DNA of 51,430 nucleotides, taken from Candidatus Roizmanbacteria bacterium RIFCSPLOWO2_01_FULL_37_12 (GTDB lineage Bacteria; Patescibacteriota; Microgenomatia; UBA1406; GWC2-37-13). Positions within the stretch are counted from its first letter, which is position 1; every line of letters starts with the position of its first letter. Below the pieces are notes generated by a model. It was not told the origin of the DNA, searched no databases, and saw only the letters and a program-made list of their open reading frames with translations. Below are positions 1-51,430 of this stretch, one piece after another. Location of the stretch: NCBI GenBank assembly GCA_001789645.1, contig MGAG01000010.1, forward strand, positions 87,170-138,599, in the 5' to 3' direction. A program made the translations under genes and the position numbers.

Positions 1-552
1 GGAAGATATATCGAAGGGACACAGGTCGATCACGTGGTTGCAGACCAAATCGGAATGCTGGGAACGATAATGAACGCTTTGGCTCTTCAGGAGGAGATGG
101 AAAGACTGGGAAATTCAACCAGAGTTATGTCATCCATTTTAATTCCCCCTGTTTGTGAGCAATTTATAAGAAGAAGAGCTCTAAGACACATGGAAAAAGG
201 CAGAATTGTAATTTTAGCCGGAGGAACCGGTAATCCCTACTTCACCACCGACTCGGCAGCCGCTCTAAGAGCAATTGAGCTAAAGTGCGAGATTATTTTA
301 AAAGCTTCTAATGTAGACGCTATCTACGACAAAGATCCGAATAAATATCCTGATGCAAAAAAATTGGACAGGGTTGACTATCAGACAGCTTTAGAAAAAG
401 GCTTAAAAATTATGGACAGCACTGCCTTTGCCCTCTGTCAAAGCAGAAAGATGCCGATTAGAGTATTTAATTTTAATGTAAAAGAAAACTTTGAGCGAAT
501 AATTAATGGAGAGTCAATCGGGACTCTTGTTTCAGATAATTCCTCCGCCTAA
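1..552 (+). CDS. pyrH: UMP kinase, C-terminal part (5' end outside the window)
   Basis: Uridylate kinase phosphorylates UMP to UDP in the cytoplasm, the first dedicated step towards UTP and CTP. The open frame runs in from base 1, so the N-terminal part is missing. Visible family features are the stretch VADQIGMLGTIMNALALQ, the nucleotide-binding GGTGNPYFTTDSAA segment and the acidic NVDAIYDKDP motif, all typical of hexameric bacterial PyrH of the amino-acid-kinase fold. The C-terminus ends with the usual GTLV-type strand. It converges on the pilin-like gene on the other strand and their 3' ends overlap by about 20 bases. Identification is firm. Confidence 0.95.
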   Translation, partial: GRYIEGTQVDHVVADQIGMLGTIMNALALQEEMERLGNSTRVMSSILIPPVCEQFIRRRALRHMEKGRIVILAGGTGNPYFTTDSAAALRAIELKCEIILKASNVDAIYDKDPNKYPDAKKLDRVDYQTALEKGLKIMDSTAFALCQSRKMPIRVFNFNVKENFERIINGESIGTLVSDNSSA

Positions 553-852
553 GCCAAAAATACCGCTAATCACCTTTACTATAATATACGAAAGAAGAAG
601 GAGAACCAACCCGATTATTCCGGTTGTGAATTTGGCTTGGGCGGACTTTACCTTTTCCGGGCTCCCCTGGGACATCATGTATTCGTAACCGCCCCAGATA
701 AAAACGATTAATAAGATTACTGCCGCCAAAGGTATAAGAAATTGAACAACTCTATTGACCAAGTCTCCAATTGTTTTAATGTTAGACGGCAACGGGCCGG
801 TTATACATTTACCACCTATACAAGTCTGTTGTGCTAAAAGATTTCTATGCAT
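532..852 (-). CDS. Small two-helix membrane protein, T4SS-pilin-like
   Basis: A protein of about 106 residues with a short Cys-containing N-terminal part (QQTCIGGKC) and two membrane helices. They flank a polar loop with the pattern [19 protein letters not shown]. The same W-G-x-F/Y ... S-x-G-x-x-E-x-x-K-x-x-Q loop recurs in the proteins at 9674, 31213 and 31513, so the four form one family. It resembles the VirB2/TrbC-like T4SS pilins common in Patescibacteria. The ATG at 852 overlaps the ClpC-like stop by 8 bases, suggesting translational coupling. An ATG at 894 is also open, but would overlap clpC by 50 bases. Role as a pilus or secretion subunit is inferred. Confidence 0.7.
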
Positions 853-3800
853 GAGCAGTTGGAAAGCTTGAAGACTCGTCTTTAGCTTTTCCATCCGAAC
901 TTAAATTAGTATCTTGTTGATCTGTCTTATCTGTTTCCATCTGATTTTCCGTAGACTTCGAAATCGGTGTTTTTGTTTCATTGGCTGCAACTTCGGGCGT
1001 TTCGATTACTTCTTGCACCTTGGTTGAGGCACATTTGCTGCAAATTGCAGTCGAGTTTTTTACGACCATTGTCATAAAACGATTGCCGCAAAACTCGCAT
1101 AAGAAATTCTTTATCTTTTGTTTTTTCAGCTCACTCTCCAGAACCATCTCTACTTTTTCAATATTAAAGATAAAGCTCTCTCCGTCAAAATCAATCTGAA
1201 GTTGATTGCCTGCAGTTATTTTTTTTTCAATAATCAAGGTTGAGATCGGATTTTCGATCATTTTCTGTATAGCTCGTCTTAAAGGTCTAGCGCCATAAAT
1301 TGGATCGAATCCTTCTCTGACAATTTCTTTTACAGCGGATTCTGTAAAAATTAATCCCATATCCTGATCCTCGAGTAATTTACCTAAACCTTTTAGCTGA
1401 AGTCTGACAATCTCTATCATGTGTATAAACTTCAATGGCTCAAAGATTATTACCTCGTCGAATCTATTCAACAATTCCGGTCTGAAAAATTTCCTTAATT
1501 CTCCAGTCACTCTCTCTTTTATCAAGTCGTATTTCTTTCTGTCTATTTCTTCATCAACTTTTCTTTTTTCTTCTAATTCCTTTTCCAGAGGAAAATCCTT
1601 ACCAAAGAAATCGTGTATGGATTGGGTTTTCCATTTATCATCTGTTCCGTTTCTAAACCAGATGACGTCTCCTACCAGAATAATCTCTTTTCCTGTGGGA
1701 GAAAAGGTATGGATATCCCAGTAGGCAGTAGGAAATGCTTTATTTGTCTGCTTAGTATCAATTTTTTCGTTGGAATCCTTGCTAATTTTTGTCTGATCTT
1801 TTTGCTGACTGTCTTCGGTTTGAGTTTTCTCTTCTTCAAATTCCGATCCTACAAAATAATCTTTCAGATGGCCGGTCTGCCAGTCGTTTAATCCTGTCTT
1901 TCTTACCCAAAATCGGTCTTTAAAGCTCACTATCTCACGCTCGTCAGGCGTAAAAGCATGGGTCTTTAATCTGGCCGTTGGTAACTGTTCTTCCGGAACG
2001 TCAGGAAGAGCATTTACAACAACGCCTTCTTTAAAGTATTCAATCAAGGTGTTGGCTTTCCAGGTTTTTGCTGTAGTTGATGCCCTGATAAATATTTTAT
2101 TTCCTTTGGTAATCACTTCTTCGCCTTTTGCTGAAATTGCATGGGTGGTAAATCCCTGAACGGGAAAATCTGCTTTTTCTTTATCCGCAGTAGCCTCGGC
2201 AAAGGCTGGCTTACCTTCCGCAGTCTCGGCGGATGAGATTTTTTCGATCTCCTGTCCGGCAAAGTAATCAAGAAGCACGCCGTCTTTCCAATCTACAGAG
2301 TAGTCGGAACTCGGAGGACTGAAATCAGAACGATCAGAGGACTGGTTATCCGATTTTTCTGATAAATCTGACTTCTGAATTACGTTTTCAGAATTCTGAT
2401 TTATCTTTTCTCTCTCAAAATATTTTGAACCGATTGTCAAAATTTCTCTTCCTCTTGGTGAAAAAGTATAACTGGATAAGAATGGCGGTTCTTCTATCTC
2501 GGCCTTATCACTCTTTATCAATTCATCCTGGATCATTCTTGTTCCTATATTTGATGTACAAATCACAACCGTATTTTTAAACGAGATAACATGTCCTTTA
2601 TTATCTGTTAATCTGCCGTCGTCAAGAATTTGAAGCAGAATATTAAATATATCGGGATGGGCTTTTTCCACCTCATCAAAAAGCACAACCGAATATGGCT
2701 TCCTCCGTACAGCTTCTGTTAGCTTTCCTCCCTCTTCATATCCCACATATCCGGGAGGAGCTCCCAAAAGTTTAGCTACTTCATGACGCTCCATGTATTC
2801 GGTCATATCAAATCTGATCATCGCTTCCTCTTGACCGAACAAAACCTCGGCCAGGGTTTTGGCTAATTCCGTCTTCCCGACTCCCGACGGGCCTAAAAAC
2901 ACAAAACTCCCGATTGGTCTTTGTGTGGATTTTAGTCCCGCTCTTCCTCGTCTAACTGCAGCAGCAACCGCAGTCACTGCTAAATCCTGGTCAATTAACC
3001 TCTGATGCATGATTTTTTCCAACTGCGTCAGTCTTCCCAGTTCCGACTCTGTAATCTTAGAAACGGGAATCCCTGTCCAGCGGGAAACTATGTCTTTGAT
3101 AATATCCGGACTTACCGCAGTTGTCGTCTGAGCTTTTTTCATGGCAAACTCATCTCTTTTTTCTTTTAGGTTTGATTCTATATCTGCTACTTTTGAACGT
3201 AAAATTCTTACCTTTACTTTATCAGCTAATTTTTCAGCTTCCTGAATTTCTTGGTTTAATTCGGCTACTCTTGTATCCAATGACTTTATTTCTTCGGGCA
3301 AAGAGATAAGCGGTAAGCGGACCGCTGACGCGGCTTCGTCTATAAGATCCACCGCTTTGTCAGGTAAAAATCTATCTCCCACGTATCTTTTTGAGAGTTT
3401 AACCGCGGCTTCGACCGCATCATCGGGTATTTTAACCCTGTGAAAAGCTTCATACTTATCTTTTATCGCCTTGAGCATCTTGATTCCTTGTTCGATATTT
3501 GGTTCCGGAACCACCACTGGTTGAAATCTGCGCTCCAGAGCCGGATCTTTTTCTATATATTTTCTGTATTCGGTTAGAGTGGTTGCTCCTATTAGTTGAA
3601 GTTCTCCCCGAGCAAGTGCCGGTTTAAGAAAGTTTGAGACATCCATGGCATTTTCGCCAGACGATCCAGCCCCCACTATGTTATGAATCTCATCGATAAA
3701 AAGTATTATTTGGCCTTTACTTGCCTGCACCTGTTCTATCAACTCCTTCATTCTCTCTTCAAATTCGCCTCGGTGTGAAGCACCAGCAATAATACTCATT

Positions 3801-4831
3801 AAATCAAGCTGTAATATTCTTTTATCAAGAAGCGGTTCCGGAACACCTTTTGTTACGATTTTCTCAGCCAATCCCTCAACTATAGCGGTTTTGCCAACCC
3901 CAGCTTCGCCAACCAAAGCCGGATTATTTTTTGTTCTTCGGGAGAGTATATGGATTACCCGTTCAATGACGTCCGACCTCTCAACAACCGGATCCAACAA
4001 TCCTTGAGCTGCTCTGGCAGTTAGATCTATGGTGTATTGATCTACGATATTTTTTTTCGCGTCTGCCTCTTTGTCTTTCTGTTCCAATCCTTCCTTTTTT
4101 CCGATAATTTTTTTATTCAGATCCTGTTTTTTAAGTCCCAGCTTAGACAAAATTTTGGCTCCGGCTCCTTCTCCCTCTTCAAAAAGCGATAAGAGAATAT
4201 GTTCCGGAGAGATAAATTCATAGCGCAATTTTCTGGCGACTACTAATGAAGTACCAAGTATCCTTTTCACTCGGGGAGAAAGTTGGGGATTTTTTGTACT
4301 ATCGTCTTTTTTATAAATTTTCTGCAGCTCTTCTTCAATCAGTTGCGGGTGAATCTTAAACTCAATAAATAGATTATAGATTTCACTGTCTGATAAAAGG
4401 CCGTGTAAAAGATGTTCGCTATCGACAATATCTACCTTTAATTCTCTAGCTTTGTTCTGTGCCGACAAAAATACTCTATTTGATCTCTGCGTAAGATGTG
4501 TCATCAAATCAATTTCTTGTCTTTTTTTATCTTCCTCGCTTTGTTTAACCGGCGCATTGGCTGTAACTGTGGTTTTTTTTACTGTAGTTGTCTGCTGATT
4601 GGGAACTTGTGCCGGCGGAGGAACGCCCGCGCTTTGCGACGGCGGATTGACATTGACATTTACCTGACTGGGAGAAGGCGGAGGACCAATGCCGTTATAA
4701 CTCTGCGGTGAAGTGTTCTGCGCAGCCTGTGATGTTTCTACTGTTTGAGTTGTCACACTAGTTTGTGTTGTTTCTCCTCCAACATCGCTTGCTTTTTGTT
4801 TTGGTTTTTTAATAAAATCAAATAAAGCCAT
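845..4831 (-). CDS. clpC: ClpC-like AAA+ unfoldase with a large repeat insertion in D2 and a C-terminal zinc ribbon
   Basis: A Hsp100 ATPase of 1328 residues, against roughly 810-850 for ordinary ClpC; it should unfold proteins for ClpP or for refolding. Order: a Pro/Gln/Thr-rich linker (1-107), Clp_N repeats (about 108-245), D1 with Walker A GEAGVGKT (~307) and Walker B LFIDE (~377), a short coiled middle domain, then D2 with Walker A GPSGVGKT (~647), [12 protein letters not shown] (~715) and sensor TSN (~758). About 300 extra residues (~780-1080) follow. They carry four diverged copies of a ~45-residue module before the arginine-finger segment [10 protein letters not shown] (~1115). The tail has CEFC-x15-CSKC, a probable zinc ribbon. 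One insert stretch (AFAEATADK) looks repeat-derived. A perfect -35/-10 places transcription start at the ATG. Confidence 0.92.
2180..2235 (-). repeat. Repeat-like segment inside the ClpC insertion
   Basis: Here the clpC reading frame encodes [14 protein letters not shown]. The DNA is GC-richer than its surroundings and has the look of the small palindromic repeats that give AFAEATADK-like peptides in other bacterial genomes. It lies between modules 1 and 2 of the D2 insertion and keeps the frame open. That it arose from a dispersed repeat is an inference; no second copy is visible in this window. Confidence 0.4.
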
Positions 4832-4832
4832 G

Positions 4833-4866
4833 TTGACATTATGAAGAAATTTTTAATAATTGTCAA
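4833..4866. promoter_or_regulatory. Overlapping divergent promoters for clpC and the C39 peptidase gene
   Basis: On the minus strand TTGACA (4866-4861), a 17-base spacer and CATAAT (4843-4838) end 6 bases before the clpC ATG, predicting a leaderless mRNA. On the plus strand TTGACA (4833-4838) is followed by an AATAAT/ATAATT -10 region (4855-4861), 11-12 bases from the peptidase ATG. GTTGACA and TGTCAAC at the two ends form an inverted repeat, so the promoters overlap completely and can hardly fire together. Confidence 0.75.
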
Positions 4867-4872
4867 CTTTTT

Positions 4873-5751
4873 ATGAAGATTTTCAAAAAAATAATAATTC
4901 TTATCTTATTCCTGTTTTTATTTAATCAATTTTCCCTGATTAAACCTCTAGTCGCTCAAACTCCAGCAACTAATACCACTAATAATATTGATTTATCTAT
5001 TCTCGGCGAGTTAATTAGATTATTATTTTCTTTGGGATTTAGACCGCAAGGTGGTAATCTTCCTGATTTGACTCCCATACCGGGCAATGTACATAGCGGG
5101 GCAAATTCAGCACCTAGCGCACCAGCGCCCTACAATCCAGGCCCCATACCATTTACTCCACCCTCAGGTTATGTATATTATTCTCAATGCGGCGCATCCC
5201 AATATAGCCCTAACCCTTACAAAAATAAGGACTTTGGAGGGTATTCCTTACCAAACGGTTGTAATATCTGTAAGGCAGGATGCGGACCAACCACGGTCTC
5301 TATGATTCTTGGTTCCCTTGTAAATAAAAGTATCACTCCAGAAGCTGTTGTAGATTATTACGGATCGACTAATCTATTGAAAGCCAAGATCCCTTATTAT
5401 CTTGGTTGTGACGGATCAAGAGCTTCCGATGCACAAGCAGCTTTGAATAATCTGGGTGGCTCTTATGGACTTAAAACAACAGCATTCCGCCTATACAATT
5501 CTCAAAGCGTAGGTCAACAGGTTGCTAATGACTTTAGAAATTGGCTAAGATCGGGTTGGACCATATTTGCTCTCGCAAATTACTGTGAAAACGGCTGCGG
5601 ACACTTTTTTTGGATAATTGAAATAGACAATAATAATCAGGTCTGGGCTTATGATCCCTATTATGGCAGGCGAGAAGCCCCGCCCATTAACGAAAATCGC
5701 TACTCTCCCTTTCCAAAATATAAAAGTGCATTTGGTGTAAAAAAAATGTAA
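4873..5751 (+). CDS. Exported papain-like cysteine peptidase, C39 type
   Basis: The 292-residue product starts with a signal peptide (MKIFKKI plus a hydrophobic core ending near LVAQ). A Pro/Asn-rich linker follows, then a Peptidase_C39_2-like domain from about residue 100. A catalytic triad can be read: Cys137 in AGCGPTTVSM, His244 in CGHFFWIIEID and Asp261 in AYDPYYG. Additional cysteines (NGCNIC, YCENGC) may form disulfides outside the membrane. It would cleave peptides or peptidoglycan cross-links at the cell surface. Next to a VirB6-like protein it may act as a secretion-associated wall hydrolase or pilin-processing enzyme; that role is inference. It may share a transcript with the two small genes that follow. 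Confidence 0.8.
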   Translation: MKIFKKIIILILFLFLFNQFSLIKPLVAQTPATNTTNNIDLSILGELIRLLFSLGFRPQGGNLPDLTPIPGNVHSGANSAPSAPAPYNPGPIPFTPPSGYVYYSQCGASQYSPNPYKNKDFGGYSLPNGCNICKAGCGPTTVSMILGSLVNKSITPEAVVDYYGSTNLLKAKIPYYLGCDGSRASDAQAALNNLGGSYGLKTTAFRLYNSQSVGQQVANDFRNWLRSGWTIFALANYCENGCGHFFWIIEIDNNNQVWAYDPYYGRREAPPINENRYSPFPKYKSAFGVKKM

Positions 5752-5769
5752 TAATTTAAAATAGAAAAA

Positions 5770-6195
5770 ATGAACAAAAAAATATTTATTGCGTTAGTAA
5801 TTATTCTTATATTTTTAATTATTCTTTTTACAACGCTTAATCTTGCTAATCAACAAAAACAAATTCCGGTTACCACTCCTACACCAACAGTTGAACTATT
5901 ACCTGAACAATTTCCCAGCGCAGTCATAACACCGGAAATAATTCCTCCGACAGGATTTACCGGTGTTTTAGATGAAGAATTGCCACCTGAAATTAAAAAT
6001 GAATCGGAGCAAATCCAAGACCTAAGCAATAAAGTCCCTCTAACTCAACCACAATTTACAATAGATTTCAACTGGGATGAATATAAATTCACTGTTAGCT
6101 TAAATGAACCAAAGGATCAAGCTAAAGCTACATTTGAGGAATGGTTAAAAAATAACTATCCTGCTATTCCATTAGACAGATTTATTTTAAAATGA
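5770..6195 (+). CDS. Single-pass membrane-anchored hypothetical protein
   Basis: I do not recognise this 141-residue protein. It has an N-terminal membrane helix (FIALVIILIFLIILFTTL) right after a short Lys-rich start. A Thr/Pro/Glu-rich extracellular stalk follows, then a small polar C-terminal domain ending in AIPLDRFILK. It lies 18 bases after the C39 peptidase and its stop overlaps the next start (ATGA), so it is part of the same operon. It may tether or regulate the exported peptidase, but nothing in the sequence proves this. Confidence 0.65.
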   Translation: MNKKIFIALVIILIFLIILFTTLNLANQQKQIPVTTPTPTVELLPEQFPSAVITPEIIPPTGFTGVLDEELPPEIKNESEQIQDLSNKVPLTQPQFTIDFNWDEYKFTVSLNEPKDQAKATFEEWLKNNYPAIPLDRFILK

Positions 6196-6401
6196 TACAA
6201 ACAAAATATACCAGTAAAAAAAGAAAGATACCTTATGGTATGTTTTTCCCATTAAAAATCTCAGAAAATGAAATTTCTCAAGTCACTTTTACTGTAGACT
6301 TATGTTTAGACAAGACTACAAAATCAACAAAAGAAGAAAAAATTATTGGACCTTTTACTACGGCTAAAAAACTTGTTAAATCTTTAAAATCAAATAATTG
6401 A
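6192..6401 (+). CDS. Small basic hypothetical protein
   Basis: A 69-residue, Lys-rich, soluble protein with no motif I recognise. Its ATG overlaps the stop of the preceding membrane protein by 4 bases (ATGA), which supports real, coupled translation. The composition fits the neighbours and there is no membrane segment. It is followed by the promoter of the DUF433/DUF5615 toxin-antitoxin pair. Function unknown. Confidence 0.5.
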   Translation: MIQTKYTSKKRKIPYGMFFPLKISENEISQVTFTVDLCLDKTTKSTKEEKIIGPFTTAKKLVKSLKSNN

Positions 6402-6435
6402 ACTCAGAATGTGGTTTTTGTCTTTTAAAACATAC

Positions 6436-6441
6436 TATAAT
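6436..6441 (+). promoter_or_regulatory. -10 element of the DUF433/DUF5615 operon
   Basis: A perfect TATAAT ends 6 bases before the ATG at 6448. This predicts a leaderless transcript and decides the start of the antitoxin: an upstream ATG at 6409 would lie before the promoter. No strong -35 is visible. Confidence 0.6.
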
Positions 6442-6447
6442 AACAAA

Positions 6448-6678
6448 ATGAGAAAAATTAAACTTTTTAACCATATAACAGTTGATCCTAAAATTCGTTT
6501 TGGCAAGCCAGTTATTAATCGAACACGAGTGCCAATCGATTTAATTGTAGGTAAAATTGCCGATGGAATGTCTGTTGATGAGGTCATGAAAGAGTATGAA
6601 CTTACAAAAAATCAGGTTTTAGCTGCGCTTCAGTATACCGCTAAAATTGTTGCAGAGGAAAAAATTGCCATTATATGA
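6448..6678 (+). CDS. DUF433-family antitoxin
   Basis: A 76-residue protein of the DUF433 (VapB-like) family. The family pattern is clear: an N-terminal I-T-V-D-P-K-I-x-x-G-K-P-V-I-x-x-T-R-V-P strand, then IVGKIADGMSVDEVM and a helix-turn-helix ELTKNQVLAALQYT. Such proteins bind DNA and neutralise a partner PIN-like RNase. The partner follows directly, overlapping by 4 bases (ATGA). The start at 6448 is chosen because it begins the conserved domain and follows a perfect -10 element by 6 bases. Confidence 0.88.
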   Translation: MRKIKLFNHITVDPKIRFGKPVINRTRVPIDLIVGKIADGMSVDEVMKEYELTKNQVLAALQYTAKIVAEEKIAII

Positions 6679-7043
6679 AAGCCGTTATCCATGAAGTTCT
6701 GCCTAGATCGTTTACTATTCTTCTTAAATCTAAGGGGTTTCAAGTTTTTGATGTACGCGATCATGGATTAAGAGGTAAAGACGATCAAGAAATCTATAGA
6801 TTTGCACAGAAAAATAAAGTAGTACTATTTTCTGCCGATCTTGGATTTGCAAATACTCTCTATTTTGCTTTTGGCACGCATAGTGGAATAGTTATTCTTC
6901 GTTTTCCTAATGAAATGTCTGTTAGATCTATAAATGAGGTAGTCAAATTACTCCTCTCTAGACTATTACCAAAAGATTATCCTGGAAATCTAATTATACT
7001 TTCACCTGGAAAAATCCGAATTCGCCAAAAACAAAATAATTGA
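6675..7043 (+). CDS. DUF5615 PIN-like toxin, first acidic residue changed
   Basis: A 122-residue PIN-like RNase of the DUF5615 (Mut7-C-like) family, normally found downstream of DUF433 antitoxins as here. Recognisable parts are the N-terminal LPRSFTILLKSKGFQVFDVRD segment, GKDDQEIYRFAQKNKVVLFSADLGF and the IVILRFP strand. The usual first catalytic position, D-E-N/Q-L-P, reads H-E-V-L-P here, so one metal-binding Asp appears lost. The protein may be inactive, altered, or use the neighbouring Glu. It is translationally coupled to the antitoxin. Confidence 0.8.
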   Translation: MKAVIHEVLPRSFTILLKSKGFQVFDVRDHGLRGKDDQEIYRFAQKNKVVLFSADLGFANTLYFAFGTHSGIVILRFPNEMSVRSINEVVKLLLSRLLPKDYPGNLIILSPGKIRIRQKQNN

Positions 7044-7049
7044 TTTTCA

Positions 7050-7079
7050 TTGACTTTCTTATTCGACTTCGATTACAAT
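7050..7079 (+). promoter_or_regulatory. Promoter of the VirB6-like gene
   Basis: TTGACT (7050-7055), an 18-base spacer and TACAAT (7074-7079) end 6 bases before the ATG at 7086. The expected transcription start coincides with the start codon, so the mRNA should be leaderless. This argues against the TTG at 7050, which lies in the promoter. Confidence 0.65.
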
Positions 7080-7085
7080 CAATCT

Positions 7086-8843
7086 ATGCTTTCTTTTTAT
7101 CTAAAAGGCCTCAAAAAAATTTTAAGCGCATTGAAAAAAATATTCATCGTTGTAACTGTATTTTTTGCCGTCATCAGTCTTTTTATGTACTTTATCAACC
7201 AGGACAAACAAAAATTAAACATGTCTAAAGTTGATCCGGTTAAAAAAAATCGGGAAGAAATCTACAAAGTAATCAAAGACCCTGAAATGAACAAAACTAA
7301 AGAAGGCAAACTTGCTATAGCAGTCTACCGAACCATGATGTGTACTATGGTTGGCGAAAGTTGCACTGATAACCCGGCCGACGGTGATAAAAGATTCCAA
7401 AGCAGTATTTTTGGCTATATGAGTAAATTATTGGCGATGCCTTACAGTAGAGCTCCTGCCTCAGGAATATCATGGGTTTACAATGGCTTAGCCGACTCGG
7501 GTTTTATAACAAAATCATTTGCAGCCCAAGGTATTGGTTTTGCCGCAATCAGTCCGCTACAACCTATCTGGAAAATTTTCCGTGATGTAAGCTATGTCTT
7601 TTTAGTATTAGTACTAGTTGCAATTGGTTTTATGATTATGTTTCGGATGAAAATAAATCCACAGACAGTCATCTCTGTTGAAAATGCCTTACCCAAAATA
7701 ATTATTTCATTATTATTAATTACTTTTTCTTTCCCGATTGCCGGATTTTTAATTGATCTGATGTATGTAATTATTGCCCTATCAATCTCAATATTGGTTC
7801 CTGCAAGTGCTGTTAAAATGGATTTGGCAAAAACTCAAAACACCTTTTTGACAGCTACTCCTGCCGTACTTATAGATCAGCTATTTCCCATAAACAAACA
7901 ATCTCTCACAATTGGTCCCTTAACAATAGGCGGATCTCTTATGGATATAATCCAAGCAAATGGCCTAGGCCAAATTTGGTTTGGATTGGTAGGACTGATG
8001 GACGTAGGTAAAACCTTTTATCGAATTTTACCCAATTTGCTTCAAGGTCTTTTTTTCATACTCAGTGGAGTTGGATCATATATAACCACAAACCACTTAG
8101 TTACCTACTTAGCCAGCGATGGCGGTCCTATCTCATTATTAAAAGATGTCGGAGTCACAGCTGCAACTTTCGGTCTACAGGTCGGTAAGATATTTTCAGG
8201 TCCAGGCGGATTTATCATATTTATATTTTTATTTATTTTTCTATCATTTTTTGCGGTTCCGCTTTTGATTGGATTACTGGTCTGGTTCACAATCCTATTT
8301 CTATTCTTTAGGATATTTTTTCTCCTGCTGTCTACCTATATAAAAATAATTTTATTTATAATTTTTGCACCAATTTTACTCATCTTTCATGCAATCCCCG
8401 GTAGAGATACTTTTGGCTGGTGGTTTAAAAATCTTTTTGGGGAAATCATTACCTTTCCCTTAGTTGCCATAATTATTCTGACCGGAAATATAATCATCAA
8501 TAACATCTCATTATCGGGCGGGAAAAACTTTTGGGCGCCGCCTTTTTTATACGGTTTAAACCAAAACGCCTTTTCTTTTTTGATCGGGCTTGGAATAATT
8601 CTTTTGATTCCGGAATTAGTAAAATTAGTTAAAGAGCTTATGGGTATTAAACCTTTACCGATTAGCATCGGCCTTGGCACCTTCTTCGCCGGCGCCGGAG
8701 CAGTTGGAGGCGGGACATTAGGATTAGCTGGTCAATATGGTTCGTTAGCGATTGCATTTCCCGGATTAAAGAAACAGGCTCAAACCATGTTTAAAGATGT
8801 TCCTCTTCTTAAGGGTTTATTAGGACAACCTGGTGAACCTTGA
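7086..8843 (+). CDS. Polytopic membrane protein, VirB6/TrbL-like
   Basis: A 585-residue protein with an N-terminal membrane helix, an external domain of about 110 residues with a Cys pair (MMCTMVGESC), then eight or so hydrophobic segments. The long hydrophobic run near residues 380-450 and the Gly-rich C-terminal segment (FFAGAGAVGGGTLGL) resemble VirB6/TrbL-type inner-membrane channel subunits of type IV secretion systems. Patescibacteria carry reduced T4SS-like loci in which such a protein accompanies VirB2-like pilins, and two pilin-like genes lie nearby (532 and 9674). No VirB4 or VirD4 ATPase is in the window. Family assignment rests on topology and context only. Confidence 0.55.
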   Translation: MLSFYLKGLKKILSALKKIFIVVTVFFAVISLFMYFINQDKQKLNMSKVDPVKKNREEIYKVIKDPEMNKTKEGKLAIAVYRTMMCTMVGESCTDNPADGDKRFQSSIFGYMSKLLAMPYSRAPASGISWVYNGLADSGFITKSFAAQGIGFAAISPLQPIWKIFRDVSYVFLVLVLVAIGFMIMFRMKINPQTVISVENALPKIIISLLLITFSFPIAGFLIDLMYVIIALSISILVPASAVKMDLAKTQNTFLTATPAVLIDQLFPINKQSLTIGPLTIGGSLMDIIQANGLGQIWFGLVGLMDVGKTFYRILPNLLQGLFFILSGVGSYITTNHLVTYLASDGGPISLLKDVGVTAATFGLQVGKIFSGPGGFIIFIFLFIFLSFFAVPLLIGLLVWFTILFLFFRIFFLLLSTYIKIILFIIFAPILLIFHAIPGRDTFGWWFKNLFGEIITFPLVAIIILTGNIIINNISLSGGKNFWAPPFLYGLNQNAFSFLIGLGIILLIPELVKLVKELMGIKPLPISIGLGTFFAGAGAVGGGTLGLAGQYGSLAIAFPGLKKQAQTMFKDVPLLKGLLGQPGEP

Positions 8844-8885
8844 TAAATTCAAATAAATCCGGAGGTTTTTTATACCAACGAAATA

Positions 8886-8950
8886 TCATCCGGCAACGAA
8901 AAATCTTTTAATTTTCGCCAAAGTCAACCGCTGGCTTGCTTTATATCCAT
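8886..8950 (-). pseudogene. Remnant of a Fic-MerR gene 3' end
   Basis: Read on the minus strand, this stretch encodes ASQRLTLAKIKRFFV before a stop, closely matching the C-terminus SEKRLTLAEIKKLFV of the Fic-MerR protein at 10586. At DNA level 16 bases in a row (gccaaagtcaaccgct) are identical and most of about 35 match. No open frame extends upstream, so this looks like a decayed or partial duplication left beside the VapBC pair. Confidence 0.45.
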
Positions 8951-8958
8951 AGTTTTTA

Positions 8959-9354
8959 TTATATCGACGCTAAGTTCAGCTCTTTCAACCTGCCGAAGTG
9001 TTTTACATTTCTTGTCGCGATGGTCAAACTGTTACTCAAAGCGGTCGCAGCAATCAAGAGATCAAAATCAGCCAGGGGTGTCTTATGATTTTCCAGATCA
9101 ATTTTTATTTCCAGATACTGCTCCGCCACTCTCTTATCTATATCGACTAGCTGTACTTGAAAATTATCAAGCAGGTCGTGAAATTTTTGGACTTTTTTGT
9201 CCGACTTTAATTTTCTGAAACCGTATTCAACTTCTGCCCAGGAAATTACACTGATAAATAATTCTTTTTTCGAAGATCTTTTAAAAAATAAGATAGCTAA
9301 GCTTTGATTATTTAAAAAGTCAATTATGATATCCGAGTCCAGCAATATGCCCAT
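8959..9354 (-). CDS. vapC: VapC-type PIN-domain toxin
   Basis: A 131-residue PIN-domain ribonuclease, the usual size for VapC toxins, which cleave tRNA or other RNAs. The four acidic sites are visible: D7 and nearby in LLDSDIIIDFL, Glu in SVISWAEVEYG, and Asp pairs in LADFDLLIAATALS, with the final TRNVKHF motif. It lies 6 bases after its antitoxin gene and shares its promoter. The order antitoxin-toxin and the small gap are typical. Confidence 0.92.
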   Translation of the reverse strand: MGILLDSDIIIDFLNNQSLAILFFKRSSKKELFISVISWAEVEYGFRKLKSDKKVQKFHDLLDNFQVQLVDIDKRVAEQYLEIKIDLENHKTPLADFDLLIAATALSNSLTIATRNVKHFGRLKELNLASI

Positions 9355-9360
9355 TTTTAA

Positions 9361-9618
9361 TCAAGAAGTGATCCTAAAATTCCTGCGAAATTTTTTCATG
9401 GCGGCTTTTATTTTCTTCGCTTCGTCATTACTTAAAATGCCGGCATATTTTTTGATTTTAGCCTCAAAGTCGGTTTTGTCTTCTTTTTTATAAGCGGCGA
9501 CTTTTGCCACAACTTTTTTTCCTTTTTTGATAAGAATTGAGTCGTTATTATAGACTACTCTATTAATATAATCTGAGATATTGTTTCTAAAATCTGAGAT
9601 GCTGACAATATTATTCAT
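9361..9618 (-). CDS. Phd/YefM-type antitoxin
   Basis: An 85-residue antitoxin. The N-terminus MNNIVSISDFRNNISDYINRV is the Phd/YefM DNA-binding fold, followed by ILIKKGKKVVAKVAAY and a basic C-terminal tail that would wrap the VapC-like toxin downstream. The ATG at 9618 is preferred over one at 9663, because the latter lies within the promoter and the domain begins here. A palindrome over the -35 hexamer suggests the usual autorepression. Confidence 0.85.
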   Translation of the reverse strand: MNNIVSISDFRNNISDYINRVVYNNDSILIKKGKKVVAKVAAYKKEDKTDFEAKIKKYAGILSNDEAKKIKAAMKKFRRNFRITS

Positions 9619-9626
9619 ATAACTAA

Positions 9627-9654
9627 AATATAGCACAAAATGACAGTTTGTCAA
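9627..9654 (-). promoter_or_regulatory. Promoter and operator of the vapBC-like operon
   Basis: TTGACA (9654-9649), a 16-base spacer and TATATT (9632-9627) end 8 bases before the ATG. A 5-3-5 palindrome, TGACA-gtt-TGTCA (9641-9653), covers the -35 hexamer and is a good candidate operator for autorepression by the antitoxin. Confidence 0.7.
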
Positions 9655-9673
9655 GATGTACAAAAAATTTGGA

Positions 9674-10534
9674 TTATCTAAATCCGGGTATTCTTAGAAT
9701 ATCTACACCCACTACTCTTAAGATAAACACGGCGAATATAATTAGCATGAGTCCCATTATGCAGGAGGTAAGCATCTCCTGAGCTTTCTTAATTCTTTCC
9801 GGATTACCGCCCGATGTCTGAAGCATGAAGGCAGAATAAATAATACACATCAAAGCAATTATTCCTGCTAAAGAAATACCAAAGCCCATGATGGTTTCGG
9901 TAACAAACTGACTGGCAGAAGTTTTGATACAGCCTATTGCAGTCCAAACTCCACCTTCCAATCTTTGCGTGGGATTACTCGGATTATAACCAATACACTG
10001 GTAGCATCTGGATTTTTCACTCCCCCCAATATTATCACAGAGAGGTTTTAATGCAGCCAATGCCGGACTTGCATTGGCTTTACAATAACAATTGTTACTG
10101 CCAATATTTCCAATAGGAGTTGCATCAGGAACACATCTGTTTTTATTCATAAATTGTCTCATTCCCTCCCTAACATTACCTAAATTTGGTACTAATTTAA
10201 TAGTAATATCGGGTAAAAAGATAAAAGGCATTTTATATATAGTTTTATTTAAATAATCAATCGCGGTCTCTATAAGATCCCCGACAAGAGGTATGGACTG
10301 GGCAAAAGTCTTATCGATTATTCCAAAGTCTTCCCAAGGCGAATAGCAACAGGAATATTGTCTTTGATTAAGGTCATTTGGTTTATACGCACCCTGCGTC
10401 GCAGGATCAAAGGCCTGACCGCAAGTTATCCCAGGTTGGGGAGCAAATTGGCCCTGAGCTTGAACTAAGCTAAATTGAGCTAAAGCATAAAAAAGAATTA
10501 AAGTGAAAAAAAATACTATAACAATTTTTTTCAT
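9674..10534 (-). CDS. Exported Cys-rich protein with C-terminal T4SS-pilin-like helices
   Basis: A 286-residue protein. A signal peptide (MKKIVIVFFFTLILFYALAQ) leads to an ectodomain with about twelve cysteines (for example SCCYSP, NCYCKA, RCYQC), then two C-terminal membrane helices (from about 215) flanking the loop LQTSGGNPERIKKAQ. That loop matches the small pilin-like proteins at 532, 31213 and 31513. The architecture suggests a pilin-like membrane anchor fused to a disulfide-rich exposed domain, perhaps a surface adhesin or secretion component. It follows the Fic-MerR gene at a distance of about 50 bases, with a possible own -10 (TAATGT). Confidence 0.7.
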   Translation of the reverse strand: MKKIVIVFFFTLILFYALAQFSLVQAQGQFAPQPGITCGQAFDPATQGAYKPNDLNQRQYSCCYSPWEDFGIIDKTFAQSIPLVGDLIETAIDYLNKTIYKMPFIFLPDITIKLVPNLGNVREGMRQFMNKNRCVPDATPIGNIGSNNCYCKANASPALAALKPLCDNIGGSEKSRCYQCIGYNPSNPTQRLEGGVWTAIGCIKTSASQFVTETIMGFGISLAGIIALMCIIYSAFMLQTSGGNPERIKKAQEMLTSCIMGLMLIIFAVFILRVVGVDILRIPGFR

Positions 10535-10585
10535 AACAATACTTACATTACATCTGAAAAACCAAAAAATCTCAAGTGTATTTAT

Positions 10586-11632
10586 TTAGACGAAAAGTTT
10601 CTTAATCTCCGCCAAAGTCAACCGCTTTTCACTCTGCAACCTTCTTATATCTTTTGCTCTTTTTATCATATCCGGATGATAGAGCTGATAACCGCCTTCT
10701 GTGTATCCTGATACTTTTAAAAGCTCCTCTTTTGTCCAATAGCGAAGAGTATGAATGGTTTCATCCGTTTCCTTAGCCAATTCACCGATCTTGAGTAACT
10801 CCGCATAAGTATCGGGAGTAAACTTTTTTAATTTCTTTTTTTCGGTTTCGGCGATTACCGAAATTACCGGTTTTCCATCTACTGCGTTAATATAAGCGTC
10901 CAGCGACCGCTCAACCGAAACCCCAATAAACCGATAATAAGGATTTAGATAATTTTTCAGTTGAGCTTGCTCCAATAAGCTCAAATACTTAGTTCTTTCT
11001 TCGGCGCGGATTACCGCCATAGGATAACCGTTGACTATAAGAATCAGGTTCATAAGAAGCCTAGCTGTGCGGCCGTTCCCGTCAATATAGGGGTGGATAC
11101 TCACAAGTCTGTAGTGTGCTTCGGCTGCAATAAGTACCGGATGCGTTTTCTTCTGAACCGATATCCACCGGATAAACTCCCGCATAAGGTAAGGTACTTG
11201 AACTGGTTGTGGGAACTCCACACTCGACCCTCTGACAAATATTTCCGATTCCCTGTACTTTCCGGCCGACTCGTCGATAATCCTGGTCAAAATAATCCTA
11301 TGAATGGCATTGATATCCGCTTCGGTAATCTCTGTATGATATTTTCTTTTTTTAGCCAATTTTTTGATAAACTCTATTGCCTGCGCGTGATTAACCGCTT
11401 CCAGTTGATCCCTTAACGCTTTACCGCTAATTACGGCAGAGATTCCCTTTTCCAATACCTCTGCGGTCTCAAATCTGGTTAAGGTATTTCCCTCAATTGC
11501 ATTTGACGAATAGGTTAATTCCACCCTGAGCCACTCTTCAAGACTCTTGATAGCTTTCTTCTTGAAAGGCTGGATACTATCCAGTTTTTTCTTTTTTTCC
11601 GAAATACGTTTTAATAAGTCGTTTAGAATCAT
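10586..11632 (-). CDS. Fic-domain protein fused to a MerR-type DNA-binding domain
   Basis: A 348-residue Fic protein, expected to transfer AMP (or another NMP) from ATP to a target protein. The active-site loop HPYIDGNGRTAR is intact near residue 180. An N-terminal inhibitory helix motif S-x-x-x-E-G (in SNAIEGN) is present, so activity should be self-inhibited. The last ~70 residues (IGELAKETDETIHTLRYW ... RRLQSEKRLTLAEIKKLF) form a MerR-like winged helix-turn-helix, an uncommon fusion. A perfect palindrome overlaps its own -10 box and start codon, fitting autoregulation. Confidence 0.88.
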   Translation of the reverse strand: MILNDLLKRISEKKKKLDSIQPFKKKAIKSLEEWLRVELTYSSNAIEGNTLTRFETAEVLEKGISAVISGKALRDQLEAVNHAQAIEFIKKLAKKRKYHTEITEADINAIHRIILTRIIDESAGKYRESEIFVRGSSVEFPQPVQVPYLMREFIRWISVQKKTHPVLIAAEAHYRLVSIHPYIDGNGRTARLLMNLILIVNGYPMAVIRAEERTKYLSLLEQAQLKNYLNPYYRFIGVSVERSLDAYINAVDGKPVISVIAETEKKKLKKFTPDTYAELLKIGELAKETDETIHTLRYWTKEELLKVSGYTEGGYQLYHPDMIKRAKDIRRLQSEKRLTLAEIKKLFV

Positions 11633-11668
11633 ATACTAAAGTATACAGTATCGCTTTATGGTTGTCAA
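11632..11668 (-). promoter_or_regulatory. Promoter and palindromic operator of the Fic-MerR gene
   Basis: TTGACA (11668-11663), a 17-base spacer and TATACT (11645-11640) end 7 bases before the ATG, a near-consensus leaderless promoter. The perfect palindrome TATACT-aa-AGTATA (11632-11645) spans the -10 box to the start codon and could be bound by the MerR domain of the product. Confidence 0.7.
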
Positions 11669-11672
11669 GATG

Positions 11673-11692
11673 AAAAATCTCCATTTATGGAG
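11673..11692 (-). terminator. Rho-independent terminator after the 1213-residue protein gene
   Basis: On the minus strand CTCCAT-aa-ATGGAG is followed by ATTTTTC, 14 bases past the stop codon at 11706. The stem is short (6 pairs) but perfect. It separates the long gene from the Fic promoter just downstream. Confidence 0.6.
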
Positions 11693-11705
11693 CGGAAAAG
11701 TAAGT

Positions 11706-14700
11706 TTAAGCGGGCGCTCCTTGCTTTTGTCCGCCAAATTCCTTGAAAGCTTTCGATATGTACTGCCACAAGAGCCAAATGGCTAAAAGTGGCAGCACGC
11801 TGTTTGCGATCTCCCAGACTTTGTGTTTTATCTGAACACCGGCATCCCTGCGAGCCGAACCTTCATACCAGATAAAGTCCGGTTTTCTCCTAACCTTATG
11901 TTCTATTGTTTTTTTTCTGCCAAAAATGTCTGTAATCTCTTCTTTTTTCATTTCAAACTCTCCTTTTGTCGAATCATAAGGTTTTTGTGGTAATACCTGC
12001 CTCTGACGTAGCCTAAAAAATAATTGATCGGCAGTACCCACATCCCACTCCCAAATATTGCTAAATTCTCCACCTAATATCTCGGCCACCATGGAATGCG
12101 GTCTACCTGTGACAAACGGTGCTGTAAAATAACTTCTTGCCAGAGTATCTTTTTTGAAAAAATTAACGACAGCTACGGCTAAGTGATGAGCGACTTTTTG
12201 TCCGTAATCCGGACCATGGACATCTTCCAAGGCATCCTTAATTTCATACAAAGCCTGAACTAAAGGTTCAAAATCGTGTTTACCATCTATTGCCATAGTT
12301 TTTATGATACTGTCAAGCTTAAAAATATTTCCAATCACTTTTTGTTCAATTTGAGCCGTATCTTTTATAGCCCGTGCAACCAGTCTTGGACCTGTTCCTC
12401 TGAAAGTTACAAAGCTGAAATCAGTATCAGGCAATCCGAAAGTAAAAGTATATCCACCTTCTTCTGAAAATGCTGGATTTAAATATAGCGCAAATTCATC
12501 GAAGAATTTTTTACCCTTAGCAGAATCCAATCCTATATAGTCCTCTTTTAATATTTTATATAAATCTACGGCCTGATCTATCTCTATTGGTGTTATATCC
12601 TTAGCTTCATTTTCTAATAGTTGTCTGATTGTTGATTCATTGAGTTTAAAATCTATACCTTCCAACTCATCCAGTCCAATTTTGGGCTTACCTTGTTTAC
12701 TTTTTTCCTCTATCTGTTCCTTCATTTTACTACTGACTTTTTTTCTCAATAATGCTTCGGCTAGTCCAATTGTCTGCATCACTTTATGAAAATCGCTGAA
12801 TTTCAAGGTTGCATATTTTTCAGGTTCTTTTTTCACCATCCTTTGCCAGGTTTTATACCAACGGCTTTCACCGTCTTCAGAAAATCTGCCCCGATCAATA
12901 CGCAGAATCTTTGAAGGAAATCTTTTAGCTACTAATCTTGCTAAGGTATGAGATAAAAATAATTTTGACCTTTCATATTCGATTTGATCATTAAGTTCAC
13001 CCTTACCTACTTGTCCAAGTTTGTTTTTGATATTCGCTACTTCCTCTGCCTTACCCTGAAGACTTGTTAAAAAAGTATTAAGGTCGGATTCTTTAAATGT
13101 AGTAGGGTTGTCGATAAAATATTCTTGATACAGATAAGAGAAAAACTCTTTTCTTTCAGCCGGATTTGTAAGTGTAGATCGATAATTACTGACGTCATAA
13201 CTATCACCGTTATAAATAAAATCATAGGCTAGTTCATAACCAACTTTCTCAATTGCTTTCCATGTCTTTAAAAAATTAAGTTTTTTTGTCGATTCACCCG
13301 CTATAGGTTTACCTTCTTTTTGATCTTCATAAATAAAATTCCCTTGCGAAGAGTAAAACATTCTCCAGCCTTTTCTTTTACTTGGCCCACCCGCATTACC
13401 AATATCCATCATAAAATCAATAAGCAAGGGCTGTTTTCCCATTTCCTTTTTTCCTGTTAAAAAAGTTTCTTTATATTTGATTAATCTTTCATAGAGTACT
13501 CTATGATCCCACATACCTGTTGTTGGTAATCCTTCTATCGGGAACATCCCTTCAACCGGTAAAAAAAGCCACATAGGTAAAGATTTTTGAGCTTGCCATC
13601 TCCAGAAAAAATGCGCCGGATTCAACACTCCAATAGCTGCTGTGTCGTTGGTGTAGTAACTCGTGTAGGTAGGTTTCCCATCAGGAGTAAGAGCGGCATC
13701 AGCATAAGCACACTTTTCTTCCTCTGTCATAAAAATTCCTCTGGATGCCCCAATTGCCATTGATAGTGCACTTTCGAATCTTCTTTCATCATCTATTTCC
13801 GGATGCATTTTCTTAAGCGTTTCAAGTACCTTTTGCTCCATACGTGAAAGAACAGAGCCTGGGGTATTTGTAAATCCATCCGGCGTATGTTTCCAATCCT
13901 GAAAAGCAAGTTCATCTTCAAGAAGAATATCGTATAAATTCAAAGCGTCGCGAAATAAATCTGCCTCTGGAAATAAAAATAGTTCATCTAATTCAGGAGC
14001 TCTTAATTTTTCGGCAAATTCGCCCAACTGTCCAAAAAATCCGTGCTCACCTGCAGGATGAAAAAGAATTGCTTTTGAGTTGTGTGTATACTGCCTGGCA
14101 GAAGTATAGAAATCCATCATGAATCTTAAGTAAGTCACATACTCGCTCATCTTGACTTCTTTTTTCTGTGATAAGGGCCTCAATCGGAATCTAGGTTTCA
14201 TTATTGTTTGCTCTTTTCCATTCTCATCTTTAAATGTATACGGAATCATTTCTTCCAATCTTTCCTGCTCGGCTTTTTTTACCAGATTTATTTTATCTAT
14301 ATTTCTGTGACCTTCTTTTTCCCAGCGCGAAAGAGTTGTGCTCAAAGCGTCCATTGAACTTCCCAAAGTTTGCAGTGCCGCCTGAATACCATGGAACGGA
14401 TTCTCCTGGACAATCTCCTCAAAGAACTTCTCCGGCATTGTTCTGTCTAGCCTTGTAAAAAGCCTAGTAAAGATACCAAAAAGCCTCTCCTCTATTTTTT
14501 TTGAAACTTCTTTACTCAGTTCTTCTTCTGTTATGGTTTTAGCACTATTATCTTTATTATTTTGAATTTCTTCTCTTATATCATTTTTATACTTTTCTAT
14601 TAGGTCGATAAATTTATCAGGCACATGAATTGCATTTAACAAATCATAGTCGGCATCTTCGCCAAAATGGACCGAATATGTTTGTGACCAGTGATATGAT

Positions 14701-15347
14701 TCAAAATTAGCTTGTTGCTGCTGCTGGAATTCCTCTTCTCTTGCTTCTTTTTTACTTATAGGTTCCTGTTCTTTTACTTCAAATTTTGCTCTGGCTTCAG
14801 ATTCAGTAAGTCCAAAAGTTGACGGGGACTCAATAATAGCTTGTGCAATTACTTTTGCATTTGCTGGATCACTGCCTGCCAGGTTTTGAAAAGCATCTTC
14901 AAATTTCGGATTGATAACTCCATCTATCACAATAAACTTTTCTCCGGTCAAAAAGTCTGCTAAATGAACAATAATACTTGATGCATCAGAAGCATATGTG
15001 AATCTTTTATCGGCTAATTTTTCCAGCAGTAATTGACCTTCGGTAGTTTTTGAGACTTTAATTCCCCTTTTTGCTGCCTCAGCAGCATATACTAATGTGC
15101 TTAATGCATCATTGCCTTTTTTAACTGTTTCTGGAGTATGAGTAGCTCTTCTCGCCTTTGCATAAGCTTCTACAGTAAGAAATTCTTGTGCAATAATTTT
15201 TATTTCCTGTAAATCTTTCGCTATTGCTTTTGCCAAATCATCTTTTTGTTCTTGGGTAGATGCCTTATTCACATCATCAACAGCTTTTGCTTTGGCTTCA
15301 GTTACTATATCTTTAGCTGATTGATCTCTTTCACTACCCTCTGCCAT
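11706..15347 (-). CDS. Giant tail-anchored protein of unknown function
   Basis: I do not recognise any domain in this 1213-residue protein. It is acidic to neutral, largely helical and soluble, with a short Gln-rich stretch (FQQQQQANF, ~210) and many aromatic-rich segments in the middle (for example AHFFWRWQAQKSLPMWLFLP). A single membrane helix lies at the extreme C-terminus (SVLPLLAIWLLWQYI), so the bulk is expected to face the cytoplasm. It begins one base after a 43-residue gene and is followed by a terminator. Its neighbours (VirB6-like and pilin-like genes) hint at a secretion or cell-envelope role, which is inference. Confidence 0.75.
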   Translation of the reverse strand: MAEGSERDQSAKDIVTEAKAKAVDDVNKASTQEQKDDLAKAIAKDLQEIKIIAQEFLTVEAYAKARRATHTPETVKKGNDALSTLVYAAEAAKRGIKVSKTTEGQLLLEKLADKRFTYASDASSIIVHLADFLTGEKFIVIDGVINPKFEDAFQNLAGSDPANAKVIAQAIIESPSTFGLTESEARAKFEVKEQEPISKKEAREEEFQQQQQANFESYHWSQTYSVHFGEDADYDLLNAIHVPDKFIDLIEKYKNDIREEIQNNKDNSAKTITEEELSKEVSKKIEERLFGIFTRLFTRLDRTMPEKFFEEIVQENPFHGIQAALQTLGSSMDALSTTLSRWEKEGHRNIDKINLVKKAEQERLEEMIPYTFKDENGKEQTIMKPRFRLRPLSQKKEVKMSEYVTYLRFMMDFYTSARQYTHNSKAILFHPAGEHGFFGQLGEFAEKLRAPELDELFLFPEADLFRDALNLYDILLEDELAFQDWKHTPDGFTNTPGSVLSRMEQKVLETLKKMHPEIDDERRFESALSMAIGASRGIFMTEEEKCAYADAALTPDGKPTYTSYYTNDTAAIGVLNPAHFFWRWQAQKSLPMWLFLPVEGMFPIEGLPTTGMWDHRVLYERLIKYKETFLTGKKEMGKQPLLIDFMMDIGNAGGPSKRKGWRMFYSSQGNFIYEDQKEGKPIAGESTKKLNFLKTWKAIEKVGYELAYDFIYNGDSYDVSNYRSTLTNPAERKEFFSYLYQEYFIDNPTTFKESDLNTFLTSLQGKAEEVANIKNKLGQVGKGELNDQIEYERSKLFLSHTLARLVAKRFPSKILRIDRGRFSEDGESRWYKTWQRMVKKEPEKYATLKFSDFHKVMQTIGLAEALLRKKVSSKMKEQIEEKSKQGKPKIGLDELEGIDFKLNESTIRQLLENEAKDITPIEIDQAVDLYKILKEDYIGLDSAKGKKFFDEFALYLNPAFSEEGGYTFTFGLPDTDFSFVTFRGTGPRLVARAIKDTAQIEQKVIGNIFKLDSIIKTMAIDGKHDFEPLVQALYEIKDALEDVHGPDYGQKVAHHLAVAVVNFFKKDTLARSYFTAPFVTGRPHSMVAEILGGEFSNIWEWDVGTADQLFFRLRQRQVLPQKPYDSTKGEFEMKKEEITDIFGRKKTIEHKVRRKPDFIWYEGSARRDAGVQIKHKVWEIANSVLPLLAIWLLWQYISKAFKEFGGQKQGAPA

Positions 15348-15348
15348 A

Positions 15349-15480
15349 TTATTTTCTAGTTTTTAACTTATAACCCAATTGCGCAGTAAAGATAAAAGTA
15401 GTCAGGGAGGCGGATTTCAAAAACTCAGCCGGATTTTTGAATGAACTTTGATTTTTTCTGGTTGACAAAGTGTTTTTCAT
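15349..15480 (-). CDS. 43-residue small protein, related to the 70-residue protein at 16280
   Basis: A short open frame begins ATG at 15480 and stops one base before the 1213-residue gene, so the two are probably co-translated. Its C-terminal half, AEFLKSASLTTFIFTAQLGYKLK, is clearly similar to DFLRTASLSVFLLTNAGYKLK at the end of the protein at 16280. It has one weakly hydrophobic helix. The conserved pattern in two neighbouring copies is the main argument that it is real. Confidence 0.6.
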   Translation of the reverse strand: MKNTLSTRKNQSSFKNPAEFLKSASLTTFIFTAQLGYKLKTRK

Positions 15481-15512
15481 GTGATATAAATAATTAATCG
15501 CGCCCCCGAAAT

Positions 15513-16055
15513 TTATTTTTGGGGGATTATTTTTTTATCTATATTTAGATAAGACAGTCTTGTTTTAAATAAACCTTTCTTTATCTCCCATACTTCTCTT
15601 CCTACATGACCTTTTTCAAAAACCACAATAACTTGTTTTCCTTTTTCTATTAAATATTTATAAATCGGAGCTAAATCACCATCACCCGAGAAAAAAATAA
15701 ATGATTGATAATCCTTGGTTAAGCAATCGTACACGGACATACAAATCTCTATATCGAAATCACATTTTCTTTTTTTAATAAGAGTATTTGCTACTTTTCC
15801 AACAACAATGTATTTAACAGCTTTTGTGTTAACGATGTAGCCTATTTTTTGCATTTGCTTAATAAAGTTCTGTGATTTTTCGTTATTATCAGTGCCGAAG
15901 TAAAAGTTAATTAACTCTATTTGTGAATGTTTTTTTAAATATTTAAAAAGAGTTTTTGGCTCAACTCTCAAATGCCAACCATAAACATTAGCCCAGTCAA
16001 TAAAAACTACTGATTTTTCTCTTAAATTTAATTTTTGGCTTTGGTATATTCTCAT
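15513..16055 (-). CDS. NYN-domain (LabA-like) ribonuclease
   Basis: A 180-residue PIN-like NYN domain, a family of metal-dependent RNases involved in RNA processing. Conserved acidic sites are visible: D in VVFIDWANVYG, the DFDIEICMSVYD segment, and SGDGDLAPIYKYL, followed by the family strand KQVIVVFEKG. It is the third gene of an operon with two small proteins (16280 and 16069), 13 bases after the second. Its 3' end overlaps a GC-rich hairpin at 15503-15525 that has no T-run on this strand. Confidence 0.85.
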   Translation of the reverse strand: MRIYQSQKLNLREKSVVFIDWANVYGWHLRVEPKTLFKYLKKHSQIELINFYFGTDNNEKSQNFIKQMQKIGYIVNTKAVKYIVVGKVANTLIKKRKCDFDIEICMSVYDCLTKDYQSFIFFSGDGDLAPIYKYLIEKGKQVIVVFEKGHVGREVWEIKKGLFKTRLSYLNIDKKIIPQK

Positions 16056-16068
16056 ATTTCAAAGTAAC

Positions 16069-16275
16069 TTAATTTTTTCTTTTAGCAAATCCTTCGACAA
16101 AAATACCCTCATTATTAGAATTTACCCATGACTTTTCAATATAAGCCAACGCATCTTCAGCTTTATAAAATTCTTTGAAGCTTAACTCTTCATTAGAAGA
16201 TATATTAATCTTGATTACTTTGATTTTTTTTGTCTTTTTATCTTTTTTTATCAAAATCCCACTATCTATACTCAT
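16069..16275 (-). CDS. Small basic hypothetical protein in the NYN operon
   Basis: A 68-residue, Lys-rich protein with no recognised motif. It starts 4 bases after the stop of the 70-residue membrane protein and ends 13 bases before the NYN nuclease gene. Tight packing argues that it is translated. The sequence looks soluble, with a possible beta-strand/helix arrangement (KVIKINISS ... FYKAEDALAYIEKSW). It could be a partner of the NYN protein. Confidence 0.6.
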   Translation of the reverse strand: MSIDSGILIKKDKKTKKIKVIKINISSNEELSFKEFYKAEDALAYIEKSWVNSNNEGIFVEGFAKRKN

Positions 16276-16279
16276 ATAT

Positions 16280-16492
16280 TTATTTTTTCAACTTATAACC
16301 CGCATTTGTAAGTAAAAACACTGATAAAGATGCCGTTCTTAAAAAATCAGGTAAAGTATTACAGCTTAAACACGACGGCTTAGTAATAAAATATATCAGT
16401 GAATCAAAAGCAATAACAATAGGAAGAATTAATAGTATCGGCAGGAAGAAAATCGCTTTTTTTAGCAAATTTCCACTTTTTTGCAAATACAT
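16280..16492 (-). CDS. Small two-helix membrane protein
   Basis: A 70-residue protein with a strong membrane helix (IFFLPILLILPIVIAF), a short Cys-containing loop (KPSCLSCNTLP) and a second weaker helix ending in AGYKLKK. The C-terminal third is similar to the 43-residue protein at 15349, so the two are paralogues. It is the first gene of the operon leading to the NYN nuclease and has the best consensus promoter in the window. Confidence 0.75.
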   Translation of the reverse strand: MYLQKSGNLLKKAIFFLPILLILPIVIAFDSLIYFITKPSCLSCNTLPDFLRTASLSVFLLTNAGYKLKK

Positions 16493-16497
16493 ATTTG

Positions 16498-16526
16498 ATT
16501 ATAGTACTATAGGATAGTAATGTCAA
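16498..16526 (-). promoter_or_regulatory. Consensus promoter of the NYN operon
   Basis: Perfect TTGACA (16526-16521), a 17-base spacer and perfect TATAAT (16503-16498) end 5 bases before the ATG at 16492. Both hexamers match consensus exactly and no room remains for a 5' leader. Confidence 0.8.
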
Positions 16527-16572
16527 CTTTTATCACTATATTTCATTCTACAATAAATATACCCTGAATGCG

Positions 16573-16629
16573 GATATTTGTAATACGAATGTTACGAATC
16601 TTTATATGAATGATGCAAATATACTAATT
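16573..16629. repeat. Left arm of an ATTCGTA-type inverted repeat flanking the GxxExxY gene
   Basis: An AT-rich arm of about 50 bases with repeated ATTCGTA/TACGAAT units. Its reverse complement matches the arm at 17023-17072 at most positions, and the elements at 17552, 18467 and 31047. It ends just before the GxxExxY stop codon. Confidence 0.65.
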
Positions 16630-17016
16630 CTATTCATTAGAGTTCGGATTCAATATTCTTTTAGGACTTAGATATATAGATCTGAAGTTTACAAGTATTG
16701 CTAATTTTTTATTAAGAATTGAAAGGTATCTACGTGTTTGAAAATAGTCTTCTTTAGTAATGATCTTTTTGGCTTTAATTTCTATAATAATTTTACCTCC
16801 AACTAAAAAATCAACTTTATTTCTACCTTTAAATTCACCTTCAAATCCGATTGGTATTATCATTTCTCTCTCATAATCTATTTTTAATTTCTTGAAGTTA
16901 TTTTCAATTGAATCTGCATATTGTTTCTCACTACAATATCGTCCCAATTCATTATGAGTCTTATAAAGAACTCCAGTAATCCTGTAAGAAAGCTCGGGAT
17001 AGAAAATTTTTGCCAT
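16630..17016 (-). CDS. GxxExxY-family protein, PD-(D/E)XK nuclease-like
   Basis: A 128-residue member of the GxxExxY family, a small protein group with a restriction-endonuclease-like fold. Seen are the N-terminal LSYRITGVLYKTHNELG helix, the signature region (GRYCSEKQYADSIE) and the core VDFLVGGKIIIEIKAKK, which supplies the D...E-x-K catalytic pattern. Such proteins are widespread in environmental bacteria and their function is not established. Here the gene is flanked by inverted copies of a roughly 50-base repeat found without cargo at three other places in the window, so it may be mobile. It sits downstream of jag. Confidence 0.85.
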   Translation of the reverse strand: MAKIFYPELSYRITGVLYKTHNELGRYCSEKQYADSIENNFKKLKIDYEREMIIPIGFEGEFKGRNKVDFLVGGKIIIEIKAKKIITKEDYFQTRRYLSILNKKLAILVNFRSIYLSPKRILNPNSNE

Positions 17017-17022
17017 TAAGGA

Positions 17023-17072
17023 AAGATTAGCATATTCGTGGCATTCGTATATTCATTAGTATCATTCGTATT
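17023..17072. repeat. Right arm of the ATTCGTA-type inverted repeat flanking the GxxExxY gene
   Basis: This arm begins 7 bases upstream of the GxxExxY start and runs to the stop codon of jag (17071). It contains three copies of CATTCGTA/ATTCGTG and is an inverted copy of 16573-16629. Confidence 0.65.
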
Positions 17073-17544
17073 ACTTACCTTCCTCTTCTGTTTTCTTAGG
17101 AGACACCAACAGTTGTCTGTCTCTACCCTCGCCTACAGAATATGAAGTCAGGTCCGGGTAAGTCTTTGCAATATACTCGTGTACTATCTTTCTTTCATAG
17201 GAAGAAAAAGAACGAAGCGGCACTTCGCGGTTTTCTGCCTTTACCCTCTGCGCAAGATCTTCGGCAATCCCCTCCAGTCTCTCAACCTGTTTTTCGCGGT
17301 AATCATTCACATTAAGCAGAAGATCGATAGGTTCGCCGAATTTTTTATATAAAATGACTTCCAGTATCTTCTGTAAAGCCCGGATTGTCTCTCCGTGCCG
17401 GCCAATAACCGTGGGAGCATCCTCTTCTGTCTTAATGACCACGTGAAATACTTCTTCCTCTTGTGTTACCTCAATCTCGAATTTATCGATCATCTTTTTT
17501 AATATCTCTTCCGTTTCTGATTTTATAGTTTTTAGTTTATCCAT
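17071..17544 (-). CDS. jag: KhpB/Jag-type RNA-binding protein (KH plus R3H)
   Basis: A 157-residue RNA-binding protein that in other bacteria works with KhpA and is encoded behind yidC. The KH domain is seen around VIGRHGETIRALQKILEVI, and the R3H domain at the C-terminus has the signature R-x-x-x-H (SSYERKIVHEYIA), then SVGEGRDRQLLVSP. There is no separate Jag_N domain; a short helix replaces it. The ATG at 17544 is preferred because an earlier in-frame ATG lies in the repeat at 17552-17652. Order rpmH-yidC-jag is the ancestral one. Confidence 0.92.
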   Translation of the reverse strand: MDKLKTIKSETEEILKKMIDKFEIEVTQEEEVFHVVIKTEEDAPTVIGRHGETIRALQKILEVILYKKFGEPIDLLLNVNDYREKQVERLEGIAEDLAQRVKAENREVPLRSFSSYERKIVHEYIAKTYPDLTSYSVGEGRDRQLLVSPKKTEEEGK

Positions 17545-17551
17545 AAATATT

Positions 17552-17652
17552 TGATACGAATAATACAAATTTTAACGCGAATCTACTAATATGCGAATAA
17601 AATCAGAATTAGTATATTCGTAGATTTGCATATTATTCGTAGATTCGTATCA
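17552..17652. repeat. ATTCGTA-type inverted-repeat element between yidC and jag
   Basis: A 101-base element with perfect 10-base ends (TGATACGAAT and ATTCGTATCA) and imperfect internal pairing around a central GAATTAGTATATTCGTA. It begins 7 bases upstream of the jag start and ends 2 bases from the yidC stop, filling the gap almost exactly. Confidence 0.75.
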
Positions 17653-17654
17653 CA

Positions 17655-18461
17655 TCAAGAAGATTTCATCTTCTTGTACTGTATTATACTAAAAAGCGAA
17701 AATATGTTCCAGTATAAAGAAAGTCCAACCGGCAGAGTATAGGAAAAGTATCCGATCATCAAGGGAAAAATAAACTTCATCTGCATGTTCATGGCCTTTT
17801 GAAAGTCGCCGCCGTTATCTTTTTTATCTTTCACCTCCGGGGTGTCTTTTTTTGCAACTGATACCTCAGGGGTTGTTGGAGCTGCCGGAGTCATAACTGC
17901 AGTTTGAAAATACTGTAAAATTGCCGTAATCACCGGTAAAAGGTAATAGTACCAATGGCCTGCTTTATTCGGTGCCAAAGCTAAATTAAACCCAAAAAAC
18001 CAGGGATCGATTGTCTGAATTTTAAGAGCCGGGTGATAAAGGACTTTATTTATCTGCGAAATTATTTTTGTCGCATTACCGTTAAGTAAAAACAGGGAAA
18101 GCGTATTATACAAGGCTATAAAAACAGGAATCTGAACTATCATAAAAAGACATCCTGCCGCGGGATTGATACCTGCCTGTTGATAAAGCTTCATGTGCTC
18201 TTCCTGCAATCTTTTTTTATCGTCTTTATGTTTATGAGATATGCGGTCTAAATGAGGTTTTAAGTCCTGCATCTTCTTGCTGGTTTCCAACTGTTGTTTA
18301 AAAAAAGGATGGAGTAAAAGACGGATAAAGGCTGTTAAGCAAATTATAGCCAATCCAAATGCTCCGGGAATTTTTATAAAAAGAAAGACTTTATAAAATA
18401 CCACCAATAAATTTAGTATTGGAAAGACGAATGTTGTAGTAAAGAAATTTGGCTCAAGCAT
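17655..18461 (-). CDS. yidC: YidC/Oxa1-type membrane protein insertase
   Basis: YidC inserts and folds inner-membrane proteins with or without SecYEG. The 268-residue protein has the core 60KD_IMP layout: a first helix, a cytoplasmic hairpin (LETSKKMQDLKPHLDRISHK), the segment LYQQAGINPAAGCLFMIVQIPVFIALY, then two or three further helices. It lacks the large periplasmic domain of E. coli YidC, as in Gram-positive-type proteins. A polar loop (TTPEVSVAKKDTPEVKDKKD) precedes the last helices. The start at 18461 is chosen because the earlier in-frame ATG lies in the repeat element upstream. Confidence 0.92.
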   Translation of the reverse strand: MLEPNFFTTTFVFPILNLLVVFYKVFLFIKIPGAFGLAIICLTAFIRLLLHPFFKQQLETSKKMQDLKPHLDRISHKHKDDKKRLQEEHMKLYQQAGINPAAGCLFMIVQIPVFIALYNTLSLFLLNGNATKIISQINKVLYHPALKIQTIDPWFFGFNLALAPNKAGHWYYYLLPVITAILQYFQTAVMTPAAPTTPEVSVAKKDTPEVKDKKDNGGDFQKAMNMQMKFIFPLMIGYFSYTLPVGLSLYWNIFSLFSIIQYKKMKSS

Positions 18462-18466
18462 AAATA

Positions 18467-18576
18467 ATAATGCGAATGCTACGAATGAAAAATGCAAATG
18501 ATACTAATTAAGCCAATAAAACCTATATTAGAATAATACGCGGCATTTGCATAAAGATTCGTATCATTCGTATTAT
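18467..18576. repeat. ATTCGTA-type inverted-repeat element between rpmH and yidC
   Basis: About 110 bases; the ends (ATAATGCGAATGCTACGAAT and its near-complement at 18557-18576) match at 18 of 20 positions. It occupies the place where rnpA normally lies, and the rpmH stop codon falls inside it. Confidence 0.7.
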
Positions 18577-18707
18577 ACACTCAGTTTTTTTCTTCCTTTT
18601 AATCTTCTCCTTTTCAGTACTTTCATGCCGTCTTTACTGGACATCCTTTTCATAAAACCGTGTTTTCTCAATCTTTTTTTCTTTTTTGGCTGCCAGGTCC
18701 GCTTCAT
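18573..18707 (-). CDS. rpmH: 50S ribosomal protein L34
   Basis: A 44-residue, very basic protein beginning [18 protein letters not shown] and continuing [17 protein letters not shown]; this is unmistakably ribosomal protein L34, of normal family length. It binds 23S rRNA in the large subunit. It is upstream of yidC and jag, the conserved bacterial order, but there is no rnpA between rpmH and yidC. The stop codon is provided by the inverted-repeat element at 18467-18576. Confidence 0.97.
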
Positions 18708-18718
18708 ATTTTTTCTTA

Positions 18719-18790
18719 TGTCATTCCCATGAAAATGGGAATCTATTTAAATTAATTAACTTCTGGATTCCCGCTTTCGCGGGAATGACA
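18719..18790. repeat. Pair of REP-like palindromes between valS and rpmH
   Basis: Two palindromes in opposite orientation: ATTCCCAT-gaaa-ATGGGAAT (18723-18742) and ATTCCCGC-tttc-GCGGGAAT (18767-18786), each with a GTCA/TGAC flank and joined by an AT-rich spacer. The layout is that of bacterial REP pairs. The second copy encodes the last residues of ValS. Confidence 0.8.
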
Positions 18791-20996
18791 AGCGTTCAAC
18801 TAATATTGATTTATTTTCTCCGTGAAATACTTTCCAGACTGCCTCGGTTACAAAGGGCATGAATGGATGAAGCATTTTTAAATTCTCGAAGTAAACACCC
18901 TGCAATTCTTCAAGAACTTCAATTCTACCAGTTTTTAACTCTTGTTTCAATTCCTCAATATAATAATCCGCAAATCGATGCCAAATAAATTCGTATACCA
19001 ATCCTAATGCCTGTGAAAATTTATAAGAGTTCATTGATTTTAAATACTGTTTTTTTTCTTCGTTAAATTCATTTTCCAAATTAGAGAATATTTTTGATTT
19101 TTTATTTGCAGTTTTGATTTTTGATTTTTGATCTTTAATATTTAGATATATGAATCGTCCTATATTCCAAATTTTATTTGCAAAATTCCTCATGCCGATT
19201 ACTTTTTCTTCAGCCAGGGGGACATTGCTTCCCGAACCAGTTCCAAAAATTAGAGATGCCCTGAATGCATCCGCGCCGTATTTATCTACCAGATCGATCG
19301 GATTAATTACATTACCCTTACTTTTACTCATTTTCTGACCCTTGCTGTCTACTACCTTTGACCAAAGATAAACGTCTTTAAAAGGTATTTCTTTTTTTAT
19401 GTATAAAGAAAATAAAATCATCCTGGAAACCCAAAACGGAAGTATGTCGGATAAAGTTCCCATAACATCGGTTGGGAACCTGGTTTTATACTCGTCTTTA
19501 GTAAGAGTAACCAGCGGCCACTGACCCGAAGAAAACCAGGTGTCAAAAGTATCAGTCTCTTGAATCCAATCTTGATTGTTATTTGCTTCGTCGATAGAAA
19601 CTATATACTTTACTTTTTCCTGTTTATAAACCGGTACAGTAATTTGCTGCAGACCTGCTTTTATTTCACTCAGGTCGTAACCATTATCTAGATGCTGCCT
19701 GATTGTTCCTTTTTTAAATTCTCCTTTTCGGTCGATAAAATTGAGCCAGATTTTATTTTCATTTCCTTTAACTTGGTACCAAACCGGAATTCTGATCCCC
19801 CAGACAATCTGTCTGCTGATCGGCCAGTCGTGCATCACTTTCAACCACTGAAGTATTTGTTTTTTATATCTTTTGGGAAAGAACTTTATTTTCTCTTTTT
19901 CTATAACCTCAATTACCGGTTTTTTAAGATCTTTTACTTTGATAAACCAGTTGGGAATAATTGTCGGCTCCAGATCCCGGCCGCATTTATAACACACGGT
20001 AACCGCATGCATATAATTTTCATTAATTTTTTCTATTAAACCTTTTTTTTGTAAATCCTCAACGACTTTTATTCTCGCTTGTTTTACTTTTAAACCTTCG
20101 TAGGGACCCGTAAGTTCATTCAATCTGCCATCTATATTAATAATTCTCTTTACTTCCAAACCGTGTCGTTTCCCTGCTTCAAAATCATTGGGATCATGGG
20201 CCGGAGTAATCTTAACTACTCCCGTACCAAATTTCATATCAACCATTTTGTCGGCTACTACTTTTATTTTAAATTTACCCAGCAAGCCCTCAACCTCGAT
20301 TTCTTTTCCCACCCATTTTTTATAACGCTTGTCTTTAGGATGAACGGCGACCCCGGTATCACCAAATTTCGTCTCCGGTCTGACTGTTGCTAATACAAAA
20401 GGACCGTATTTTAGATAATAAAGCGGGTCTTTACGTTCTACATGTATCGTCTCAAGTTCTGATAATGATGTTCCGCAGTGTGTACAGTAATTAACAATAT
20501 ATTCATCTTTATAAATAAATCCGTCTTTTTCCATTTTTATAAATGTCTCCAAGACCGTCTCCAAAACATGATCGTCGAGAGTAAAAACACTTCTTTTCCA
20601 ATCGGCTAAAAAACCCAATTTTTTAAATTGACTGTAGATCAATCCCGAATTATCCTTTACAAATTTTGCAATGTTGTCATATAGAGTTTGCCTGTTAAAA
20701 TCGAATCTTGATTTGCCTTGTTTGCTAAGATGTTTTTCGTATACGTACTGGGTTTCAAAACCGGCGTGGTCAGTACCGGGTATCCAAAGACTGGAATAAC
20801 CTCTCAATCTTTTGTAACGGATTAAAATATCCTCAACCGCATACATCCCGTGTCCCGCATGAAGTGAGGCGTTAGCGTTGGGAGGCGGCATTAAAATAGT
20901 AAAAGTTTTTCCTGTTTCAGGTCTTAACAAGTCCTTATCTTCCCAAAATCGATAAATGTTATCCTCAACTTGTCCGGGAGTGAATTTATTATCCAT
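18756..20996 (-). CDS. valS: Valyl-tRNA synthetase
   Basis: Class I aminoacyl-tRNA synthetase that charges tRNA-Val with valine. The HIGH-type motif is in PPPNANASLHAGHG, the class-specific GTDHAGFETQ follows, the editing domain contains ATVRPET and GTGVVKITPAHDPNDF, and the KMSKS loop is KGQKMSKSKGN. Zinc-type Cys pairs are visible (CTHCG, CYKCG). At 746 residues it is short for ValS (about 880-950) and lacks the C-terminal coiled coil. A heptamer-repeat tract (19091-19138) inserts a Lys/Ser-rich loop, and the last ten residues (FPRKRESRS) are encoded by a REP-like palindrome. It diverges from the DUF2298 gene. Confidence 0.95.
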   Translation of the reverse strand: MDNKFTPGQVEDNIYRFWEDKDLLRPETGKTFTILMPPPNANASLHAGHGMYAVEDILIRYKRLRGYSSLWIPGTDHAGFETQYVYEKHLSKQGKSRFDFNRQTLYDNIAKFVKDNSGLIYSQFKKLGFLADWKRSVFTLDDHVLETVLETFIKMEKDGFIYKDEYIVNYCTHCGTSLSELETIHVERKDPLYYLKYGPFVLATVRPETKFGDTGVAVHPKDKRYKKWVGKEIEVEGLLGKFKIKVVADKMVDMKFGTGVVKITPAHDPNDFEAGKRHGLEVKRIINIDGRLNELTGPYEGLKVKQARIKVVEDLQKKGLIEKINENYMHAVTVCYKCGRDLEPTIIPNWFIKVKDLKKPVIEVIEKEKIKFFPKRYKKQILQWLKVMHDWPISRQIVWGIRIPVWYQVKGNENKIWLNFIDRKGEFKKGTIRQHLDNGYDLSEIKAGLQQITVPVYKQEKVKYIVSIDEANNNQDWIQETDTFDTWFSSGQWPLVTLTKDEYKTRFPTDVMGTLSDILPFWVSRMILFSLYIKKEIPFKDVYLWSKVVDSKGQKMSKSKGNVINPIDLVDKYGADAFRASLIFGTGSGSNVPLAEEKVIGMRNFANKIWNIGRFIYLNIKDQKSKIKTANKKSKIFSNLENEFNEEKKQYLKSMNSYKFSQALGLVYEFIWHRFADYYIEELKQELKTGRIEVLEELQGVYFENLKMLHPFMPFVTEAVWKVFHGENKSILVERLSFPRKRESRS
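19091..19138. repeat. Heptamer tract inside valS
   Basis: About seven copies of a 7-base unit close to TTTTTGA (GTTTTGA, TTTTTGA, TTTTTTA and variants). In the valS frame it encodes the loop around KDQKSKIKTANKKSKIF in the C-terminal anticodon-binding region. Total length is a multiple of three. Confidence 0.65.
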
Positions 20997-21014
20997 AGTT
21001 AAAAGATATTTGTA

Positions 21015-21028
21015 GTATTATATAATAC
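21015..21028. promoter_or_regulatory. Palindromic shared -10 element of valS and the DUF2298 gene
   Basis: The perfect palindrome GTATTATATAATAC gives TATAAT on both strands. On the plus strand it ends 8 bases before the ATG at 21035 (leaderless). On the minus strand it ends 20 bases before the valS ATG. Both genes cannot bind polymerase at once. Confidence 0.65.
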
Positions 21029-21034
21029 AAAGTT

Positions 21035-23284
21035 ATGAACTGGATATATACTTCACTGCAATGGTATGGGGCATTTTTTCTACTAGGAATCATTTTTTTC
21101 CCCATAACACAAAAAATTTTTGGACGTTTTTTTCCTGATTTAGGCTATGCGATTTCAAAAACACTGGCAATTCTTTTTTTAAGCTATACCGTTTTTCTAT
21201 TGGGCATCTTAAAAATTCTCCCTTTCAGTCAGTTAAGTTTAATTTTTCTTTTGCTTATTTTTGCATTATTAAACTTTTTGATAATTAAAAAAGTTAAAAT
21301 AAGTATTACCAACAAAGAACTCCCCATTCTCTTTTTGATCATCTTTGAAGAATTTCTCTTTCTTTTGGCTTTACTTTTTTGGGCATTTGTCCGTGGTCAA
21401 GAACCGTCAATCAGGGGTCTCGAGAAATTTATGGATTTTGGCTTTATCAGCTCCATCCTCCGATCTAAATATTTTCCTCCCTTAGACATTTGGCTTTCTG
21501 CAGAGACGGGCAAATCAAACGGCTACTATATAAACTATTATTACTTTGGACATTTAACCGGGGCGATCCTTATCAAATTAACGGGTATAAAAGCGACCAT
21601 TGGCTACAACTTAATCTTGGCTTCTACTTTTGCTCTAACCGTTATTCAGAGTTTTTCCTTAGTCATTGGCACTATCTTTCAGTATCAAACAAAAATAAAA
21701 AACTTTGCTTTTGATTCGTTCAACACTATCAAAAATGTCTTTTTCGGATTGGTCGGGAGTTTTATTGTCAGTTTGGGTGGAAATTTGCATACGATTTATG
21801 TTTTTACTAAAGGTTATCCCAACGAAAGCCCGATACCCTTTTGGGAAATTTTGTCCTGGTATAATCCTGGTAAATATTGGTACCCTAACGCTACAAGATT
21901 CATTCCCGATACTATTCACGAATTCCCTTCCTATTCCTGGGTAGTCGCAGATATGCACGGACACGTATTTGACATTCCCTTTGTCTTGTTTACTCTTGCA
22001 TTCCTTTTTATTTTTTATATTCAAAGCCGGAAAGGTTTAAATACTAACTTTAAAAAAGTTAAAAATTACAGGTTAAAATTTGAGCTTGGGCCATTCTCCT
22101 TAAATATCTCTATTCCCGTTATCGCCATTAATGTAATAAATATCACACCCATTATTTTTCTCGGTTTCTTGACCGCAGTTCACTACATGACCAATGCCTT
22201 TGACGGACCAATTTATATTCTATTAATCATAATTGTTTTGTATTTTATATCCGGGTTAACCAAATCTTTCTTTATCTCAATTTTTTACTTAATCTCCTCT
22301 TTCATTCTGTTTGCTTTACCGTTTTCAATTTACTTTAAACCATTTGTTACAGGTATCGGAGTAAACTGTAGCCCGTCATTTTTAGTAAAAATCGGAAAAA
22401 TCGGCCCCTTTCTTTTTGAAAAAGGTAACTGTCAAGTTTCTCCAATCTGGATGCTCTTTCTGCTTTGGGGATTCTTCTGGATAAATTTTATATTATTTTT
22501 AGTAGTTCGCCGGCTTGAAGATAAAAAAACAGTGGTTGATCATTTCTTCCTGATTATTTTTTCCTTTGCTACATTTTTATTAATTATTCCTGAGTTTTTT
22601 TATATCAAAGACATCTATCCTCAGCATTTTCGCGCCAATACCATGTTTAAGTTAGGTTATCAGGCATTTATCATGATGGGAATTGCCTCAGCTTTTACTT
22701 TTTATAAAATCAAACACCTTGCTAACAAAATAAATCGGCTCCTAGTCTTTATTTTTATTTTTTTCTTTTTCTTTATAGCCATTTATCCGCTGTACTCAAT
22801 TCCCTCCTACTATGGTCAATTAGATCGTCCGGTCGAACTTGATGGTGCCAAATGGATGGTGGATGTAATTTCTTCTGATGGACTAATACCCGAAGATCAG
22901 GAGATTATCGACTTTATAAACTCAAGAATTAAAGGACAACCTGTAATTCTTGAAGCGCAGGGCGATTCCTATACTGACTTCGAGAGAATGTCCGCCTACA
23001 CGGGTTTACCAACTGTTGCTGGTTGGTGGGTACATGAATGGCTGTGGCGAGGATCTGCTGATGTAGTAGGTGAAAGAATTCCCGACATTGCTAATATTTA
23101 TGAATCCGAAGACCTTACGCTCACTAAAGAACTATTACGAAAATATAATGTGTCATACGTTATTGTATCGGGGATAGAAAAGAAGAAGTATCCCAAACTG
23201 CAAAAAAATAAATTTTCCCGAATTGGTAAATTAATTTTTGAAACATCTAAAAAACAGGGGGCACTGTATCAGTTAAGTTTATGA
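21035..23284 (+). CDS. DUF2298 (Chlor_Arch_YYY) polytopic membrane protein
   Basis: A 749-residue protein with about twelve membrane helices. The family signature is clear: FVRGQEPSIRGLEKFMDFGF, then YYINYYYFGH early on, and the late segment GQPVILEAQGDSYTDFERMS. The family is known from Chloroflexi, archaea and Patescibacteria and is thought to be a glycosyltransferase-like membrane enzyme, by similarity to the PMT/STT3 topology; the reaction is not proven. Two GT2 glycosyltransferases follow within 5 kb, consistent with envelope glycan or protein glycosylation work. The start fits a -10 box 8 bases upstream. Confidence 0.82.
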   Translation: MNWIYTSLQWYGAFFLLGIIFFPITQKIFGRFFPDLGYAISKTLAILFLSYTVFLLGILKILPFSQLSLIFLLLIFALLNFLIIKKVKISITNKELPILFLIIFEEFLFLLALLFWAFVRGQEPSIRGLEKFMDFGFISSILRSKYFPPLDIWLSAETGKSNGYYINYYYFGHLTGAILIKLTGIKATIGYNLILASTFALTVIQSFSLVIGTIFQYQTKIKNFAFDSFNTIKNVFFGLVGSFIVSLGGNLHTIYVFTKGYPNESPIPFWEILSWYNPGKYWYPNATRFIPDTIHEFPSYSWVVADMHGHVFDIPFVLFTLAFLFIFYIQSRKGLNTNFKKVKNYRLKFELGPFSLNISIPVIAINVINITPIIFLGFLTAVHYMTNAFDGPIYILLIIIVLYFISGLTKSFFISIFYLISSFILFALPFSIYFKPFVTGIGVNCSPSFLVKIGKIGPFLFEKGNCQVSPIWMLFLLWGFFWINFILFLVVRRLEDKKTVVDHFFLIIFSFATFLLIIPEFFYIKDIYPQHFRANTMFKLGYQAFIMMGIASAFTFYKIKHLANKINRLLVFIFIFFFFFIAIYPLYSIPSYYGQLDRPVELDGAKWMVDVISSDGLIPEDQEIIDFINSRIKGQPVILEAQGDSYTDFERMSAYTGLPTVAGWWVHEWLWRGSADVVGERIPDIANIYESEDLTLTKELLRKYNVSYVIVSGIEKKKYPKLQKNKFSRIGKLIFETSKKQGALYQLSL

Positions 23285-23290
23285 TGAGAG

Positions 23291-23319
23291 TTGACAAAGA
23301 AAAATCTTTCTGTTATGTT
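23291..23319 (+). promoter_or_regulatory. Promoter of the candidate small RNA
   Basis: TTGACA (23291-23296), a 17-base spacer and TATGTT (23314-23319) start 7 bases after the DUF2298 stop. There is no coding frame of note between this promoter and the terminator at 23412. Confidence 0.65.
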
Positions 23320-23325
23320 AGTTGA

Positions 23326-23412
23326 TGATCCCGAAAAAAACAGCTTTCGGGATAAAAAAGAGCATTACTACTCGTCGTCCCCTAATACGAGCGGTAGTGA
23401 TGCTCTTTTTTT
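23326..23412 (+). ncRNA. Candidate small RNA of about 87 bases
   Basis: The predicted transcript has two structured parts. A perfect 9-pair hairpin (23328-23336 with 23345-23353, loop AAAACAGC) comes first. A long hairpin (23360-23405) with a seven-T tail follows and acts as terminator. A good promoter sits directly upstream and no protein is encoded. It does not look like 6S RNA, SRP RNA, RNase P RNA or tmRNA. A simpler reading is that the second hairpin just terminates the genes converging here, leaving the promoter unexplained. Confidence 0.45.
23359..23412. terminator. Strong bidirectional terminator hairpin
   Basis: GAGCATTACTAC...GTAGTGATGCTC forms a long stem with G-U pairs and a bulge, followed by seven T on the plus strand. 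On the minus strand the A-run at 23354-23359 gives a T tail, so it can also end the convergent small gene at 23413. Confidence 0.8.
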
Positions 23413-23565
23413 CTATAAATGGTAAATTTGAACCGGGACACGCAAATTTTTCTTTACTAACTCTATAAACTGTTGTCGGACAAAGCGTACAGCTTCATTT
23501 CTGTCCAAAAATTTTAAGTCCTCCCTATATTTCTTAGGCCTCTGTAGAGATATTTTTTTATCCAT
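23413..23565 (-). CDS. 50-residue hypothetical protein with a consensus leaderless promoter
   Basis: I do not recognise this protein. It begins MDKKISLQRPKKYRED and ends QIYHL, is rich in Lys/Arg and has no membrane segment. The case for it being a real gene is the promoter: TTGACA, exactly 17 bases, TATAGT and then 6 bases to the ATG, plus an array of three TATAGAAAA boxes upstream. Its stop codon abuts the bidirectional terminator. It may be a small regulator or RNA-binding protein, but that is only a guess from composition. Confidence 0.6.
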   Translation of the reverse strand: MDKKISLQRPKKYREDLKFLDRNEAVRFVRQQFIELVKKNLRVPVQIYHL

Positions 23566-23571
23566 AATTAA

Positions 23572-23600
23572 ACTATAGACTAATGCAAGTTCCTTGTCAA
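23572..23600 (-). promoter_or_regulatory. Promoter of the 50-residue protein gene
   Basis: TTGACA (23600-23595), a 17-base spacer and TATAGT (23577-23572) end 6 bases before the ATG at 23565. Both hexamers are at or near consensus. Confidence 0.75.
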
Positions 23601-23602
23601 GA

Positions 23603-23646
23603 CCTATAGAAAAATAAACTTTTCTATAAGATAAGCCTATAGAAAA
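23603..23646. promoter_or_regulatory. Array of three TATAGAAAA boxes, candidate operator
   Basis: CCTATAGAAAA occurs at 23603-23613 and 23636-23646 (33 bases apart, about three helical turns), with an inverted TTTTCTATA at 23620-23628 between them. The array sits right upstream of the -35 hexamer of the 50-residue gene, a position suited to an activator or repressor. Confidence 0.5.
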
Positions 23647-23750
23647 TTAATTATATTTTAGCGCCAGCTGATAGTAAAAATAATTTGATAAAAAATTGTG
23701 GATAAATTGTGAATTAGAGACTTTGACATCTTCAACGCAAAATCTTCTTG

Positions 23751-23756
23751 TATAAT
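23751..23756 (+). promoter_or_regulatory. -10 element of the EEP hydrolase gene
   Basis: A perfect TATAAT ends 7 bases before the ATG at 23764. A TTGACA at 23723 is 22 bases upstream, too far for a normal spacer, so the -35 is uncertain. Confidence 0.6.
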
Positions 23757-23763
23757 TTACTTA

Positions 23764-24549
23764 ATGACTTTTTCACTTCTAACTTACAATGTCTTATTCA
23801 ATAAGGCTTTTTCCCAACTTGGAAAGATTCTTTCCAAATACAAACCTGACTTTTTGTGTTTTCAGGAAGTCGATACAAATGAAGACAATTTGAATCGCCT
23901 GGAAAAATATGGATATAAACTAGCGGACTACTCAAATTCACTCATTAAATTCGGTAAGGTGTACGGTATAGCAACTTATTTTAATCCTAAAAAAATCAAA
24001 TTAATCGATACTAATTACGTTAATCTCCCGAAAAGTTTATTGGAAATGATTTCTGCAGCTTTAAAAGTTTTAAAAGGAGGCAGTAAACCAAGGACAATTT
24101 TACGAACTGATTTTTTATTAGCTGGAAAGAGTAAAACGGTAACGATATATAATGTTCATTTAACCCTTATTGGCATAAATCGTACTCGCAATAAGCAACT
24201 TGAAATAGTATTAAATCATGGATTAAATAAAAACAGGTTTCCTACGATAATTACTGGTGACTTTAACTATTTTCCTTATAGCAGAAAAAAATTAGAAAAT
24301 TTAATGAGTAGTTATGGATACAAAGAAGCAACCAAAGGCATAAATTACACTTTTAAAATTTCCGATAGTAAGTTTGCAAAATATAATTTCTTTCAGAGAC
24401 TAGGCTCTATATTAGTCAAAAAATATTATAATCAAAATCTAAAGCCCGATTATACGTTTTATAAAAAAATTAAATTATTAAAGACGGAAAGAATTGATGA
24501 AGAATTCTCAGATCATTACCCGATAATCTCCACTTTCAAGTCAGATTAA
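23764..24549 (+). CDS. Endonuclease/exonuclease/phosphatase (EEP) family hydrolase
   Basis: A 261-residue metal-dependent phosphodiesterase of the EEP/DNase I-like fold. Signature residues are visible: FQEVD near residue 35, the IYNVHL strand, GDFNYFP near 175 and SDHYPI at the C-terminus, which together provide metal-binding Glu/Asp and the general base His. No signal peptide is seen, so it is probably cytoplasmic. Substrate is unknown; members act on DNA, nucleotides or phospholipids. It converges with the glycosyltransferase at 24546 and overlaps it by 4 bases. Confidence 0.85.
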   Translation: MTFSLLTYNVLFNKAFSQLGKILSKYKPDFLCFQEVDTNEDNLNRLEKYGYKLADYSNSLIKFGKVYGIATYFNPKKIKLIDTNYVNLPKSLLEMISAALKVLKGGSKPRTILRTDFLLAGKSKTVTIYNVHLTLIGINRTRNKQLEIVLNHGLNKNRFPTIITGDFNYFPYSRKKLENLMSSYGYKEATKGINYTFKISDSKFAKYNFFQRLGSILVKKYYNQNLKPDYTFYKKIKLLKTERIDEEFSDHYPIISTFKSD

Positions 24550-25376
24550 ATATCTATTTCTTGCTTGAGGAATTGTTTTAGTTGTTTTAGAAAATGTTTC
24601 AAATTTCGTTTGAAAAAAAGCTTATCTCTAACTACTTTTTCCACTCCCCCACCCATCTCATATTCGAAAATTTTCTTTTTAATATCACGCTTTATTAATA
24701 CATTACCGGTCGCTACCAAATATTTATAAAAGTAAGTAAATTGCCCCTCTCTACGCATTCTTCTTAAGGAAAATTTAACTTTAATATCGCGTAAAAATTT
24801 AGGCCTAACTCCCCAATCGTAAGCTTTTTGAATAATATTATGATCCTCAGATATATATAGTTCTTCATTAAATCCTCCCAGTCTATAAAAAAAATGCCTT
24901 TCTAATACCATATTACCTCCTCTTGAAAATGGCTTACCTATTGTTTGCGAAAACTCAGTTAAAATATTAGCTATTTTGAAGATAAACTTAGCTTGAGGAT
25001 CTTTTTGATCGGGATTAGTATACGGAATTAAAACTAATCCCTTTTTCCTACCAATATACTTTTTAAGATTGTAAGTAAAGTTTGGACTTATACCTGCGTC
25101 TGCATCTAAAAAAATTAGGTATTCTCCTTTTGCAACTCTGGCTCCATAGTTTCGTTGTGTAGATACATTTTTTTTCTTTAGCTCATGAAAACTTAAGGGA
25201 AATGATTGTCTGAATTCCAAAGTATTTTCATAAGTTTTATCAGAAGATTGTCCGTCGACAATGATTACCTCGAAATTTTTCTCTTTCTGCTGCTTTAAAT
25301 TTTTCAAAAGCTTAGGCAGAAACTTTTCCTCATTAAGCGTCGGAATAATAATTGAAAAATATATAGATTCTTTCAT
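24546..25376 (-). CDS. Family 2 glycosyltransferase with C-terminal extension
   Basis: A 276-residue GT-A glycosyltransferase. The N-terminal IIIPTLNEEKFLPKLLKNL and IIVDGQSSD are the nucleotide-sugar binding strands, and the DXD-type motif is FLDADAGI. The acceptor-side segment LYISEDHNIIQKAYDWG has the expected ED. The C-terminus is basic (FFKRNLKHFLKQLKQFLKQ), possibly amphipathic and membrane-associated. The ATG at 25376 is preferred over a TTG three codons upstream. It is divergent from a second GT2 gene and shares its -10 region, so both may serve one envelope polysaccharide or glycolipid. Confidence 0.88.
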   Translation of the reverse strand: MKESIYFSIIIPTLNEEKFLPKLLKNLKQQKEKNFEVIIVDGQSSDKTYENTLEFRQSFPLSFHELKKKNVSTQRNYGARVAKGEYLIFLDADAGISPNFTYNLKKYIGRKKGLVLIPYTNPDQKDPQAKFIFKIANILTEFSQTIGKPFSRGGNMVLERHFFYRLGGFNEELYISEDHNIIQKAYDWGVRPKFLRDIKVKFSLRRMRREGQFTYFYKYLVATGNVLIKRDIKKKIFEYEMGGGVEKVVRDKLFFKRNLKHFLKQLKQFLKQEIDI

Positions 25377-25395
25377 ATCTGGCAAAATACTGATA

Positions 25396-25402
25396 TATTA
25401 TA
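25396..25402. promoter_or_regulatory. Shared -10 region of the two glycosyltransferase genes
   Basis: TATTAT on the plus strand (25396-25401) ends 7 bases before the ATG at 25409. TATAAT on the minus strand (25402-25397) ends 20 bases before the ATG at 25376. The two hexamers overlap almost fully. Confidence 0.55.
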
Positions 25403-25408
25403 TAAAAC

Positions 25409-26077
25409 ATGAAAATTTCTGTTGTTATTCCCGCCTATAATGAGGAAAAGTATATTCGAAACAGCCTTAACAGTTTAAAACAACAAGTAGAACAACCGGA
25501 TGAAATTATCATAGTGGATAATTTATCCCAGGATAAAACAATATTAATCGCCAAAGAATTTAACGTAAAGGTAATAGAAGGACGAACAAAAGGTATTGGA
25601 CATGCTCGCAGCATCGGTTTTGACACAGTGCAAAATGAAATTATTGCTCGCTGTGACGCCGATACTGTCGTTCCATCCAACTGGATAAAAAAAATTAAAC
25701 AGAATTTTTCTGCACGGATTGACGCATTGGTCGGTCCAGTAATCTACTACGATATTTTCCCAAGAAATGATCTTGCTTCTAAATTTTTCCTGAATTTTAT
25801 GAAATTAGTTAAAGGACACTACCCTCTGCTAGGTCTTAATATGGCTATTACTAAAAAAATGTGGCAAAAGGTAAGAGAAAAAGTCTGCGTAGACGATAAA
25901 AAAGTGCATGAAGATATTGATCTGGCGATTCATGTCAACCGACAGGGAGGAACAATAGGTTATGATCCCGATTTAGCTGTTAAATCCTCCGGCAGAAGGA
26001 TAAAACATAATGTTACCTCATTTTTTATTGAATATCCCACTAGATTAATAAAAACACTTAGAGGCCCACATCTTTAA
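25409..26077 (+). CDS. Family 2 glycosyltransferase
   Basis: A 222-residue GT-A enzyme with the standard N-terminus VVIPAYNEEKYIRNSLNSL, IIIVDNLSQDKT and the DXD motif RCDADTVVP. Then come GLNMAITKKMW and the HEDIDLAIHVNRQGG acceptor region with the ED pair. It is shorter than its divergent neighbour and ends shortly after the catalytic core. It probably transfers a sugar to a lipid carrier or surface glycan. UppS, which makes that carrier, lies 5 kb away. The start is set by the -10 box 7 bases upstream. Confidence 0.88.
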   Translation: MKISVVIPAYNEEKYIRNSLNSLKQQVEQPDEIIIVDNLSQDKTILIAKEFNVKVIEGRTKGIGHARSIGFDTVQNEIIARCDADTVVPSNWIKKIKQNFSARIDALVGPVIYYDIFPRNDLASKFFLNFMKLVKGHYPLLGLNMAITKKMWQKVREKVCVDDKKVHEDIDLAIHVNRQGGTIGYDPDLAVKSSGRRIKHNVTSFFIEYPTRLIKTLRGPHL

Positions 26078-26083
26078 ATGATG

Positions 26084-27874
26084 CTACTTAGTTTGTTTTA
26101 TAAACATTTTCTTAACTTCCCTTAAAGAGGTTACGTCCTCCGGTCTTTTATCGTCACGGAATCTTTGCAGTCTAGGAAATCGCAAAGCAAATCCCGGGAC
26201 ATCGACCTCAAAAGCTTTTCCCGATTTAGAAGCTTTTAGTTTTCTACCCGCGGTATGGACAGGGGATTTTGTGATTTCATCGGCCTTAATCTCTACTACT
26301 ATCAACGGCGACACCCAGACATCACATTCCATCATCTTATCAACATCATATAGAGCCGGCTTACTTTTGACTTTTGACTTTTCACTTTTAACTTTTAACT
26401 CTTTCCACTCCACATCAGAAAGTCCGGTCCCAATCTTAGCTACCGTCAAAAACTTGTCTTGTTTTTCATCAAATATACCCACTAAAAAGGCGCCTATTCC
26501 AAAATCTGTCCTCTTACCTTTACCGTAATCATAACCCATCACTAAGCAGTCGATAGTGTCATCAATTTTTGAGGAATAACTTCGTTTAAACTTGATCCAG
26601 TTCCACTCCCTCGCTCCCGGTTTATACACACCATTCAGTTTTTTGGCAATAATTCCTTCCAGACCTTTGGAAACCGCGTCATCAAACAAAAGCTCCAATT
26701 TTTTTTCATCTTCTGTTATTTCTTCTGGCGCGGTAATTAAAACGTCCTTAAAAATATCTCCGCTTGTTTTTATCAATGACATCAGTTTTTTTCTTCTTTC
26801 GATAAAGGGAACTTCCAGATAATTTTTTCCATCCAGAAATAAAAGCTCAAATGCAAAAAGTTTTAGCGGTATTTCTTTTGCTTTCTCCTCTATGCCATAT
26901 TTTCTCTTCCTCTGAACGGTTTCTTGGAAGGGAAGAAAATTACCAGAGTGAGGATCAAAACCTATAGCTTCCCCCTCAAAAATTACTTCATCAACCTTAA
27001 TCTCTTTTTTTACTCCTGCGATAATGTCAGGATACATAAATGATACATCTTCCAAATTTCTAGAATACAGTCGTACCTCTTCTACTTTTGACTTTTTAAT
27101 GTGTATCTGTAGTCTGAATCCATCATATTTTGACTCGACGGCGCATTTCCCGATCTTTTCTAAAATTTCTTTAGCGGAAGACAATCTCTCTGCCCTCATC
27201 ATGAGTATTGGTGTAAACAGATGTGGTCTTACATTTTTTAAACCTGCTAAGCCGTCGCTTTTGATGACCTTTCCGATAAATCCTAAGTCCGGTCTTACAT
27301 GATAGGCTTTTTCAATCTGTGGTCTTAGACTCTTATCTCCGCGGATCATCCAGGAAAATGCGTCTAAAACCGTCATGTCAGAAAATCCCAAGCGCAATAC
27401 TCCTATGGGAATCCGAACTAAATATCGGCAGGATAACGAATCCAGCTGGCCGATTAACCTGGCTAAAATCTGTACCTTTACGTCTTGAGACCCTTCTTTA
27501 GACGCAGTAGCCAATTTGTAGAGACTGTCGTAAACTTCTAAAATAGATAAATCATCATGCTCTAGTAGGCTTATCTGCTTTTTAAAATACTCGGTTGCCT
27601 TCCCCAGATCACCAATTTTTTTAAACTCATTTTCAAAAGATTTTTTATCAATTGACAGGGCGGTGACTACAGACCTGCCGATCATTTTTTCCGCCATTCC
27701 GAACTCGATAGCGCTATATAAGGGAGCCAGCCTTCCTTGGAGCAAGTAAACGGTTTTTTCTATTTCTTCCTTATCCAGTTTTTTAAATAACTCTGCCAAA
27801 AGATGCGTAATACTTAAACGGGATGATGTTTTCTCAATCTGTTCTACAAAATATGCAAGCTTGCTAAATTTCAT
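26084..27874 (-). CDS. ATP-dependent DNA ligase, archaeal type
   Basis: A 596-residue DNA ligase that seals nicks using ATP. Order: DNA-binding domain (residues 1-230, starting MKFSKLAYFVEQIEKTSSR), adenylation domain with motif I SKYDGFRLQIH (catalytic Lys), motif III RNLED, motif IV EGEAIGF, motif V EGIIAKKLNGVYKPG, then an OB domain. Length and order match the archaeal/eukaryotic-like LigB group rather than the NAD-dependent bacterial LigA. The OB domain contains a heptamer-repeat loop (KVKSEKSKVKSK). An upstream ATG at 27922 lies inside the preceding gene. It is 19 bases after a small membrane protein and likely co-transcribed. Confidence 0.93.
   Translation of the reverse strand: MKFSKLAYFVEQIEKTSSRLSITHLLAELFKKLDKEEIEKTVYLLQGRLAPLYSAIEFGMAEKMIGRSVVTALSIDKKSFENEFKKIGDLGKATEYFKKQISLLEHDDLSILEVYDSLYKLATASKEGSQDVKVQILARLIGQLDSLSCRYLVRIPIGVLRLGFSDMTVLDAFSWMIRGDKSLRPQIEKAYHVRPDLGFIGKVIKSDGLAGLKNVRPHLFTPILMMRAERLSSAKEILEKIGKCAVESKYDGFRLQIHIKKSKVEEVRLYSRNLEDVSFMYPDIIAGVKKEIKVDEVIFEGEAIGFDPHSGNFLPFQETVQRKRKYGIEEKAKEIPLKLFAFELLFLDGKNYLEVPFIERRKKLMSLIKTSGDIFKDVLITAPEEITEDEKKLELLFDDAVSKGLEGIIAKKLNGVYKPGAREWNWIKFKRSYSSKIDDTIDCLVMGYDYGKGKRTDFGIGAFLVGIFDEKQDKFLTVAKIGTGLSDVEWKELKVKSEKSKVKSKPALYDVDKMMECDVWVSPLIVVEIKADEITKSPVHTAGRKLKASKSGKAFEVDVPGFALRFPRLQRFRDDKRPEDVTSLREVKKMFIKQTK
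26363..26404. repeat. Heptamer tract inside the DNA ligase gene
   Basis: Six consecutive 7-base units (ACTTTTG twice, ACTTTTC, ACTTTTA twice, ACTCTTT) on the plus strand, 42 bases in all. It encodes a Lys/Ser-rich loop, ELKVKSEKSKVKS, in the ligase. The tract keeps the frame because its length is a multiple of three. Confidence 0.8.
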
Positions 27875-27893
27875 GGTTCGATTTCCGAAAACG

Positions 27894-28079
27894 CTATTTA
27901 TTAAATAAAAATAAATACGCAATTGTCAGACCGACTAAAAATAAAATTCCTAGAGTAAAAGTAAAAAATCCTTCCTCACGCCGAGAAATATTATAGATAC
28001 CTTCCGCAACAAGAGTAAGAGAAAAAAGACTGGGTAACAAAAATATTAGATAAACCAGTTCTAAAAATTTTTCATCCAT
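27894..28079 (-). CDS. Small two-helix membrane protein upstream of the ligase
   Basis: A 61-residue protein with two hydrophobic helices (LVYLIFLLPSLFSLTLVAEGIY and FTFTLGILFLVGLTIAYLFLF) joined by a short charged loop (NISRREEGF). I do not recognise it. Of the two adjacent ATG codons the second (28079) is chosen, because it lies 6 bases from a perfect -10 element, as in many other genes here. It is followed closely by the DNA ligase gene. Confidence 0.65.
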   Translation of the reverse strand: MDEKFLELVYLIFLLPSLFSLTLVAEGIYNISRREEGFFTFTLGILFLVGLTIAYLFLFNK

Positions 28080-28085
28080 CATGTT

Positions 28086-28091
28086 ATTATA
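28086..28091 (-). promoter_or_regulatory. -10 element upstream of the small membrane protein and ligase
   Basis: A perfect TATAAT (28091-28086) lies 6 bases before the ATG at 28079. It directly adjoins the TTCGAA-type repeat at 28095-28229. Confidence 0.55.
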
Positions 28092-28094
28092 ATC

Positions 28095-28229
28095 AAATTC
28101 GAAATTCGAATATCGAAACTCGAAACAAGTTCTAATTTTCTAAATTCAATTGTTCTAAACATTTTGGATTTTAATCATTTGTATTTTGAACATTGTTTCG
28201 GATTTCGGATTTAGTGCTTCGGATTTATA
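28095..28229. repeat. TTCGAA-type imperfect inverted repeat
   Basis: Left arm: tandem heptamers (AATTCGA, AATTCGA, ATATCGA, AACTCGA), then AACAAGTTCTAA. Right arm, inverted: GAACATTGTTTCGGATTTCGGATTT. The arms pair imperfectly around an AT-rich centre. It fills the whole gap between the second Fic gene and the small membrane protein gene and has no coding potential. Confidence 0.65.
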
Positions 28230-28234
28230 ATACA

Positions 28235-29275
28235 TCAAACCATTACGTATCTGGCTCCTTTGGTACTTCCCACTTTTTTAATCAGTTCTTTTTTTATCAA
28301 ATCCTGCAAATCGCGAAGCACTGAATCTTCGGAAATGTTGGGAAAAAGACTTGGGAAAATTTGATTCTGAAGATAACCCACCTCCTGAATATACTCGATA
28401 ATCTTGACTTGCCGTTCGGTCAAATAAATTTGCTTTCCCCCGAACTTTTCTTTTAACCTTACATCTTTGGAAAGCTTTAGAATTTTCTCCTTAATTTTTG
28501 CAAATTCAATACCGGCACCAAAAGTAAAGTACTCTAACCACGAGGTTATATTTCCGGAGGATGCCTTTTTTAAATTTTCATAATAGGATATTGCATCTTT
28601 ATCGTAATATTCTTCCAGTGAAAAAAAGCGTCTGATATCATATCCGCCAAGCAATAGTATCAGAGTTGCAAGTATCCGAGCTACCCGTCCGTTTCCGTCA
28701 ATGAACGGATGAATACGCACAAGTTCATGATGGGCTATTCCCGCTTTTAAAATCGGATGAAGCTCTTTATCTTCCCGATTTAACCAATAGATATACTCTC
28801 TCATTAAATACGGTATTTCCAAAGGTGGTGGAGGCTTAAATGTCACCTCGCCGGTTTCTGAATTTCTCACGACTACTTGCTTTTCCCTATACTCACCAGT
28901 CAATTCCAACGGGAGAACTTTGTAGGCAATGATTCTATGCAGTTTTTTAATAATCTGTTCGGTAATTTTATCTATTTTTTTGACTGCCTCCACATCGATA
29001 AACTCTATAACTTTTCTGTAGTTAATTATTTCTTGGATGTCTCTCGGCCTGCCTACGACATTTTTACCCTCCAGTATGTCTTTTGCATCTTCCTTCTGCA
29101 GTGCATTTCCTTCAATATGAGTACCATGATAAGCGGATCTGACAATTGCATCTTCCCTAAACTCCTTCTCCCATAGGGGTAAAAGTGGTGAATGTCTTAT
29201 AACTTCCTCCGCCGCCTCGATCTTTGAGATATTATTTAGGATTTTGTTGGTTATGGTAAAAGAAGGTATGAACAT
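28235..29275 (-). CDS. Fic-domain protein with C-terminal winged helix
   Basis: A 346-residue Fic protein with the active-site loop HPFIDGNGRVAR near residue 190, preceded by the family segments TGEYREKQVVVRN and IPYLMREYIYWL. After a linker, a C-terminal winged helix-turn-helix (LTERQVKIIEYIQEVG ... DSVLRDLQDLIKKELI) suggests DNA binding. The inhibitory helix motif normally S/T-x-x-x-E-G reads G-T-H-I-E-G, so the Ser/Thr position is lost although the Glu remains. The start at 29275 is set by a TATAAT 7 bases upstream. Family certain; target unknown. Confidence 0.88.
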   Translation of the reverse strand: MFIPSFTITNKILNNISKIEAAEEVIRHSPLLPLWEKEFREDAIVRSAYHGTHIEGNALQKEDAKDILEGKNVVGRPRDIQEIINYRKVIEFIDVEAVKKIDKITEQIIKKLHRIIAYKVLPLELTGEYREKQVVVRNSETGEVTFKPPPPLEIPYLMREYIYWLNREDKELHPILKAGIAHHELVRIHPFIDGNGRVARILATLILLLGGYDIRRFFSLEEYYDKDAISYYENLKKASSGNITSWLEYFTFGAGIEFAKIKEKILKLSKDVRLKEKFGGKQIYLTERQVKIIEYIQEVGYLQNQIFPSLFPNISEDSVLRDLQDLIKKELIKKVGSTKGARYVMV

Positions 29276-29282
29276 CAAAATT

Positions 29283-29288
29283 ATTATA
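29283..29288 (-). promoter_or_regulatory. -10 element of the second Fic gene
   Basis: TATAAT (29288-29283) ends 7 bases before the ATG at 29275. It lies within the short gap to the prenyl synthase gene and selects this ATG over one at 29296. Confidence 0.55.
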
Positions 29289-29298
29289 CACGACAATC

Positions 29299-30342
29299 CT
29301 ACCTTGTTCTTTCCATCATGAAGACGATAAAAGATGTCAGAATCTTCTGTAATTTTTTGTCCGATGTGATTGCGGGGACTGCTTTTTTGCCATTCTTAAC
29401 ATAGTCCCAACCGAGTTTAATAACGTAATCATAGGCCCCGATTTCTTTAAATAACTTTTGAGCTTTATTTACGTCTTGACTGTTGACATTCTTATTTCCA
29501 AGTATCGACAAGATAAAAGATTTTTGTTTTGCATTTCCATGTTTTAACAGATAGTAAACAAATAGGGTTTTTTTTCCTTCTTTTAAATCAGAACCAACCG
29601 GCTTACCCGTCTTTTCCTTATCACCATATAAACCCAAAACATCATCCTGGATCTGGAATGCCCAACCCAGTGCAAGTCCATATTCCTTCAGAAGTCTTAG
29701 CTTTTTTTCATCTTTCATACCACCCAAAATTGCGCCTACTAAAAGGGGGAAAACGCCGGTATATTCAGCCGTCTTATATCTTAATTTACTGAGAATGTTT
29801 GTTTTTGAAATTGTTTTATTATTGTCAGGGACGATGTCTAAAATTTGGCCATAGATTACTCTTGTCAAAAATTCAGAGTAAATTTTTCCGGCTAAAATTA
29901 ATCTTTCAGTTGGAAAATTACTATTCATCAATTTCTCCCAAGAAAGATAAAATGCCAGATCTCCGGCATTTATAGCCATGGATTTGCCCAAGTGTTCAGG
30001 AGAGTATTGTTTATGAAGACTTGGATGTCCGCGTCTTAAGTCAGTATTATCCATAACATCATCATGAATCAGAAGACCCGAATGCATCAACTCGATAAAT
30101 AAACTTGCATCATAAATAGCTTCTAATTTTTTACCTCCAGCTATCTCAAATCCCAAAACCATCAGAGCCCCTCTTATTTTTTTCCCTAAAATCGCCGTTT
30201 TTATAAATTGCTTTAGCAAATCGTAAGGATTTGCACCTATTTTTCTTGCTTCATTTTTTTTTGCATTAAAGAAGTAATTAAATAGAGGTATAGTTTTTTT
30301 GCTATAATTTTCCAAATAAGACAAAACCAAATTGTCTTTCAT
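29299..30342 (-). CDS. Trans-polyprenyl diphosphate synthase
   Basis: A 347-residue all-helical prenyltransferase that condenses isopentenyl diphosphate onto an allylic starter. The first Asp-rich motif is DDVMD (in HSGLLIHDDVMDNTDLRRG) and the second is FQIQDDVLGLYGD; KPVGSDLKEGKKT follows. Residues just before the first motif are small or aliphatic, which suggests a product longer than C15, but chain length cannot be fixed from this. It lies 5 bases after uppS, so a polyprenyl starter and the undecaprenyl synthase are co-expressed and draw on the mevalonate genes next door. Confidence 0.93.
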   Translation of the reverse strand: MKDNLVLSYLENYSKKTIPLFNYFFNAKKNEARKIGANPYDLLKQFIKTAILGKKIRGALMVLGFEIAGGKKLEAIYDASLFIELMHSGLLIHDDVMDNTDLRRGHPSLHKQYSPEHLGKSMAINAGDLAFYLSWEKLMNSNFPTERLILAGKIYSEFLTRVIYGQILDIVPDNNKTISKTNILSKLRYKTAEYTGVFPLLVGAILGGMKDEKKLRLLKEYGLALGWAFQIQDDVLGLYGDKEKTGKPVGSDLKEGKKTLFVYYLLKHGNAKQKSFILSILGNKNVNSQDVNKAQKLFKEIGAYDYVIKLGWDYVKNGKKAVPAITSDKKLQKILTSFIVFMMERTR

Positions 30343-30347
30343 TTTAT

Positions 30348-31037
30348 TTATTTCCCAAATCTTCTTTGACGCAAAGAATAATCACGTACTGCCTTCTCTA
30401 ATTCATTAGCGCTAAAATCGGGAAAAAATAGATCTGAAAAATATAGCTCGCTATATACGCTCTGCCAAGGTAAAAATCCTGAAAGTCTTTTTTCTCCTCC
30501 GGTTCTGATAATTAAATCTGGATCTGGAATCCCTTTCGTATCTAAGAAATTACAAAATTTGTCTGAGTTTAAATTCTGAATTCTGAATTCTGAATTCTGA
30601 ATTCTTTTTACTGCTCTTATAATCTCTTCTCTTCCTCCATAATTTAAAGCAAAAACTACAGTCATTTTTTTATTATTTTTTGTTTGTTCTAAGCTTTGTG
30701 TAATTAAGTCTTGAATGTCCTTAGGAAGTTTTTTGAGATTACCAATCATCGTCATCCTAACTCCCTTTTTTTTAAATTCTTTTATTTTATTTTTTAAAAA
30801 AAACCTGGTTAAATTTAAAAGCCTGTCAACTTCATTTTTAGTCCTTTTTTCTAAATTTTCTGTAGATAGTGCCCAAAAAGTAAAATACTTAACACCTAAA
30901 TTACCTGCTTTTTCTAATAAATCCGGGAGATTTTTTTCGGCTGCAAATCTATGTCCCTGATAAGTCGGAAGCCCTCTCTTTTTTGCCCACCGCCGATTAC
31001 CGTCCGGGATAATTGCAATATGAGTTGGAACATTCAT
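30348..31037 (-). CDS. uppS: Undecaprenyl diphosphate synthase (cis-prenyltransferase)
   Basis: Makes the C55 lipid carrier for peptidoglycan and surface glycans. Motifs are clear: IIPDGNRRWAKKRG with the catalytic Asp, YFTFWALSTEN, FALNYGGREEI, IIRTGGEKRLSGFLPWQ and YSELYFSD. The length (229 residues) is normal even though a heptamer tract (30573-30605) inserts RIQNSEFRIQN into the hinge region between GGREE and LDTKGIPDPD. The -10 box TATAAT, 8 bases before the ATG, overlaps the end of an inverted-repeat element. The gene is co-transcribed with the prenyl synthase. Confidence 0.95.
   Translation of the reverse strand: MNVPTHIAIIPDGNRRWAKKRGLPTYQGHRFAAEKNLPDLLEKAGNLGVKYFTFWALSTENLEKRTKNEVDRLLNLTRFFLKNKIKEFKKKGVRMTMIGNLKKLPKDIQDLITQSLEQTKNNKKMTVVFALNYGGREEIIRAVKRIQNSEFRIQNLNSDKFCNFLDTKGIPDPDLIIRTGGEKRLSGFLPWQSVYSELYFSDLFFPDFSANELEKAVRDYSLRQRRFGK
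30573..30605. repeat. Heptamer tract inside uppS
   Basis: Four full copies of ATTCTGA plus five bases of a fifth, 33 bases, in frame within uppS. Change by one unit would shift the frame; change by three units would add or remove seven residues. Confidence 0.9.
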
Positions 31038-31045
31038 AAATACAC

Positions 31046-31051
31046 ATTATA
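31046..31051 (-). promoter_or_regulatory. -10 element of uppS, at the edge of a repeat element
   Basis: TATAAT (31051-31046) lies 8 bases before the uppS ATG and overlaps the outer end of the inverted-repeat element at 31047-31167, so the element may supply part of the promoter. Confidence 0.5.
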
Positions 31052-31167
31052 ATACGAATGATGCAAATCTTTGTGCGAATGATACGAATATACTAATACT
31101 GATGTCTATAATCTGAATTAGCATATTAGCGGTATTAGCATTTTTCATTCGTAGCATTCGTATAATA
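31047..31167. repeat. ATTCGTA-type inverted-repeat element upstream of uppS
   Basis: Left arm ATAATACGAATGATGCAAAT, right arm CATTCGTAGCATTCGTATAAT, with AT-rich pairing modules such as ATACTAAT and GAATTAGCATATTAG between. It belongs to the same family as those around yidC, jag and the GxxExxY gene. Both outer ends contain TATAAT-like sequences. Confidence 0.7.
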
Positions 31168-31177
31168 TTTGTCTTGC

Positions 31178-31204
31178 TTGACTTAAAAAATCATTTTGTA
31201 TAAA
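31178..31204 (+). promoter_or_regulatory. Promoter of the paired pilin-like genes
   Basis: TTGACT (31178-31183) and TATAAA (31199-31204) are 15 bases apart, a short spacer; the -10 ends 8 bases before the ATG at 31213. Moderate support. Confidence 0.5.
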
Positions 31205-31212
31205 CTCAGATT

Positions 31213-31509
31213 ATGGTCTATGCCGCATACCAAATAAATTCAACCAACTTTCCTCCCGCCAGGATTGCAACTTTTGCACATCTGCTCAACGTAATTCTTC
31301 CTATGCTCATTATCGGAGCCGCCATCCTTCTTTTGATTATGCTATTATGGGGCGCCTTTACCAGGATCACATCTGGTGGCAATCCTGAAAACCTTGCAAA
31401 ATCTCAAAAAATAATGACCTATGCTATACTGGGTTTAGTTCTGGTAATCCTGAGTTTTCTCTTTGTCAAATTAATTAGTACAGTTTTTAAAATTGCTGCC
31501 CCAATATAA
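31213..31509 (+). CDS. Small two-helix membrane protein, T4SS-pilin-like
   Basis: A 98-residue protein with two membrane helices flanking the loop WGAFTRITSGGNPENLAKSQ, followed by ILGLVLVILSFLFVKLI. The loop pattern is shared with the proteins at 532, 9674 and 31513. The N-terminal 30 residues are probably outside the membrane. It is 3 bases upstream of a second family member, so they form a two-gene unit on the plus strand inside an otherwise minus-strand isoprenoid region. Role as pilus/secretion subunit is by family resemblance only. Confidence 0.75.
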   Translation: MVYAAYQINSTNFPPARIATFAHLLNVILPMLIIGAAILLLIMLLWGAFTRITSGGNPENLAKSQKIMTYAILGLVLVILSFLFVKLISTVFKIAAPI

Positions 31510-31512
31510 TTT

Positions 31513-31845
31513 ATGCAACCTGGTCAAATATTTGGCACAATCGCAGCTCCGACAGGAGCTCCGAAAGATCTCGGGGTATTCATCGGTGGAGCAATTAAAA
31601 TATTTATAATCGTGGCTGGGATCTTTTTACTTATCTATATGCTCTGGGGAGCCTTTGACTGGATTACCTCAGGGGGTGAAAAGGAAAAAATCAGTAAAGC
31701 TCAAGCTAAAATAACCAATGCGGTAATCGGAATGTTTTTAGTCATAGTTGCCCTGACCCTTTTCAATCTGATTGCAGGTAATATTCTTAAAATTATCAAA
31801 GTAACACCCAAAGGCTGGGAAATTACTCTTCCAACTTTAAGATAG
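31513..31845 (+). CDS. Small two-helix membrane protein, T4SS-pilin-like (second of a pair)
   Basis: A 110-residue paralogue of the preceding protein: YMLWGAFDWITSGGEKEKISKAQ between two hydrophobic helices, with the second helix IGMFLVIVALTLFNLIAG. A short polar tail (KVTPKGWEITLPTLR) follows. It is separated from the first copy by 3 bases with no Shine-Dalgarno site. Its 3' end overlaps the convergent decarboxylase gene by 9 bases. Confidence 0.75.
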   Translation: MQPGQIFGTIAAPTGAPKDLGVFIGGAIKIFIIVAGIFLLIYMLWGAFDWITSGGEKEKISKAQAKITNAVIGMFLVIVALTLFNLIAGNILKIIKVTPKGWEITLPTLR

Positions 31846-32817
31846 GTCGTTTTTGATTAATCTGGCTCCACTGGCTGGTTTATTTAAGATAAAATCATTA
31901 AATTTATTATCCCTGAGTTTTTTTAATAAGTCGTTAGTATCATTTTCTTTTGAGAAAAGAAATAAGTTAGGACCTGCATCAATCGAAAAATAAATCTCTA
32001 GCCCCTCCTGTTTCCAAATCTGAATTAAATTCATTAATCTAACTGTTTCAGGTTGCCAATAAATAATTGGAGGATTTGAAGTTAACGTTAAGGCGTGTAA
32101 TTCGAGTGCTTCTCTTTCAACTAAATGGCCAAATTTTGCAAAATTTTTTTCTTTAATAAATTTCTTAACATCGGTTATCTTTTTTTTAATATTTTTTAAT
32201 CTGGATTTAAAAAATGGGCTTTCTTTAACGACTCTATGGCCTTGAGTAGAACTGACTTGTTTTTTTTCTCGCCCAACAACAACAACCACTATTGTTAATT
32301 TCCAATAATCAGGTGGAAAAATTGACAAAGCATAAGAAGACTCATGAGAGTTGCCCTCCAACCATTCAACAAATCCATCAGGGATAGATCGGCAGGCAGA
32401 ACCCGAAGCGACTCTAGCTAAAATTGTTAGATCTTTTTCCGAAAGTTTCAAACCAGCAGCGTTTGATGCGGCTACCGTCAAAGCAGCATAGCCTGAAGCA
32501 GAAGACGCTAGACCAACCGAATCCGGAAAATTAGTTTGAGTAATTGTCTTTGCTTTATAGTTTATCTTTGCTAAATTCCTAATCCTGTTTAAATGAGCGA
32601 TAACCCTTTTATGTGTTCTTCCCTCTCCTACTATTTTTTTGTTATAGAAGATAATATCCTTTTTTAATTTCGGTGAAAATTCTACAGTAGTAGTTGTTAA
32701 AAGATTGCTCAAATTAACTGAAACGCTTCCATTACTTGGAATTCTTAATTTTTCAACTTTTTTCCCCCAATATTTAATAAAGGCAATATTTGAAGGAGCA
32801 ACTGCAGTAGCTTTCAT
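31837..32817 (-). CDS. mvaD: Diphosphomevalonate decarboxylase
   Basis: A 326-residue GHMP-fold enzyme that converts mevalonate diphosphate to isopentenyl diphosphate with ATP and loss of CO2. Diagnostic motifs are APSNIAFIKYWGK at the N-terminus, VGLASSASGYAAL (phosphate loop), GSACRSIPDGFVEW, and SIDAGPN with the catalytic Asp. All key residues are present, so it should be active and is the last committed step of the pathway. Its start overlaps the Nudix gene stop (ATGA), showing one operon with the two kinases. Confidence 0.96.
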   Translation of the reverse strand: MKATAVAPSNIAFIKYWGKKVEKLRIPSNGSVSVNLSNLLTTTTVEFSPKLKKDIIFYNKKIVGEGRTHKRVIAHLNRIRNLAKINYKAKTITQTNFPDSVGLASSASGYAALTVAASNAAGLKLSEKDLTILARVASGSACRSIPDGFVEWLEGNSHESSYALSIFPPDYWKLTIVVVVVGREKKQVSSTQGHRVVKESPFFKSRLKNIKKKITDVKKFIKEKNFAKFGHLVEREALELHALTLTSNPPIIYWQPETVRLMNLIQIWKQEGLEIYFSIDAGPNLFLFSKENDTNDLLKKLRDNKFNDFILNKPASGARLIKNDLS

Positions 32818-33311
32818 ATAATCTTTAACGATTTTAAACCTTTTAAGGCGAATGGAGTTAGCTTATCAACAATTTTTTTAATTTTTTTTGGCGATAAAAA
32901 ATCTACTTTTTCAACTTCATCATGATCAATATTAAAAGGTCCTTCGAAATTTCCCTCATAAATCGCATCCATTTCAGATTCCTGATTACTTTTTAATATT
33001 ATTTTTTTCTTAAATCTTAATTCTGTTTTTATTCCCAATTCTTCAAATAATTCTCTTCTGGCCGCTTCCAAGTATGTCTCTCCTTTCCCTACATGTCCTG
33101 CCGCGGACATGGAGAAAAATCCTGGGTTAGTGTCTTTGGACTTGCTTCTTTTTTGCATTAATAATTCACCCTTGCTGTTAAAAATTACGATTGCGATTGC
33201 ACGGTGTATTAATTTATTATTGTGGTGGCAATCATATCTGGTCCTATAACCCAGAATATTGTCATCTTTATCAACGACAACAAACATTTCTTTTTGATCA
33301 TCTTTTGGCAT
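32814..33311 (-). CDS. Nudix hydrolase, IDI/YfcD-like, without the IDI catalytic cysteine
   Basis: A 165-residue Nudix protein related to type I isopentenyl diphosphate isomerase. It has HRAIAIVIFNSKGELLMQKRS, the Nudix box GHVGKGETYLEAARRELFEELG and a metal-site Glu region (QESEMDAIY). The IDI active-site cysteine, NSVCGHP in E. coli, aligns to SAAGHV, so Cys is Ala. Motifs and the C-terminal LTPFALKGLK resemble YfcD-type hydrolases. It sits between a GHMP kinase (2-base gap) and mvaD (ATGA overlap), so it must serve the same pathway, perhaps as an unusual isomerase or a diphosphate hydrolase. Confidence 0.8.
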   Translation of the reverse strand: MPKDDQKEMFVVVDKDDNILGYRTRYDCHHNNKLIHRAIAIVIFNSKGELLMQKRSKSKDTNPGFFSMSAAGHVGKGETYLEAARRELFEELGIKTELRFKKKIILKSNQESEMDAIYEGNFEGPFNIDHDEVEKVDFLSPKKIKKIVDKLTPFALKGLKSLKII

Positions 33312-33313
33312 AA

Positions 33314-34228
33314 TTATTTTTCCAACCTGACCCCTTCTGCATTATTTTTAATATTTATAATTTCCCCGCCGGCATTTTTAATTGCTTTTTCTACTTCACT
33401 TCTTTTGCCGTCTGAAACAAGTGCAATCATACAGTCTCCACCGCCCGCACCGGATAATTTGGCTCCGAATGCTCCGGCTCCCAATGCGGCATCGTTCATT
33501 TTATCAAGTTGAGGAATGCTTACCCCTAATTTCTGCAAATATTTCTGGTCTTTACTCATTAACTTCCCGAGTGCTGAATAGTTTTTTTCAATCAGACTTT
33601 TTTTGGCTTTATTAACTAGGTCAGAAATCTGAATAAAAATCGTGACCATCTCAGGCTTTCTGTCTTTAAATGCCTCTGCTACTTTTCTTACATAATATGG
33701 AGTATCTGCTTTAATTCCTGAATAACCAACAACTAACGGGATAGAATCAATTAGTAATGGCTCAATAACTTTTCCGCCCTTGACAAAATATAAGGTCCCT
33801 CCAAAAGTTGCTGCTGCAATATCAAATCCTGATCCGACACCCTGAATTTTGATGGTTACTGTGAAACTTAAATTAAAAATTTGCTTTTTTGTTAAATCCA
33901 GATTAAATAGTGAATTCAAAGCAGAAAAAGTTGCTACGGTTACAGCCGATGAAGAACCCAATCCTACATTGTGGGAAAAATCTCCCTGAGTAGCTATTCT
34001 TATACGTTTATTAATTTTGAATTTTTCCCTGAAATAAGCTAGAGTCTCCAAGACAAATCTACTCTCTTTAACCTGCGGTGTTATTATTTCATCTTCTTTT
34101 TTTTCTATTATTTCCGCCTCAACATATAATCTTTTGTCAACCGCTGTCACAATACAGGGATAACCGTAAACCACAGCATGTTCCCCCATCAACATCAACT
34201 TTCCCGGAGCAGATGCCTTAATTTTCAT
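33314..34228 (-). CDS. Phosphomevalonate kinase-like GHMP kinase
   Basis: A 304-residue GHMP kinase. Motif 1 is APGKLMLMGEHAVVYG, the ATP loop is HNVGLGSSSAVTVA, and motif 3 is KLSGAGGGDCMIALV. The segment GVGSGFDIAAATFGG, with GSG-x-D rather than the SGVDN of mevalonate kinase, and the GGGDC ending favour phosphomevalonate kinase (second phosphorylation). The neighbouring GHMP protein has the mevalonate kinase signature. The two could in principle be swapped. It is in one operon with the Nudix and decarboxylase genes. Confidence 0.78.
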   Translation of the reverse strand: MKIKASAPGKLMLMGEHAVVYGYPCIVTAVDKRLYVEAEIIEKKEDEIITPQVKESRFVLETLAYFREKFKINKRIRIATQGDFSHNVGLGSSSAVTVATFSALNSLFNLDLTKKQIFNLSFTVTIKIQGVGSGFDIAAATFGGTLYFVKGGKVIEPLLIDSIPLVVGYSGIKADTPYYVRKVAEAFKDRKPEMVTIFIQISDLVNKAKKSLIEKNYSALGKLMSKDQKYLQKLGVSIPQLDKMNDAALGAGAFGAKLSGAGGGDCMIALVSDGKRSEVEKAIKNAGGEIINIKNNAEGVRLEK

Positions 34229-34246
34229 AATTTATTAGAGCATTAC

Positions 34247-34290
34247 GCCAACCTTTTTCCTGACCGCTTCGGTCGGGAATCGGGTTTTGG
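34247..34290. repeat. GC-rich palindromic element between the two kinase genes
   Basis: Contains the hairpin CCTGACCG-ctt-CGGTCGGG and outer matches (GCCAACC with GGTTTTGGC). It has the character of a REP-like or terminator-like structure, but there is no clean T-run on the minus strand, so operon read-through is likely. Confidence 0.45.
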
Positions 34291-34308
34291 CAATAAGCTG
34301 AATCGTAA

Positions 34309-35256
34309 TTAAATTAATTCTTTTTTAACACCTTCGTAGGACTGTTTGAATTTAAAGAATTTAATATTTTTATTTTTACAATATTTTTCCAGCACTTTAG
34401 GCTTATCCGTAATAAAAAGCATATAGCCTGACCCTTCTTTTTTACCACCGCCGCCCGTAACCTTTCCATACCCGTATGATTTCAAATTTTTCAATAATTT
34501 TTTTGCCTTATCTGAAACAACCCCCAGCATATCCAAAAATATTTGATTGTCTATTAACGACTTGGCAAAAAATTCCCTGTCTTCCTTAACTATTGAAACT
34601 ACCATCCTTTTCGTAGTTTTTTCAATATCATTCAGAATTTCTTCAACCAATCTGGGAGATTTATTATATTTTCCTCCCACAACGTTGTTTACCAAATATC
34701 CGGTCGACTCAACCGGATTTCCGCTGTCAATTAAATATAATCCCTCCTCAATTTTTTTAGGAATCTTAAAATTCAAAGAGGAAATATTCTTTAAAAACTC
34801 AAACTCCTTCCGGTAAAAAATCAATCCGCCAAAACAAGATACGGAATTATCCACTCCGGATGCATTGATATGAAAATACTTTTCGCACTGGTAGGCAATA
34901 TTATTGATTATTTCCTTCTCAAAATTTCTACCTGAATAAAATTCCAAAAAGGCTGCAGTTGCAGCAACGCAGAATGCCGCTGAAGAACCCAGCCTTTGTT
35001 TAATGGGAATAGTTGAGTTAATTTCATAACCGAATGGCTTATCCTCAAAATTTATTTTTTGTTCATTAAGATAACTCTTTACATTCTTGGCTATCATCAA
35101 AATAATTTCATCTTTGCTGTTTTTTTTATCCTTCCAAACCCTGATCTTTAATCTGAAATCCAATGCGGAAACCAGCGCAGGCTTTCCGTAAACAACCGCA
35201 TGTTCTCCGGAAAGTATTACTTTTGCCGGAGCAGAATAAGAAATTTGTTTTGTCAT
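34309..35256 (-). CDS. mvk: Mevalonate kinase
   Basis: A 315-residue GHMP kinase that phosphorylates mevalonate. Motif 1 is SAPAKVILSGEHAVVYGKPALVSA, the ATP loop is QRLGSSAAFCVAATAA, and NASGVDNSVSCFGGLIFY is the mevalonate kinase signature with the catalytic Asp. The third motif is KVTGGGGKKEGSGYMLF, a slightly expanded form of the usual GAGGGG. A gap of 80 bases with a palindrome separates it from the second kinase. All catalytic elements appear intact. Confidence 0.88.
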   Translation of the reverse strand: MTKQISYSAPAKVILSGEHAVVYGKPALVSALDFRLKIRVWKDKKNSKDEIILMIAKNVKSYLNEQKINFEDKPFGYEINSTIPIKQRLGSSAAFCVAATAAFLEFYSGRNFEKEIINNIAYQCEKYFHINASGVDNSVSCFGGLIFYRKEFEFLKNISSLNFKIPKKIEEGLYLIDSGNPVESTGYLVNNVVGGKYNKSPRLVEEILNDIEKTTKRMVVSIVKEDREFFAKSLIDNQIFLDMLGVVSDKAKKLLKNLKSYGYGKVTGGGGKKEGSGYMLFITDKPKVLEKYCKNKNIKFFKFKQSYEGVKKELI

Positions 35257-35297
35257 ACTATTATTTGTCTATCTTAACAAAATAATCATTCCAACTT

Positions 35298-37397
35298 TTA
35301 TTTTGGCTTTTGGCCAATAGTTACATTTAATAAACTTGAATCTGGTAATAATTGATATGGATTAGAATCAACTACTCCACTTTCAATTATTCTTCTTATT
35401 TCTACTGTATTCATTAAGAATCCAACTTGTTCCATACTTTCCACATATCTTTCGACCGGCCTATGTCCTTCAAGTGGCCAAATTGCATTTTGACCTAAAT
35501 CTCCTTCTTGACTTAAAATTTCAGCATAGGCCAACCAAAATTTAGTGATATCTTCGTTTGCTTGCCTAACTGCTGAATCACTCAATTCTGGAAGTTTTTC
35601 TTTAGCTTTTGGATACACTTGTAAGAAATGTGCCAAACCTTCTGTTTTTTTTGGCCAATCAAAACTTTGAAGAAATAGATAAACGCTAGCTGGGTTCTCC
35701 CATATAGAATTATGCCAATCAGCAAAAACAGCAAATCCTCCCGGTTTTAAAACTCGATTATAAATATCAAATGGTATTCTTGAATGGTGGTGGATTGACG
35801 CAACTCCTGTCAAAATATCAACGCTTTCTTTAAATAAATATTGAGGTATATCTAAATCCACCCCGTCAATTCTTCGATAATCTATTTCATGTTCTTTCAT
35901 TAGCTGTTCAGCCGCATCGAGACTTTTCGCCGAAGGATCAAGTAAAACCATTTCTACTTTTGATCTCAATTCTTTTGGTATAGCCAACCAAGTTGCCAAA
36001 GATGATAGGCCTGGCCCTATTCCCACGTCTAAAATGCGCAATTTATCTGTAAATGGGTAATTTTTTAATATTTCTTTAACAACTTGCGCAGTTTTTTGAC
36101 GAAGTAATTCAGGATGATTTCCTAATCCTGCTCGCTCCGCTGCCTGAGAAACTGAGTCAAGCTGACCTTTTGTACCTTGCGCCCATTCTGCTTGATATAA
36201 GTCGGTTACCGTGCGCTCATCAATCATAGGCACACCCCAATTTTGAATAGCATAATTAGGCGCACGGTTTGGTGAACCCATTGTCAATGGCATTAATGAT
36301 TCGTCATGCGGCGTATTTTTTTCTAAAGCAATTTCTATTTTTTTGTTCTCAAGCCAAGAACCATTATTATGAGCAATCATTTCTTTCTGCCAACTTCTTG
36401 CCTGTTCATTTTGAGGATTCCGATCTAAAACTAATTGATCTAGATCTTTTTCAAAGTTATTGCTGAAATAAGCAACTGTTTCAGCAGCAGAATTGGCTAA
36501 ATCAACGGATGAAGATTGAATTTGCTCCTCTGATATTCCACTTTTTTCTATAATTTCTCTTACTAAATCCACTACCTCCACTGGAGCCTTTATTTTTCTT
36601 ACTTCAAAAATACTTTTACCATCCTGATTTGTCATGTTTAATAGAAGTGTAGAAATATCTTGTATGGATAAACCTGCAGCTCGACATATTCCTACTACAA
36701 ACTGTCTCTGAGTTTCATAAAGTGGATGAACTAAGGGTTTTAAATTATCTGGGTATATGCCTTCTGGATTAATAAATGCTAAGCGCAATAAACTTTCGAT
36801 TGCGACCACTAGTCCTTCATCTCTATCGGGAATAAAACCAAAATCTCTCCACTCACCATCCTGCCTTCTTAACTTATCACCTGCTTGATAACTTGGTCTT
36901 CGTGCGATTACAGTTGGTCCGTTTGCAGTCATTTTATCTGCAACAAACAATGCTAACCACAACTTATCTTTTAAACTTTCAGGAGTATTATTTCTTGTTT
37001 GAGGATCTTTTAACCATTCTGGATATTTTGAATGGTTTTTGATGGCAAAGGCAATAGCTTCTTGTTCCTCCTGATTTGTAAAAATAATTTTGCGCCTTCT
37101 TAAGTCTTTTAAGAGTTCTTTAGTTTTATTTGCACTTATCTCATCATCTTTTGTGTCGGGATTGTCACTCGGAGAACGGACTCGATCATGCGACCATCCC
37201 GTTATGAATGTAAGAAATTTTTCTCTTGCAGTAAAACCAACTATGTCCCCAACTAAATGAGTTAAATTGGCAACGTCTCTTAAATGAGGTATATTATGCG
37301 CTTCTGAAACAGAATACCCCTTTCGACGACGATCATCAACACTATAGCGTCCTAGAAGGGCTATATTTCTGTATTCTTTACTCAATTCTCCACTCAT
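35298..37397 (-). CDS. HD-domain and SAM-methyltransferase fusion protein
   Basis: A 699-residue two-domain protein. The N-terminal third is an HD phosphohydrolase-like domain (TGWSHDRVRSP with the HD pair, KNHSKYPEW, ADKMTANG). The C-terminal third is a class I methyltransferase with the SAM motif LRILDVGIGPGLSSLA, the acidic VLLDPS strand and NRVLKPGGFAVFADW. The middle is helical with no recognised motif. I cannot name a substrate. It lies upstream of mevalonate kinase (41-base gap) and could be co-transcribed with it. Two identical 10-base palindromes flank its -35 box, implying regulated expression, and a short 5' leader is predicted. Confidence 0.8.
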   Translation of the reverse strand: MSGELSKEYRNIALLGRYSVDDRRRKGYSVSEAHNIPHLRDVANLTHLVGDIVGFTAREKFLTFITGWSHDRVRSPSDNPDTKDDEISANKTKELLKDLRRRKIIFTNQEEQEAIAFAIKNHSKYPEWLKDPQTRNNTPESLKDKLWLALFVADKMTANGPTVIARRPSYQAGDKLRRQDGEWRDFGFIPDRDEGLVVAIESLLRLAFINPEGIYPDNLKPLVHPLYETQRQFVVGICRAAGLSIQDISTLLLNMTNQDGKSIFEVRKIKAPVEVVDLVREIIEKSGISEEQIQSSSVDLANSAAETVAYFSNNFEKDLDQLVLDRNPQNEQARSWQKEMIAHNNGSWLENKKIEIALEKNTPHDESLMPLTMGSPNRAPNYAIQNWGVPMIDERTVTDLYQAEWAQGTKGQLDSVSQAAERAGLGNHPELLRQKTAQVVKEILKNYPFTDKLRILDVGIGPGLSSLATWLAIPKELRSKVEMVLLDPSAKSLDAAEQLMKEHEIDYRRIDGVDLDIPQYLFKESVDILTGVASIHHHSRIPFDIYNRVLKPGGFAVFADWHNSIWENPASVYLFLQSFDWPKKTEGLAHFLQVYPKAKEKLPELSDSAVRQANEDITKFWLAYAEILSQEGDLGQNAIWPLEGHRPVERYVESMEQVGFLMNTVEIRRIIESGVVDSNPYQLLPDSSLLNVTIGQKPK

Positions 37398-37420
37398 ATT
37401 TAAATAAAGAACTTGAGAGA

Positions 37421-37463
37421 ATTATAGCAGAATGTTTAAACATGTCAAGCATTTGTTTAAACA
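37421..37463 (-). promoter_or_regulatory. Promoter and paired TGTTTAAACA operator of the HD-methyltransferase gene
   Basis: TTGACA (37448-37443), a 16-base spacer and TATAAT (37426-37421). Two perfect palindromes TGTTTAAACA at 37433-37442 and 37454-37463 are 21 bases apart centre to centre, two helical turns, and flank the -35 hexamer. A dimeric repressor binding both is the natural reading. Confidence 0.75.
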
Positions 37464-37512
37464 ATAAATTATAGGATTTAGCAAGTCTTTTTGCTATAAT
37501 ATGGCAAGTTAC

Positions 37513-37518
37513 TATAAT
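37513..37518 (+). promoter_or_regulatory. -10 element of the AbrB-PIN operon
   Basis: TATAAT ends 7 bases before the ATG at 37526. A second copy within a direct repeat CTATAATAT lies 18 bases upstream (37494-37502) and may be an operator half or an alternative -10. Confidence 0.6.
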
Positions 37519-37525
37519 ATACATT

Positions 37526-37780
37526 ATGAAAAAGTACTACCAAATTACCAAAATAGGTAATAGTTTATTCGCAACCCTTTCGAGTAGACTTGTAGAATTA
37601 CTTAACTTAAAAGCCGGAGATCAGGTTTTTTATGAGGTCGTTCCAGGAAAGAAAAAGGTTATTATGAATATAGTTGAAAATAGCAACTTCGAAGAAAAGA
37701 ATAAATTAATGGAGGATCTAAATGATAAAGATAAAGATTGGATTAAAAAGAATGCAGGTAGTTTATCTACTAAAAAATAA
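37526..37780 (+). CDS. AbrB/MazE-like antitoxin
   Basis: An 84-residue protein whose N-terminal half has the swapped-hairpin AbrB pattern (YYQITKIGNSLFATLSSRLVELLNLKAGDQVFYEV). The C-terminal half is a charged tail (EEKNKLMEDLNDKDKDWIKK) of the kind that binds a toxin. It lies 2 bases before a PIN-domain gene, forming a VapBC-like pair inserted on the opposite strand between the IspG-like and HD-methyltransferase genes. A -10 box lies 7 bases before the ATG. Confidence 0.8.
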   Translation: MKKYYQITKIGNSLFATLSSRLVELLNLKAGDQVFYEVVPGKKKVIMNIVENSNFEEKNKLMEDLNDKDKDWIKKNAGSLSTKK

Positions 37781-37782
37781 AG

Positions 37783-38259
37783 ATGAAGTCTGTTTATATT
37801 GATCACAATATTATTGTTGCTTTTTTTCTGCAAGACCATCCTCTTCATAAACAAACCATTGGAGATATAGCTTTATTTCTAAAACAGAGGGATAATTATT
37901 TTTGTTCATTAAATGCCATTTACGAAGCTATCAATAAACTAAATAGTTCACTTTATAGAATAAAAAATAGCGCCTTGCTTCCAGCTAATATTGAAGTAGA
38001 AAAAGAAGTAGTTAGCAAAATAACAAACTTAATCAAGAGGGTAGGAATAAAAATAATTCATATCAATAATCAAAATATATTTTCTCACGCCTTATCTCTG
38101 CAGTTGGAATTTAAAGCGCCCTTTAATAATGCTTTTTATACAGCTATACTGCAGGAACAAAAAATAAAATATATTGCGACTTATGATGAGGGGTACAACA
38201 AATTATTTAGCGAAGGAGTCTTAATTAAATATCAACCTCATAGAATTCCACCAGGTTAA
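37783..38259 (+). CDS. PIN-domain toxin
   Basis: A 158-residue PIN-domain RNase. The N-terminal YIDHNIIVAFFL strand carries the first Asp, SLNAIYEAINKL has the second acidic residue, and the C-terminal YIATYDEGYNKLF supplies the last. It follows the AbrB-like antitoxin by 2 bases and ends 4 bases from the convergent IspG-like gene. It is a little longer than standard VapC (about 130), with an extra helix in the middle. Confidence 0.83.
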   Translation: MKSVYIDHNIIVAFFLQDHPLHKQTIGDIALFLKQRDNYFCSLNAIYEAINKLNSSLYRIKNSALLPANIEVEKEVVSKITNLIKRVGIKIIHINNQNIFSHALSLQLEFKAPFNNAFYTAILQEQKIKYIATYDEGYNKLFSEGVLIKYQPHRIPPG

Positions 38260-38263
38260 TAAT

Positions 38264-39319
38264 TTATTTATTTGCAGGTACTAAATTATTTAGTTCGTCA
38301 AGAAGTGTTTTTAGAATTTCATCTTTTTCAACTCTTTTTATTTCCTCACCTTTTTTAAAGATTACGCCTACATCTCCATCAGCAGCTACTCCTAAATCTG
38401 CAGTTCGCATCTCATCTTTTTCAACCAAAGAAGCTAAAATTACTATTTTTAATGGTGAGGTAACTTGGATTAACTCCTCTTCTAGACGTTGAGCAATTTC
38501 ATCAACTGGAATTGTGGATCTTGAACTATAGCCGGCAATAACAATCGGGCCTTCTCTTAATCCAAGCGATCGTAACAAATAATGTCCGGCTAAAACTTCT
38601 TTTTTGGGATTACCGGCCAAGGTAAACCTGAGAGTGTCACCTATTCCACTAAGTAAAAGGTGCCCTACACTTACACTCGTTTTTACTAAACCGCCAAAAG
38701 AAGAACCTGCTTGCGTTAATGCGATATGAATAGGATAAGTAGTTTTTTCTGCAAATTTCAAATTTGCTTCAATTGTCTGTAAAACATCCGAAGCCTTGAG
38801 TGAGACGATAATATTATCAAACCCTTCTTTTTCAAATTCATTAACTGCCTGATAAGCTGATTCTAACATCGCTTCCGAAGTCTGCCCATATTTGTCCAGA
38901 ATATTATTGGGTAAAGATCCCATATTAATACCGATTCTCACTGGGATATTGAAAGATTTTGCTTCGTTAATAACTCTTTTTAAGTTGGTCAACTCAAGTT
39001 TTCCAGGGTTAATTCGTATTTTATCTGCACCTCTTCTTATAGCCTTTAGGATTACCTCGTCGTTATATAAAACATCAGCAACTAAGGGAATATTTATTTC
39101 TTTTTTGATCTGTGAAATTGAATCGGCCTCATTTACATTATCGACAATCACCCGTACAATTTCACAGCCTATTTTTTCCAACTCTAAAATTTGATTTATT
39201 GTAGCTTTTATATCAGTAGTTTTTGTCGTACATAAAGTCTGAACCCGAATCGGATTGAAGTTGCCTAAGGCAACATTACCTACATTAATTTTTCTGCTGG
39301 CTCTACGTTTGATTTTCAT
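38264..39319 (-). CDS. IspG/GcpE homologue lacking the iron-sulfur cysteines
   Basis: A 351-residue protein that aligns with IspG, the 4Fe-4S enzyme of the MEP pathway, over its whole length: VGNVALGNFNPIRVQT, ADKIRINPGKL, RIGINMGSLPN, SLKASDV, GIGDTLRFTLAG and TADLGVAADG. Conserved functional residues are replaced: DIHFD reads DVLYN (~81), TEAG reads TQAG (~200), ACPTC reads AGYSS (~262) and GCVVNGPGE reads ASLVEKDEM (~293). All three cluster cysteines are gone; only two other Cys remain. It lies 10 bases behind the DUF35 gene in the mevalonate operon, so it cannot be a normal MEP enzyme. Its function is unknown. Confidence 0.85.
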   Translation of the reverse strand: MKIKRRASRKINVGNVALGNFNPIRVQTLCTTKTTDIKATINQILELEKIGCEIVRVIVDNVNEADSISQIKKEINIPLVADVLYNDEVILKAIRRGADKIRINPGKLELTNLKRVINEAKSFNIPVRIGINMGSLPNNILDKYGQTSEAMLESAYQAVNEFEKEGFDNIIVSLKASDVLQTIEANLKFAEKTTYPIHIALTQAGSSFGGLVKTSVSVGHLLLSGIGDTLRFTLAGNPKKEVLAGHYLLRSLGLREGPIVIAGYSSRSTIPVDEIAQRLEEELIQVTSPLKIVILASLVEKDEMRTADLGVAADGDVGVIFKKGEEIKRVEKDEILKTLLDELNNLVPANK

Positions 39320-39329
39320 ACTTGATAAA

Positions 39330-39638
39330 TTATACAGTATTTATTGGCTTAAACTTTAATCCATAAGGGATTACATCCTCAGAATTACTCTCTCTTACCT
39401 TTCTAAGAATCGAGATAACTCTTTCTCCCATTTTTAGATTTTTTTTATCATAATCTACTAATTGACCAACAGCTTTTTTTCCATTTTCAAACTCAACCAA
39501 AACCACAGGATAGGGTGCGTATTTTTTAAAATCTTTGCCTGAAACATAAATTAATGTCCAGGTTAAAATTACTCCTTTTATACCTAAGAGGTTTCGAATT
39601 TCTTTTTGCCTTCGCCAAATTTTTACTGGTGATATCAT
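39330..39638 (-). CDS. DUF35 OB-fold protein without its zinc ribbon
   Basis: A 102-residue protein. The C-terminal OB fold is typical of archaeal DUF35 proteins that bridge acetoacetyl-CoA thiolase and HMG-CoA synthase in a channelling complex: WTLIYVSGKDFKKYAPYPVVLVEFENG, then VGQLVDYDKKNLKMGERV and YGLKFKP. The N-terminal Cys-rich zinc ribbon of the family is missing; the helix PVKIWRRQKEIRNLL runs directly into the OB fold and the protein has no Cys at all. Its position next to thiolase and HMG-CoA synthase supports the assignment. It is likely co-transcribed with the IspG-like gene. Confidence 0.82.
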   Translation of the reverse strand: MISPVKIWRRQKEIRNLLGIKGVILTWTLIYVSGKDFKKYAPYPVVLVEFENGKKAVGQLVDYDKKNLKMGERVISILRKVRESNSEDVIPYGLKFKPINTV

Positions 39639-39649
39639 ATTTTTATGAT

Positions 39650-39716
39650 GTCATCCCTGACTCCGATCGGGGATCCAGTTTTTGTTTTCTGGATTCCCGC
39701 ATTCGCGAGAATGACA
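39650..39716. repeat. REP-like palindrome pair between thiolase and DUF35 genes
   Basis: GTCATCCC...GGGGATCCAG and CTGGATTCCCGC-att-CGCGAGAATGACA face each other around a T-rich spacer. The second half matches the REP-like element at 18763-18790 with few changes. It ends next to the thiolase stop. Confidence 0.75.
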
Positions 39717-39718
39717 AA

Positions 39719-40870
39719 TCAACAACCCAATATTGTAACTACTGCTGTTCCCCCCGATCCTCCAACATTATGAGCTAAACCGTATTTAGCATTTTTCACT
39801 TGTCTGTTTGACGCTTGCCCGGTTAGCTGCAAATAAATTTCTCCAATTTGTTTAATACCAGTTGCGCCTACCGGATGACCGGACGCTTTTAACCCTCCCG
39901 AGGTATTTATAATCAATTCACTGTTTGAGCCATGCATGGTAGATAATTCTTTTATTAATTTTCCACCCTCACCTTTTTTCCAAAATCCCAAGTCTTCCAT
40001 TGCTATTACTTCAGCTATGGAAAAACAATCATGTAACTCAGCCACATTGATTTTTTTTCTGTTTACTTTACCGGCAACAAACGCTTTATCAGAAGCTATT
40101 TTAGTAGTCAATACTTCATCCAATCGTTTTCTCTCTTTCAATGAAATCGTATCAGTAGCTACTTCGGATGCCAACAAATTTACAAACCTTTTTGACTTTT
40201 TAGTAATAGTATTATTATTAGTTAAAATTACGGCTGATGCACCATCTGATGTTGAACAACAATCTAATACTTTTAAGGGATAAGCTACGTAGGGACTGTT
40301 TAAGACTTTTTCAACTGAAATAATTTTGCGAAAATGTGCCTTATCATTTAAACTTCCATGATAGTGATTTTTATATGAAACATATGCGAGATCTTCCTCA
40401 GTGCAGAGATATTTTTGTAAATAATAATTAGCCATCATGGCATAAAGACCCGGGAAGGTTAAACCCGCTTCCTGCTCTTCGCCAGAGGCGGCTGAAGCTA
40501 ATGCTGAGGTTGTTTCTTCCGGTGAATAGTCAGTCATTTTTTCTGCTCCAACAACAACAACTGTTTTACTCGATTTTGATTCAAGATAAATTTTTGCCAG
40601 ATGAAAAGCAACTCCACCTGAAGCACATGCCGCCTCAACTCTGAATATTGGGATATTGACTCCCAATATCTCGGCAATTTTAGAAGGAGTGTGCAAATTA
40701 TTCTCCAGTACACCTGCCAACATATTGCTAAAAAATATCGCATCGATCTCTCGCTTATCCAGTCCCGTATTTTTTAAAACTCCGTTTATGGCTTCCTCGA
40801 TTAAATCAGACAGGGATTTCTCCCAAAGTTCGCCGAATTGAGTAGTGTAATAACCGATTACTGATATCAT
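39719..40870 (-). CDS. Thiolase (acetoacetyl-CoA synthesis), archaeal type
   Basis: A 383-residue thiolase of the SCP2-like/archaeal group, which condenses two acetyl-CoA in the first step of the mevalonate pathway. The nucleophile is Cys in RVEAACASGGVAF (~82). Other motifs are DCCSTSDGASAVIL, NVAELHDCFSIAE with the active-site His, and SGGLKASGHPVGATG. The final motif NVGGSGGTAVV lacks the second Cys of the classical class, as in archaeal homologues. Next to HMG-CoA synthase and a DUF35 protein, it very probably forms the archaeal-type complex. Confidence 0.92.
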   Translation of the reverse strand: MISVIGYYTTQFGELWEKSLSDLIEEAINGVLKNTGLDKREIDAIFFSNMLAGVLENNLHTPSKIAEILGVNIPIFRVEAACASGGVAFHLAKIYLESKSSKTVVVVGAEKMTDYSPEETTSALASAASGEEQEAGLTFPGLYAMMANYYLQKYLCTEEDLAYVSYKNHYHGSLNDKAHFRKIISVEKVLNSPYVAYPLKVLDCCSTSDGASAVILTNNNTITKKSKRFVNLLASEVATDTISLKERKRLDEVLTTKIASDKAFVAGKVNRKKINVAELHDCFSIAEVIAMEDLGFWKKGEGGKLIKELSTMHGSNSELIINTSGGLKASGHPVGATGIKQIGEIYLQLTGQASNRQVKNAKYGLAHNVGGSGGTAVVTILGC

Positions 40871-40958
40871 ATAGATTTTTAGTTGCTTAGTTTATTAGTT
40901 ACTTAGACTCGCTTCAGTTCTAATTAACTAAGTAACTCATAACTAAAGAACTATATAG
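40869..40958. repeat. TTAGTTACTTAG-type imperfect inverted repeat
   Basis: Two arms of about 38 bases, left with TTAGTTGCTTAG and TTAGTTACTTAG, right with CTAAGTAACTCATAACTAAAG, separated by a short centre. It fills the gap between HMG-CoA synthase and thiolase and contains the synthase stop codon. Confidence 0.65.
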
Positions 40959-41973
40959 TATTCATATACTTCAAATACGTCGGGTAATCAATATATCTTT
41001 TATCCTCAACTATTTTTTTAAATGCCCTTCTCCTTTTATCCAGATTTTTTGTCACTTTAAAGACAAAAGCGTCAGACCCTGCTCCCGATCCATATGAGGC
41101 TAAAAGAATTATGTCTCCGGTTTTAGATTTTTCCAGGACGGAAACTAGACCCATTAAAGCTGTAGCCGTATAAGAGTTACCCAGGTAATCCACGATTAGA
41201 GATTGTTCAATCTGCCATTTGGAAAATCCTAAAGTACGCGCAACTTCCCGGGGAAACTTGCCGTTGGGCATATGAAATACGGCACGAGCAAAATCCGTAG
41301 GTTTCATTTTTGTTTTATTCAGCAAACTCTTCACAACATTTTCAATATGAAAAAAATAAGACGGTTTCCCTGTAAATCTGCCCCCGTGTGAAGGATACCG
41401 GATTCCTTCCCTGCGCCAAAAGTCCGGAGTATCAGACGAAAAAGAAGTTTGGTCAACTATTTCCAAAATCACATCTTCTTTTCCCAACAGAAAAGCTGCC
41501 GACCCTGAAGCTGATGTATACTCTAAAGGGTCGTGAGGTTTAGAGTTTGCTTTATCTGCCCCGACTACCAAAGCATAATTTGTATAACCGGATATGACTA
41601 ATGAACTCGCGGTGATCATAGCTCCGGTCGCGGCCTTACAAGCAAATTGCGTATCATAAGCCAAATAGTTGTGATCTATATCCAAAAACTCTCCCAAAAT
41701 TGTCGAGGCAGGATTAACCACATATGGAGGCGTTTCCGATCCAAAGAAAACGGCTTTTATATCGTCCTTTTTTAAGGATAAACCACTCATAGCCATTACT
41801 GCAGATTCATAAGCCATTGTTAATGAATCTTCATCGTTACCAGCAACGGCTTTTTCCATCACTCTTAACGACTTTTTTACATCTTCCGGATTTTTCCCCC
41901 AAACATTTGCAATTTCTTCAATCTTAATACGGTATTTTGGAATATAAAAACCGTACGAAACGATACCAATCAT
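40951..41973 (-). CDS. Hydroxymethylglutaryl-CoA synthase, archaeal type
   Basis: A 340-residue HMG-CoA synthase that adds acetyl-CoA to acetoacetyl-CoA. Catalytic residues can be placed: Glu in EKAVAGNDEDS, nucleophilic Cys in DTQFACKAATGAM (~110) and His in AVFHMPNGKFPREVA. The length and the N-terminus GIVSYGFYIPKYRI match the archaeal form rather than the larger eukaryotic one. It is upstream of thiolase and downstream of HMG-CoA reductase, giving the first three pathway enzymes in a row. Confidence 0.94.
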   Translation of the reverse strand: MIGIVSYGFYIPKYRIKIEEIANVWGKNPEDVKKSLRVMEKAVAGNDEDSLTMAYESAVMAMSGLSLKKDDIKAVFFGSETPPYVVNPASTILGEFLDIDHNYLAYDTQFACKAATGAMITASSLVISGYTNYALVVGADKANSKPHDPLEYTSASGSAAFLLGKEDVILEIVDQTSFSSDTPDFWRREGIRYPSHGGRFTGKPSYFFHIENVVKSLLNKTKMKPTDFARAVFHMPNGKFPREVARTLGFSKWQIEQSLIVDYLGNSYTATALMGLVSVLEKSKTGDIILLASYGSGAGSDAFVFKVTKNLDKRRRAFKKIVEDKRYIDYPTYLKYMNTI

Positions 41974-41984
41974 ATTAATTTAAA

Positions 41985-42075
41985 AAGGAAAAATGAAAAT
42001 GGAAAAAATAAAATGTAAAGTTAAAAGTTATTAAATTTTATATGTCGTTTTTAATTTTCAGATTTTACTTTATAC
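41985..42075. repeat. AT-rich heptamer-like repeat region
   Basis: Units close to AAAAGTT and TAAAAGT occur left of centre, and inverted TTTTACTTTATACTTTA to the right. The gap between HMG-CoA reductase and HMG-CoA synthase holds nothing else that I can see. The units resemble the heptamer tract inside the ligase gene. Confidence 0.4.
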
Positions 42076-42076
42076 T

Positions 42077-43201
42077 TTAGCGTCCTAATAATTGATGTGA
42101 CTTAGCCAAACTTCCTTCTTCAAGAGACGAAAGGAGAGATATCTCTCCGGCAAGTACAGTTGATATAAATACACCTGCCAACTCTTCCGATGTTTTTGCT
42201 CCGATTATCGACAGGGCTTCCTGCTTGATCTTCAATTTTGTCCCGCCGCCCACAGTTCCGATCATTATTGCCGGCATATAGACAGAAAAATATAGATCTC
42301 CGTTTTTAAGAGGTTTTACAAATGTAATGCCTAAGCTTCCCTCTACAGTATGACTCAAATCCTGCCCGGTGGCCGCAAAAAAAGACGATGTAGCATTTGC
42401 GAATTGAGCGTTAAATCCAAGAGATCCACTCATGGCAGATCCGAGCATACACTTAGTTAACCATACTTCAAAAATATGAGAAGCGTCTGATTTCAAAACT
42501 TCCTTGATAATTTTATTGGGCATTATGACTTCCGCCCAAGCTTTAAATCCACGATTACTGATAAAATTTAACCAGGCCGGTTTTTTATCAATATCAAAAT
42601 TACCTGCAACCGATAAGCATTTAGTCTTTGTTTCTTTCTCGATTAATTCCACTATCTTTTGCGTTGCTATGGTAACCATGTTCATTCCCATAGCGTCCTT
42701 CGTGTTAAAATAAAATCTTACATAGGCGTAACAACTTAAAGTTTTGACCTCAGCTTTAATAAATTTCAGATGTGAGGATGTTTTTTCTGCTTCTTTTCCC
42801 AGCATTTTTTCATTCTTTTTTATCCATTTATAGAAATAGTTGCTTTTCTCAATTCCCCCAGTATAAAAAACAGGGCCTCTTGTTGAACCAACTCTGTGTG
42901 TATTTACAATTGCTCCGCCCGAAATAGTAATCGCCTTACTACCTCTATTAAACGAAGCTACCAGGGCTCCCTCAGTAGTAGCTAAGGGAACATAGTAATG
43001 TTTTACGATATTAGTTTTATATTTTATTGCAAGCGGCCCAATAACGCCAAGCGGTAATGTAGTTGCTCCGATTAAATTCTCACAGTTAATATTTTTTTCG
43101 TCTTCAAAGAAAGCTTTTTCCGTGTAAGGTAATTTAATATTTAACTCGTTTTCTAAAAAATTTCGTCTTACTTTTGAGTTTTTAAGTCGTGACAATCTCA
43201 T
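42077..43201 (-). CDS. hmgA: Hydroxymethylglutaryl-CoA reductase, class I
   Basis: A 374-residue enzyme that reduces HMG-CoA to mevalonate with NADPH, the pathway's committed step. Visible are ENLIGATTLPLGVIGP, TTEGALVASFNRG (catalytic Glu), DAMGMNM (catalytic Asp), DIDKKPAWLNFI (catalytic Lys), GTVGGGT and the C-terminal SHQ (catalytic His). There is no N-terminal membrane domain, as in archaeal and bacterial class I forms. TTEGCLVAS is the usual form; the Cys is Ala here. It is the first gene of the isoprenoid series. Confidence 0.95.
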   Translation of the reverse strand: MRLSRLKNSKVRRNFLENELNIKLPYTEKAFFEDEKNINCENLIGATTLPLGVIGPLAIKYKTNIVKHYYVPLATTEGALVASFNRGSKAITISGGAIVNTHRVGSTRGPVFYTGGIEKSNYFYKWIKKNEKMLGKEAEKTSSHLKFIKAEVKTLSCYAYVRFYFNTKDAMGMNMVTIATQKIVELIEKETKTKCLSVAGNFDIDKKPAWLNFISNRGFKAWAEVIMPNKIIKEVLKSDASHIFEVWLTKCMLGSAMSGSLGFNAQFANATSSFFAATGQDLSHTVEGSLGITFVKPLKNGDLYFSVYMPAIMIGTVGGGTKLKIKQEALSIIGAKTSEELAGVFISTVLAGEISLLSSLEEGSLAKSHQLLGR

Positions 43202-43254
43202 ATCTATTTAAGTCGTCAAGTGGTAGAAAAATCATTTGTACTCGTTTTGAATCT

Positions 43255-43866
43255 CTAAATAAAGGGAATTCTGAAGATTTTAAAATGAAAGAGAAACACC
43301 GAATAAGGAATAAACCAGAGTAAAAATAGTATCATCAAATACATAATCCTATAAAATCCCAATTTGGTTGAAAATCTTAATGCTAAGTAAATAAGTATTA
43401 ATTTCCACGTAAGTAAACTGATCGAATATGAAATATAAAAAATGCTGAACCCCTTACCGAGAATTGAATATGATCTGGGTGGAGGAATAAAGACATACAA
43501 AATTGAATTTGAGACAAACCAAAAAAGAGTCGGAATTAGAGTGTAAGAAAAAGTGAGAATAAAGCCCGGAATTTTAATTTTATTATTTGATACTCCTCCC
43601 AGGAAATAAAAAAAAGCCATAGTGAATAAAAAATGTAATATGAATACCAGGAATGTTATTGTCGCCGGATAAGGATCATCCCGTAAGAAATAAACGAATT
43701 TAAAATATAAAAAAACGGTCAAAAATATTAAAAATGCTTGACCGAAGTCTTTTCCTCGGCTGATATTCCGCATTGTTCGATAAGGTGAAAAAATCAAAAG
43801 GAATATATTTCTTAAAAAGAATACTGAGGACGCTAATAAATTAGCGATTGCATTTTTAAAATCCAT
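43255..43866 (-). CDS. Six-helix membrane protein, possibly YIP1-like
   Basis: A 203-residue protein with about five or six hydrophobic helices and the N-terminal amphipathic segment IFSPYRTMRNISRGKDFGQAF that in Yip1-domain proteins precedes the membrane part. The Yip1 assignment is weak. It overlaps the preceding small gene by 11 bases and is the last gene of the operon starting with the sigma factor. It may be a membrane partner or target of the sigma-factor response. Confidence 0.55.
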   Translation of the reverse strand: MDFKNAIANLLASSVFFLRNIFLLIFSPYRTMRNISRGKDFGQAFLIFLTVFLYFKFVYFLRDDPYPATITFLVFILHFLFTMAFFYFLGGVSNNKIKIPGFILTFSYTLIPTLFWFVSNSILYVFIPPPRSYSILGKGFSIFYISYSISLLTWKLILIYLALRFSTKLGFYRIMYLMILFLLWFIPYSVFLFHFKIFRIPFI

Positions 43867-44089
43867 ATTGCAGTATGGACACTAATTTGATTGTTAGTGT
43901 ACCAAACAGCAGATACAGAATCAGCGCCCCGACAAAAGATGAGGGAATAATAAGAATAAAAGGCATTGTTTTAAAAAATTTAGTCACAAAATGATACATG
44001 TTTGTCAGCACGGGAATGCCCAAATCATTTGGTTGAACGGAATAAACTTCGTCTAATTTTTGCCGTAACCTGTAATTCAAGGTTTTCAT
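43856..44089 (-). CDS. Small membrane protein behind the sigma factor, possible anti-sigma
   Basis: A 77-residue protein with a soluble N-terminal part (MKTLNYRLRQKLDEVYSVQPNDL) and one or two membrane helices at the C-terminus (FILIIPSSFVGALILYLLFG and TIKLVSILQYGF). It starts 7 bases after the sigma factor stop. Small membrane proteins in this position are often anti-sigma factors, but there is no recognisable anti-sigma domain. No function is proven by sequence. Confidence 0.6.
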   Translation of the reverse strand: MKTLNYRLRQKLDEVYSVQPNDLGIPVLTNMYHFVTKFFKTMPFILIIPSSFVGALILYLLFGTLTIKLVSILQYGF

Positions 44090-44096
44090 TTATTAT

Positions 44097-44651
44097 TTAC
44101 GATAGTGTCTGGAATATTTTAATAAATGCTTTTCTTGCTCTGAATAATAAACTTTCGGTTGCCTTAAAGCCAATAGATAGTTTTTCGGCAATATTATTAA
44201 CTCTCTCACCATCTATATATTTAAGTCTCAAAATAACCCTGTAATCATTTGGAAGCATTTCCAAAGTTTTCTTAATTTTTGTTGAAAGTTCTTTTTTCTC
44301 AAGCTCATCGTCGATAAGAAAAGTTTTTAGCCCTTCTATAAAATAAGAGGGTAGTGCCGAAAAAAGTATTTTCTTAAGCTTCTTTTTTCTTATGTAATCT
44401 ATTGTCTTATTCCTGGCAATCGAATAAAGGAACGTTTTAAGAGAACTATGGTATTGGAAATCACGCAGAGCCTCTATAAAATCAAGAAAAACATCCTGAC
44501 TTATCTCCTCCGCAACATTGTAATCTTTCAATTTGCGATAGATAAAATGCTGTATTGACTTTTGGTATTTCTGATACAAAAAAAGGAGCGCTTTTTCGTC
44601 TTTTTGAATAATTCTTTGAACTAATTCTTTTTCATCAACTCTTTTTAACAT
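44097..44651 (-). CDS. ECF-type RNA polymerase sigma factor
   Basis: A 184-residue group IV sigma factor. Region 2 includes NVAEEISQDVFLDFIEALRDF and IARNKTIDYIRKKK; region 4 is LEMLPNDYRVILRLKYIDGERVNNIAEKLSIGFKATESLLFRARKAF. Only regions 2 and 4 are present, as expected for ECF factors. The start at 44651 is preferred because a -10 box ends 6 bases upstream. The earlier in-frame ATG at 44672 overlaps the divergent gene. The divergent DUF4340 gene shares the -10 region, so both may be controlled together. Confidence 0.92.
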   Translation of the reverse strand: MLKRVDEKELVQRIIQKDEKALLFLYQKYQKSIQHFIYRKLKDYNVAEEISQDVFLDFIEALRDFQYHSSLKTFLYSIARNKTIDYIRKKKLKKILFSALPSYFIEGLKTFLIDDELEKKELSTKIKKTLEMLPNDYRVILRLKYIDGERVNNIAEKLSIGFKATESLLFRARKAFIKIFQTLS

Positions 44652-44656
44652 GGTGT

Positions 44657-44663
44657 TATAATA
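44657..44663. promoter_or_regulatory. Overlapping -10 elements of the sigma and DUF4340 genes
   Basis: TATAAT on the plus strand (44657-44662) ends 8 bases before the ATG at 44671. TATTAT on the minus strand (44663-44658) ends 6 bases before the ATG at 44651. Both mRNAs should be leaderless and the two start sites exclude each other. Confidence 0.65.
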
Positions 44664-44670
44664 TTCTACC

Positions 44671-45552
44671 ATGAAACAAAATCAATCTAGACTTATAAAA
44701 TTGCTGGTAGTTCTAATTGTGGTATTTGCTATCTTTGTTCTGAAAAATGAGATGCCGAGATATTTTCCGCAAAAAGTAAACCAACTTTTTTCCTCAATTA
44801 AAAAGGGTCAAATCAATGAAGTCATATTAACAAAAAACCAAGCTGTTAGGATTTATAAAAAGAATAATAACTGGTATGTAAAAAAAGACAATAACGAATT
44901 CAAAGCTGAAAGAGAAAGAGTTGAAAAAATTATAGACAGCTTCCTAAATCTTAAAAAGGAAAATATAGTATCCAACAATAAAAATAAACACAAAGAGCTT
45001 GGGATTGATAAACAAAAAATTGAGATTAAAGCTGGCGGAAAAACATATGTAATCTATCTTGGAAATACTGACGGATTATCAAATAACTATATTCGAATCG
45101 AAAATGAAGATGACGTTTTTAAAGCGGAAGTCTTCGAGGATGCTTTTACTTCAGACGATTATCGGGACCTCTCTTTAGGGCTAATTAATGACGAAAATAA
45201 AGTAACTTCCGTTATTATTGGAAATAGCGATTCTTCAGTTTCTCTTGTAAAAAATAAGAACGATTGGAAAATCGGAGAAAAAATTGCCAAGAAGGATCGT
45301 GTTGAATTTTATCTGAATGACCTTAAGACTCTTAAAGCCCAGGATATTTTGAATAAGAAAGAAAATTTTTCCACGGTTAATCTCGAATTAACCGTAAATA
45401 TAAAAGAAAACAATAAAGAAAAAAGTATATCTTTTTATCCCGAAAATGAAGAGGCTTACCTAGCTATAGTAACTTCTTCTGATTTTGACTATCTTATTCC
45501 AACAGCTTACGTCGCTTCATTAAAAAAGGAAGAAAAAGATTTTTTGGAGTAA
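44671..45552 (+). CDS. DUF4340-like membrane-anchored protein
   Basis: A 293-residue protein with an N-terminal membrane helix (LIKLLVVLIVVFAIFVL) and an extracellular beta-rich part. The opening of that part, GQINEVILTKN ... VRIYKKNNNWYVKK, and a later repeat of the pattern (SVSLVKNKNDWKIGEK) are typical of DUF4340 proteins, which in other bacteria accompany ABC-type gliding or surface systems. No such transporter is here. It may be a surface component controlled with the divergent ECF sigma factor. Confidence 0.7.
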   Translation: MKQNQSRLIKLLVVLIVVFAIFVLKNEMPRYFPQKVNQLFSSIKKGQINEVILTKNQAVRIYKKNNNWYVKKDNNEFKAERERVEKIIDSFLNLKKENIVSNNKNKHKELGIDKQKIEIKAGGKTYVIYLGNTDGLSNNYIRIENEDDVFKAEVFEDAFTSDDYRDLSLGLINDENKVTSVIIGNSDSSVSLVKNKNDWKIGEKIAKKDRVEFYLNDLKTLKAQDILNKKENFSTVNLELTVNIKENNKEKSISFYPENEEAYLAIVTSSDFDYLIPTAYVASLKKEEKDFLE

Positions 45553-45557
45553 AAATT

Positions 45558-45644
45558 CTACTTTGAAAAGTGATTGACAACCACAGCCAGAAGTATCATA
45601 AATACAATGATACCTATTAATGAACCAGTAAGTGGATCTATCAT
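45558..45644 (-). CDS. 28-residue single-helix membrane micropeptide
   Basis: A frame from ATG at 45644 encodes MIDPLTGSLIGIIVFMILL and ends NHFSK, one membrane helix with short ends. It starts 2 bases after the stop of the 65-residue membrane protein and has a sensible amphipathic layout. Too short for a confident call; the tight spacing and hydrophobic pattern are the evidence. Confidence 0.45.
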   Translation of the reverse strand: MIDPLTGSLIGIIVFMILLAVVVNHFSK

Positions 45645-45646
45645 AC

Positions 45647-45844
45647 CTATTTCTTTTTTAATAACAAGTAACTTATTATGTACCCTACAATAAGTATAAC
45701 AAATCCAAATATAGTTATCAGCCAAGAAAATACTTTTTCAGAAAGAAATTGTCCGAAAACGGTTGCGCCAGCACCAATATTTGCTAACTCTAAAACCTTT
45801 TCCGCATAAAGTTTTCTTAACTCAGGACTTATTTTGATAGACAT
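45647..45844 (-). CDS. Small two-helix membrane protein
   Basis: A 65-residue protein with an amphipathic N-terminal helix (SPELRKLYAEKVLELANIGAG), a weak first hydrophobic segment, a strong second one (LITIFGFVILIVGYIISYLLL) and a Lys tail. A TATTAT box 7 bases before the ATG gives it its own leaderless promoter. I do not recognise the family. It is divergent from the ChbG-like gene and precedes a possible 28-residue peptide. Confidence 0.65.
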   Translation of the reverse strand: MSIKISPELRKLYAEKVLELANIGAGATVFGQFLSEKVFSWLITIFGFVILIVGYIISYLLLKKK

Positions 45845-45851
45845 ACTAAAA

Positions 45852-45857
45852 ATAATA
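45852..45857 (-). promoter_or_regulatory. -10 element of the small membrane protein gene
   Basis: TATTAT (45857-45852) ends 7 bases before the ATG at 45844; the -35 is weak. Confidence 0.45.
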
Positions 45858-45881
45858 CAACAATCTTAATATAATTCGTGA

Positions 45882-45887
45882 TAAAAT
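45882..45887 (+). promoter_or_regulatory. Extended -10 element of the ChbG-like gene
   Basis: TGaTAAAAT (45879-45887) is an extended -10 ending 6 bases before the ATG at 45894. It selects this ATG over a TTG at 45888. Confidence 0.5.
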
Positions 45888-45893
45888 TTGACA

Positions 45894-46727
45894 ATGAGAA
45901 AAATTGTTATTCAGGGAGATGATTGGGGTTATTCCGAAGAGACAAACGCAGGAATTGAATATGCTTATGAACACGGTATTCTAACGGAAACAACCGCGAT
46001 GGTAAATCTTCTCGACAAAAATAAAAAATCTGAATATAGAAACCGCATTGGTGGTCTAATAAATAAGAGTGGTTTAAGAAAGCCTGAACTGGGTATAGGT
46101 ATTCACCTAAACGTAACATACGGTAAACCAATATCACTGAATTGGCCGCAACCAGAATTTACCCGACCGTATAAAGGAACTGGTAAGCCTGAGGAATGGA
46201 TCGGAAGCGCTTGGCAGATGTATTTTTCAAAATTTACCCCAACTCAAATTGAAGATGAATATCGAAGACAAATAGAATTAGGAATGGAAATTTTTGGCAA
46301 TATTGATCATTTGGATAGTCACCACTTTTCGGCGGCTTATAACCCACTTAAGCAGGTTTATAAAAAATTAGCTAAAGAATATAGATTGGCAGTACGTCCT
46401 TACGCTTCGTTATCTGAAAAACCTGTTTATGGAGGAGATTTTATTGTTAGAAAAGTTGACATTAATAAAATAAAAAATGCCGGAATTAAAATCGCTGATA
46501 ATTATATTCTTAAACTTTTTTTTAACGAAAAAGATCCAATAAAATCTTTTCTCCGAGAAGTTGATAGAATCGACGATGGCAAAACTGCTGAAGTTATGTT
46601 CCATCCTGCCAAAGGCCAAAAAGCAGATAACTGGAGGATCATAGATCTAAAAACATTGATAGATAAAAATACATTACACTATTTGGGTAATAAAAATATC
46701 CAACTGATTACCTATAAAGATTTGTAA
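45894..46727 (+). CDS. ChbG/YdjC-type carbohydrate deacetylase
   Basis: A 277-residue TIM-barrel-like metal hydrolase of the YdjC/ChbG/HpnK family, whose known members remove acetyl groups from oligosaccharides or related N-acetyl sugars. Diagnostic motifs: GDDWGYSEETNAGI (metal-binding Asp), GIGIHLNVTYG (His), IDHLDSHHF (His pair) and EVMFHPAKG (His near the C-terminus). No signal peptide is seen. It ends next to the convergent 587-residue protein gene. Confidence 0.88.
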   Translation: MRKIVIQGDDWGYSEETNAGIEYAYEHGILTETTAMVNLLDKNKKSEYRNRIGGLINKSGLRKPELGIGIHLNVTYGKPISLNWPQPEFTRPYKGTGKPEEWIGSAWQMYFSKFTPTQIEDEYRRQIELGMEIFGNIDHLDSHHFSAAYNPLKQVYKKLAKEYRLAVRPYASLSEKPVYGGDFIVRKVDINKIKNAGIKIADNYILKLFFNEKDPIKSFLREVDRIDDGKTAEVMFHPAKGQKADNWRIIDLKTLIDKNTLHYLGNKNIQLITYKDL

Positions 46728-48491
46728 CTAATCTAGTGCAATCTTGTAAATCTTTTCTCCGACTAAAACATAGGCAGTATTGTTGAGAACTACAAAGTCC
46801 GAGGCTTTTGAGAGAATGGTCGAATTAATCTGTCTTTCGTAAGTGCCGTTTTTTCCTAAGATGTAGACCGCCCCCTTGGCCTTATCCCAACCGTAAACTT
46901 TTTCCACATCGGAACTGGTGAAAATTTTTGTTAAGTTAACATTTTTTTCCGGCCAGGATGTGGAAAAATCATCTTTTGCTCCGGCTGTATATTTGACAAT
47001 CTGATCCTCTAACCCGATATAAACCGAAGAATCTATGGCTATAGAATTTGCCCCTTTTACAGATCCCGCTTCGCCCTTGAGATAAGAACTTTTTTCCGAA
47101 TAACCGCTCTCTGCAACTAGGTATTTATAGATATCTCCATTTCCTGAGTCCAAAAGATAAAGATTGCCGTTATAAATCCACATGTCAACGATGTTTTCCC
47201 AATCTTTATCTTTGTCAATTACTCTCTTAGACTTCCCATCTGCCGAAATTTTATATACTCCTTCGCCATCAACAAATATCAAAATGTAGTCTTGGTACGA
47301 AGCAACTCTTTTGGCGTTTTTAATTTCAGAAGCGCTCTTTTTATCCAATGATTTTTTGCTAAGGGATAAGGTATATACAATACCCTTTTCTTGATCGACT
47401 ATGTTTAAATTCTCTTTTTCTAGATACAAATTGCTCCCCCTGGCTCCTTTGCTATCCAGAGTGAGATCGTAAAATTCCTCATAATTTTTGTCTTCCTTTT
47501 TGACTATTTTGTTTTCTGTCGCTTTAATCATCTGTTCAAGTTCTTTGACATCGCTTTCTTTTTGTTTTCCGGTTTCTTTTTTTAGTTTATCAACTTCTTT
47601 TTTTGCCTCTGATAGTAAAGCCATTGATCTTGGCAGATTTAAAAAAGCCACCTCTTCTGCCTGATCCAGTTTTAAACTCACCAACTCTTTTGTTAATTTA
47701 ACTTTTTTATTGGCAGCCGCTAAATTTTTTCTTTGTGTACCTAAAACAACGCTCCAAATCAGTATAAAAAGTATCGCCACCACAGCAGCTAAAGTAAAGA
47801 TTTTTCTTTTACCCGACCGTTGGGATAACTCCTTAAAAGTAGTAAAAAAATCTCTGCCTTTATCTTTAATCTGATTTAATGCGCTATCTTTTTGCTGACT
47901 TTCAATATCGATAAATCTTACCTGTTCTGCTTCATCCTCTTTATGCTGGACTAATAGTGCAATCGCCCCATCATCGCCTTTTCCGCTTAACTGAGTAACT
48001 AAATCATTAACAATCTCCTGTGGATTTCTATGATCGAATATAGTTTTTAATTCTATGTCTGATCCTAAGACATTTATAAACTTTTGGGTCGTCAAAACAA
48101 AAAAATCGCCTAACTCTAGGAATCCAGATGCACTCTTATCTTTTTCTATAATTTGGGCAAAATTATTGTTTCTATTAAGATAGATTGAGCCTTCTCCGAT
48201 TGTTTTTAAATACATGATTTTATCTTTAAGACAACCGGAAGCAAGCGAAATAGAGGGTGGAAGATTATACTTCGTTATAAATCGAGAAATAAATTGATCG
48301 AAAGAAGCTAAATTTTGAATTGATAGGGATATTATTTCTTCTTTTATTTTTTGTAATATTTCTTTCCCCTGTTCGGCATTAATTCCCTCCTCTATCTCAA
48401 TAACGATAAAAAAATTACTTTCCGCAATATAGCCTGAAAATCCGCCTTCTTTTTCCTTCCCCAGATATGTTGCAAAATCAAAATTAAACAT
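46728..48491 (-). CDS. PP2C-like, single-pass, beta-propeller-like protein
   Basis: A 587-residue protein of composite architecture. Residues 1-205 look like a degenerate PP2C-type phosphatase fold (FSGYIAESNFFIVIEIEEG, LELGDFFVLTTQ, GDDGAIALLVQH), though the usual metal Asp residues are not all obvious. A membrane helix (IFTLAAVVAILFILIWSVVLG, ~233-253), a Lys/Glu-rich coiled coil (~255-330) and a C-terminal repeat region with propeller-like blades (NLYLLDSGNGDIYKYL, SVYIGLEDQIVKYT, AVYILGKNGTYERQI) follow. It may sense surface signals and transmit them to the cytoplasm; this is inference. It is in operon with two small membrane protein genes. Confidence 0.6.
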   Translation of the reverse strand: MFNFDFATYLGKEKEGGFSGYIAESNFFIVIEIEEGINAEQGKEILQKIKEEIISLSIQNLASFDQFISRFITKYNLPPSISLASGCLKDKIMYLKTIGEGSIYLNRNNNFAQIIEKDKSASGFLELGDFFVLTTQKFINVLGSDIELKTIFDHRNPQEIVNDLVTQLSGKGDDGAIALLVQHKEDEAEQVRFIDIESQQKDSALNQIKDKGRDFFTTFKELSQRSGKRKIFTLAAVVAILFILIWSVVLGTQRKNLAAANKKVKLTKELVSLKLDQAEEVAFLNLPRSMALLSEAKKEVDKLKKETGKQKESDVKELEQMIKATENKIVKKEDKNYEEFYDLTLDSKGARGSNLYLEKENLNIVDQEKGIVYTLSLSKKSLDKKSASEIKNAKRVASYQDYILIFVDGEGVYKISADGKSKRVIDKDKDWENIVDMWIYNGNLYLLDSGNGDIYKYLVAESGYSEKSSYLKGEAGSVKGANSIAIDSSVYIGLEDQIVKYTAGAKDDFSTSWPEKNVNLTKIFTSSDVEKVYGWDKAKGAVYILGKNGTYERQINSTILSKASDFVVLNNTAYVLVGEKIYKIALD

Positions 48492-48492
48492 T

Positions 48493-48732
48493 CTAAATAA
48501 TTATCAAGCTAACAAATAATAAAGCGATGCCAATGATTATTTGTATCAAAGAAATAAGAAGAATTAAAGAGTTCTCTTGACTCTCCAGGGTCCTTATCAT
48601 AACCTGTGTTTGCTTATAGATAACTAAAGCATAAATTAAATATAAAAGTGAAAATACAACACTGAATACTTTAAAAAATAAAGTAAAAATGTTCTGCCCT
48701 AAAAAAGAATTAATGAACTGATTAAAATCCAT
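48493..48732 (-). CDS. Small two-helix membrane protein
   Basis: A 79-residue protein with two hydrophobic helices (IFTLFFKVFSVVFSLLYLIYALVIY and ILLISLIQIIIGIALLFVSLIII) and a short polar loop (KQTQVMIRTLESQEN). It lies 1 base upstream of the 587-residue protein gene and 5 bases downstream of the PH-domain-like gene, so all three share a transcript. No family can be named with confidence. Confidence 0.7.
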   Translation of the reverse strand: MDFNQFINSFLGQNIFTLFFKVFSVVFSLLYLIYALVIYKQTQVMIRTLESQENSLILLISLIQIIIGIALLFVSLIII

Positions 48733-48737
48733 TTAGA

Positions 48738-49274
48738 TTAAGGAACTAAATTATTTATTATTTTTGTAACTTCTGCCGGCTTGGGAATATTTACAAACTC
48801 GATATTTACCTCGGTGCCTGCTGTCTGGACAAAAACATTTCCGAAATTAAAAACTGAGGCAAAAAAGCCGCCGCTTTTGGCAGTTACATCTTCAACTTTT
48901 GAGAGCTGGGTTTCGGTCACTTCTTTATATATAACAGCATGAAAATCTATATCAATAATACGCTCATTAGTAATGATCCCGACATTAAAAAACCAGCTTA
49001 AAAAGTTAAACCAGATATAGGCAAAAATGATTGCGAGTCCAAAAAAATTGGCAAAAAGGGTTTGAGTTCCAGAGAGAAAATTAAAAAAAAGAAAATTTAG
49101 GAAAATTAAAACGACAATCAAAATAAGGCTGTTGATTACCCAGGGAAGCTGTGTAATTGGGTGAGCTCGCAAGACTAGAATTAACTGCTCGTTTGTATGC
49201 TGTGTTTCAAATCGATAACTGGGCTTGATACAAAAAGAGTGCAGCAGGTTATGAGAAGGCTTTAGACTATGCAT
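48738..49274 (-). CDS. Membrane protein with bacterial PH-like domain
   Basis: A 178-residue protein: a short soluble N-terminus, two membrane helices (LPWVINSLILIVVLIFLNFLFF and FFGLAIIFAYIWFNFLSWFF) and a C-terminal bPH2-like domain. That domain has the family features ITNERIIDIDFHAVIYKEVTETQLSKVEDVTAKSGGFFASVFNFGNVFVQTAG. A -10 box 7 bases before the ATG at 49274 defines the start; longer frames run into the 5S rRNA gene antisense. It heads the operon that ends with the 587-residue protein gene. Confidence 0.78.
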   Translation of the reverse strand: MHSLKPSHNLLHSFCIKPSYRFETQHTNEQLILVLRAHPITQLPWVINSLILIVVLIFLNFLFFNFLSGTQTLFANFFGLAIIFAYIWFNFLSWFFNVGIITNERIIDIDFHAVIYKEVTETQLSKVEDVTAKSGGFFASVFNFGNVFVQTAGTEVNIEFVNIPKPAEVTKIINNLVP

Positions 49275-49281
49275 TAAGAAT

Positions 49282-49287
49282 ATTATA
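49282..49287 (-). promoter_or_regulatory. -10 element of the PH-domain gene operon
   Basis: TATAAT (49287-49282) ends 7 bases before the ATG at 49274. It is back-to-back with the 5S rRNA promoter. Confidence 0.55.
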
Positions 49288-49293
49288 TAACAG

Positions 49294-49322
49294 TTGCCAT
49301 TTTGAAAGTTGTCGTTTATAAT
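49294..49322 (+). promoter_or_regulatory. Promoter of the 5S rRNA gene
   Basis: TTGCCA (49294-49299), a 17-base spacer and TATAAT (49317-49322) lie 6 bases before the first base of mature 5S rRNA, so transcription probably starts at or next to the mature 5' end. Confidence 0.8.
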
Positions 49323-49328
49323 AAATGT

Positions 49329-49448
49329 GCTCTGGTTACTGGAGCGACTCGGTCCCACCCTTTCCCATCCCGAACAAGGAAGTGAAACGAGTCAGCGCCG
49401 ATGATACTACCTGCTTCGGCAGGAGGGAAAGTAGGTCGTAGCCAGGGC
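49329..49448 (+). rRNA. rrf: 5S ribosomal RNA, stand-alone
   Basis: Exactly 120 bases with the 5S hallmarks: helix I pairs GCTCTGGTTA at the 5' end with TAGCCAGGGC at the 3' end; loop A/B region GGTCCCACC, CCCATCCCGAAC, GGAAGTGAAAC and CAGCGCCGATGATACTA follow, then the GAGGGAAAGTAGGTCG segment. No 16S or 23S lies next to it, and both neighbours are on the other strand. It has its own promoter, and the 3' strand of helix I runs into five T, so the RNA end can act as its own terminator. It joins the large ribosomal subunit. Confidence 0.96.
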
Positions 49449-49454
49449 TTTTTG

Positions 49455-50090
49455 TTACTTAAGAATCTTATTCTTAAACAATACGTTTTTTGGTATTTCA
49501 AACTGAACTGACTTTGGTATTTCCTCATTCATGCACGAACTCATCGCAGTTTTTAATACATCTTGTGATCCTCCGATATCAGGAAGGTCAAAAACTTTAC
49601 CCAAACTCCCAAAAACTAAATTTGGATCCAGAAAACCTGACGACAACAATCCCTCAACTATCGCAACCTGTTGGGAGATTCCGCAGATTTTCTCTCCCGA
49701 ATAAATTCCGCTTTTCCAAATAAATACGCAATCACCATTTAACAGGTAATTGTTCAATACATTTTTTTCATTCATCTGAATTAATATCTTTTTATCCTTT
49801 ACATAGGCTTCTACTGCAGTTGACTCCTTCGAAATAGAGCATGTTAATGGACCGGTAAGATTAAATTGAGCTTCGGGACTGGATTTTTTATCGATATTTA
49901 AACTATCCAAAAGATTTTGCGATTTGGTTGGAGTAGGCATCAAACCATATTCTTTAAATCCTTTTTGTTGAGAAACGTTATTCGTCAATTTTAAAAAGAT
50001 AGCCAAAATAACCACAATAATTGGAAAAACTATAATTATTCTGGAAATGCCGTGAAAAAAATCATCTAATTGTTTATTGTGCTCTTTCAT
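49455..50090 (-). CDS. Single-pass membrane-anchored protein with exposed Cys-containing domain
   Basis: A 211-residue protein I do not recognise. It has a short cytoplasmic N-terminus (MKEHNKQLDDFFHGISR), a membrane helix (IIIVFPIIVVILAIFL) and an extracellular domain with Cys in LTGPLTCSISKES, GDCVFIWK, EKICGI and SSCMNEE, able to form two disulfides. It follows the DUF2130 gene by 8 bases and ends 6 bases from the 5S rRNA gene, transcribed towards it. Confidence 0.7.
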   Translation of the reverse strand: MKEHNKQLDDFFHGISRIIIVFPIIVVILAIFLKLTNNVSQQKGFKEYGLMPTPTKSQNLLDSLNIDKKSSPEAQFNLTGPLTCSISKESTAVEAYVKDKKILIQMNEKNVLNNYLLNGDCVFIWKSGIYSGEKICGISQQVAIVEGLLSSGFLDPNLVFGSLGKVFDLPDIGGSQDVLKTAMSSCMNEEIPKSVQFEIPKNVLFKNKILK

Positions 50091-50098
50091 ATAAGATG

Positions 50099-51301
50099 TT
50101 AAAACAATTGCTCGTTCTTCTCTTTATTTCCTGCGGGTAGCATATCAAATCCTTTAATCTCCGGCAAGGACTTTCCCATAATGCCTTTTAAGTCACCGCC
50201 TATTCCCATCAAACTATCACTCAAAAGTTCTATTGCTTTTTCCTCCGTTGCCCATTTATTTTTAAACCATTTTTTTTCTTGTTCTAATATTTTTTTTCTT
50301 AGATCAATTGCCTCGTCAATAGCTTCTAATCTATGTTTAAATTCAGTACTTTGTAAGTAATTCCACAAATATTCTTTCTTTTCCTGCTTACCAATTAATG
50401 AAGATTTTACAGTCGCTAATTCAATAAGTTTCATTCTTACTAAAGATGCCAATCCAATTATAAACTCAAAACTACCTATTAAAACTCCATTTTTTTGCCC
50501 ATAATGCTTGAAGTCTTTAGGTAATACCTGCGATATTATTATCGCAACCTCCGCCTTCGCTTCTCGCTGATCTTCTTTTAATTTGGCAACCCAGCCTTCT
50601 TGCCAAACTTTTGTTCGCTTCGATTCCCAGATAATTATCCCGCAGGATTTGCTAAATTTGTTTTTTACAATTTGTAATACATCGGCTCCCAATATCCCCT
50701 TAGGTACCGGCTTGATCTCATCCATGGGAAATTCTGTTTTCAATATATTCTCGAGAAAAAGTTCTGGAATTTCACCTTGTAACTGCTGCGAGCCTTGATC
50801 GGATTTTCTTTTCAATTCTTCAATTTGTTTTCTCATGTCTTCAATTTGTTTATTCATTCCGAGTTCTTTAAACCGATTTTCATCTTGAGCTTTTTTATAA
50901 GCATTCTCGCTTATACTTTTTCTCTCTTCGTCAATTTTTCTTTGTGCTATTAGGTCAAGCTCTTTCTCTTTCTGTTCAAGCTTTATTCTCTCACGCCTTA
51001 GTTCTAATTCTATTTTTTGCGCTTCATTTATTTTTTTTCTTTGACTTTCTATTTGTTCTTTTAAAGCCAATGTCTCAACGGAAGTTTTATCTTTTATTTT
51101 TTCTTCCGCTATGACCAATGCTTTTTGCCAGAGAATTCTTTTCTGCTCTACAATCTCCTTATCTTTATTATTAAGCTTTTCCCTTAATTCTTCATTTTCA
51201 CGACTGTATTTTTTACTCATTTGCTCTTCCAATTGATGAGTAAGCACATCCGGAAGAGAAAAAGAGTTTCCACAATGAGGACATTTTACCTGATCATTCA
51301 T
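50099..51301 (-). CDS. DUF2130 protein with zinc ribbon and long coiled coil
   Basis: A 400-residue protein. It begins with a zinc-ribbon half-site (KCPHCGNSFSL), then has a Glu/Lys/Gln-rich coiled coil (about residues 25-180). The DUF2130 domain follows: EIPELFLENILKTEFPMDEIKPVPKGILGADVLQIV, then IIIWESKRTKVWQEGWVAKLKEDQ and VAIIISQVLPKDF, and a helical tail. The DUF2130 core has a restriction-endonuclease-like pattern (D...E-x-K), so nuclease activity is possible, but the family's function is not established. Confidence 0.88.
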   Translation of the reverse strand: MNDQVKCPHCGNSFSLPDVLTHQLEEQMSKKYSRENEELREKLNNKDKEIVEQKRILWQKALVIAEEKIKDKTSVETLALKEQIESQRKKINEAQKIELELRRERIKLEQKEKELDLIAQRKIDEERKSISENAYKKAQDENRFKELGMNKQIEDMRKQIEELKRKSDQGSQQLQGEIPELFLENILKTEFPMDEIKPVPKGILGADVLQIVKNKFSKSCGIIIWESKRTKVWQEGWVAKLKEDQREAKAEVAIIISQVLPKDFKHYGQKNGVLIGSFEFIIGLASLVRMKLIELATVKSSLIGKQEKKEYLWNYLQSTEFKHRLEAIDEAIDLRKKILEQEKKWFKNKWATEEKAIELLSDSLMGIGGDLKGIMGKSLPEIKGFDMLPAGNKEKNEQLF

Positions 51302-51319
51302 ATTTCGATTACACTCAAT

Positions 51320-51347
51320 ATGACCCTGAGTTCATCGAACGGGTCAT
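51320..51347. repeat. REP-like hairpin upstream of the DUF2130 gene
   Basis: ATGACCC (51320-51326) pairs with GGGTCAT (51341-51347), with an inner GTTC/GAAC pair. It is of the small palindromic type found between genes in many bacteria. There is no T-run on either side, so it is not a clear terminator. Confidence 0.55.
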
Positions 51348-51374
51348 AGCTGCATTTTAGCAGAGAAATGTTTA

Positions 51375-51430
51375 TTATTTAAGGGCAATAAATTCTTTTT
51401 CCGAAGATTCTGCTTGTTTTATAATTCCTT
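51375..51430 (-). CDS. Possible C-terminal end of a gene running out of the window
   Basis: The minus-strand frame from the window edge reads GIIKQAESSEKEFIALK and stops at 51375. Composition looks protein-like, but with 17 residues there is no way to identify it, and it could be chance. Confidence 0.3.
   Translation of the reverse strand, partial: GIIKQAESSEKEFIALK

Follow-up and report, generated by a model that had tools for sequence, protein, structure and literature searches.

Why should a small gene for a nuclease-like protein sit between the arms of an inverted repeat whose arms recur nearby, joined to each other without a gene? Annotations in many bacterial phyla include GxxExxY genes, for which no role is known, and a tie to a mobile element would give them a testable function. 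We addressed the question in the window (the whole stretch of 51,430 bases analysed here, taken from a genome of 1.34 Mb in 41 contigs, our own genome G000), in relatives of this genome and in genomes of other phyla.

A GxxExxY gene bracketed by inverted unit arrays

The gene (16630..17016, minus strand) encodes a GxxExxY protein of 128 aa of the PD-(D/E)XK type (PF13366), as assigned by profiles, alignment and predicted fold. Its ORF scores 78.3 bits against TIGR04256 GxxExxY (curated cut-off 35) and 83.6 bits against PF13366 PDDEXK_3 (cut-off 22), above the cut-off in both cases. Two outer arms, given on the plus strand, enclose it: an array of TACGAAT-variant units beside the 3' end of the gene (16580..16628) and an inverted array of the same units beside its 5' end (17026..17074). 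A first-pass annotation of this DNA had described inverted arms of about 50 bases, and we confirm them at 49 nt, 78% complementary and 397 nt apart. The jag stop codon (17071-17073) falls inside the second arm. Folding of the 511-nt gene-bearing stretch is unremarkable as a whole against dinucleotide shuffles (z -1.3). The place 3' of jag is also that of the gene-bearing copy in G002 and G004, two genomes of the same genus, so the window's gene-bearing copy has long been static.

Three gene-less palindromic copies in the window lie between yidC and jag (17552..17652), between yidC and the next upstream gene, some 4 nt away from the start codon of yidC (18467..18576; the gene beyond is a short basic ORF, by eye rpmH), and upstream of a minus-strand gene at 30348-31037, by eye uppS (31047..31167). 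These copies, claimed by the same annotation, are real, and their folding stands out from that of dinucleotide shuffles (z -3.2, -5.4 and -3.0, respectively). Each arm consists of about five TACGAAT-like units spaced by roughly 8–12 bp (by eye), with a short loop between the arms, and the gene does stand in the place of that loop, as had been proposed. The unit ATTCGTANYATTCGTA occurs 9 times in the window with at most 2 mismatches (0.21 expected), and 22 times in the own genome with at most 1 mismatch, against 0 for the reversed control. At 18719-18790 the end of valS is overlapped by a palindromic repeat of another type (ATTCCCGC...GCGGGAAT); the valS ORF ends in SFPRKRESRS and spans only positions 2-716 of an 863-position profile.

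The protein has a predicted Cas4/RecB-like nuclease fold

The window protein carries the motifs E30, D69, E79-x-K81 and Q93xxxY97. Its PD-(D/E)XK catalytic residues are invariant in a 7-protein alignment that includes it, and E30, D69, E79, K81 and Q93 are present in 96/96 aligned proteins, found with a scan pattern that left out these five positions. One protein (L060, with one in-frame stop) was dropped from alignment A3.

An AlphaFold2 model built from 39 sequences reached a pLDDT of 93.2. The closest structure is SSO0001 (4ic1; VIA Z 9.2 over 101 residues, Foldseek 2.3e-3), which we take to be a Cas4 protein and which is the only match with Z of at least 8 among the fold families listed by VIA-align; matches of lower Z include restriction enzymes, Cas4 proteins and Holliday junction resolvases. 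Judged on this model, the GxxExxY protein has a Cas4/RecB-like fold, and the predicted window protein combines the Cas4/RecB core with ExK and QxxxY. T7 endonuclease I was considered as the nearest sequence and rejected: it was the only match when profiles were compared with solved structures, at E 0.046 and 0.098.

Gene-less palindromes outnumber genes in the genus

A covariance model built from 12 copies of the own genome was run on six genomes of the genus. It recovered gene-bearing copies and 70 gene-less palindromes, a set that takes in weak matches (E up to 0.01) and one palindrome (L196:1516) that adjoins a gene-bearing copy. The gene-less palindromes were distributed as 17 in G000, 4 in G001, 21 in G002, 13 in G003, 10 in G004 and 5 in G005. 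Two unit words, CGAAT and CGGAT, are used in the genus, with a single word running through most copies (words sorted by simple count, two mixed copies set aside). By eye, many copies end 2–5 nt from a start codon, and the sites include core operons (ftsA/ftsZ, rpoB/rpoC, yidC/jag).

GxxExxY was found in 4/6 genomes of the genus and 15/72 of the family, and the own genome has one GxxExxY gene for its 17 gene-less copies. The first-pass annotation had counted arms distributed independently of the gene as evidence against its reading, and palindromes do persist in G001 (98% complete, 4 palindromes) and G003 (92%, 13 palindromes), where we found no GxxExxY match.

Palindromes also vary in form. 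One in contig C23 of the own genome (L023, 1495-1560) is a half-size derivative of 66 bp that has lost most of one arm. Some palindromes harbour repeats of other palindromic families, for example the GTCATTCCCGCGAAAGCGGGAATC type, within their loop or arms (L165, L166, L167, L177), with further nested cases at L174 and L175 and at L187, L203 and L208.

Inverted arrays flank GxxExxY genes in many phyla

A scan of named genomes yielded 80 GxxExxY loci from many phyla. With 200-bp flanks, the inverted flank match exceeded all 100 shuffles at 68/93 testable GxxExxY loci, and z was above 4 at 62/93; control ORFs of the same loci had inverted flanks in 5/265 cases (50 shuffles each). The loci are partly non-independent (L041/L044 are copies, L068/L070 vertical relatives). 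L024 was dropped as the same locus as L030; L085, L086, L088 and L096 were too short for the flank test; the partial matches L119, L122 and L123 were excluded from every GxxExxY flank test, and L120 from the tree and the cross-pairing. The expectation that GxxExxY genes are consistently bounded by arms thus held at 68 loci, and at 25/93 the flanks did not exceed every shuffle. Most of the 16 weakest loci still have, by eye, unit arrays on one or both sides.

The arms of GxxExxY loci have a period of 9–10 bp, and unit words vary by locus (ACGCGGAT, CACGAAA, CACGGAA, CACGAAT and others, by eye). Arrays of the CACGRA unit were present in 12/12 named non-CPR genomes (102 matches, against 4 for the reversed pattern), listed at both close, gene-less spacings and gene-sized ones. 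When arms were cross-paired between loci, an arm's own partner was best in only 21/92 cases and in the top 5% in 56/92, which indicates that different loci have some unit words in common. Plasmids seldom carry GxxExxY (8 of 72,556 records). We conclude that an element reading much broader than the one first proposed, reaching beyond the window to many phyla, is well supported.

S23 genes carry arrays of a different period

In the same genus, genes for the 23S rRNA intervening-sequence protein S23 that are located outside rRNA also lie between inverted arrays, with a period of 7 (14) bp. Their flanks exceeded all shuffles at 25/34 loci (L145-L154, L232-L255). Matches to PF05635, the four-helix-bundle family of S23, number 4–10 per genome in the genus. 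The unit period was absent 1 kb away from both GxxExxY and S23 genes. Since it differs with the family (9–10 bp for GxxExxY, 7 bp for S23), the period follows the gene family; that it does so within the same genomes is the strongest ground we have for ascribing the reading of the units to the protein and not to the host.

Copies, empty sites and in-frame insertions point to mobility

One Sumerlaeota genome holds two copies (L041/L044) that are 96% identical over 462 bp in unrelated flanks. The identity spans the gene with its two arms and extends for about 14 bp beyond them on one side. Comparison of the two copies by eye revealed no target-site duplication; the outer TA of the element could be an end or a duplication.

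At 9/97 loci, gene and arms are inserted in frame and on the same strand inside another ORF, an arrangement that was not seen for the window copies. The hosts, named by eye from translations, are lepA (one site in five genomes, and another site), recG and two glycosyltransferase-like genes. The five insertions that share a lepA site group into a single clade (94/95). In all 6 genomes with an insertion in lepA, the interrupted gene is the only lepA and keeps its reading frame, other EF matches being taken as paralogues by ORF length and identity, and lepA is uninterrupted in 8/10 genomes searched in the family of G072.

In the five insertions of that clade (L037, L038, L039, L040, L045), the junctions bear inverted duplications of adjoining host codons. 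The resulting stems (about 6–18 bp, with small loops) are absent from uninterrupted lepA, and even within this single clade they vary from genome to genome. They may mark a snap-back copying step. Host-derived junction hairpins were rejected as a general feature, with 13 upstream and 10 downstream among 91 loci and 3–7 per side in controls.

One site was found in three states: with the whole gene in G004 (L026), with a gene remnant inside a gene-less copy in the own genome (L011) and gene-less in G002 (L197). The L011 interior resembles the end of the gene (AYLNPK vs AYLHPK, by eye), and the match is significant against L029 (1/500 shuffles) and the window gene (5/500), not against L026 itself (250/500) or L028 (71/500). 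A remnant where G004 has a whole gene is what the expected route, from gene-bearing to MITE-like, would leave.

The proposal that MITE-like and gene-bearing forms belong to one family is supported by the co-duplication, the empty sites, the remnant and the arms around most GxxExxY genes in other phyla. Empty sites in relatives do exist, both as uninterrupted lepA and as vacant positions at rpoB/rpoC in G004 and ftsA/ftsZ in G002. Arms at identical positions in all relatives, which would have spoken against mobility, were not found: sites are often shared between species, not by all. Sequence comparison gives good support to a mobile element made up of gene and arrays, with the gene-less copies as its derivatives.

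Sites are kept or re-used and arms pair poorly with their own partners

We scored four intergenic sites in up to six genomes. The 23 resulting cells comprised 9 with this type of palindrome, 12 with other inverted elements (by eye) and the 2 empty ones. Across the cells L256-L278 (rpoB/rpoC, ftsA/ftsZ, L008 and def sites), different species of the one genus carry different families of inverted elements.

Orthology, defined by protein matches on both flanks, gave 44 cross-species pairs of gene-less copies, a count to which neighbouring gaps of the yidC region contribute extra pairs. Tallied by hand, mean identity was about 0.60 at shared sites vs 0.61 at unshared ones, and unit words differed in 19/44 pairs. 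As identity at shared sites equals background and words differ so often, sites are kept or re-used and their occupants replaced or rewritten. Within-genome gene conversion was tried as an account and rejected, since likeness within genomes was barely above that between genomes (0.711 vs 0.692; 0.779 vs 0.731).

Arms from the same copy complement each other less well than arms taken from different copies. The hairpin was rejected as the conserved feature: own arms paired worse than swapped arms in 2000/2000 permutations, for both unit words. Mutual pairing, or an intact hairpin, is therefore not what selection holds, which counts against a simple hairpin-substrate model. Long perfect palindromes are unstable in bacteria, and this instability would explain the weak complementarity of own arms. 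The first unit spacing differed by one base between arms in 36/45 measurable copies of 71, and a Fisher test on the spacing table, with the two words pooled, was not significant (p 0.77).

A probable mobile palindromic element and its alternatives

We consider it probable, with some reserve, that these loci represent a small mobile palindromic element in which a GxxExxY nuclease gene lies within inverted arrays, is copied jointly with them and is deleted to give MITE-like forms. The features it draws on can be read from the sequences themselves: the anatomy and its generality, co-duplication, empty sites, in-frame insertions, one case of gene loss and intact catalytic residues. Under this reading, a gene for a Cas4/RecB-like PD-(D/E)XK nuclease, bracketed by inverted arrays of a 9–10 bp word, would be copied together with its arms; the new copy would land at a gene junction or, in frame, within a permissive loop of a protein gene. 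The GxxExxY protein, as candidate enzyme of mobility, would recognise the unit arrays and make a cut, or process and trim one, and host repair or replication would then use the break to copy the element in. Palindromes of MITE-like form, left when the gene is deleted internally, would persist, and other elements of this sort could take over their sites.

A different account, which we consider unlikely but serious, would make GxxExxY a parasite of palindrome centres, the palindromes being moved by host replication errors or by another transposase. A homing endonuclease in an intron offers a parallel for a gene invading an existing palindrome centre. PD-(D/E)XK homing enzymes do exist (3r3p is among the fold matches), palindromes outnumber genes and persist without them, and the loops also harbour other palindromic repeats (L165, L166, L167, L177). 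Against it, gene and arms were duplicated jointly in L041/L044, the resolved case (L011) runs from gene-bearing to gene-less, and the unit period follows the gene family. Y1 transposases, the candidate other mobiliser, are present in all six genus genomes (28 matches), yet none of the 20 loci examined among these has even two units in 60 bp. It is rather improbable, by our estimate, that the palindromes are domesticated elements whose retention at operon junctions serves RNA processing, termination or the start of translation, their mobility being incidental or over. Such a role would fit the 44 cross-species pairs with both flanks in common, the many copies close to start codons and the sites in core operons; however, shared sites are no more alike than unshared ones and often hold different words, the 23 cells divide into 9 with this type, 12 with other inverted elements and 2 empty ones, and own arms match no better than swapped ones. 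That a host repair nuclease gene and common repeats merely share an intergenic preference is very hard to credit, even with 25/93 loci failing to exceed all shuffles, given the contrast of 68/93 loci with 5/265 control ORFs, the duplication of the whole unit in L041/L044 and the in-frame insertions with arms on both sides inside genes.

Relation to known systems

The literature searched (in part as excerpts) names GxxExxY in passing in PMC8934634 and PMC12085832 and nowhere else, and PF13366 in PMC9756366. It yielded none of the exact unit strings and nothing relevant on S23 or nuclease-bearing repeats. As described in these excerpts, IVS, RPE and REPtrons/TIRtrons do not match the GxxExxY plan as a whole.

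Individual features do recur. The protein shares its fold and the residues E, D, ExK and QxxxY with Cas4, RecB and lambda-exonuclease nucleases, and differs in being a single small domain in the context of arrays. Eukaryotic foldback elements have long inverted ends of tandem short units; their proteins are different, and the GxxExxY elements are bacterial. We know of no RPE (Rickettsia palindromic element) that carries a nuclease gene. RPEs are palindromic mobile DNA in frame in protein genes, and the excerpted text of PMC10969869 describes no gene-bearing relative. The GxxExxY elements resemble them in their in-frame insertions inside protein genes, and would give orphan palindromes, among them those inserted in frame in genes, a counterpart that carries a gene. 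In REPtrons and TIRtrons, genes for the tyrosine transposases RAYT and TIRYT are flanked by REP or TIR sequences that also occur as lone short palindromes (excerpts of PMC3733652). An enzyme gene flanked by repeats that are also found alone is common to both systems; the enzyme there is HUH/Y1, whereas here it is PDDEXK_3, the arms consist of unit arrays, and none of the 20 Y1 loci examined carries such arrays.

The intervening sequences (IVS) with S23 (PF05635) come close, with a small gene inside complementary arms; they are sporadic, and the excerpted text of PMC4990558 calls them selfish, of unclear function and origin. The S23 protein is a four-helix bundle and its units are of 7 bp, whereas GxxExxY is a nuclease with units of 9–10 bp; an IVS is located in 23S rRNA, from which RNase III excises it, whereas the copies in the window are found between protein genes and their gene belongs to PF13366. 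We tentatively raise the possibility, itself doubtful, that the GxxExxY elements form one branch, and the S23/IVS elements another, of a single class of mobile DNA that has gone unrecognised. Its encoded protein would read a short repeated word of its own period, and nuclease-triggered template-switching replication, not any known transposase, would spread the inverted array. If so, the in-frame lepA copies, with their inverted host duplications at the junctions, would be footprints of the template-switching reaction. The tie of GxxExxY genes to a mobile palindromic element may also offer a common frame for 23S rRNA intervening sequences.

Follow-up and report, generated by a model that had tools for sequence, protein, structure and literature searches.

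IspG (GcpE) is a textbook iron-sulfur enzyme and a drug target. The locus described here raises the question of what an IspG homologue without its cluster cysteines does inside the mevalonate operon of a Candidatus Roizmanbacteria genome. We analyzed a 51,430-nucleotide stretch of that genome (hereafter the window), in which the following features bear on the question (coordinates within the window, strand in brackets):

29299–31037 (−): prenyl diphosphate synthase and undecaprenyl diphosphate synthase
31837–33311 (−): diphosphomevalonate decarboxylase and isopentenyl-diphosphate isomerase type I
33314–34228 (−): mevalonate kinase (GHMP kinase)
34309–35256 (−): second GHMP kinase, probably phosphomevalonate kinase, from its position and a weak score
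35298–37397 (−): 699-aa protein with a C-terminal SAM methyltransferase domain and, by eye, an HD-hydrolase-like N-terminus; within the insertion described below
37526–38259 (+): pair of an AbrB-like protein (by eye, no Pfam match) and a PIN-domain protein (weak, just under the cut-off); within the insertion
38264–39319 (−): cluster-less IspG/GcpE homologue, 351 aa, from profile match and alignments
39330–39638 (−): DUF35-type OB-fold protein, 102 aa, without N-terminal zinc ribbon; partner gene of thiolase and HMG-CoA synthase (HMGS)
39719–40870 (−): acetoacetyl-CoA thiolase (archaeal-type thiolase family)
40951–41973 (−): HMG-CoA synthase (archaeal type)
42077–43201 (−): HMG-CoA reductase

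The reading frame of the IspG-like gene is intact, starts with ATG and encodes 351 aa. Its product matched the Pfam profile PF04551 (GcpE) over positions 2–342 of 343 (E = 1e-98, 331 bits against a curated cut-off of 32), which places it in the family by homology over the full length and bears out the alignment reported in the initial annotation of this DNA. The protein also scored 296 bits against TIGR00612 (ispG; cut-off 280) and 339 bits against PRK00366, slightly short of that model's cut-off of 345. With a score above the TIGR00612 equivalog threshold, the protein may be labeled an active IspG by automated annotation. We found no second IspG homologue in the genome of the window; this copy is the sole one.

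The gap between the DUF35 stop codon and the IspG-like gene measured 10 bases, the spacing originally given. The operon holds a candidate gene for each step of the mevalonate route (phosphomevalonate kinase being weakly assigned), in line with the complete route claimed at the outset. Upstream of HMG-CoA reductase lie a sigma-factor-like gene and a gene for a 203-aa membrane protein without Pfam match (43255–44672, −); across the class, many genomes have this gene pair at the same upstream position (loci L014–L028), as a conserved part of the mevalonate neighborhood. DUF35 proteins structurally characterized by 2019 all bind zinc (PMC6996347). The DUF35 of the window consists of an OB-fold of about 100 aa only, and none of 30 homologues from the class (including L060–L064 and L087–L111) carries the four-cysteine zinc ribbon; judging from these sequences, a zinc-free DUF35 seems to be the rule in these mevalonate operons.

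An AlphaFold2 model of the IspG-like protein, built from three sequences (mean pLDDT 78, pTM 0.75), had Aquifex IspG 3noy as its best Foldseek match (339 columns, E = 1e-30, TM 0.65), with an rmsd of 8.9 that probably reflects uncertain domain placement in the model. The barrel alone matched Bacillus IspG 4mwa with a TMt of up to 0.86 and an rmsd of about 2. Both the TIM barrel and the C-terminal cluster domain are predicted to persist. Dihydropteroate synthases came next among the matches; the barrel fold is alike in these and other phosphate-binding TIM barrels, at a sequence identity of 10–16%.

We aligned the two cluster-less proteins, that of the window and its orthologue described below, with 55 other IspGs (54 from Patescibacteria genomes and one from Clostridiales). 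Forty-three columns aligned to the query were near-invariant, defined as at least 95% invariant among the 55 others. Both cluster-less proteins kept 32 of these columns; 11 were changed, 10 of them to an identical residue in both proteins, and three further near-invariant columns (C, G and G) fell in gaps of the query. The changed or deleted residues (M29, G200, E203, S233, residues of CPxCG (CPTCG), M295, G296, C297, N300 and G302, with a glycine deleted between) lie mostly around the cluster and at the catalytic acid. The three cluster cysteines, present in all 55 other IspGs wherever the sequence covers the column (54 or 55 per column), are missing, with AGYSS standing for CPTC and ASLV for GCVV. 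The active-site histidine H84 has become leucine, and the catalytic glutamate (Glu232 of Thermus IspG; PMC11218510) is Q203 in both proteins, against glutamate in 53 of the 55 others. The residue swaps listed in the initial annotation (ACPTC to AGYSS, GCVV to ASLV, TEAG to TQAG, and D-(I/V)-H-F to D-V-L-Y-N) were all correct. Changes at these last two sites also occur in otherwise canonical, cysteine-bearing IspGs of Patescibacteria: the catalytic glutamate is histidine (THAG) at L036 and L047, and the active-site histidine is glutamine (DVQF/DLQE) at L008, L009 and L076.

The IspG cluster recognizes the substrate, carries electrons and acts as a Lewis acid (PMC12648460); with the cluster absent, IspG chemistry is not expected. 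In Thermus IspG the cluster is held by three cysteines and Glu350 (PMC11218510), and the latter, E303 here, is present in both proteins. The kept glutamate position might suggest that the protein is still an IspG whose cluster or metal is held by other ligands. However, of the two remaining cysteines, C30 and C52, C30 alone is common to both orthologues, and neither genome encodes DXR or IspH; we give this explanation practically no credence.

Kept in both proteins are R56, R102, N104, R128, N132, S135, K175, R231, R267, E303 and D308. These include the counterparts of all five MEcPP-binding residues of Thermus IspG: Arg56, Arg110, Arg141, Lys204 and Arg260 (PMC11218510, a paper on Zymomonas IspG) correspond to R56, R102, R128, K175 and R231, respectively. 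As read from the alignment, the protein has lost its redox parts and kept its substrate grip, the MEcPP pocket. Compared with canonical IspG (e.g., Bacillus 4mwa), it shares full-length homology, the TIM barrel and C-terminal domain, the MEcPP-binding Arg/Lys residues and the cluster-domain glutamate, but lacks the cluster cysteines, the catalytic glutamate and the active-site histidine, in a genome without DXR and IspH. Because all five Thermus MEcPP-binding residues are kept, binding of an isoprenoid diphosphate, one of the two ligands first proposed, is plausible on sequence grounds; the other, a CoA intermediate, found no support.

The explanation we prefer, tentatively and at somewhat below an even chance, is that this pseudo-IspG serves as a metal-free diphosphate-binding regulator, a feedback sensor or buffer for products of the mevalonate route. 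The retained Arg/Lys/Asn pocket of the TIM barrel, which grips MEcPP in IspG, would bind a small isoprenoid-type diphosphate from the mevalonate route without metal; candidate ligands are IPP/DMAPP, mevalonate diphosphate or a short prenyl diphosphate. The ligand would close the barrel against the C-terminal domain without redox chemistry, and this closure could alter how the protein meets a partner; the presumed regulatory output would be feedback or buffering.

Counting against a regulator, such a conserved pocket can equally serve catalysis. The protein might be a new metal-free enzyme (for example, an isomerase, lyase or phosphatase acting on an isoprenoid or sugar diphosphate) whose pocket holds another substrate and which performs acid-base or nucleophilic chemistry via K175, D82, E303, Y264 or C30. 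Strict retention of the pocket core, E303, D308 and R267 is consistent with this, as is C30, which is shared by both proteins, atypical of IspG and situated within QTLCTTKTTD (canonical QSMTQTKT); the dN/dS reported below is also as low as that of a neighboring enzyme gene (thiolase). However, no known catalytic constellation is recognizable, and each mevalonate step already has a candidate gene, leaving no gap to fill. We consider a new enzyme unlikely, while giving it serious weight.

The five kept residues would also suit a receptor that senses MEcPP produced and released by neighbor or host cells with a MEP pathway. Some bacteria export MEcPP, which acts as a stress signal by a mode of sensing still to be resolved (PMC11192765). 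As the genome has no DXR, MEcPP would need an external source and a putative means of uptake. Moreover, the cluster that MEcPP binds is gone, and E203 (near the C3 hydroxyl of MEcPP in Thermus IspG) and H84 are changed, which makes such a receptor a long shot.

We found one orthologue of the IspG-like protein, in a Candidatus Roizmanbacteria MAG (G004; contig JACQRR010000043.1, 7.7 kb). It is 351 aa long and 85% identical, comes from an independent assembly and shows the same residue losses. The gene order is also that of the window: HMGS, thiolase, DUF35, the IspG-like gene, PIN/AbrB on the other strand, the methyltransferase (699 aa in the window, 723 aa in G004) and a GHMP kinase. The initial annotation had named a frameshift or assembly error hiding the cysteines as an alternative; this is ruled out by the syntenic orthologue, which lacks the same cysteines. 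Overlapping samples of genomes from the family (72), order (83), class (373) and phylum (380) yielded no further cluster-less member, and 2.9 million viral contigs yielded none either. A scan of GTDB contigs, whose reach was limited by its short peptide patterns, had just two hits: the orthologue in G004 and a canonical IspG from Clostridiales. The IspG-like protein is rare, occurring in two genomes and having one origin.

Comparison of the two species revealed purifying selection. The dN/dS of the IspG-like gene (NG86) was 0.040 (dN 0.086, dS 2.15), a rough value given a dS near saturation; equally rough values for the same reason were 0.046 for thiolase, 0.138 for DUF35 and 0.213 for the methyltransferase. 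The IspG-like gene had the lowest dN among the genes of the cassette. In a maximum-likelihood tree, the cluster-less pair had a stem of 1.97 and tips of 0.10–0.15 changes per site, and the long stem with short tips indicates that IspG chemistry was lost and strong constraint followed. Together with the dN/dS, this pattern resembles that of a protein that changed function and then came under constraint again. The pair fell outside the clade of the family's canonical IspGs (support 100/100), a placement that long branches make unsure; descent from the family's own IspG is unsupported by the tree, whose backbone is weak as regards the donor lineage.

Decay of a relic left by a vanished MEP pathway would explain the missing catalytic residues, given that the genome has neither DXR nor IspH. 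However, the frame is intact, the two proteins are 85% identical at a dN/dS of about 0.04 with the same residues lost in both species, and the pair does not lie within the family's own IspG clade; we regard a relic as very improbable. The claim that this is a repurposed IspG fold and not an IspG was upheld by the losses in two species, the dN/dS, the lack of DXR and IspH, and the mevalonate operon around the gene. It is very likely that the protein is a pseudoenzyme derived from IspG and not a product of decay.

We surveyed the two pathways in 96 relatives, using IspG, DXR and IspH as MEP markers. HMG-CoA reductase was present in 47, IspH in 8, DXR in 8 and any IspG in 9; canonical IspG, IspH and DXR occurred together in seven genomes (G011, G019, G020, G032, G047, G052 and G075). 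No genome with IspH or DXR among the 96 had HMG-CoA reductase, and 46 of the 47 relatives with HMG-CoA reductase had no IspG homologue. Neither DXR nor IspH was found in the genome of the window (G000) or in G004, and a remnant MEP pathway is rejected on these two markers. The short G004 contig shows HMGS, thiolase and GHMP kinase, a partial operon; HMG-CoA reductase was not found in that genome, which is 79% complete. The predicted co-occurrence, with mevalonate genes present and MEP genes absent, held for DXR and IspH in two of two genomes, which share one origin and are not independent. The alternative of a MEP pathway with a second, canonical IspG found no second IspG and no DXR or IspH in its favor.

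In three congeners (G001, G003 and G005), DUF35 directly adjoins the GHMP kinase, and the IspG-like, PIN/AbrB and methyltransferase genes are absent. A close homologue of the methyltransferase was found only in G000 and G004, the two genomes with a cluster-less IspG; the 699-aa protein had no match among solved structures (PDB), and it is possible that it is a functional partner of the cluster-less IspG. The AbrB-like/PIN pair (37526–38259, +), which is convergent with the IspG-like gene, is likely a toxin-antitoxin system. Most likely, one insertion event brought the IspG-like, PIN/AbrB and methyltransferase genes. The GHMP kinase past the insert in G004 (L025:6777–7717) is 62% identical to that of the window, compared with 70–80% for insert-free congeners, and the insert region may have been exchanged between lineages by recombination.

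Because the two genomes share a single insertion, the operon position counts as one observation; because three congeners and 46 of 47 HMG-CoA reductase genomes lack the IspG-like gene, it is not needed for the mevalonate pathway. The original proposal of a role in, or regulating, that pathway is consistent with the operon position, but three congeners run the operon without the gene, and the link is weaker than claimed. The gene might instead be cargo of a cassette with the methyltransferase and PIN/AbrB genes, its function unrelated to mevalonate and its place in the operon an accident. The cassette sits exactly between DUF35 and GHMP kinase, neighbors in the congeners, and the close methyltransferase homologue is limited to the same two genomes, both of which fit such a passenger. 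However, the IspG-like gene shares the operon's orientation and follows DUF35 after 10 bases, its dN is below that of the other cassette genes, and its product descends from an isoprenoid enzyme; we hold cargo to be rather unlikely, slightly more so than a new enzyme.

The idea of a non-isoprenogenic role has precedent of a different kind, in the MEcPP signaling mentioned above and in Listeria. This bacterium uses mevalonate yet retains part of the MEP pathway together with a defective IspG (PMC13001223), probably for a non-isoprenogenic role. In Listeria, however, earlier MEP enzymes make MEcPP, whereas the Roizmanbacteria pair lacks DXR and IspH, and the losses in this pair fall in cluster and catalytic residues. 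Our literature search, with most subscription journals outside its reach, found no work on IspG pseudoenzymes or on IspG in mevalonate-using Patescibacteria, and no description of a selection-preserved, cluster-free IspG member.

For annotation, a pipeline label of active IspG may add a spurious MEP step to a genome that has only the mevalonate route. There is a slim chance of something larger: a metal-free, IspG-derived MEcPP receptor in a MEP-less bacterium, by which a presumed episymbiont would read the stress of surrounding MEP-using cells or, in broader terms, a novel kind of sensor for isoprenoid diphosphates, derived from a MEP enzyme and integrated into a mevalonate operon. If diphosphate binding proves true, the protein would supply a sensor scaffold for isoprenoid intermediates that is ready to use and stable to oxygen, and would illustrate cleanly how an enzyme of one pathway finds new use in an organism running the other.
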